From positions 1 through 26,765 of IMG/VR virus record IMGVR_UViG_3300042484_001286: a stretch of 26,765 nt of DNA. One strand, given 5' to 3'. The notes beneath the pieces were generated by a model. The model was not told where the DNA came from. It made no database searches and worked only from the letters and a program-made list of their open reading frames with translations. Positions within the stretch are counted from its first letter, which is position 1. Each line of letters opens with the position of its first letter. The position numbers were made by a program, and so were the translations under genes. Below, piece after piece: positions 1 through 26,765 of the stretch. Source of the DNA: a virus.

Positions 1-7
1 AGTTGTG

Positions 8-35
8 TAATAAAAAACCCCGCCGAAGCGGGGTT
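8..35 (-). terminator. Rho-independent terminator of pstS
   Basis: An 8-bp stem (AACCCCGC / GCGGGGTT) closes on a CGAA/TTCG tetraloop. On the minus strand it is followed by TTTTTTATTA. It starts 6 bases after the pstS stop codon, so pstS transcription probably ends here. The hairpin is symmetrical enough to work for the plus strand too, but no plus-strand gene is visible. Confidence 0.9.
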
Positions 36-41
36 AATTTT

Positions 42-1049
42 TTAATGTTTAATTTGTGTCCAAACTTTTTGACGAATCTGATTAGTCAATGAATCTGGCA
101 ATGGAACATAATCTAAATCTAAAGCATCTTTCTTACCATTTTTCCAAGACCAATCAAAAAACTTTAAGACTTCTTGACTTGCTTTTTTGTCAGTAGGATC
201 TTTATACATGACAATGAAACTTGCACCACTAATTGGCCAAACAGATGTGCCTCTTTGATTTACAAGACTAACACCCATACCTGATACCGAGAACCAATCA
301 GCATTGGCAGCTGCAGCAGCAAATGTAGAATCATCTGGATCTACATATAGACCATTACGATTTTCCATTTTAAAATGTGGAATTTTATTTTTCTTTGCAT
401 AAGCATATTCAACATAACCAATAGAACCTTTCACACGTTCAACATTGGCAGCAACGCCTTCGTTACCTTTACCACCAACACTTGATGCAGCTGGCCATTT
501 AACGGCTGCACCTTTACCTACAGTTGCACGCCAATCTTGACTAACTTCGTTAAGATAATCAGTAAAAATAAAAGTTGTACCAGAACCATCAGCACGATGA
601 ACTACTGTGATTGATTGGTTGGGTAATGTTCTGCCTGAATTAAGTGCTACAATTTTTGGATCATTCCATTTTGTGATACGACCCATAAAAATTTCCGCAA
701 GAACTGTACCATTGATTCTTAAATCTCCTGGTTTAAAACCATCAATATTGAAAACTGGAACTACGCCACCAAGGACGGCAGGAAATTGCACTTGATTATT
801 TTTATCTAAATCTTCACCTTTAACTGGTGCATCAGTAGCGCCAAATGTAACTGTCTTGGCGTTGATTTGTTTTATACCGCCAGAAGAACCAATTGATTGA
901 TAATTCAAATTGACATTACTTACTTTCTTATATCCTTCGGCCCACTTGGCATAAATTGGAAATGGAAATGTTGCACCAGCTCCAGTAATATCTGTTGCGT
1001 GTGCTGTAATTGCCACAAAACTTAATAAAGCGACTAATAACTTACCCAT
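42..1049 (-). CDS. pstS: Phosphate ABC transporter substrate-binding protein PstS
   Basis: Periplasmic phosphate-binding protein of the host high-affinity Pst uptake system, carried here as a phage auxiliary metabolic gene. The 335-residue product starts with a signal peptide (MGKLLVALLSFVAITAHA, cleaved near ATDITG). It then shows the family landmarks TGAGATFPFPIYAKW, SIGSSGGIKQI, FGATDAPV, HRADGSGTTFIFTDYL, GSIGYVEYAYAKK and a C-terminal LKFFDWSWKNG. It is closely E. coli-like in length and motif order, so a proteobacterial origin is likely. The ATG at 1049 is preferred over the in-frame TTG at 1055 because AGGAG sits 6 bases before the ATG and touches the TTG. No pstA/B/C is present; the phage would supply only the binding protein to a host transporter. 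It stands alone between two terminators with its own promoter. Confidence 0.96.
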   Translation of the reverse strand: MGKLLVALLSFVAITAHATDITGAGATFPFPIYAKWAEGYKKVSNVNLNYQSIGSSGGIKQINAKTVTFGATDAPVKGEDLDKNNQVQFPAVLGGVVPVFNIDGFKPGDLRINGTVLAEIFMGRITKWNDPKIVALNSGRTLPNQSITVVHRADGSGTTFIFTDYLNEVSQDWRATVGKGAAVKWPAASSVGGKGNEGVAANVERVKGSIGYVEYAYAKKNKIPHFKMENRNGLYVDPDDSTFAAAAANADWFSVSGMGVSLVNQRGTSVWPISGASFIVMYKDPTDKKASQEVLKFFDWSWKNGKKDALDLDYVPLPDSLTNQIRQKVWTQIKH

Positions 1050-1084
1050 GAACAACTCCTTTAAAGAAAAAAAATATCTCCAAT

Positions 1085-1114
1085 ATTATTTAAGCGCTCA
1101 TATCGTTATGTCAC
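1085..1114 (-). promoter_or_regulatory. Candidate sigma70 promoter for pstS
   Basis: On the minus strand GTGACA (5/6 to TTGACA) is followed after 18 bases by AATAAT (5/6 to TATAAT). It lies about 35 bases upstream of the pstS start and just after the terminator of the preceding transcript, so pstS can be transcribed independently. A PhoB box is not convincing here. Confidence 0.5.
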
Positions 1115-1143
1115 AAAAAATTCATCCAGCTTTAATAAAACTG

Positions 1144-1173
1144 TAATAAAAAACCCACCATAAAGGTGGGTTT
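1144..1173 (-). terminator. Rho-independent terminator after gene 32 / small secreted gene
   Basis: A 9-bp perfect stem (AAACCCACC / GGTGGGTTT) with a 5-base loop is followed on the minus strand by TTTTTTATTA. It lies about 20 bases past the stop of the 43-residue gene. The stem base and T-run share a 15-base identical string (TGTAATAAAAAACCC on the plus strand) with the terminator after pstS. Confidence 0.88.
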
Positions 1174-1191
1174 CTTTTAAGAAAGAAAAAA

Positions 1192-1323
1192 TTACTTCTT
1201 CTTTTCGTCTTTCTTAACTTCTGCTTTAGGTGCTTCTTTCTTTGGTTCTTCTTTCTTAGCAGGTGCCTGAGCAAATGCTGCAACAGCGAACATAGAAGCT
1301 ACGAGTGCGGTAAGATACTTCAT
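1192..1323 (-). CDS. Small secreted Lys/Glu/Pro-rich protein (43 aa)
   Basis: A 43-residue ORF with a good ribosome site (GGAAG, 5 bases before ATG). It opens with a clear signal peptide, MKYLTALVASMFAVAAFA, with an AFA-Q cleavage site. The remaining ~25 residues are almost only K, E, P and A (PAKKEEPKKEAPKAE, ending DEKKK), which is probably disordered and charged. Tiny secreted proteins of this make-up are familiar from betaproteobacterial genomes, as far as I recall. That hints at gene transfer from the host, but is not proof. It is co-directional with gene 32 upstream (47-base gap) and followed by a strong terminator, so it is probably the last gene of that transcript. Function unknown; a periplasmic role during infection is speculation. 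Confidence 0.8.
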   Translation of the reverse strand: MKYLTALVASMFAVAAFAQAPAKKEEPKKEAPKAEVKKDEKKK

Positions 1324-1370
1324 TTTACTTCCTTTCAATCAAAGTTAAAAAATCACAAACTACTCATCAA

Positions 1371-2255
1371 TTAATCTTCTTCAGCTAACTTGCTGAAATA
1401 TGCCATATCATCATCTTCGGAATCATCCTTAAATGGAGAATCTTCTGCTACTGCCTTAGGTGCAGGTTTCGCTTTGGCTTGTTCTACGGTTGTGCGTGGC
1501 GCTTCACCATTGAGACCGAGAACTTTGTCTAAGCGTTGCTTCAGAGCATCATATGATTTGAACTCAGAACCTTTCAAAAGTTCTTGTAGAGAATGCTCAG
1601 ACTTCCAAATTTTCTCCAACTCATCATCATCACTCAACAAAGCAGATGGTGATTCGAATTCAGACTTATCATAGTTCTGATAACCTTCAACCTTACGAAT
1701 CTTTAACTTAAAGTTAGCACCTTTCCACATATCAAATGGATTGATTGCCTGTTCATCAGCAAATTGTGGATTCATGGCTTCGGAGATTTTGTCAAAAATC
1801 TTTTTACCAAATTTGAACAGAAATACTTTACCTTCGTTTTCTTTATTTGAAGGGTCGGATACAATATAAACGTTGGCAATGTAATTTAGTTTACGTTTTT
1901 GTTTACGGACAATATCTTTATTTGCTTCAATACCAGAATTCCATAGTGAAGTATTATGTTCACAAACAGGACATTGTTGATTTTGAGTGGTCAGACAGTT
2001 ATCGATTAACCAACCACCTGGACCTTGAAATCCATGTGAGAAGATTTTGACCCATGGTAAACCATCTTCACCATCTGCTGCAGAAGCAGGCAGAAAACGA
2101 ATCGTAGCCATGCCATTACCAGATTTATCTACGGCTGGGCGCCAGTAGTTATCGGATTTATCGTTGCCTTCGGATGAGGTATTAAGTGCCTCGATTGCTT
2201 TTGATAGTTTGTCGAGGTTGCCAGATTGGCGTTTGAGGTTCGCAAATGAACTCAT
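1371..2255 (-). CDS. 32: Single-stranded DNA-binding protein gp32
   Basis: T4-type gp32, which coats single-stranded DNA in replication, recombination and repair. The 294-residue product has the expected three parts. First is a basic N-terminal segment with LKRQSG, the LAST-like self-interaction region. Next is an OB-fold core with a zinc site spaced H74-X12-C87-X7-C95-X2-C98 (T4: H-X12-C-X9-C-X2-C). Last is an acidic C-terminal tail (SPFKDDSEDDD then AEED), which recruits partner proteins. A Pro/Ala/Lys linker precedes the tail. A near-perfect sigma70 promoter lies about 65 bases upstream inside the end of the nucleotidase gene, so gene 32 can be expressed strongly and separately. The RBS is GAAAGGAAG before the ATG. 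Confidence 0.96.
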   Translation of the reverse strand: MSSFANLKRQSGNLDKLSKAIEALNTSSEGNDKSDNYWRPAVDKSGNGMATIRFLPASAADGEDGLPWVKIFSHGFQGPGGWLIDNCLTTQNQQCPVCEHNTSLWNSGIEANKDIVRKQKRKLNYIANVYIVSDPSNKENEGKVFLFKFGKKIFDKISEAMNPQFADEQAINPFDMWKGANFKLKIRKVEGYQNYDKSEFESPSALLSDDDELEKIWKSEHSLQELLKGSEFKSYDALKQRLDKVLGLNGEAPRTTVEQAKAKPAPKAVAEDSPFKDDSEDDDMAYFSKLAEED

Positions 2256-2320
2256 AATTTACTTCCTTTCGTATTAAACGGATTATTAACGGTGTATAAA
2301 ACGGCTTGTCCACATTATTC

Positions 2321-2349
2321 ATTATATAAGAATATTTATCCAATGTCAA
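2321..2349 (-). promoter_or_regulatory. Consensus sigma70 promoter for gene 32
   Basis: On the minus strand a perfect TTGACA (2349-2344) and a perfect TATAAT (2326-2321) are separated by exactly 17 bases. The spacer also contains GATAAATA, one base off the T4 late box. The -35 box overlaps the stop codon of the upstream nucleotidase gene. This is among the strongest promoters in the window and fits the high demand for gp32. Confidence 0.88.
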
Positions 2350-2831
2350 GTATACATTTTCAAAATACCGATGGTAGTAATGGCATCCGTGTGAAGTATA
2401 CCAACACCACCTTCTACTCTCCATTGGTCAATGTTCTGTGAAGTATCATCAATCAATAGTGAATTTGGGTTAGAGAAATTCTTTTTCAGCCTTTTACCTG
2501 GCACAAGATTGATAGGAAATTCAATGTTGTGATTATGTAACCACTCTGTCTTTTGTTCTCTAATCTCTGCATCACGCTTTTCGGATGATGTTGAAGATAG
2601 AATTTCTGTAGGTATTGGTAATGACCTGAGATAATTAATTAACATCATCGCATCAGGCATCAAATCTAATGTAGCAAATTGTCTGTCAGCAATGAACATG
2701 GTAAAAAACTTGTCAAAGGTTTTGTATGTGTCTGCATCTTTCGGTTCAATCTTATACAATTCTTTGTATCGTTTATTGAAGTCAGCAATCACACCATCCA
2801 TGTCCAAATAAATCTTGGTAATCTTATGCAT
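2346..2831 (-). CDS. HAD-family 5'(3')-deoxyribonucleotidase-like phosphatase
   Basis: 161 residues with haloacid-dehalogenase motifs. The N-terminal KIYLDMDGVIADFN carries the catalytic Asp pair DxD (motif I). ILSSTSS carries the Ser/Thr of motif II, followed by a Lys-containing segment. LLIDDTSQNIDQW carries the acidic motif IV. Length and the motif I signature fit phage nucleotidases of the deoxyribonucleotidase type, which dephosphorylate (deoxy)nucleoside monophosphates and tune nucleotide pools. The exact substrate cannot be told from sequence. The start ATG overlaps the end of gene 59 by 8 bases, so translation is coupled. It sits between genes 59 and 32, which are neighbours in T4. 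Confidence 0.85.
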   Translation of the reverse strand: MHKITKIYLDMDGVIADFNKRYKELYKIEPKDADTYKTFDKFFTMFIADRQFATLDLMPDAMMLINYLRSLPIPTEILSSTSSEKRDAEIREQKTEWLHNHNIEFPINLVPGKRLKKNFSNPNSLLIDDTSQNIDQWRVEGGVGILHTDAITTIGILKMYT

Positions 2832-3432
2832 ATTCTCTAATCTTTTCTTTTAATATTTGTTTATACTTTTCTTTATCATAATGTAGAAATGCCTTATACT
2901 TTTGACATTTCATTTTAAAATTTGGCCACACAATATCATCATAGATTTCTTTTTGCCACATTGGAAAAAAATTCATAATATCATCTAAAATGATAAGTGT
3001 TTCAATTGCAATATCACCTTGTTGACCACATTGCATGAGTAACGGAAATTCATTTTTTCTAACCATTAATAATTCATTTGGTACATTCACTTTATCTAAT
3101 AGTTTAATTATATCATTTTCAAAGGTATAAGTCAAGCTTTGTATTCTTTTCTGCCACTTCTTATAAATTTCTTCGGAATCAGGTCCTATTATATCACCGA
3201 CCCATTGAACATCGCTTACCAAAAAGTTGGCAACATAGTAATCTTTTAATTCTGTCAATCCAAATTTACGAGATAAACGGTAGAATGAATACTTGTCTTT
3301 TCTGGTAGAGAATGTTGTTTTGGTAACATTGGTCTTACCATTGTATTTGATATAGTCGTAACTATCGGATGTGAAATGCAACTTCAACGCATGAAACATG
3401 GCGAAAGCGGCAAAACCTGAATTTTCAATCAT
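2824..3432 (-). CDS. 59: Helicase loader gp59 (replicative helicase assembly protein)
   Basis: 202 residues; T4 gp59 is 217. It matches remembered T4 gp59 in order: YDYIKYNGK (T4 YDVIKYNW), TRKDKYSFYRLSRKFGL (T4 RRDKYFFQKLSEKYKL), the VANFL segment and WVGDI (T4 WIGDI). The C-terminal half contains a LIILDD segment (T4 FILLDS) and a basic, helical end. gp59 loads the replicative helicase onto gp32-coated forks. Position supports the call: it is beside gene 33 and one gene from gene 32, as in T4. The RBS is weak, so translation may depend on coupling to gene 33, whose stop is 6 bases upstream. Confidence 0.88.
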   Translation of the reverse strand: MIENSGFAAFAMFHALKLHFTSDSYDYIKYNGKTNVTKTTFSTRKDKYSFYRLSRKFGLTELKDYYVANFLVSDVQWVGDIIGPDSEEIYKKWQKRIQSLTYTFENDIIKLLDKVNVPNELLMVRKNEFPLLMQCGQQGDIAIETLIILDDIMNFFPMWQKEIYDDIVWPNFKMKCQKYKAFLHYDKEKYKQILKEKIREYA

Positions 3433-3438
3433 AACAAT

Positions 3439-3660
3439 TTAAAGAGGTAACTTTGAACTCTTTTTGATTAGGTTTAGTTCCTGAGCCTCATCACGGATTT
3501 TTGCTTTAAGTGCAGATGAAATTAATGTGGAGGCCACTTCAACTTCTAATCCTGTTTCTTTGCAATGGTGTAGAATGGCATCCATGTGATTACATCTCAA
3601 TTTGGATGCCAGTTCTTCAATCATCATACTAAAATCTTTAATCTCACCTTTTGTTGGCAT
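3439..3660 (-). CDS. 33: Late promoter transcription co-activator gp33
   Basis: 73 residues from the ATG at 3660, which directly follows the stop of the upstream hydrolase gene. An in-frame upstream start (3702) would overlap that gene by about 40 bases and is less likely. The C-terminal half, ALKAKIRDEAQELNLI, resembles the end of T4 gp33 (IIEKIQSEAIDENLL). The middle has the IEEL...CNHMDAILHHC pattern parallel to T4's MVEEFGMSYLEATTAF. gp33 bridges RNA polymerase and the sliding clamp to activate late transcription. It is shorter than T4 gp33 (112 aa). The call rests mainly on synteny (33-59-32) plus this weak similarity. A late promoter box elsewhere in the window shows such a system is used. 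Confidence 0.72.
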   Translation of the reverse strand: MPTKGEIKDFSMMIEELASKLRCNHMDAILHHCKETGLEVEVASTLISSALKAKIRDEAQELNLIKKSSKLPL

Positions 3661-3661
3661 A

Positions 3662-4204
3662 TTATATTTTACTTTTCTCTTTATAAAAAATGTGATTACC
3701 AATCTGTGTGATTCTTGGTAAATTCCAATTAGGCTTTACATAATTGGCATGATAATACATGGCCTTCTCTTTGTGTAGTGTAACATGAGCAACTTCAGAT
3801 GTCAAGGCTTTCTTTGCAACAAGTACCGATTCTTCCCATTGATATGAGTTGCGAATCATACTGTATGCTGAACTACAGAACCAAGAGAATTGGCAGACTA
3901 TTCTACCATTCACTTCATCCTTTTGCTTGACAACACCACAAACGGTCTTTGGAAACTTTCCAGAGTTTACACGATTGAGTGTTACTTGTGCTACTGCTAG
4001 TTTACCCTCAAAGGACTCACTAGCGGATTCATAGTAGATGTTTTCAGCAAGGCATTGTACCTCGTTACTGAAATGATTGCCAAGGTTTGAAACAGTTACT
4101 TTGTTTGCTTGTGCCTTGGCTATGGGAATTAGTAGATTAACTGCAATAAGAGCTGTTGAGATTGCAATTAAAAATTTGTTTGTTACTTTACGGTTGAAAT
4201 ACAT
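3662..4204 (-). CDS. SleB/CwlJ-type cell wall hydrolase
   Basis: 180 residues. The N-terminus has a basic stretch and one hydrophobic segment (about residues 11-31, FLIAISTALIAVNLLIP, ending AKA), a signal peptide or signal anchor. From about residue 48 it carries the Hydrolase_2 (SleB/CwlJ) pattern: VQCLAENIYYESASESFEGK, AVAQVTLNRV, FPKTVCGVVKQK, CQFSWFC and a later MYYHANYV. The Glu of CLAENIYYE is the expected catalytic residue. Enzymes of this family cut peptidoglycan, and aquatic T4-like phages often carry one, probably for lysis or entry. The signal suggests export by the host Sec system. The RBS AAGGAAG lies before the ATG. The gene is coupled to gene 33 (stop and start one base apart). 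Confidence 0.88.
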   Translation of the reverse strand: MYFNRKVTNKFLIAISTALIAVNLLIPIAKAQANKVTVSNLGNHFSNEVQCLAENIYYESASESFEGKLAVAQVTLNRVNSGKFPKTVCGVVKQKDEVNGRIVCQFSWFCSSAYSMIRNSYQWEESVLVAKKALTSEVAHVTLHKEKAMYYHANYVKPNWNLPRITQIGNHIFYKEKSKI

Positions 4205-4224
4205 TTTTCTTCCTTATTGATTAC

Positions 4225-4246
4225 GGCGGCCAAACTTCTGACCGCC
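4225..4246 (-). other. Intercistronic hairpin upstream of the hydrolase
   Basis: GGCGG and CCGCC form a stem that continues with a G-U, C-G and A-U pair in the minus-strand RNA, with a 6-base loop. No T-run follows, so it is not a standard terminator. It lies just before the RBS of the SleB-like gene and could slow translation or protect mRNA ends. Function unproven. Confidence 0.45.
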
Positions 4247-4257
4247 TTGGTCTCCAA

Positions 4258-4536
4258 TTACGAATTAGTTTTCGATTTTATTTTAACTTCAGGTTGTGGA
4301 GGGGTTTGAGAAACGAAACCATTGAGCATCTCTGCTTTTTTAATGATTTCTTCTTCGGAGGGAAATGGTGGAAAACCTGGATGTTGTGGTGAAGGAGTTC
4401 CGTTAATCTTGGATTCTTCTACCTTGGTTGTCCACTCGTTTGAAATAACTTCACGCTTGCCATAATAGTCATCGGTGAGCATTTCTTTGGCCATTTTTAA
4501 GAGTTCTAGCCGTATCTCATAGGGTGTCATACTCAT
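4258..4536 (-). CDS. Conserved phage protein of unknown function (92 aa)
   Basis: Starts MSMTPYEIRLELLKMAKEML, a helical opening, followed by a Pro-rich middle (TPSPQHPGFPPFPSEEEI) and a charged end. I recall similar 90-residue proteins with an MTPYE(I/L)R start and a FPTEEEI-like motif in T4-like phages of aquatic bacteria, with no known function. No cysteines, signal or membrane segment are seen. AGGAGAAG precedes the ATG. It begins about 20 bases after the probable 3' end of the tmRNA coding piece, so both may come from the same primary transcript. Confidence 0.8.
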   Translation of the reverse strand: MSMTPYEIRLELLKMAKEMLTDDYYGKREVISNEWTTKVEESKINGTPSPQHPGFPPFPSEEEIIKKAEMLNGFVSQTPPQPEVKIKSKTNS

Positions 4537-4555
4537 TTACTTCTCCTTGTGTGTG

Positions 4556-4915
4556 TTTATGTGTATTACCAGCGGTTTGTGTGATGCTGGTGATTTATTT
4601 ATCCAGGTGATTCTGTTGCTAAGTTCACCTGGTGAAACTCCGCTTACCTTATTCAGGCAGCAAGTGCATACTTATTATCGTTTGCGGTTAAATCAATTGC
4701 TTCTTCGACCGAGTGTCCTCAATCCTAACGTCTTTAGCTTTGACGATTCTCCATCTTTATACTTATTACTCTGTCGAAACTATTTCACCCCCATCAGAAG
4801 CACATTGCCACAACTATAGTGTGTGTTTGCTACCGATAACTCGGTTCGTCAATATACTTTTGGTGGAGGTGGGCAGGTATTGCACCGCCGTCCAAAATAA
4901 CTTTTTAAAAACTTC
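4556..4915 (-). ncRNA. ssrA: Circularly permuted two-piece tmRNA (tag ANDNKYALAA)
   Basis: Ribosome-rescue RNA in the permuted order: acceptor piece first, then an intervening segment, then the coding piece. Acceptor piece (about 4915-4861): T-arm-like hairpin at 4889-4872, then CACCUCC, discriminator A and encoded CCA ending at 4861. Intervening segment 4860-4793. Coding piece from 4792: GGGGGUG pairs all seven bases with CACCUCC, with a G-U at the third pair, the alanine identity pair. The tRNA-like conserved UUCGAC follows. AGAGUAAU (4772-4765) pairs with GUUAUUUU (4901-4894) as helix P2. The tag frame at 4685-4653 begins at GCAAACGA and encodes A-N-D-N-K-Y-A-L-A-A-stop (E. coli ANDENYALAA). 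Downstream, CCAGGTGA/TCACCTGG and ACCAGC/GCTGGT stems fit the pseudoknot region. Outer ends are estimates. Plus-strand ORFs here are shadows. Confidence 0.93.
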
Positions 4916-4921
4916 TACGAA

Positions 4922-5032
4922 TTACTTCAATATAAAAAGTATTGCTAATACACCTACAGCAAATGCACAGGCACCCATGTAGAAAGCAAAACTTTTTACT
5001 TTATATTCTTTTACACAATCTTTACTAGGCAT
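4922..5032 (-). CDS. Tiny single-pass membrane protein (36 aa)
   Basis: 36 residues: a polar start (MPSKDCVKEYKVKS) followed by one strongly hydrophobic helix (FAFYMGACAFAVGVLAILFIL) and a final Lys. The ATG at 5032 overlaps the stop of the upstream tiny gene (TAATG) and has a GAAAGGAT ribosome site, so it is preferred to the longer in-frame start at 5146, which would overlap that gene in another frame. Its stop sits a few bases before the probable start of the tmRNA acceptor piece. Function unknown. Confidence 0.65.
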   Translation of the reverse strand: MPSKDCVKEYKVKSFAFYMGACAFAVGVLAILFILK

Positions 5033-5157
5033 TACAGTATCCTTTCGAGTAACCAAATAACAAAAAGAAAACTTAGACCACCAGCCAATATTTTTAAAGC
5101 CCCGATTTGTCTTTTGTTCTGCTCGGGAGTGCAGAGTTTTTTCCAATATCTATTCAT
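5032..5157 (-). CDS. Tiny membrane protein (41 aa)
   Basis: 41 residues: a basic, helical start (MNRYWKKLCTPEQNKRQIGA) followed by one hydrophobic segment (LKILAGGLSFLFVIWLL) and ERIL. AGGA lies 4 bases before ATG, and the TAA stop overlaps the next ATG, giving a translationally coupled pair of small membrane proteins. Oddly, the -10 box of the promoter at 5166-5194 abuts this RBS, so a transcript starting there would lack the RBS. The gene would then be read only from upstream transcripts. Function unknown. Confidence 0.6.
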   Translation of the reverse strand: MNRYWKKLCTPEQNKRQIGALKILAGGLSFLFVIWLLERIL

Positions 5158-5165
5158 AGTGTCCT

Positions 5166-5194
5166 ATTATAAGTGTTTATACTTATTTAGTCAA
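5166..5194 (-). promoter_or_regulatory. Near-consensus sigma70 promoter upstream of tmRNA
   Basis: Minus-strand TTGACT (5/6) and a perfect TATAAT with 17-base spacing. The predicted start site falls about base 5159, only a couple of bases before the 41-residue ORF. It would therefore serve best for the 36-residue gene and the tmRNA downstream. Confidence 0.8.
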
Positions 5195-5241
5195 GCCATT
5201 CACTCAATGTTTACCATTCTTCTCATAATATGAAATGCAAA

Positions 5242-5652
5242 TTAATTTATTGGTAATCTCAAGTGAAATCCCAAAGCGTTAGCTCCATCCTGACTAATTT
5301 TAGGCAAAAAGATTCCACAAATATATTTGTAACACGCCTCAGGAAAAAACATTGGCATCACATTCATTTTTTTATATCCTGTAACAACACCAGCACCAAC
5401 ACCTAAATCCCAAGATTCTGTTTTATAAAAAGAATATCTACCATATGTGTATGCACTTCCTCTATATTCTGAATTTTTATACCAACCAGCTGCAACAGTC
5501 CAATTATCAGAAATAGTTTGTTCTATTCCTGCACCATAATTAAATTCATTAAATCCAGGTGAGTCATGTAAACTCACACCGTTTATTTGAAGATAGGTTG
5601 TTGCTTGAACATTTGTCATTAACAACAAAAACAGTAAAATAATTTTTTTCAT
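5242..5652 (-). CDS. Secreted beta-barrel-like outer-membrane protein
   Basis: 136 residues with a signal peptide (MKKIILLFLLLMTNVQA) and a mature part of alternating polar/aromatic strands: YLQINGVSLHD, FNYGAGIEQTISDNWTVAAGW, YTYGRYSFYKTESWDLGVGAG and a last ALGFHLRLPIN strand. Two Cys (ACYKYIC) could form a disulfide in the periplasm. This pattern fits a small outer-membrane beta-barrel of the type found in some T4-like aquatic phages. No named family is certain. The ATG overlaps the stop of the upstream exonuclease (ATGA). Confidence 0.7.
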   Translation of the reverse strand: MKKIILLFLLLMTNVQATTYLQINGVSLHDSPGFNEFNYGAGIEQTISDNWTVAAGWYKNSEYRGSAYTYGRYSFYKTESWDLGVGAGVVTGYKKMNVMPMFFPEACYKYICGIFLPKISQDGANALGFHLRLPIN

Positions 5653-6308
5653 GAGTTGTGATTGTAGAAATTAATTGCAGTAACTAAACCCTTAATGTGA
5701 TCCTCAGTCTTTTGTTTGAACACGATAGGACTTGAATCCTCAACGGCCATGACGATAACCAAGTCATGGATAGGTTCACCAATCAACTCCTCATACATCA
5801 AGGCATAGGCGGATGTTTGCCAAAAGTAATCCTCAATGTCCTCATGGCTCTTGATTTTTTTGGATGTTTTAAAATCAATTACCGAAAGCACACCATCAAA
5901 CTCAGCAATACAATCCACTCGGCCTGCCATCTTTAATTGTGTGGACCATAATGCTTGTTCTTGGTAATGAATATTGTTGATACGATTCAGGTGTGGTTTA
6001 ATTGATAAAAACATTTCATGTGCATCAGGCATCACATCACCTAATGATTCATTGTTTAGGTATCGTTCACATAAAGTATGCACATTAGTACCACGAGATG
6101 TGGCTTTCTTTGTAATCGCATTGGCAACATCATCACCCACTTTGTTGCGCCATGCTTGAAAGATATGTTTCTTTTGAGCTCCAATTACTGTGGTGACCGA
6201 TGGTAGTTTCGTACCATCAGGTAGTTTATAGAACCGTTTACCGTCAGGAAATGTTTCGGATTGCAGGTCTTGTAATTGCTTTGGTGGGCAGTAATTAAAT
6301 ATGGCCAT
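5649..6308 (-). CDS. PD-(D/E)XK superfamily exonuclease
   Basis: 219 residues from the ATG at 6308, which has GGTGGAG before it; the in-frame start at 6377 would overlap the upstream gene by about 80 bases. The C-terminal half has the PD-(D/E)XK nuclease core of the RecB/Cas4-like type. It comprises a helix with SRGTNVHTLCERYL, the strand AGRVDCIAEFDG (Asp132), the central LSVIDFKTSKK (D145-x-K147) and then a QTSAYALMYEEL helix, which matches the QxxxY motif. Such nucleases trim DNA ends in recombination or degrade host DNA. The N-terminal part (PSVTTVIG) is typical of the aquatic-phage version. The start overlaps the glycosyltransferase stop by 14 bases. Confidence 0.88.
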   Translation of the reverse strand: MAIFNYCPPKQLQDLQSETFPDGKRFYKLPDGTKLPSVTTVIGAQKKHIFQAWRNKVGDDVANAITKKATSRGTNVHTLCERYLNNESLGDVMPDAHEMFLSIKPHLNRINNIHYQEQALWSTQLKMAGRVDCIAEFDGVLSVIDFKTSKKIKSHEDIEDYFWQTSAYALMYEELIGEPIHDLVIVMAVEDSSPIVFKQKTEDHIKGLVTAINFYNHNS

Positions 6309-7092
6309 AATTACTCCACCATGATTCCCAATCAATATATGGGTCTTTTTGTCGTTCAAATTGCATATGAAGAGCAATGCTTGGTATTGGGCTGAATCTC
6401 ATAGCCGGCCCTTCTGTCCAAATTTTACCAATTGTTGATAATTCACTAACATTTTCTTCTGGTGGAATTGAATAAGTTGGATCATACTTTAACGCTAAAG
6501 TTTCAAACAACTCCCAATTATTTATTACAACCTGTGGTCTTAAAAATAATGTATATGTGGTCCATAAACCAGTTCTCCAATGGCGATTACTTCCATGTGC
6601 TACAATGTTAGTTTGTGGAGGATCATAATCATCAGTAAAATCGTATGGATAAAGAACAATTTCACGACCAGATAACCGAGAAAACAAATACCAAGTGTCA
6701 ATCATCTCCTGAATTGCTGAAGGAATATGCAAAAAATCATCTTCAACCAAATAAACTAAGTCAGCAGCTGAATTTTTACAAGCTTCAAATGCTTTAAACG
6801 CCGAATGATTAAATCCGGTTTCTTCGAGGTGAATAAGTTCATGTGGCCATTTTGATTTGTTAAATAATTTTTTCAATTCAACTAAAAAATTGTCGGTAGA
6901 ATGGTCATCAAAAACTTTAAAATTAATTTCGTGGCCTTGTACTTGATTGGATGCTCTAATCAAAGAAGCAACACAACCCAATGCCAAAGTTTTTTTATTT
7001 TTTTGGCAATATCTTGGTTCTATTTCCATGTCAATTCGACTGGTTTTATGAACATTGGTTTTGTCGTGAGTTCTTAATATAATTTCTATCAT
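6295..7092 (-). CDS. GT-A-like glycosyltransferase family protein
   Basis: 265 residues. An N-terminal Rossmann-like half contains KVFDDHST (residues 60-66) and LVYLVEDDF (112-120). These are the nucleotide-sugar and metal-binding acidic motifs expected for GT-A glycosyltransferases. The C-terminal half is WxxxxR-rich and ends with SIALHMQFERQKDPYIDWES. That end is shared with the N-terminal two-thirds of the next gene (SLALHFQTEQEKDPYIDWKL), so the two are paralogues. It probably adds a sugar to phage or host surface glycans, phage protein or DNA; the acceptor cannot be told. A candidate promoter lies about 40 bases upstream. The RBS is weak. Confidence 0.72.
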   Translation of the reverse strand: MIEIILRTHDKTNVHKTSRIDMEIEPRYCQKNKKTLALGCVASLIRASNQVQGHEINFKVFDDHSTDNFLVELKKLFNKSKWPHELIHLEETGFNHSAFKAFEACKNSAADLVYLVEDDFLHIPSAIQEMIDTWYLFSRLSGREIVLYPYDFTDDYDPPQTNIVAHGSNRHWRTGLWTTYTLFLRPQVVINNWELFETLALKYDPTYSIPPEENVSELSTIGKIWTEGPAMRFSPIPSIALHMQFERQKDPYIDWESWWSNYGHI

Positions 7093-7132
7093 TATTGTTA
7101 TATTCTTAATTCAATTAAATTAAACATGGTGT

Positions 7133-7161
7133 ATTCTATCACAAATAAATTTTAATGTCAA
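7133..7161 (-). promoter_or_regulatory. Sigma70-type promoter for the terminal glycosyltransferase gene
   Basis: Minus-strand TTGACA (perfect) and TAGAAT (5/6) are separated by 17 bases, in the AT-rich 100-base gap between the two glycosyltransferase genes. The start site would lie about 35 bases before the ATG at 7092. Confidence 0.75.
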
Positions 7162-7192
7162 TACTTATGGGTAATTAAATTATTAAGCAATA

Positions 7193-8614
7193 TTATGCTA
7201 TAATTAATTCCCGATCAGATAAAGCATCTGTGGGTTCTTTACCTTTAAAAATGATAGTAATAACTTCAAGTCCATCCGATTTCACATAAGCTTTAATTTG
7301 AAAATGACTTAGTAATTGTTCCATAGATTTTTTAGTAAATCCTGTTTTGTGACACATACCATCACCCCAAGATTCCACAAAACCTCTATGTCCGTATATC
7401 ATATCTATAACTGATACTGGACCAGCTGAACTATCACAAACAGTATCTAAAAGTCCTTCTTCTATTCTCGATGCAATAGAACCCAAATCTGGTACCCGAA
7501 TGACAGCGAATCCATCTTCTTTTAATACACGAATCATATTGTTAAATACTTTTGGTAAATCGTGCCAATAATTATGTTCAACCACATGAGATGCCCAAAT
7601 TGCATCTACCGAATCATTAGGTACTTTGTTGAGATCCACAATAGAAGTAATCAAATGTGCGGAATCATTTTCAAAGGCATCAACTCGAATTTCTTTCCAA
7701 TCTTTAAAATGGCTAGATTGATATTCTAATTTTGTTTTACCACAACCCACATTTAATACAATCTTTTTATCTGTATTAAATAAGTCTTTGTGTTCTTCTC
7801 TACTTTTGTCAACGGTGTTATCACCATGTTTATTCCACCAAAGTTTCCAATCTATGTATGGATCTTTTTCTTGTTCGGTCTGAAAGTGTAATGCTAAAGA
7901 TGGTATGGGTGCCATGGCAGCATATTCTCTTTCTTGCCACAATCGATTGATAGAATCATCTTCTAATTTAGGATCGTGTGGATGACCATTGCATATCTTA
8001 TCAAACAAATCCCATTCATTCACAACAACTTGATGTGTTGTCATAAAGGTGCAAGGCACTTGATATACTTGCCGCCAATGGCGATCTGGTCCTTGAACTA
8101 TTCGAACAGGAACAATATTGTGATCCCAATACCGATATGGATCATTCCATGGTAATACCGATAATGGTTTTGGAAATTTACCGTTAAACTTTTCCCAAAA
8201 TAAAATCATTTGATAAAAACAATGTTCTTCATACAGATAATCATCTTGAGCTTGCATAACAATATCTTTACCTTCATCTCGCATATTCTCATAACAGTAT
8301 CTTAATGATGGTAATAAACCAGGTAATTCATTGTGATATAGTTTGGTTGGAAAATTAGCAAAAGAAAGATTATTGTTAATTATTTGTAATGCGAAATCAG
8401 ATGACCGGTCATCAAATGCATTTAACTTAAACTTGTAATGTGGTAATTTACTTTGTGCATAATTGATAGATTTAACCAAAGAACGAGTGCATCGTTTGAG
8501 CACTTCTGTTTTGTCATCACACCCATATCTTTTAAACTTAAATCCCTCATATGGTTCATAGTTGTCCTGGCTATTGGACAAATTATGTGTTTGTAACGCA
8601 ATCAAAAATTCCAT
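7193..8614 (-). CDS. Glycosyltransferase-methyltransferase fusion protein
   Basis: 473 residues in two parts. Residues 1-265 form a GT-A-like domain with NAFDDRSSD (about 66-73) and VMQAQDDYLYE (119-129). It ends PIPSLALHFQ...DPYIDWKLWW, a paralogue of the neighbouring 265-residue gene. From about residue 284 a class I SAM-dependent methyltransferase domain follows, with motif I VLNVGCGKTKLE, an acidic post-I VDAFEND and the ASHVVEHNYWHDLP / VLKEDGFAVIRVPDL segments. The two domains could add a sugar and then methylate it. The acceptor is unknown. The RBS is poor and the gene begins 14 bases after a truncated gene remnant, suggesting it joined this site by recombination. Confidence 0.8.
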   Translation of the reverse strand: MEFLIALQTHNLSNSQDNYEPYEGFKFKRYGCDDKTEVLKRCTRSLVKSINYAQSKLPHYKFKLNAFDDRSSDFALQIINNNLSFANFPTKLYHNELPGLLPSLRYCYENMRDEGKDIVMQAQDDYLYEEHCFYQMILFWEKFNGKFPKPLSVLPWNDPYRYWDHNIVPVRIVQGPDRHWRQVYQVPCTFMTTHQVVVNEWDLFDKICNGHPHDPKLEDDSINRLWQEREYAAMAPIPSLALHFQTEQEKDPYIDWKLWWNKHGDNTVDKSREEHKDLFNTDKKIVLNVGCGKTKLEYQSSHFKDWKEIRVDAFENDSAHLITSIVDLNKVPNDSVDAIWASHVVEHNYWHDLPKVFNNMIRVLKEDGFAVIRVPDLGSIASRIEEGLLDTVCDSSAGPVSVIDMIYGHRGFVESWGDGMCHKTGFTKKSMEQLLSHFQIKAYVKSDGLEVITIIFKGKEPTDALSDRELIIA

Positions 8615-8627
8615 AATTTTAATCTTT

Positions 8628-8708
8628 TTAAGTTACTATATCAAACACACACCACACCAGTTTAGAACCGTTGTTTTTGGTGTTATATCGAACACGATAC
8701 TTGTTCAT
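8628..8708 (-). pseudogene. Truncated remnant of a small conserved phage gene
   Basis: A 26-codon ORF overlapping the stop of the kinase gene by ATGA, coding MNKYRVRYNTKNNGSKLVW followed by CVFDIVT and a stop. I recall the opening N-Y-R-V-R-Y-N-T-K-x-N-G-x-x-L-V-W as the start of a longer conserved protein (about 70 residues, continuing RVFEDG...) in aquatic T4-like phages. Here it loses that continuation after VWCVFD and stops. It could also be a real micro-protein; the coupled start would allow translation. Confidence 0.55.
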
Positions 8709-9538
8709 TTAAGGCCTAATTCTTTACGAATTTTTGTAGCAGAGATTGAGTGTATTACTTCATCAAATATTTCCTGTTCAATTTTGTATCCCACATCACG
8801 GCCATAGGTGATATTGACAATGTTGGGTACCACTTGAATCTCGTATTGGCCTTGATAGATTGGATCCAAATCTCTACGGATATACGATTTAACCTGTTCG
8901 ATAGCAAACGGATTAGAACCTTGCCATCCTTGGCAATCACGAATTTGAATGACTACTTGACCAGTTTTGGCAATGGCTCGGTCAAACAATGCTCGGTGAC
9001 CTTCATGCCATGGTTGCCAGCGACCTAACATTTGAACTGTTTCTTTCTTCCAGTCAAACACAGGCCGCCTACGATTTTCAATAATATGATTACCGATAAA
9101 CTCAGCCCATTTCTCTGCATTTTGTTCTGTAACACGGAAGTCATATACATCTGGTGGTACAAACATTTTATTGGTATCTTCATAACGACCAGCTTCAATT
9201 GTATCAACCCAAATTGTCCAATCAGCTTTGAAATTGTTTCGCATCTCTGGAATAGGTGCCACAAAATCACAGATAACATAATCACCACCAGCTTCAAATG
9301 CAAACTGTGCCATTCTTAATGATTGCCGAATACGTCCTTCTTTTGAAAAATCCCAATCATTGAATTTCTTACGAACATCATCAGCGTTGAACCAAGTTAC
9401 TTGAGCACTAAATCCTGTGATGGGTAACATTTCACCATAATCGGCTCGTTCAGCATGTTTTTCTAGGTATTTTTTTAATGCTTCTGCCAAAAATGTTTTA
9501 CCGGCACCAGGTAAACCCATAATTAAAATCTTTTTCAT
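8705..9538 (-). CDS. APS kinase-like / nucleotidyltransferase fusion
   Basis: 277 residues in two parts. Residues 1-150 resemble adenylylsulfate (APS) kinase: P-loop GLPGAGKT (8-15), FNADDVRKKFNDWDFSKEGR (CysC DGDNVR-type switch), then YVICDFVAPIPEMR, corresponding to the FISPxRxxR region. Residues 168-277 are an NMNAT/cytidylyltransferase-like fold, with GRWQPWHEGHRALFDRAI (HxGH motif, HEGH at 178-181) and a terminal ISATKIR (ISxTxxR motif). The kinase half could make PAPS for the sulfotransferase two genes away. The second half may activate a sugar/alcohol phosphate or make NAD; a NadR-like NAD role is the main alternative. AAGGAT precedes the ATG, and the stop of the upstream gene is one base away. 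Confidence 0.82.
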   Translation of the reverse strand: MKKILIMGLPGAGKTFLAEALKKYLEKHAERADYGEMLPITGFSAQVTWFNADDVRKKFNDWDFSKEGRIRQSLRMAQFAFEAGGDYVICDFVAPIPEMRNNFKADWTIWVDTIEAGRYEDTNKMFVPPDVYDFRVTEQNAEKWAEFIGNHIIENRRRPVFDWKKETVQMLGRWQPWHEGHRALFDRAIAKTGQVVIQIRDCQGWQGSNPFAIEQVKSYIRRDLDPIYQGQYEIQVVPNIVNITYGRDVGYKIEQEIFDEVIHSISATKIRKELGLK

Positions 9539-9539
9539 T

Positions 9540-10490
9540 TTATATCCTTTTCGTCATTATTCGTTTAATGATATCACTAATAGTACTATCACTGCTGTCT
9601 TTACATTCAATATCATGCTTCATAGGAGGCACAAACATTTCATTCAATTCTGAATATGGACATTCATTGCCATCTGATGCCCACACTATTATATCTGGAT
9701 TTAAAATTTCTCTCATTTTTGGTAAAGGACAAGTCATGTTAATTACCGTGACTGGCGTTGTAGCTGCTCTGGCCAAGTCGAGAATCCGATAACAATGTCG
9801 CATCTGACCATCTTCTGTGAAATCAATGTCCTTAAATTGTTGTCGCAAACCATATGAATCTAAAATAGAAGCTTCTTCTGCAATTACATTTGCTAGTTTA
9901 TGAACAATCGATGATCTACTGGATCCGGGTAATCCCATTACTAAGATTCGATATTGTTTATCAGCTATCAACCTGTAGTATTGTACAAGACCGCTTTCCA
10001 AAGAATGAAACACCCACGGTCTGAAAAACAACCCTTGATTTGTTTCCATTACAATATTAGTATGTATATTCCATTCAAATAGGTTGTGATAACTAAAATC
10101 TACACCTTGCAAAGCGTTACGATAGTCAGGTGTTCCCAAAGATCCAATTTCACCTTTGGGATCTAAGTGATGCCAAAAGTTAATAGTTGTTGGCTCTAAA
10201 GCAACAACAAAACACCATTCTTCTGTGGAATCAAAGTGTTCATAATGTATTTCGTTATTATTGGGTTTACGAATAACTCCAGATCGTTTAGGATCAACAG
10301 TAACTCGTTCACCAAGTACTTTGTAAAAAATAGATTCACTATCTGGAAATATTAAATTAAAGTTCGGTACTTCATAACCATAGGGTTGTTGTACAAACTG
10401 TAATTTTTCCGCAAGGTTTTTAAGATTAGTAGCGTCATTGTTAGGAAAGAATCCATCTGCGTGGATTAATTTTACCATTGATCTACTCAT
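9540..10490 (-). CDS. Putative 2OG-Fe(II)-oxygenase-like / degenerate APS-kinase-like fusion
   Basis: 316 residues from the ATG at 10490, which has GGAAG 5 bases upstream; a TTG at 10502 overlaps that RBS and is rejected. The N-terminal ~178 residues contain IHYEHFDSTEEW (HxD at 85-87), WVFHS (His162) and QYYRL (Arg173). The order fits the Fe(II) and 2-oxoglutarate ligands of a double-stranded beta-helix oxygenase; a cupin is an alternative. From 181 the chain parallels the kinase half of the next gene: RILVMGLPG, a DSYGLRQQFKDIDFTEDGQ switch, CPLPKMRE and the shared MFVPP. However, the P-loop is GLPGSSRSS: the invariant Lys is replaced by Arg. It may therefore be a non-catalytic paralogue. 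The function is inferred only. Confidence 0.65.
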   Translation of the reverse strand: MSRSMVKLIHADGFFPNNDATNLKNLAEKLQFVQQPYGYEVPNFNLIFPDSESIFYKVLGERVTVDPKRSGVIRKPNNNEIHYEHFDSTEEWCFVVALEPTTINFWHHLDPKGEIGSLGTPDYRNALQGVDFSYHNLFEWNIHTNIVMETNQGLFFRPWVFHSLESGLVQYYRLIADKQYRILVMGLPGSSRSSIVHKLANVIAEEASILDSYGLRQQFKDIDFTEDGQMRHCYRILDLARAATTPVTVINMTCPLPKMREILNPDIIVWASDGNECPYSELNEMFVPPMKHDIECKDSSDSTISDIIKRIMTKRI

Positions 10491-10492
10491 TA

Positions 10493-11263
10493 TTACTTCC
10501 AAACTTCCATATTAGAATATTTTTGTTGAATGTCTGGTGGTAAAATTGATTGTCTTGAAGTGTACTTTACTTGTTTTTTAACATCATGTAATTTAATACC
10601 AATTTCAGAATCATATTCTTCCCAACTTGCTTCAACATTATCGAAGTCGTGTTCAAAATACGGCTCGTTAATAAAGCTATAAATGGCAGTTATTATTTCT
10701 TTGGGCGTTTTGCACAGTTGATCATATTCAACTAACATTAACATAGATTTTTCATTGCTGGTAATTGCTTGTTTAATTCCAATATAAGGAAACCCAACAA
10801 CATTTTTTTCATCCATAAGTTCATCAGCTCGAGAATACACGGTACCAGTTAAACCACCAGTTACAGTATTAGTGGACATTGGATTGTTGCGGTGGGCTAC
10901 TTCAAAAGAATCTAATATCCATTTGATGTCTCGCACACAAACAATCATACGAGAATTTGGATACAAATCTTTAATTTGTGGTGTTAATAAAGTCCATGTT
11001 CTGTTGGTATTAAAGATAACTTCTTTATCAACATCTTGATAATATCCTTCAAATAATGCCTTAACAATGTTTTTACGACGTTGAACTGGCACTTCTGATT
11101 TCATTCCAGGTCCATCTTGCGATGTTTCAATCACACCCTTAGTCATCATCGCAAGTGGGTCGGTGATTGAAGCGTGAAATCTTGGATTTTGTTTAAGAAT
11201 TGAACTCAATAATGTTGATCCTGACCTTGGCAGACCAGTAATAAAATGGTATTTTTTAGTCAC
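10493..11263 (-). CDS. PAPS-dependent sulfotransferase family protein
   Basis: 256 residues. Opens with YHFITGLPRSGSTLLSSIL, the 5'-phosphosulfate-binding loop of sulfotransferases. RMIVCVRDIKWILDSF later gives the 3'-phosphate-binding Arg...Ser segment. A C-terminal YDQLCKTPKEIITAIYSFI is typical of the family (dimerisation/PAPS end). It would move a sulfuryl group from PAPS to a hydroxyl or amino group, here probably on a glycan or peptide. The GTG start at 11263 overlaps the TPR gene stop by 8 bases and its own stop is 2 bases from the next ATG, so it is tightly coupled to the APS-kinase-like genes that could supply PAPS. Confidence 0.85.
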   Translation of the reverse strand: MTKKYHFITGLPRSGSTLLSSILKQNPRFHASITDPLAMMTKGVIETSQDGPGMKSEVPVQRRKNIVKALFEGYYQDVDKEVIFNTNRTWTLLTPQIKDLYPNSRMIVCVRDIKWILDSFEVAHRNNPMSTNTVTGGLTGTVYSRADELMDEKNVVGFPYIGIKQAITSNEKSMLMLVEYDQLCKTPKEIITAIYSFINEPYFEHDFDNVEASWEEYDSEIGIKLHDVKKQVKYTSRQSILPPDIQQKYSNMEVWK

Positions 11264-12590
11264 GTTTCGCTTCTTTCATAAGTTTAGTTACATGATAATT
11301 TATTTCAGTAAGAGGATATTCCCAATCTCTAACTTTTGTTTGCCGCATAACAAAAAAGTTTTCGCCGTACCAAGGAGATTTAGTTCCTGTTTCACTTGTT
11401 GTCCAAATATAATACTCAGAAATCGGTACCGCAACAAACGTTGTCTTGCCTAGTGCTCCAGCCGCATGAACAAGACTGGTGCAAGAACTAACAATACAAT
11501 CCATCTGATCAATAAAATCTAAGGTATCTTCCCAAGAGTCGATCCTATCACTCAAATTGATTGTATTCGTATGGCCATTTTCTTTGTCTATATAATATAT
11601 ATCTGTTTTTTTTGGTAAATGTTTTAACATGACATCAAGAGGAATCTTACGATATTCATCTTGGCCAAAGTATGGATTACCAGAGCACTTAATACCAATT
11701 TTAAATTTGTTTGATTGAATTTTATTCTTTGGATTTCTTAGTGGCTTTAGGTATGGACCATTCCAAAGATCCTTTTCTGTAAGATTAAGATATGCAGGAA
11801 GACTCATTAATGGAACCCATTGCATTTTTTGATTGATTGAGTAATGGTCATTGATCACTTTGTATCCATGCCTTTGAAATAGCGCATCAGTATCTTTCCG
11901 ATAGTTACACTCTTTGGAATATAAGATTGGTTTTATCCCATATGCCTTTAGTTTATCAAAAAATCGAATGTTTATAATCTCGTCACCAATGCCACCTTCA
12001 CCATCAACGTACAAAGTTGAACCTGGCCGAATAATTCCATCCCAGCGTTTCATCCTTAATTCTTTTTCAAACATACCATTCGTTGGTTTGAATGCCTCAA
12101 TAAATGACCTAATACCATTTGCAAGATCACCAGACCGAAGTAACTTACCTGAAAATGCAGCCTCTAACGATTTTTCTTTTTCTGGATACTGCTCAACAAG
12201 AGACTCTAACAATCGTTCTGCTGTTTCTTTTTGGCCAGATAGTGAAATGTTAAATGCTTTTTGACATTGTGTTTCAAAGTCATCTGGAGTAATCTGTAAA
12301 TTTTGCTCAATGTAAAACAATGCCTTTTCTGGCATGTTCATGGCATTGTATGCTTTATACAAATTCATGCGAGCAGTGTATTTTTGTTCTGGAGTTTCAG
12401 CAAGTGCGTAAGATGCTTCTGCACACTCTAAGTAAGTATCTCGCTTATCTGATTTTAACGCAAGGTATCCAAGCACATCATAGTCAGCAAGAGTTTTTGC
12501 GTGTTTATAGTAAATGTCAATTAAACTCCACGCTTCCATGCGGTTGTCTGTGCTGATCAAATCCGACACAACAGGTTTCAAATACTGCAT
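11256..12590 (-). CDS. TPR-containing glycosyltransferase-like protein
   Basis: 444 residues from the ATG at 12590, one base after the previous stop; a TTG at 12608 is less likely. The N-terminal ~180 residues are helical repeats of the TPR type (CAEASYALAETPEQKYTAR, AMNMPEKALFYIEQNLQI, AFNISLSGQKETAERLLESL). The C-terminal ~250 residues look like a GT-B fold related to TPR-linked or heptosyl-type transferases: YVDGEGGIGDEIINIRFF and FKIGIKCSGNPYFGQDEYR. Near the end, DCIVSSCTSLVHAAGALGK binds the donor in such enzymes, followed by VAVPISEYYIW. It may glycosylate a protein or a surface polymer. Family is inferred from motif shape, without a search. Confidence 0.75.
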   Translation of the reverse strand: MQYLKPVVSDLISTDNRMEAWSLIDIYYKHAKTLADYDVLGYLALKSDKRDTYLECAEASYALAETPEQKYTARMNLYKAYNAMNMPEKALFYIEQNLQITPDDFETQCQKAFNISLSGQKETAERLLESLVEQYPEKEKSLEAAFSGKLLRSGDLANGIRSFIEAFKPTNGMFEKELRMKRWDGIIRPGSTLYVDGEGGIGDEIINIRFFDKLKAYGIKPILYSKECNYRKDTDALFQRHGYKVINDHYSINQKMQWVPLMSLPAYLNLTEKDLWNGPYLKPLRNPKNKIQSNKFKIGIKCSGNPYFGQDEYRKIPLDVMLKHLPKKTDIYYIDKENGHTNTINLSDRIDSWEDTLDFIDQMDCIVSSCTSLVHAAGALGKTTFVAVPISEYYIWTTSETGTKSPWYGENFFVMRQTKVRDWEYPLTEINYHVTKLMKEAKRD

Positions 12591-12591
12591 A

Positions 12592-13137
12592 TTATTCTTT
12601 GACCACAATCAATTTTACATGAACTTCGCTAATAATGTTGTTGTGTTCGTTTGCATAATCTTCTAACTGTTCTGGAGTAAATTTTTCAAACTTAACTCGG
12701 TAATGATCGTCTAGTATGTATTTGTAATCTAAAACTTCAAAGTCAACCTTAAAGTAATCACCCAATTTGGATGATGCGTATCCGGCTTCACGGCAGTGTT
12801 TGTTGAATTTTTTGCTGAATAACTGGAAACCTACAATTGTAATAGGCCTGCGGTGAGTTGGGTCGGATGCAAATGAGTCGTGCCTGTGATGCGGCACCCG
12901 CACATCGATTAATGCACCGTGTTTACACACTCGATAAATTTCTTGAAGGCAATGAAAATATCCTTCACCAAGATGTTCGAGAATGTGGTGTGCAACAACT
13001 GTTTCTACTGTATTATCATCAAATGGAAACTTGTCTTTTTCGATGTCAATAACGTAATCAGGATTAGAAATACTATCATAGTCTAAGTTCACAAACCCCG
13101 CCAATTTCACATCACCTGCGCCAATATTTAATTTCAC
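12592..13137 (-). CDS. Class I SAM-dependent methyltransferase
   Basis: 181 residues. Starts with KLNIGAGDVKLAGFVNLDYD, motif I plus the acidic ribose-binding Asp. Then come the FPFDDNTVETVVAHHILEHL and LQEIYRVCKHGALIDVRVPHH segments seen in small-molecule and sugar methyltransferases. A His-rich loop (PHHRHDSFASDPTHRR) follows. The start is GTG with TGGAG before it. It is the first gene of the glycan island after the RCC1-like gene, and its stop lies one base before the next ATG. The substrate is unknown; a sugar hydroxyl or carboxyl is likely by context. Confidence 0.82.
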   Translation of the reverse strand: MKLNIGAGDVKLAGFVNLDYDSISNPDYVIDIEKDKFPFDDNTVETVVAHHILEHLGEGYFHCLQEIYRVCKHGALIDVRVPHHRHDSFASDPTHRRPITIVGFQLFSKKFNKHCREAGYASSKLGDYFKVDFEVLDYKYILDDHYRVKFEKFTPEQLEDYANEHNNIISEVHVKLIVVKE

Positions 13138-13175
13138 AATTTACTCCAATAATTAATATAATATAGTTTTCGGAT

Positions 13176-14459
13176 TTATCCTCGTATAGCTGCAGTATGA
13201 CGACTACCAGCACTTATTTGTGTCCAATTAGTAAATCCACCAACTACTGATACTGGACTACTTCTGGCGGCATTGCTATTATCACCTAATCTACCATATG
13301 GGTTTTGGCCACCCCAAGCCCATGCGGTACCATTGTTACGTACAGCCAAAGTAGCGGTACCACCAGCACTTATTTGTTTCCAATCAGTAAATCCACCAAC
13401 TACTAATACTGGACTAGCCTTAAGGCCAGAAGCAGTGTTATCACCTAGTTTACCTGAACTAGCATAGCCCCAACACCAAGCAGTACCATTGTTACGTACA
13501 GCTGCGGTATGTTGTATGGCAGCACTTATTTGTTTCCAATCAGTAAATCCACCAACTACTGATACTGGACTACTACGGATTGTGGTGGTATTATCACCTA
13601 GTGTGCCATTACTGTTTGATCCCCAACACCAAGCAGTACCATTGGTACGTACAGCTGCAGTATGATTACTACCAGCACTTATTTGTGTCCAATCAGTAAA
13701 TCCACCAACCACTAATGTTGGACTACTTCTGTCGGTGGTGTTACCGGTTCCAAGGGCGCCATAGGTACCCCGGCCCCAACAATAAGCAGTACCATTGGTA
13801 CGAACACCTGCAGTATGACCGTCACTTAAGGCTTTACCACCAGCAATTTCTTTCCAATCAGTAAATCCACCAACTACTGATACTGGACTACTTTTGTTGA
13901 CGGTAGTACCATCACCTAGTCGACCATTAGCGTTTAGCCCCCAAGCCCAAGCAGTACCATTAGTACGTACCCCAAAAGTGGAGTTATAACCAGCACTTAT
14001 TTGTGTCCAATCAGTAAATCCACCAACTACTGATACTGGACTACTTTTGTTGACGGTAGTACCATCACCTAGTTGACCAGCGCTGTTTAAAGCCCAACAC
14101 CAAGCACTACCATTGTTACGAACACCTGCGGTGTGTTGACCACCAGCACCTATTTGTTTCCAATCAGTAAATCCACCAACTACTGATACTGGACTACTTT
14201 TGTTGACGGCAGTACCATCACCTAGTCGGCCAAGTGCGCCGGAACCCCAAGCATAAGAAAGAAGCAACGCTTTTGATGTTCCAAAAAAATTAAATACACT
14301 AATTGCACCACTACTAGGGACCGCACCATTAGTTCCTGTTGTGCCAGAAGGAACTATTCCACCTCCAGCATAATATTCATTTAATGAAATAGGATTTGTA
14401 CCACCAAATTCGGTTTGAATGTCATTTAAGCTAAGTGCTCCGGATGCGGGTAATGGCAT
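13176..14459 (-). CDS. RCC1-repeat beta-propeller protein, probable virion adhesin
   Basis: 427 residues. The N-terminal ~65 residues (MPLPASGALSLNDIQTEFGG, PISLNEYYAGGG, SGAISVFNFFG) are a module I recognise at the start of phage structural proteins. Then seven tandem repeats of 51-55 residues follow, each with G-x-L-G-D-G, SSPVSVVGGFTDW, QISAG, HTAAVR-N-G and a W-C/A-W end. Seven such blades make one complete RCC1-type propeller. Repeats are nearly identical in their conserved parts and vary at loops (for example YNST, KALSDGHT, SNHT). A T4 late promoter box 35 bases upstream supports expression late, as a virion part. A receptor-binding or tail-associated role is inference. AAGGAATATTAAT precedes the ATG. 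Confidence 0.85.
   Translation of the reverse strand: MPLPASGALSLNDIQTEFGGTNPISLNEYYAGGGIVPSGTTGTNGAVPSSGAISVFNFFGTSKALLLSYAWGSGALGRLGDGTAVNKSSPVSVVGGFTDWKQIGAGGQHTAGVRNNGSAWCWALNSAGQLGDGTTVNKSSPVSVVGGFTDWTQISAGYNSTFGVRTNGTAWAWGLNANGRLGDGTTVNKSSPVSVVGGFTDWKEIAGGKALSDGHTAGVRTNGTAYCWGRGTYGALGTGNTTDRSSPTLVVGGFTDWTQISAGSNHTAAVRTNGTAWCWGSNSNGTLGDNTTTIRSSPVSVVGGFTDWKQISAAIQHTAAVRNNGTAWCWGYASSGKLGDNTASGLKASPVLVVGGFTDWKQISAGGTATLAVRNNGTAWAWGGQNPYGRLGDNSNAARSSPVSVVGGFTNWTQISAGSRHTAAIRG
13187..14250 (-). repeat. Seven tandem ~155-bp repeats inside the RCC1-like gene
   Basis: The same DNA block returns seven times with a spacing near 150-165 bases. A long near-identical stretch (plus strand CAATCAGTAAATCCACC, then AACTACTGATACTGGACTACT) is followed by variable segments. 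Similarity at the DNA level, not only the protein level, suggests recent duplication or ongoing gene conversion among blades. It is coding and is not a CRISPR array. Confidence 0.85.
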
Positions 14460-14493
14460 ATTAATATTCCTTGTAATTTAGTATATACTGATG

Positions 14494-14501
14494 TATTTAT
14501 A
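14494..14501 (-). promoter_or_regulatory. T4-type late promoter (TATAAATA)
   Basis: A perfect TATAAATA octamer on the minus strand, 35 bases before the ATG of the RCC1-like gene and directly after the stop of the 50-residue gene. It is the only perfect copy seen in the window. It fits activation by gp33, gp55-type factor and sliding clamp. Confidence 0.8.
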
Positions 14502-14654
14502 CTAATTAAAATACACATTCCTGTGTGAATTTTTTATATTTTCCTGCTCCTTTATCTGTTTAGTCATCTCAATCAGTTCTTGCCTTACTCTTTCCCGATT
14601 GTGATATTCGTAGTATAGCCGCTGTTGTTTTGACATCATTCGCTTCTTGCTCAT
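14502..14654 (-). CDS. Small basic helical phage protein (50 aa)
   Basis: 50 residues, highly charged and helical: MSKKRMMSKQQRLYYEYHNR then ERVRQELIEMTKQIKEQE. The ribosome site is excellent (AAAGGAG, 5 bases before ATG). Amino-acid use is natural, unlike the overlapping reading frame. No cysteines or membrane segment. Its stop touches the late promoter box. Function unknown; a short coiled coil is plausible. Confidence 0.65.
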   Translation of the reverse strand: MSKKRMMSKQQRLYYEYHNRERVRQELIEMTKQIKEQENIKNSHRNVYFN

Positions 14655-14778
14655 CCGTTCTCCTTTGGTCTTTATTATACTTTTGGATTCGTTGAGCTTT
14701 TACTATGGGGACAATTTTATCATTGACACCTCGCCGTTTAGTTAATAGAACAGGAACTTGTGTATTCACGATTACCAT
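14569..14778 (-). CDS. Possible small protein overlapping the 50-aa gene (69 aa)
   Basis: 69 residues in a different frame from the preceding and next genes. Its ATG overlaps the stop of the FmdB-like gene (ATGGTAA). The first ~40 residues (MVIVNTQVPVLLTKRRGVND...) look like protein, but the last ~28 run opposite the better-supported 50-residue gene for 86 bases. The RBS is weak. It could be a real short gene whose end overlaps, or the N-terminal part of a gene broken by a frameshift near 14660. Confidence 0.4.
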   Translation of the reverse strand: MVIVNTQVPVLLTKRRGVNDKIVPIVKAQRIQKYNKDQRRTDEQEANDVKTTAAILRISQSGKSKARTD

Positions 14779-15053
14779 TCTCTAGGCAACTTTGTCTTGT
14801 GTGATTTGTGTAGTGTATTTCCTGGTACCGTATCTTTAATTCGTTGTATGACACCTTTCTCAAAGGCTGAATCGGCTGTTTTGGTACCTGGTACAGACAT
14901 ACGACCAACATCACCAAAAACTGGTAGGTTTTCGGCTGAATGGTATCGTTGTAGATGTGGATTGTTTTGTATGAACTCGTCTAACACCGTGTAGGACATA
15001 CGGTGTTCTTCAATTTGTTTGGTTTCTTTATTCAAAAAATCATAGGTTGGCAT
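14772..15053 (-). CDS. Small conserved phage protein, FmdB-like start without zinc cysteines (93 aa)
   Basis: 93 residues beginning MPTYDFLNKETKQIEEHRMS, which recalls the opening of FmdB-type regulatory proteins (MPTYxFxC...). However, it has no cysteines at all, so it cannot hold the usual zinc ribbon. NPHLQRYHSAENLPVFGDVG and a basic tail follow. Short proteins of this kind are common in aquatic T4-like phages; the function is unknown. TAATG overlap couples it to the preceding 196-residue gene. Confidence 0.75.
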   Translation of the reverse strand: MPTYDFLNKETKQIEEHRMSYTVLDEFIQNNPHLQRYHSAENLPVFGDVGRMSVPGTKTADSAFEKGVIQRIKDTVPGNTLHKSHKTKLPREW

Positions 15054-15643
15054 TAACTATACTCATGGGCAAGTGATTCATTCATTTTTCGGAACCATTC
15101 TTTCATAAAGACTGGCACTTCTCTTTTATTTATCTTACCTTTCCATGACCAAAGGTGTGATTTATTCATGCGATAATAGTTATGATAAGATTGTAATGAA
15201 TTACCTGGTACTTTACAGTCATCTGGCATGGCAGGTGTAGGACCAGTAAACGGACCAATTGGACAATTATCCGGTACCCGAGCCAAATCAGGTATCAATC
15301 GTGCCGTGGCATGAACTTTACCATAACGATATGTAAACTCTTTAAGTAATTCACACCACATATTATAGAGCCAAGTATAGTTCGCTTTGCTTTGGCGAAC
15401 CCATATGGCTGATGGATGGTTCATCATTGTAGGTTTCATCAATCGTTCTTCACGCTCATCTGGTAGTCGCCACCGTTTAATATTACGATTATTGGTTGTT
15501 TTACCAAGGTACATCTCACCATCAAGCACACGGTGTGCAGTAGAGAGCAACTGAGCATACTCAATCACCATTTTACAAACATGGCGGTCAACGTGCATTT
15601 CAGCACATTTCACGGGATTATTGTCTAGATAAAATATATTCAT
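15053..15643 (-). CDS. Conserved phage protein of unknown function (196 aa)
   Basis: 196 residues. Starts MNIFYLDNNPVKCAEMHVDR and continues HVCKMVIEYAQLLSTAHRVLD. Further marks are NHPSAIWVRQSKANYTWLY, CELLKEFTYRYGKVH and PGNSLQSYHNYYRMNK. I recognise this pattern (FYL..P..CA..H.D.H..KM..E..Q.L.T.HR) from many T4-like and other aquatic phages, always unnamed. Several conserved His, Cys and Asp near the N-terminus could bind metal or catalyse a reaction, but I cannot name it. It starts inside the stop of the upstream membrane gene (ATGA). Confidence 0.85.
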   Translation of the reverse strand: MNIFYLDNNPVKCAEMHVDRHVCKMVIEYAQLLSTAHRVLDGEMYLGKTTNNRNIKRWRLPDEREERLMKPTMMNHPSAIWVRQSKANYTWLYNMWCELLKEFTYRYGKVHATARLIPDLARVPDNCPIGPFTGPTPAMPDDCKVPGNSLQSYHNYYRMNKSHLWSWKGKINKREVPVFMKEWFRKMNESLAHEYS

Positions 15644-15924
15644 AACATTCTCATCAGGCCAATTGTATCAATAGTAGTAAGTAAAACGTAATTAGCGACC
15701 ATACCAAAAGATTTGCGAGTATAAGCAGCCCAACCATACATAGCACAACCGAGAATCCAAATTGGATATAGTATGAGTAACGGTGGGTTAGGAACGGTGA
15801 GAGCCATTGTAACAGAGCAACCAATAGAGATTGCCCATGCCAATAACTCCACGATAAAACGAAACTTATTTGATTTCCAATCATCACGAATCCAATCAAA
15901 CAGATTATAAAATAAATCGTTCAT
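15640..15924 (-). CDS. Small membrane protein with several hydrophobic helices (94 aa)
   Basis: 94 residues from the ATG at 15924, overlapping the previous stop as TGATG; a TTG at 15930 is the alternative. After a charged start (MNDLFYNLFDWIRDDWKSNK) there are two or three membrane segments (FIVELLAWAISIGCSVTMAL, PLLILYPIWILGCAMYGW and VANYVLLTTIDTIGLM). Similar proteins occur in T4-like aquatic phages. Function unknown; another reading frame of the same stretch is a shadow. Confidence 0.8.
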   Translation of the reverse strand: MNDLFYNLFDWIRDDWKSNKFRFIVELLAWAISIGCSVTMALTVPNPPLLILYPIWILGCAMYGWAAYTRKSFGMVANYVLLTTIDTIGLMRML

Positions 15925-16187
15925 CAACAATCATCAGAGCGAATCAAACTTTTCTTACCGTTAAAAATAGAATCAATATCATCTAAATCATCTTCTTTGG
16001 ATTCAGTCATTGAATTCCATTCTTCATTATTAACAACTTCTAAATGACCTTCGTCTAAATTATATCCACAACCTTGTAAGAAATATTGAAATTGTTCCAA
16101 TACATCTTCCAATCGAACTGCTTCAAATTCAAAGGTAGTTTTTGAATTGTTATAATTTTGTTCTTGAACAAATGTAAACTTACTCAT
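15924..16187 (-). CDS. Acidic hypothetical phage protein (87 aa)
   Basis: 87 residues: a beta-like start (MSKFTFVQEQNYNNSKTTFE, then FEAVRLEDVLEQFQYFLQGC) and an acidic stretch (TESKEDDLDDIDSIF) before a short basic end. No known family recognised. It is coupled to both neighbours by 4-base and 1-base overlaps, within a run of small conserved phage genes. Confidence 0.75.
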   Translation of the reverse strand: MSKFTFVQEQNYNNSKTTFEFEAVRLEDVLEQFQYFLQGCGYNLDEGHLEVVNNEEWNSMTESKEDDLDDIDSIFNGKKSLIRSDDC

Positions 16188-16453
16188 AGTTTTGGAATAT
16201 CCAATGAAAGGTCTTTAACTTTTGTTTTACCAAATTTCTTTTCAATGTCAGACGCTGATACAGTTTGCAAAACAAATTGCTTGAACTCAGCATAATCATT
16301 TGAAACTTTCATTGATACAGCACCACCATGGCCATCAGCCATAAACAATGCACAACCACCACCAACCAATGGTGCAATCTCAACGACTGCCTCTAGATTG
16401 ATAATTACGGGACACTTCTTATCTAACGAATTCACTTCAATTAACATGGTCAT
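16184..16453 (-). CDS. Hypothetical phage protein (89 aa)
   Basis: 89 residues: IEVNSLDKKCPVIINLEAVV, then EIAPLVGGGCALFMADG and AVSMKVSNDYAEFKQFVLQT. The mix of short strands followed by a helix suggests a small alpha/beta fold. I do not recognise a named family. AAAGGAG lies 7 bases before the ATG. The ATG overlaps the stop of the 55-residue gene (ATGA). Confidence 0.75.
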   Translation of the reverse strand: MTMLIEVNSLDKKCPVIINLEAVVEIAPLVGGGCALFMADGHGGAVSMKVSNDYAEFKQFVLQTVSASDIEKKFGKTKVKDLSLDIPKL

Positions 16454-16617
16454 GCTTCTTCTCCTTTGGGTTCACGAATCTTTGTAAACTTAGCCATCTT
16501 CTCAGATAGTTCAGCTTCAATATATGATTTTTTCCATAGACTTCTTTTATCTGGCGTCATGGTAGCCAGTAGTCGTTTTGCTGATTTACTTAATCGAAAA
16601 TCTTTATTTGGTTTCAT
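16450..16617 (-). CDS. Small basic phage protein (55 aa)
   Basis: 55 residues, Lys/Arg-rich and helical: MKPNKDFRLSKSAKRLLATM, then TPDKRSLWKKSYIEAELSEK. It links its neighbours by two ATGA overlaps, at both start and stop, which strongly supports it as a real gene although it is short. No domain recognised; nucleic-acid binding is possible from its charge only. Confidence 0.75.
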   Translation of the reverse strand: MKPNKDFRLSKSAKRLLATMTPDKRSLWKKSYIEAELSEKMAKFTKIREPKGEEA

Positions 16618-16889
16618 TTAATTGCCTTGATGGTTGTATCGGATCTATCACAATCTTTTACACGAATGAGATAAACAGTTTCATCAGAGTATGGACGAAC
16701 AAAGAAACATTCTCCTTTGATTGACCACACTAAATGATGTTGAATACTACCTTCTATTACAGCAATCGTTGGTGGTTTTCGTACCACATCAACCAAAGAA
16801 TACAATGAACCTAGGCAGGTCACAATCAAAGCAAACACAAACAAACCAATGGCGTGTTTGCCTACCCACGCATACAATTTATCAAACAT
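16614..16889 (-). CDS. Single-pass membrane protein (91 aa)
   Basis: 91 residues from the ATG at 16889, which overlaps the previous stop as TGATG; a longer in-frame start at 16970 would lie inside the upstream gene. One N-terminal membrane helix (about residues 12-32, AIGLFVFALIVTCLGSLYSL) is followed by a soluble part with short strands (VWSIKGECFFVRP, TVYLIRVKDCDRSD). It probably faces the periplasm. Function unknown. Confidence 0.75.
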   Translation of the reverse strand: MFDKLYAWVGKHAIGLFVFALIVTCLGSLYSLVDVVRKPPTIAVIEGSIQHHLVWSIKGECFFVRPYSDETVYLIRVKDCDRSDTTIKAIK

Positions 16890-17137
16890 CAAAATACTCC
16901 ATTCACATATAATAGATACAGTATAACAGATGCCAGAGCAAATGTCAAGAGGCCAATGGTAAAGAACCAAGAAACTTTACGGTAATATTCCACTTCTAAC
17001 TCTAACATATCACGCTGACCGAGTAACATAGGTTGGCACTCATCTTCACCGCCCATCATCTCTATGGTTTGTTTAGCATTGGCCAATCGTTGCTTGGCCT
17101 CATATAGGTAATAGTATGCTAACACGATTAGTCCCAA
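16889..17137 (-). CDS. Small two-helix membrane protein (up to 82 aa)
   Basis: Up to 82 residues: a short hydrophobic start (GLIVLAYYYLYEAKQRL), a polar middle (GGEDECQPMLLGQRDML) and a clear membrane helix (WFFTIGLLTFALASVILYLL). No ATG start fits: TTG at 17137 or GTG at 17125 are the candidates, the latter with GGGA upstream. The beginning overlaps the end of the 226-residue gene. Function unknown. Confidence 0.6.
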   Translation of the reverse strand: MGLIVLAYYYLYEAKQRLANAKQTIEMMGGEDECQPMLLGQRDMLELEVEYYRKVSWFFTIGLLTFALASVILYLLYVNGVF

Positions 17138-17808
17138 AGGTTCTCATAATACTTACCAAACAATCTAAATGCGTTACGCTTTCTATCATTGTGTGCATTT
17201 AGTCCGTCCCAATCAACCTTAGGTCCAACATAGTTCTCGTCCCAAGGCAATTTATCACCACAATCGGTGTAATCAAAAAACTTGGATTCAGGATCATCAG
17301 CAACTTTCTGTTCAAAAGCCCAAATCATTTCATCGAGAACCCATGCCCAGCGTTTATGAATTAAATCATCCTCGTCCATGTCCAACATTTGGATATCAGG
17401 ATTAGAATGGCGTTTTGATTTTGCTTTTCTTTTAGGTCCACGCAACTCAGCAGGCACATCTTCATCATCAATCCATGGCGAACCATGTGATTCTTCTCTC
17501 AATTGCTTGAGCATTGGTAGAATGATATAAGACAAGGTGTAATCCATTGACCATGTATCATAGCGGTCAATCCTCACATACTTAATTGGTGGGTGAATAA
17601 AGTCGAGCACAACACGAATGGCCACACAAATAGGTTTAATATACTTTGTGTATTTCTCAACCCATACAGGATGATCCACATAATCTTCATCGGCAATTAC
17701 ACCTTTACTACGACCACATTTACTCCAATCTGTCCAAAAAAAGATATACTCAAAAACAGTATGTGGAGAAATCCAATGGCTACGATAACCACTTAAATAA
17801 ACTTTCAT
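17128..17808 (-). CDS. Widely conserved phage protein of unknown function (226 aa)
   Basis: 226 residues. Starts MKVYLSGYRSHWISPHTVFE and carries VRIDRYDTWSMDYTLSYIIL, then PMLKQLREESHGSP, IDDEDVPAELRG, HKRWAWVLDEMIWAFEQK and a C-terminal FRLFGKYYENLWD. I recognise this set of motifs from many tailed phages of diverse hosts, in which it is unnamed. The invariant Asp/Trp/His clusters suggest an enzyme or nucleotide binder, but there is no assigned function. AAGG precedes the ATG. It lies 4 bases after the epimerase stop. Confidence 0.87.
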   Translation of the reverse strand: MKVYLSGYRSHWISPHTVFEYIFFWTDWSKCGRSKGVIADEDYVDHPVWVEKYTKYIKPICVAIRVVLDFIHPPIKYVRIDRYDTWSMDYTLSYIILPMLKQLREESHGSPWIDDEDVPAELRGPKRKAKSKRHSNPDIQMLDMDEDDLIHKRWAWVLDEMIWAFEQKVADDPESKFFDYTDCGDKLPWDENYVGPKVDWDGLNAHNDRKRNAFRLFGKYYENLWD

Positions 17809-17812
17809 AATA

Positions 17813-18649
17813 TTATACCTTCAATAGTTGTGGTAATGTATAAACGGATTCCATATATGTAGAAGGATTATCCAATACACTATATTCTAAATCACCCGAG
17901 CGTCTTTGGCAATAGTTTACTTGAAAATCGCAATTGTTTACCAATTTAAAGGTATCTACCATTTGTCTAACAGTATGACCTTTACCATGGCCTAGATTCT
18001 CTAATGAATTGGCAGGTGTTTCAATTGCCTTTTGAATAGAATGGCATATTTCATTCACATGAACATAATCTCTAACAGGTGTGCCATCTGGTGTATTGTA
18101 ATCACCACCATATAAATTAAATACTCCTGTTTCTCTTGCTTTCATTAGATTATACATCAACCCATCCATATTAGTGGGTGAAATCCCATCAGACCCAATC
18201 ACATTATAAAATCTGAATGAAGTGAAAGTTTTTGTATTTTCAATGCAATATCTTCCTACTATATCTTCAGCACATCTTTTACTCAAAGCATATGGGTTGA
18301 TGGGATTAGCGGCTGTGCCTGTCGAAGCAAACACAAAATTCTTGTAATTTAAATTCGTTAATACATTATGTGTACCATTGATATTGGTATCATAATACTC
18401 GTATGGTTTTAATACTGATTCGTTTACTTTGACCAATGCAGCCAAATGAACCGCGGTATCAAACTCATCAGAATAACATAATTGATAACCATTCGTAATA
18501 TCATATTGAAGAAACTGTTTGGGTAACAAATAATCATTCAAACATGGTTTGATATCAGTACCAAACACCTCGTATCCTTCCTTTTTCAGGAGTTTTACAA
18601 GGTGTTGGCCAATGTAACCAGAACTGCCGGTTATCAATACTTTTTTCAT
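17813..18649 (-). CDS. NAD-dependent sugar epimerase (GalE-like SDR)
   Basis: 278 residues of the extended short-chain dehydrogenase type. The NAD-binding loop is GSSGYIG (8-14) with an acidic residue after strand 2 (TDIKP). VHLAALVKVNESV follows. The catalytic set is Ser/Thr at 109-110 (FASTGTA) and YxxxK at Y120-K124 (PYALSK), and a later RDYVHVNEIC. GalE-type enzymes swap the C4 hydroxyl of UDP-sugars; other sugar-nucleotide epimerases or dehydratases share these motifs. It is shorter than GalE (about 338 aa). It may feed nucleotide sugars to the glycosyltransferases at 6295-12590. The ATG overlaps the rubrerythrin stop (TAATG). Confidence 0.85.
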   Translation of the reverse strand: MKKVLITGSSGYIGQHLVKLLKKEGYEVFGTDIKPCLNDYLLPKQFLQYDITNGYQLCYSDEFDTAVHLAALVKVNESVLKPYEYYDTNINGTHNVLTNLNYKNFVFASTGTAANPINPYALSKRCAEDIVGRYCIENTKTFTSFRFYNVIGSDGISPTNMDGLMYNLMKARETGVFNLYGGDYNTPDGTPVRDYVHVNEICHSIQKAIETPANSLENLGHGKGHTVRQMVDTFKLVNNCDFQVNYCQRRSGDLEYSVLDNPSTYMESVYTLPQLLKV

Positions 18650-19089
18650 TAAGCTTGTTCTGCTTTATGTGCTTCTAATGTTTTACGGAACTTATTGGCA
18701 TGACTACGCTCTGCTTTGGCTAATGTTTCAAACCAATCAGCAATCTCATCAAAGCCTTCATCACGAGCGGTCTTTGCCATACCAGGATACATATCGCTGT
18801 ATTCATGGGTTTCACCGTGAATAGCGGACTCTAGCGCTTCTGCTACGGTTGCAGCCGATAGACCAGTACCTGGATCTCCAGCACCACCAATCAATAGATA
18901 TTCCATATGACCATGTGCGTGGCCTGTTTCACCTTCAGCGGTAGAACGGAACACAGCGGCTACATCTGGTGAGCCTGCTACATCGGCCATGTTTGCGAAA
19001 TACAAATAACGGCGATTAGCCTGTGATTCACCTGCAAATGCTTCTTTTAATGCTAATTCGGTACGAGTACCTTTTACTGATTTTGCCAT
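18649..19089 (-). CDS. Rubrerythrin (di-iron domain only)
   Basis: 146 residues making a four-helix di-iron bundle that, in rubrerythrins, reduces hydrogen peroxide. Ligands are all present at the classical numbers: E21 ([13 protein letters not shown]), E54 ([11 protein letters not shown]), E93 and E96 (HGETHEY), and E127 and H130 (AERSH). The C-terminal rubredoxin domain usual in rubrerythrin (total about 190 aa) is missing. A separate rubredoxin gene lies immediately upstream, separated by one base, so the pair probably replaces the fused form. Its codon use looks somewhat less AT-rich than its neighbours (many GCN, GGN codons), suggesting a distinct origin; not measured. AGGAGAAG precedes the ATG. 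Confidence 0.93.
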
Positions 19090-19090
19090 A

Positions 19091-19237
19091 CTACTTCTCC
19101 TTTACTATTGAATAATATTCATCTTTAAAACAACCACATTCTGGACAAGTAAAGAGGTCAGACAACTCCTCAAACTTGCCTTCTTTTTCATCATCGTGGA
19201 CATGGCCACAAACTAAACAAATATACTGCAATTCCAT
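19091..19237 (-). CDS. Rubredoxin (48 aa)
   Basis: 48 residues: MELQYICLVCGHVHDDEKEG then KFEELSDLFTCPECGCFKDE and YYSIVKEK. Two CxxC pairs (C7/C10 and C31/C34) in the C-x-x-C-G and C-P-x-C-G form make the classical Fe(S-Cys)4 site. LSDLFTCPECG...KDEY matches the family core. It would pass electrons to the rubrerythrin encoded one base downstream, giving peroxide defence. An AAAGGAGATAAT ribosome site precedes the ATG. The usual central aromatic residues are partly retained (Y5, F22, F29). Confidence 0.88.
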   Translation of the reverse strand: MELQYICLVCGHVHDDEKEGKFEELSDLFTCPECGCFKDEYYSIVKEK

Positions 19238-19282
19238 ATTATCTCCTTTAATAGTTAAAAACTAACAATAATATGTATACAT

Positions 19283-19311
19283 AGTTTATCACTATAATGT
19301 GGTTTTGTCTA
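19283..19311 (-). promoter_or_regulatory. Weak candidate promoter for rubredoxin-rubrerythrin
   Basis: Minus-strand TAGACA (5/6) and TAAACT (4/6) with 17-base spacing, in the AT-rich 106-base gap upstream of the rubredoxin gene. A TATAGT in the same gap has no matching -35. This gap is the natural place for a promoter, but the boxes are poor. Confidence 0.3.
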
Positions 19312-19343
19312 ATGATATTTTTATATGTTCCTAATCAATAAAA

Positions 19344-19637
19344 TCAATCATCATAACCTTCAGCCCAAGTTATTTTGGGATTATTTCTTTCATACAATTC
19401 AACCAAATCTTTTAAATTCCACATGAAATCGGTTTCAAAGGTACTCAACCATTTACTAAATCTACTCCAATCTTTAGCAAGCATTGGTGATAAACTAATC
19501 TCATCACCAAATTGTCCTAAATCTTCACCACGGCAATCAATACGACCGGCCGCATAAGTCCAAAGCTCAAGGCCTCGCTCTTCATACCATTGCTTATTGA
19601 CTGGTCCCATCCAGTTGGTACTATACCTCACAGGCAT
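19344..19637 (-). CDS. Hypothetical phage protein (97 aa)
   Basis: 97 residues, Trp-rich: MPVRYSTNWMGPVNKQWYEE, then YAAGRIDCRGEDLGQFGDEI and NLKDLVELYERNNPKITWAE. It seems to be a compact alpha/beta protein without signal or membrane segment. Overlaps the end of the preceding gene by 17 bases and uses AAGGAAT as RBS inside it. No family recognised. Confidence 0.75.
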   Translation of the reverse strand: MPVRYSTNWMGPVNKQWYEERGLELWTYAAGRIDCRGEDLGQFGDEISLSPMLAKDWSRFSKWLSTFETDFMWNLKDLVELYERNNPKITWAEGYDD

Positions 19638-19953
19638 AATTTAATTCCTTCCAATTTGTATTCTCAGGCATGATTTCAATTTTGTATTCAGCCTTATCAA
19701 TGAAATTGGCCAATACGCTACCACCATATCCGTTAGTGCCATAGCAATTCTTATGGCAACGATATACCGATCCAGAGGTACCATGAAATTCATAATAGTC
19801 ATCTACCAATTCAACTTTGACAATACCACTATTCATCTGCCACGAATCAGATCCGGCAAATCCGCCGAACCAACAGGCAAATACCTTGTATAACATTTCT
19901 TTATCAGTTGTAATCTTTATTACAACCCATCTATCAGGCGTATAATCACTCAT
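19621..19953 (-). CDS. Hypothetical phage protein (110 aa)
   Basis: 110 residues from the ATG at 19953, overlapping the previous gene end by 8 bases; an earlier start at 19968 is less likely. The sequence alternates strands and turns (RWVVIKITTDKEMLYKVFAC, FAGSDSWQMNSG, VELVDDYYEFHGTSGSVYRC). Three Cys are in the middle and one is near the end. No family recognised. Confidence 0.72.
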   Translation of the reverse strand: MSDYTPDRWVVIKITTDKEMLYKVFACWFGGFAGSDSWQMNSGIVKVELVDDYYEFHGTSGSVYRCHKNCYGTNGYGGSVLANFIDKAEYKIEIMPENTNWKELNYACEV

Positions 19954-20299
19954 TTTCTTTTTTCTCAATCTTAATCATTTGACCATTCATGAATAGAGCT
20001 TTGTATTCTATCCATGCATCTTGCTTCCATGATTCTTGTTTATCTTCTAATGCAGCACGATAAAATCGAATTAAACCATCAAAATCATGGCAACACACCC
20101 AGCGTTCATTAAACTGCCTGAGGTGGCCACCAAGAAATCCTTCACCATCTACCCACTCAGCATCATAATCTTCATGCCACAAGAATAAATGGCCAGAATC
20201 TTGGCTGTAATCAATCTTATATTTGTCCAACATTTGGCAAGGAGTATCTTTCGTCTGATACTCCTGTCCTTGATAGTGTATATAATCAAACATTCCCAT
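19946..20299 (-). CDS. Hypothetical phage protein, MGMFDYI type (117 aa)
   Basis: 117 residues starting MGMFDYIHYQGQEYQTKDTP. Many phage and bacterial proteins of unknown role begin MGMFD(T/Y)I, sometimes with zinc cysteines; here only C21 and the CC pair at about 69-70 occur, so a zinc ribbon is doubtful. A Trp-rich middle (LFLWHEDYDAEW) and Lys/Glu end follow. It begins right after the metallophosphoesterase stop. Confidence 0.75.
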   Translation of the reverse strand: MGMFDYIHYQGQEYQTKDTPCQMLDKYKIDYSQDSGHLFLWHEDYDAEWVDGEGFLGGHLRQFNERWVCCHDFDGLIRFYRAALEDKQESWKQDAWIEYKALFMNGQMIKIEKKENE

Positions 20300-21175
20300 T
20301 TAAATCTCCAAATATCTCAATTTAAATTCTTTTGCTCTTTGTTCATGACCAATATAACCACGAGGATTACAAACTACTCTCGTATCACCAATCATATAAT
20401 CAGATACATTATGCATATGACCATGAGTCCACATTTTAATTTGTGGCCGATCCAGTATAAACTCGGACAAATCAGAAGCAAACGCACCATTCATTAGTGT
20501 ATCATGCCTATAACACTCAGCAATACTAATTGGTGATGGTGCATGGTGTGTTACCACAACATACTGTTTTGTTTTATTCTCAGTAGCAATCTTTATGTAG
20601 TCCATCATTTTCTTGTGGTCTTCCACAGAATCTTCTGGTGACCACTTTGAAGGTGACTGATAATGATCCACAGTTTTAACAACTAGTGTGCCATCTTTGT
20701 TTCGCTCACTCTCATGGTAAACATTTCTTTTATGTTGAACCATACGATTACTATTTTTAATTACTTGAAAATCACTCATACCTTTGTTGCAATGCCATAA
20801 GGTCAATGGATCACCTTTGTTCATATCAGTCCATAATGTACCAGCAACAAAGGTCACGCCATCATGTTCCAATGTTTCTTTTTCTAAGATATGAATGTTT
20901 GGTAAATCGGCCAATTCAGCCTTCAATCTATCATATGTGTTAGCAACATCAAAATTATAATGCTCGTGATTACCCATAATGTAAACTACATGGGGAAATT
21001 GAAACGAACACCGCTTAAAGAAATCTTTAACCTTCATTCTTTCTTTTGGCTTATTCTTAAATTGACTGGCGGTACAGATGTCACCACTCAAAACGAGAAC
21101 GTCAGCATTCTCCTCATTCTTTAAAAAGAGGTCACCGAATTCCAAGTGAATATCGGATGCTAACGCAATCTTCAT
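20300..21175 (-). CDS. Calcineurin-like metallophosphoesterase
   Basis: 291 residues with the full metallophosphoesterase motif set: DIH (D8, H10), LVLSGD (D32), YIMGNHEHY (N69-H70), VVTHHAPS and TGHMH-like WTHGHMHN. It hydrolyses a phosphoester with a two-metal site. Phage members include nucleic-acid and cyclic-nucleotide phosphoesterases, and the substrate cannot be told here. There is a ~50-residue insertion (KRNVYHESERNKDG to EDSVEDH) between the Asn-His and His-His motifs. The ATG overlaps the stop of the previous gene (TAATG). The next gene begins at the following base. Confidence 0.9.
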   Translation of the reverse strand: MKIALASDIHLEFGDLFLKNEENADVLVLSGDICTASQFKNKPKERMKVKDFFKRCSFQFPHVVYIMGNHEHYNFDVANTYDRLKAELADLPNIHILEKETLEHDGVTFVAGTLWTDMNKGDPLTLWHCNKGMSDFQVIKNSNRMVQHKRNVYHESERNKDGTLVVKTVDHYQSPSKWSPEDSVEDHKKMMDYIKIATENKTKQYVVVTHHAPSPISIAECYRHDTLMNGAFASDLSEFILDRPQIKMWTHGHMHNVSDYMIGDTRVVCNPRGYIGHEQRAKEFKLRYLEI

Positions 21176-21399
21176 TAATGTACCTGTTTTCTTTCTTGTT
21201 CAGTTTCACCAATAATATCTTTTGGTGATTCTAATAGTTTTAAATAATCTTCTTCTATGTTAGCCTGTTTGGCCAACCATGTTAATCGTGCCAATATAAT
21301 GGCAGTCAGATTCAATGGATGAATTTCAAATGTGGTCAACCATTTTAATATTTCGGTGTCCACATCCAATGCCAATTGTTCCAACATTTCATCGTCCAC
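21175..21399 (-). CDS. Small conserved helical phage protein (74 aa)
   Basis: 74 residues, almost all helix (MLEQLALDVDTEILKWLTTF, NLTAIILARLTWLAKQANIE). The start is GTG at 21399, overlapping the preceding TAG stop (TAGTG); an ATG at 21387 is the alternative. The repeated Leu/Trp pattern fits a small helical bundle. Function unknown. Confidence 0.7.
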   Translation of the reverse strand: MDDEMLEQLALDVDTEILKWLTTFEIHPLNLTAIILARLTWLAKQANIEEDYLKLLESPKDIIGETEQERKQVH

Positions 21400-21644
21400 T
21401 ATTTTTTCTCCATAATATGTTTGATAACAATATTGGCTTCAGGAAATCCTTGTTTCTCTCTACTTTCAACTGCCGCTTCAATTAGATTGAATTGTGTTTC
21501 ATGTAACATTGATAGAAATTTAGGAATATCAGCCCGATTCATTTGTATACGAATAGGTTTTTGTGGCATTGAATACACTTTGCCATATCTGGTTTTTCCA
21601 TTGGATGAAATATATTTACTATATTCTGGTTTATCGTTTGGCAT
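21399..21644 (-). CDS. Hypothetical phage protein (81 aa)
   Basis: 81 residues: a basic, polar start (MPNDKPEYSKYISSNGKTRY), then MPQKPIRIQMNRADIPKFLS and a helix (MLHETQFNLIEAAVESREKQ). Coupled to its neighbours by a 14-base overlap and a TAGTG overlap. No family recognised. Confidence 0.72.
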   Translation of the reverse strand: MPNDKPEYSKYISSNGKTRYGKVYSMPQKPIRIQMNRADIPKFLSMLHETQFNLIEAAVESREKQGFPEANIVIKHIMEKK

Positions 21645-21924
21645 TTTTCTTTTCAGCTTTCTCTAATTGTTCACGCAGAGCAGAACATTCTTCTTCAAGC
21701 ATTTTGTTTTTACGAACTTCTGCCATCATTACATCTTCAAATAAATTCCACAATTTATTAAATTTAATTTCATATGTGTTGGCTATACCAAGAATATGAT
21801 TTGAAACATCTTCTCTGGTAAATTGTAACCAACCTTCAAATAAACCTTCATCAAGTTCTTTAAGGTCATCAACAACATTCCAACACTTTATAATCTGTTG
21901 TTCAAAATCAAATCTATCACTCAT
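21631..21924 (-). CDS. Conserved T4-like phage protein with C-terminal coiled coil (97 aa)
   Basis: 97 residues: MSDRFDFEQQIIKCWNVVDD, FTREDVSNHILGIANTYEIK and a C-terminal coiled coil (RKNKMLEEECSALREQLEKA). The start MS(D/E)RFD(F/L)EQQI...CW recalls a conserved protein of T4-like cyanophages of unknown function. AAGGA precedes the ATG. It begins 15 bases after the tRNA, so the tRNA must be cut out of the shared transcript. Confidence 0.8.
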   Translation of the reverse strand: MSDRFDFEQQIIKCWNVVDDLKELDEGLFEGWLQFTREDVSNHILGIANTYEIKFNKLWNLFEDVMMAEVRKNKMLEEECSALREQLEKAEKKNAKR

Positions 21925-21939
21925 AATTATTCCTTATTT

Positions 21940-22025
21940 TGGTGGGCAAGGATGGATTCGAACCAACTCAGCCGTAGGCAACAGATTTACAGTCTGCCGT
22001 AACTCTCCAACTTTACCGCTTGCCC
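21940..22025 (-). tRNA. tRNA-Tyr (anticodon GTA)
   Basis: Acceptor stem GGGCAAG / CTTGCCC (7 bp), discriminator A and encoded CCA (21942-21940). The anticodon arm is CAGA-CTGTAAA-TCTG with GTA at 21990-21988. A long variable arm (type II) fits bacterial tRNA-Tyr. The T arm is GTTGG-TTCGAAT-CCATC with one T-T mismatch in its stem. It lies in a short gap between two small genes, co-directional with both. Confidence 0.95.
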
Positions 22026-22031
22026 AATACA

Positions 22032-22199
22032 TCATTGTGGTGAATACTGTTTCATCCATTCCATCAGAACGGTCTTTGCTTCTCTGCGGTCAATATCAAA
22101 TGCCTGTTCCAAATAGGGACCAGCACCAAACATATTGGTCACACCTGATTCACGCAAGGTATCTAAGTATTCAAACATTTCACTTTTATCAATAGTCAT
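22032..22199 (-). CDS. Small conserved phage protein (55 aa)
   Basis: 55 residues: MTIDKSEMFEYLDTLRESGV, then TNMFGAGPYLEQAFDIDRRE and AKTVLMEWMKQYSPQ. I recognise ESGVTNMFGAGPYL...FxxxRxxAxxVLxxWM from small proteins of many aquatic T4-like phages; the function is unknown. Its stop lies 6 bases before the tRNA. Confidence 0.82.
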   Translation of the reverse strand: MTIDKSEMFEYLDTLRESGVTNMFGAGPYLEQAFDIDRREAKTVLMEWMKQYSPQ

Positions 22200-22201
22200 A
22201 A

Positions 22202-22444
22202 TTAATCCAATAAAGTCATATACGCTTCACAATTGTTCTCCATAAACCAATCAAGGCCTTTGCGAACACCTTTATAATCACCCATCAACTCACAACCTTT
22301 GAGGTAATCATATACTGCCACTTCATCAGGTGTGAGCATTACACTCTCACCACTAAATGGATTCTCAACACGAACTGGCTCAGAATCCAAAATCATAATA
22401 CCTGGAAAAATATCTTTAATTGATTTTTGTAACGATTTTTTCAT
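22202..22444 (-). CDS. Small conserved phage protein (80 aa)
   Basis: 80 residues: a basic start (MKKSLQKSIKDIFPGIMILD), then VENPFSGESVMLTPDEVAVY, DYLKGCELMGDYKGVRKGLD and WFMENNCEAYMTLLD. The NPF(S/T)G...LTP...AVYD..KG pattern with a final W(F)..N...Y..LLD recalls small proteins of T4-like aquatic phages with no assigned role. An AAGGAGC ribosome site precedes the ATG, and the gene follows a good promoter. Confidence 0.82.
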   Translation of the reverse strand: MKKSLQKSIKDIFPGIMILDSEPVRVENPFSGESVMLTPDEVAVYDYLKGCELMGDYKGVRKGLDWFMENNCEAYMTLLD

Positions 22445-22474
22445 AACGAAAGCTCCTTGTCAATTTGAACTACC

Positions 22475-22502
22475 ATTATAACATAACCACGGAGATAATC
22501 AA
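22475..22502 (-). promoter_or_regulatory. Sigma70-type promoter with extended -10
   Basis: Minus-strand TTGATT (4/6), 16-base spacer and a perfect TATAAT preceded by TGT (extended -10 TGnTATAAT). It lies about 30 bases upstream of the 80-residue gene, after a hairpin. It could drive that gene, the 55-residue gene, tRNA-Tyr and what follows. Confidence 0.75.
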
Positions 22503-22507
22503 GCCAT

Positions 22508-22527
22508 CTGTTGTGTGGATACAACAG
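22508..22527 (-). other. Hairpin after the 59-aa membrane gene
   Basis: A 7-bp perfect inverted repeat CTGTTGT / ACAACAG with a 6-base loop, 4 bases past the stop of the 59-residue gene and before the next promoter. There is no T-run on the minus strand, so a classical terminator is unlikely in that direction. It may mark a transcript end or processing point. Confidence 0.5.
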
Positions 22528-22530
22528 TTT

Positions 22531-22710
22531 TCAGTCGATTAGGAGCGCCTCTGGTGAGAGTAGACCTATGACTATGAGCCCTAGTGCTATGGCACAGAGT
22601 ATGAGACCTCCAAGCGCTTCTGGTGAGAAATCTAACGTATTCCTACACTCATATTCACGACCAGCGGCAAATGCACAAAGCAATGCAAAGATTAAAAGAA
22701 TAACCGACAT
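22531..22710 (-). CDS. Two-helix membrane protein (59 aa)
   Basis: 59 residues. First hydrophobic helix SVILLIFALLCAFAAG, a short polar loop (REYECRNTLDFSPE) and a second helix ALGGLILCAIALGLIVIGLL, then SPEALLID. The ATG directly follows the stop of the upstream gene (TAAATG), so it is coupled. Its small two-helix shape could suit a holin-like or signalling role, but nothing specific is seen. Confidence 0.72.
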   Translation of the reverse strand: MSVILLIFALLCAFAAGREYECRNTLDFSPEALGGLILCAIALGLIVIGLLSPEALLID

Positions 22711-23064
22711 TTATGGCCATATTCTATGTTTTTCGGCAATGTGTTCACGACCATCATATTCTTCAATTTGCCATTCTACACCATTAGGAATTTCCACAAT
22801 TCTAAGTGTAGATGCCCAACCATTGGCATCGTCACCAAACTCCTCAATCACAGCAATTAAATCTGGATCATTTCGTGGTGTGTAGTAATCATATTGTGAA
22901 ATGAAATAATTGTCCTCACCAGCATGGCCTTTAACATAGTAATTTGAACAACCAAACACAGCCTTAGCTTTTTCAAAAGCTATACTTTTTTTCTCCAATA
23001 GAGATTCAAAGGCCTTGTCAGAGAGACCAAAACCACCAAAATCAACATTGATTGCAATTTTCAT
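22711..23064 (-). CDS. Conserved protein of unknown function (117 aa), phage and bacterial family
   Basis: 117 residues beginning MKIAINVDFGGFGLSDKAFE, then YYTPRNDPDLIAVIEEFGDD, ANGWASTLRIVEIPNGVEWQ and IEEYDGREHIAEKHRIWP. I recognise this pattern (MKIAIN.DFGGF.LS...R.DP.L...E.LG..ANG....L.IVEIP....W.IEEYDG.E...E.HR.W) from many phages and bacteria, always unnamed. Start overlaps the preceding stop (ATGA). Confidence 0.87.
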   Translation of the reverse strand: MKIAINVDFGGFGLSDKAFESLLEKKSIAFEKAKAVFGCSNYYVKGHAGEDNYFISQYDYYTPRNDPDLIAVIEEFGDDANGWASTLRIVEIPNGVEWQIEEYDGREHIAEKHRIWP

Positions 23065-23243
23065 TTTGTCATTTCATCCACAATTTTTCTAAATTCTTCT
23101 TCGGTCATTTTCTCATAAGGAGAATAATTCAACATTATTGAACCGTATTTTCCATAAGCATAATGGAAGATTTTACAATTATCTTCTTCTTCTTCAATAC
23201 TGAACCAATAACTATAATCTTTATAATGCCAAATACTTCTCAC
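23061..23243 (-). CDS. Small hypothetical phage protein (60 aa)
   Basis: 60 residues, rich in Tyr, Glu and Lys: MRSIWHYKDYSYWFSIEEEE, DNCKIFHYAYGKYGSIMLNY, then EEEFRKIVDEMTK. The start is GTG at 23243 with GAGG 4 bases upstream, one base after the previous stop. Compact alpha/beta likely. No family recognised. Confidence 0.65.
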   Translation of the reverse strand: MRSIWHYKDYSYWFSIEEEEDNCKIFHYAYGKYGSIMLNYSPYEKMTEEEFRKIVDEMTK

Positions 23244-23244
23244 G

Positions 23245-23463
23245 TTACCTCAATTCATATTGTTTATATATTAAATTTCCTTGTTGTTTTGCATACTTCA
23301 CAAACTCTTTTGGTTTACAAGAGGCAACAAGTTTAGTACCAACTTCTTTGAAAACATTATTGTAATACGATTCTTTGACAGAACAATCCACTTTTATATC
23401 ATAATGCGAATGCACTTGATAATTGTGTGGTGTGTTCAAATAGAATATTAGAATCCAACCCAT
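23245..23463 (-). CDS. Small hypothetical protein with short hydrophobic start (72 aa)
   Basis: 72 residues: MGWILIFYLNTPHNYQVHSH, then DIKVDCSVKESYYNNVFKEV and ASCKPKEFVKYAKQQGNLIY. The start has a short hydrophobic run but not a full signal peptide. Two Cys. It follows the DUF262-HNH gene by 2 bases, so it could be a partner of that protein; this is context only. Confidence 0.65.
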   Translation of the reverse strand: MGWILIFYLNTPHNYQVHSHYDIKVDCSVKESYYNNVFKEVGTKLVASCKPKEFVKYAKQQGNLIYKQYELR

Positions 23464-23465
23464 AA

Positions 23466-24869
23466 TTATGCAATTTCTAATTCAGGTGTGTAACTATTAC
23501 CTAACTTTTTATTGGCTTTTGCATCAATCAATTGGCAGTTATTTTGTGTTGTTTGACCTCCAAATGAATATGGTATTTTACTATGATGTCCCTGCCACAA
23601 TTCTGAATCATAAATTTCATCTTCAGGAATAATTTTTCCTGTAATAGGACAAATACCATTTTGATTCAACCAAGCTTGATATTTTTCTCTCTTTGAAAAG
23701 AATCTCTTATCATCTAGGGTGTCAGAAATAATATCCTTTGATGCCTTGTTAATGTCTTGAACAATTAAGTCGAATCTAGCACTCAGGTTTAGTTTAGTGT
23801 TATTACGACCACAAGTTTCATACAACAATACTTCACCTTGAGGCGAGGTCCAGGCTACTTTGTGTAAACGACCAGTTTCAGTTGTATTAAACCATTCAAA
23901 GAATTTTTTATCATCAACAATTTTTTTGTTTTGTTTATAAAGTGTGATTATGGTTATAAACAAATTTAACAGAGTAGCTTTGTTTTTAAATTTCTTTGTA
24001 CCAAATTTACCAATTAAGTCAATAGTTCTTTGTATACATTCTTTTCCGCCATGAGAAATGAATTGTGGCCAAACATTTGAATTATCTTCATACGATTCAT
24101 TTAAATCTTTTGGACTTAAACTGTGATTTGTGCCAAATGCATGGACACAAGCCATTCTTGCAATCATTTCGTCAATTTGATAACCTTGATTTCCACTTTT
24201 GTAGATATTTTTTAATGCTTCTACACTGGAGGCACCCAATTCACGAATTTCTTTTGCAATAGGAGTGAGTTTTGCATTTCTTTTCTCTTGTGCATTTAAA
24301 TCACGACCACTATTGATATTCAAAAATAAATCAGAACAATCTTGACGGCTAGCCACATGATACTCAACCACGGTAATCTGTGAATCTTCGTAAGCTTTTT
24401 GTTTTATTTCTTCTGGTATTTTGGAAAATGTATCATTTGAACTATCAATATTAATGACAACACTTCTTAAATATTTTCCGTGATTGATAGGAACTTTGTT
24501 GTTATAAAATCCTCTCAAAGCAACAGTTCGGTTGTTCCCGTCAATGGAAATCCATTTGTATCCCAAGTCTTGCCAAGATTTGAAATAGTCATAATCTGGT
24601 GTGTTTTTAACCACTTTAACCAAAGATTTTTCAATATTAACCACAACAATTGGACTTGGTGCATTACCCAACATAACAGAGGTGCAATAATCGGTCATCT
24701 GTTTTAATGGCCAGCAAGCATGGCGTTGAAAAGATAAATCCAAAGCTACACCATTTAAAAAATCATGTGTAAACTCTGTTCTGTTTAAAAAATATCTTTT
24801 TGTTTCAAAATCAGTAAAATGAAAGGTGGGTAAATTTTTTGATAACTTTTTTTTGTTTAATTTTGCCAT
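23466..24869 (-). CDS. DUF262-HNH protein (GmrSD-like restriction-type nuclease)
   Basis: 467 residues from the ATG at 24869 (GAGG 6 bases upstream), not the in-frame ATG at 24881. N-terminal ~230 residues resemble DUF262, the ParB-like nucleotidase/DNA-binding domain of GmrSD type IV restriction enzymes. LDLSFQRHACWPLKQMTDYC (DUF262 YQR...W) is followed by LGNAPSPIVVV and SIDGNNRTVALRGF, with DGNNR at 110-114 (family DGxQR). A helical middle follows. The C-terminal ~60 residues are an HNH/DUF1524-like nuclease: NGICPITGKIIPEDEI, then QGHHSKIPYSFGGQTTQNNC and NKKLGN. Such proteins cut (often modified) DNA. In a phage it may attack rival phages or host DNA, or be a selfish nuclease. The upstream 170-base spacer is structured. 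Confidence 0.82.
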   Translation of the reverse strand: MAKLNKKKLSKNLPTFHFTDFETKRYFLNRTEFTHDFLNGVALDLSFQRHACWPLKQMTDYCTSVMLGNAPSPIVVVNIEKSLVKVVKNTPDYDYFKSWQDLGYKWISIDGNNRTVALRGFYNNKVPINHGKYLRSVVINIDSSNDTFSKIPEEIKQKAYEDSQITVVEYHVASRQDCSDLFLNINSGRDLNAQEKRNAKLTPIAKEIRELGASSVEALKNIYKSGNQGYQIDEMIARMACVHAFGTNHSLSPKDLNESYEDNSNVWPQFISHGGKECIQRTIDLIGKFGTKKFKNKATLLNLFITIITLYKQNKKIVDDKKFFEWFNTTETGRLHKVAWTSPQGEVLLYETCGRNNTKLNLSARFDLIVQDINKASKDIISDTLDDKRFFSKREKYQAWLNQNGICPITGKIIPEDEIYDSELWQGHHSKIPYSFGGQTTQNNCQLIDAKANKKLGNSYTPELEIA

Positions 24870-24904
24870 TTTAATCCTCATAATAAAAATAATTTAAATT
24901 ACAA

Positions 24905-25046
24905 CCATATTGAAACACACTGGTATCTCGGAGTGTATGTGTAGAGCAGTCCGGCCGGTTCTCTCCACTTCAACTCCCCATTGAATCTTGATCCGGATTC
25001 AACTCAATGTATTTCAATATGGCGGCCTCTCCCGAGGGGCCATATT
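24905..25046 (-). ncRNA. Structured intergenic RNA candidate with two competing helices
   Basis: A 170-base gene-free spacer holding nested inverted repeats. CCATATTGAAA (24905-24915) pairs with TTTCAATATGG (25012-25022), extending by three more pairs past one mismatch, and encloses ~95 bases. Inside are TTGAATC/GATTCAA, (A)CACT/AGTG(T) and a CCGGCCGG palindrome, giving a branched fold. The 25016-25023 strand can instead pair with GCCATATT at 25039-25046, around a CCTC-GGGA-GAGG stem with a GNRA tetraloop on the minus strand. The two pairings share bases and exclude each other, as in a switch or attenuator. No ORF longer than 10 codons or tRNA is seen. The strand and function are inferences. 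Confidence 0.55.
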
Positions 25047-25053
25047 CTATTGC

Positions 25054-25413
25054 TTACGCTGTAACAGGTTGTGCTACGGGTTTTACATTAGAGGTAAACG
25101 AACCATCGGATGATTGCTTAGCAATTCCACTTGGTGACGATAACTTACCAACATAACGGCCGTTTGCATCAAACTCGGTGAAGTTAACCAACTGATATGC
25201 CTTTACTTTACGGCCATCTTTGATTACTTTCACAATACCACCATCTTTACGAATGTTATAGATGTTGGTAGAGAGTCGGTACAGCACCTTCTCTTGGTTA
25301 GTGCCTTTAAATACTGTAGCAATTTCATCAGGTGATACTGGTTTACCACTCAACATTACTTGGGTAATTTTCTCATGACGATTGATTTTGCCTTTGCGAA
25401 CTGTTAAAGCCAT
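25054..25413 (-). CDS. Winged-helix-like phage protein (119 aa)
   Basis: 119 residues. The first ~75 look like a winged-helix DNA-binding fold: helix HEKITQVMLSGKPVSPDEIA, helix KVLYRLSTNIYNIRKDGG and a wing of two strands, VKVIKDGRKVKAYQLVN. The rest is Gly/Ser-rich and flexible (SPSGIAKQSSDGSFTSN...). It may be a small regulator or DNA-handling protein. GAAGGAG precedes the ATG. It lies between the CobS-like ATPase and the structured spacer; similar small proteins near cobS occur in aquatic T4-like phages, as far as I recall. Confidence 0.7.
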   Translation of the reverse strand: MALTVRKGKINRHEKITQVMLSGKPVSPDEIATVFKGTNQEKVLYRLSTNIYNIRKDGGIVKVIKDGRKVKAYQLVNFTEFDANGRYVGKLSSPSGIAKQSSDGSFTSNVKPVAQPVTA

Positions 25414-25474
25414 TGTAATACTCCTTCTTTCAAATTAAACATAATATAAAATACCTACTACATGAACCATTGTA

Positions 25475-26635
25475 TCACACCTGCGGTTGGTTGGCAACCT
25501 CGGTTGTGGTAGAAATGGTACTTGTATTCGCTGGTGATTCAACGGTGTTATCCACTTTTGAATACAAATCTAGAAATGCCATTTTAGTTTCGGCATCAAA
25601 ACGATTCACACAAAGCTCAATGGCTTTCATGCGGTCTTTGAATATACCAAATGCCTTGGCAATATGTACCAAACGGCGAGTGGAAATAATCTCATCAGTA
25701 GCACCTTGGTCAAACGATTGGCGAACCACATCTGCCCATTGGCACAGATTCTCAACGAATTCTTTATCATCAAGTAATGGTGTAAGAATCTTTCTCTCGG
25801 TCTTGGCATCAGGATATTCCTGTTCTACCGTAATCGGGAATCGTTCTAAGAAGGCATCGTCAAGCACTTGTGATAGATAACGACCTTCTTCACTACCACG
25901 ACCTTTGGTGTTTGCCGTAGCAATCACGGTGAAGCCATTGGTTGGTGTTACAACTTCGCCAGTTTTTTTGTTGTAATATGGTTTGCCTTCAAGAATGCCT
26001 TGCAAGCACATCAACTTATTAGAACCACGGTCTACTTCGTCAATCAATAGCACAGCACCTTTCTTCATTGCTTGAAGCACAGGACCATCACGATTGACCA
26101 CATTGCCATTGATAAGAGTAGGACCACCAAGTAAGTCGGTTTCATCGGTCTCAATAGAAATGTTTACACGAATACATTCACGCTTGAGTTCAGCACATAC
26201 TTGCTCAACCATCAAGGTCTTGCCGTTGCCTGATAAACCAGTAATGAATACAGGATAAAACATTTTAGATTTTACAATGCCGAACAAATCTTTGTAAAAG
26301 CCAAACGGCACATAACCTTCAAATTTGGTTGGCACGGCAGAATCAGATTCGTCCAACAGTTTTGGTTGGCGGAACTCTAAGACTTGAGCATAGGCAACTT
26401 CAAGCTCTTGCTCAACAACGGGAGCTTTTTGTTTCTTGCTACCAATGTTAGGTAACAAATATTCACCACGATTACCATTACGATACTCCGCCTTGGTTAC
26501 AAACCAATATGGATATGGAACATCTGCCTCGTTGACCACATGAGCAATATTATCTCTGGTCAATACAGCACCAATACCGTATAATTTCTCTGCCGCTTCA
26601 ACGAATGCTAGGCCGTTTTTATTCAATTTATTCAT
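25475..26635 (-). CDS. cobS: CobS-like AAA+ ATPase (MoxR/CobS type)
   Basis: 386 residues. The N-terminal ~110 residues are poorly conserved, then a MoxR/CobS-type AAA+ domain. Walker A is GLSGNGKT (133-140), followed by ISIETDETDLLGG and Walker B VLLIDEVD (195-202). FTVIATANTKG is the sensor 1 region, and DDAFLERFPITVE carries the arginine finger. The end is Ser/Thr-rich (SPANTSTISTTTEV). CobS is the ATPase of cobaltochelatase, but phage versions occur without CobT or CobN, so the real role is not settled; remodelling of a protein complex is likely. The start is coupled to the stop of the small basic gene. GAAAG is a weak RBS. Confidence 0.87.
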   Translation of the reverse strand: MNKLNKNGLAFVEAAEKLYGIGAVLTRDNIAHVVNEADVPYPYWFVTKAEYRNGNRGEYLLPNIGSKKQKAPVVEQELEVAYAQVLEFRQPKLLDESDSAVPTKFEGYVPFGFYKDLFGIVKSKMFYPVFITGLSGNGKTLMVEQVCAELKRECIRVNISIETDETDLLGGPTLINGNVVNRDGPVLQAMKKGAVLLIDEVDRGSNKLMCLQGILEGKPYYNKKTGEVVTPTNGFTVIATANTKGRGSEEGRYLSQVLDDAFLERFPITVEQEYPDAKTERKILTPLLDDKEFVENLCQWADVVRQSFDQGATDEIISTRRLVHIAKAFGIFKDRMKAIELCVNRFDAETKMAFLDLYSKVDNTVESPANTSTISTTTEVANQPQV

Positions 26636-26759
26636 AATGTAAATCTTTCAATTTATGTTTAACACGCCTTTTGAAGGCGACCTTTGACACCACTCTTTTT
26701 GGTTTGAATGGTGTATTACTACAAAACAATACGAAATGTGCTCTAGTTTTTTTCTTCAT
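26628..26759 (-). CDS. Small basic phage protein, possibly cut by the window edge (43 aa)
   Basis: 43 residues, very basic: MKKKTRAHFVLFCSNTPFKP, then KRVVSKVAFKRRVKHKLKDL and HYE. It overlaps the start of the CobS-like gene by 8 bases, a normal arrangement for coupled phage genes. The two codons upstream of this ATG, up to the window edge, are open and no RBS can be seen, so the true start may lie outside. The CGCCTT/AAGGCG hairpin at 26665-26679 is inside the coding frame. Similar tiny basic proteins (FxxxxPFKPK...) occur in T4-like aquatic phages. Confidence 0.65.
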   Translation of the reverse strand: MKKKTRAHFVLFCSNTPFKPKRVVSKVAFKRRVKHKLKDLHYE

Positions 26760-26765
26760 AATTAC

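Follow-up and report, generated by a model that had tools for sequence, protein, structure and literature searches.

Promoter-early stem-loops (PeSL) are mobile cassettes of T4-type phages, where they border hypervariable gene slots. Phage T4 itself encodes two stable RNAs, C and D, in its tRNA cluster. A third system to be considered is the permuted, two-piece tmRNA, the intervening sequence (IVS) of which is defined as absent from the mature molecule (PMC11915505).

The locus described here lies in a viral contig (G000) of 26,765 bases, the whole of which was analysed and is referred to as the window. It contains genes for a T4-type gp32, a tRNA-Tyr and a permuted tmRNA. All convincing genes in the list of open reading frames are on the minus strand, so that the two structures of main interest, hairpin A and the branched element W, are almost certainly read on that strand. 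By eye from their translations, minus-strand genes for an RCC1-repeat-like tail protein (13176-14459), a rubrerythrin-like protein (18649-19089) and a PstS-like phosphate-binding protein (42-1055) are probable, and these sit in a T4-like phage.

Structure and conservation of element W

Hairpin A and W occupy the spacer between a gene for a 119-aa phage protein and a DUF262/HNH-like gene (Table 1), with 38 bases between the 3′ end of W and the ATG of the latter; no ORF of at least 50 aa in the window's list overlaps W. The 119-aa protein has 168 relatives in IMG/VR and matched no family in family searches. The DUF262/HNH-like gene belongs to PHROG 2598, of unknown function, matches no Pfam family at its cut-off and shows a weak, below cut-off match of its HNH region to TIGR01865 (E 8e-4).

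Table 1. Positions of genes and RNA features in the window.
Feature	Position	Strand	Remarks
Permuted (two-piece) tmRNA	4562..4954	-	Tag ANDNKYALAA; ARAGORN; Rfam RF04321, 111 bits
Module M	4793..4860	-	In the tmRNA intervening segment, between acceptor-piece CCA and coding piece
DUF262/HNH-like gene	23466..24866	-	Downstream of W; one of several interchangeable downstream genes
Element W	24905..25022	-	118 nt; structured, branched RNA with a long closing stem
W terminal stem, 3′ arm	24905..24922	-	CAGTGTGTTTCAATATGG
Stem P2 (GGAGT/ACTCC) enclosing P3 (GTGGAG/CTCTAC)	24930..24977	-	Helices 3 and 4
Stem-loop P1	24980..25003	-	GTTGAATC-8 nt-GATTCAAT; helix 2 in the covariation analysis
W terminal stem, 5′ arm	25005..25022	-	CCATATTGAAATACATTG
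Hairpin A	25016..25046	-	AATATGG-CCCCTCGGGAGAGGCCG-CCATATT; directly 3′ of the 119-aa gene stop
119-aa phage protein gene	25054..25413	-	Conserved; upstream of hairpin A/W; fixed neighbour of the hairpins

Hairpin A consists of AATATGG (25046-25040), a CCTC-GGGA-GAGG stem with a GNRA loop, and CCATATT (25022-25016). The last of these is common to both structures, forming the 3′ arm of the hairpin and the 5′ end of W. A preliminary description of this DNA had noted a long helix closing a branched fold of about 118 bases and a second upstream copy of one strand around a GNRA-capped stem. Both are present; the second copy is the AATATGG of hairpin A, and the 11 plus 3 bp given for the helix correspond to the uninterrupted part of 18 bp. 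The complete terminal stem is 18-19 bp long (18 bp with 89% Watson-Crick plus G-U pairs). Above it stands a structured apex of 82 nt with conserved loops, among them the near-invariant AGAACCGGCCGGACTG at the tip of the P2/P3 arm.

The 142-base region covering both structures folds with z = -4.3 on either strand, a stability reached by none of 200 shuffles, and W alone gives -44.2 kcal/mol (z -4.9). Six W sequences were aligned, from the window, three relatives (L083, L092, L084) and two copies in another phage (L181). These represent two contexts, with four copies at one locus, and the independent events are fewer than the cell count since the four locus copies and the two L181 copies form two clusters. 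Pairing is kept in 99.1% of the pair cells of the alignment. Changes on both sides are seen at 11 pairs, including pairs of the terminal stem, P1 and P2, a number reached by none of 500 shuffles and compared with 0-2 in slid controls. All cells of the terminal stem (helix 1) are paired, with six pairs changed on both sides, and P1 contributes four such pairs. The covariation check that had been proposed revealed compensatory changes in W, and the W fold is confirmed as a real, structured RNA.

That the RNA was not recognised earlier as a known class also stands. A search of Rfam 15 with positions 24850-25100 gave nothing at the gathering threshold, the best loose E-values of 2.4-6.7 being chance matches with scores well short of gathering, and blastn with W, M, the spacer and the tmRNA as queries found no real match among cultured phages. 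A likeness of GAGAGGACCGG to the sarcin-ricin loop of 23S rRNA was considered and dropped; its GAG pairs in P3 and an 11-base match is near chance. On the minus strand between 24700 and 25480 no sigma-70-like promoter was found; a phage- or host-specific promoter type is possible.

Exchangeable modules on hairpins

Relatives were gathered with two queries, the AAA ATPase and the 119-aa protein, which gave many freshwater phage contigs. Hairpin A is common to 11 loci, the window and ten close relatives, and the frame CCATATT...AATATGG is kept in all of them (as AATATAG in L156). The frame is a plain hairpin in L082, L085 and L156, holds a second module, M, in L086, L087, L090 and L091, holds W in the window, L083 and L092, and in L084 holds M then W in tandem. 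Since this cargo is diverse and sometimes absent, W is dispensable at the 119-aa locus. Exchange of the downstream genes (HNH, 72-aa, NUMOD/HNH-like, 392-aa and others) occurs precisely where the hairpin ends on its 3′ side, and in the 11 loci the kind of cargo and the gene that follows vary independently. In the window the gene after W is the HNH gene, in L083, L084 and L092 it is the 72-aa gene, and the HNH homologue of L156 sits 3′ of a cargo-less hairpin. With the stem kept and the cargo swapped regardless of what follows, W does not look like a leader of the HNH gene. The slot downstream of 25054 is a gene-exchange hot spot in L014, L017, L091, L156 and the window, and often holds HNH/NUMOD-type homing-endonuclease-like genes.

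More distant relatives have other structures in place of hairpin A. Some are ordinary terminators (L004, L013, L021 and L110) and the version in L144 ends in T7. Others, termed A′ hairpins, lie 3′ of the 119-aa gene, have the core CUCGUU-GUGA-AACG(C) and end in ACC. Certain distant relatives add B-type hairpins with stems of the CACCTTATTGAA...TTCAATAAGGTG kind. Further structured B-type cargo or members of the A′ family follow the 119-aa gene in L031, L105, L113, L029 and L076. Cargo of the L076 type occurs again in L048, L072 and L024, and that of the L105 type in L113; the two types compared with Rfam, from L029 and L105, gave no match. The L024 copy (about 690-860) is directly 3′ of a promoter-like TTGACT...TATAAT site, and a transcript may for that reason start with it.

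W and M also occur away from the 119-aa gene. A pattern search located W twice in L181. The start of the first copy coincides with the CCA of tRNA-Glu (714-789) and its end lies just before tRNA-Arg (912); the second ends about 10 nt 5′ of tRNA-Tyr (1437). A looser pattern gave ten further matches, all unrelated and chance-like. The loop palindrome CCGGCCGG is present in five W copies and is replaced by CCTGCAGG in the second L181 copy. In this change between the L181 copies (820-1413) an 8-base palindrome is kept, a single event that suggests the loop may engage in loop-loop pairing or dimerisation.

Module M, recognized by the signature CGAACCGA-N-GGTAGCAA, is found mostly in the intervening segments of permuted tmRNAs of many phages, directly 3′ of the acceptor CCA. 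It also lies immediately 5′ of the tmRNA acceptor piece in the L219 type, 5′ of tRNA-Met in L248 and, as noted above, in the slot of W after the 119-aa gene. In L255 and L290 it is 3′ of a tRNA-like sequence ending in CCA. On the minus strand of these two contigs the tRNA-like sequence spans about 70 nt (GCGGTGTGTAATAGTACGAT...GCATAGCAGACCACCGCTCCA), with an acceptor-like stem and a GCGGTG...CACCGC-TCCA end; ARAGORN does not call it, and it may be a new small RNA or else an aberrant tRNA. For M the alignment followed the structure, a MAFFT-based covariance model having been set aside because its stems were misaligned. The module is a three-way junction with fixed junction nucleotides, the closing G being present in 41 of 41 distinct sequences, on a 10-bp stem that varies in sequence with compensation. 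Rows were preselected for stems of at least 8 bp, which biases the percentage of paired cells and leaves the fixed G unbiased. The strict M pattern has no match in the GTDB species genomes (about 85,000 cellular genomes); a looser pattern has 20, none with the M layout and five with a candidate stem of 6-10 bp. Another module, with ends CCATATA.../...TATATGG, lies 3′ of tRNA-Lys in L256. Most tRNAs in the loci examined carry no such element.

Possible roles of the modules

W and M are unlisted phage RNA families. They, the L076 and L105 types and others are unrelated to each other and have one architectural slot in common, a hairpin with UGG at its 3′ end. The start of this hairpin often coincides with the terminal CCA or ACC of an RNA that lies upstream, be it hairpin A, a tRNA or the acceptor half of a permuted tmRNA, and the UGG folds back to pair over that terminus. 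We favour, tentatively, an explanation in which W and M are phage-restricted structured modules that sit on hairpin tips at RNA boundaries and may serve in processing or protection. A border role in maturation or protection is the best supported, given that both modules are found repeatedly where tRNA or tmRNA pieces end and pair there over or next to the CCA. The long stem would mark an RNA border in the precursor transcript. An endoribonuclease, phage-encoded or from the RNase III/E class of the host, might cut at the stem, or the stem might block exonucleases, with the conserved core binding a factor that directs cutting or protection. At 24905-25046 the structure would set the AAA-ATPase/119-aa transcript apart, at its 3′ end, from the cistron that follows, or protect that end. 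What lies upstream here is not a tRNA but a protein gene with hairpin A, so that to call hairpin A an RNA end is only an analogy, and the border function as a whole is read from context. Among the roles proposed in the preliminary description, a processed RNA appears to fit best, given the relatives at tRNA and tmRNA ends. A bolder proposal, which we consider rather unlikely, is that W, M and at least three more interchangeable modules form a large, phage-only set that serves as an RNA maturation code with its own dedicated reading factor, or are new self-cleaving RNAs.

The main rival to a border role is that the modules are non-autonomous mobile cargo, selfish structured elements that insert in hairpin tips and at CCA ends and have no function in the host transcript; homing endonucleases or template switching in replication might mobilise them. 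This is a lesser though real possibility. Close relatives differ at a single site (none, M, W or M and W in tandem), the same cores are found at unrelated sites, and by eye several of the downstream genes look like HNH or homing endonucleases. However, an element derived from a MITE or IS should have conserved terminal inverted repeats and none were seen; the outer stem differs by location and is kept paired by compensation, which needs selection on structure. In addition M is not highly repeated, with 0-2 matches at two or fewer mismatches in each of 14 large phage records, and recurrence at the borders of stable RNAs is not random. The two explanations are not exclusive and both may hold together.

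It is improbable that the palindromes act in DNA, as cruciform-prone hot spots for recombination or homing at the border of the hypervariable gene slot. The exchange of downstream genes exactly at the hairpin 3′ end would suit such a role, as would the arrangement in the window, where the HNH gene lies cleanly between W and the 72-aa gene. Against this, single-stranded loops conserved in sequence and compensation that tolerates G-U pairs point to RNA, and the modules are also present in tmRNA and tRNA precursors, which are not sites of gene exchange.

Even less probable is that W, M or both are unrecognised self-cleaving ribozymes that release RNA ends. The junction nucleotides are near-invariant, and the modules adjoin ends that need to be cut, above all in the tmRNA intervening segment. 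However, the core is separated from the RNA end by a variable stretch of about 10 to 20 bp, which means that cleavage by the core does not fall on the CCA itself, and no resemblance to the ribozymes of Rfam was found.

The preliminary description had pointed to mutually exclusive helices, with three copies of a short element allowing one pairing at a time. The geometry is correct but only 7 of 18 bp exchange, by a 7-bp branch migration between hairpin A and W, and the form with hairpin A extended is disfavoured. In the window it is worse by 3.1 kcal/mol (-48.6 as opposed to -51.7), with a pair probability of about 0.01 or less. The penalty is 1.5-3.5 kcal/mol in most relatives, L156 alone preferring the A-extended form. 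Nor are both helices conserved. The W stem covaries, whereas the alternative helix shows one single-sided change only and has no counterpart in L144 or the A′ families; with the upstream AATATGG copy missing in more distant relatives, the proposed switch is not a conserved feature. A G+C-rich hairpin with a U-run was sought as an intrinsic terminator and the sole match is on the non-coding plus strand, leaving the transcribed strand without a terminator tail. That the helices form a riboswitch, attenuator or leader for the HNH gene is therefore very unlikely, despite three complementary copies in the window and ten relatives, the tipped balance in L156 and, by eye, a similar UGG...CCA...UGG layout at the second L181 copy, because the cargo is exchangeable and tied to no particular downstream gene. 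We infer that the overlap of hairpin A with W permits at most a 7-bp strand exchange during transcription and is not a ligand switch.

Comparison with known RNA systems

A border role for W and M can be set beside several described elements. PeSL are, like W, intergenic stem-loops of T4-like phages that are independent of the downstream gene and found at sites of gene exchange. W differs in having no promoter-like site, in its branched, conserved core and in its occurrence at tRNA and tmRNA ends. T4 RNAs C and D, likened here by description, are likewise structured phage RNAs of small size (about 120-140 nt) with tRNA genes around them, whereas W base-pairs across its neighbour's CCA and is also present in the spacer of an mRNA. 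3′-Terminal hairpins and intrinsic terminators are likewise positioned after a stop codon, but W in the window is followed by no U-run and carries the structured apex of 82 nt.

Two unlisted structured RNA families are defined in freshwater T4-like phages, and the swapping of unrelated RNA cargo on one conserved stem is a clear natural case of modular RNA evolution. The modules also open the cutting of permuted tmRNAs and of phage tRNA arrays to direct testing. The comparison with the tmRNA intervening sequence (Rfam RF04321, RF01849) is the closest for M, which fills it in many phage tmRNAs, that of the window included. W was not seen in a tmRNA, and both modules also occur outside it. In the Rfam alignment of the window tmRNA the intervening segment is an unstructured insert; the M within it is structured, and so fills a part of the permuted tmRNA that the Rfam model leaves without structure.
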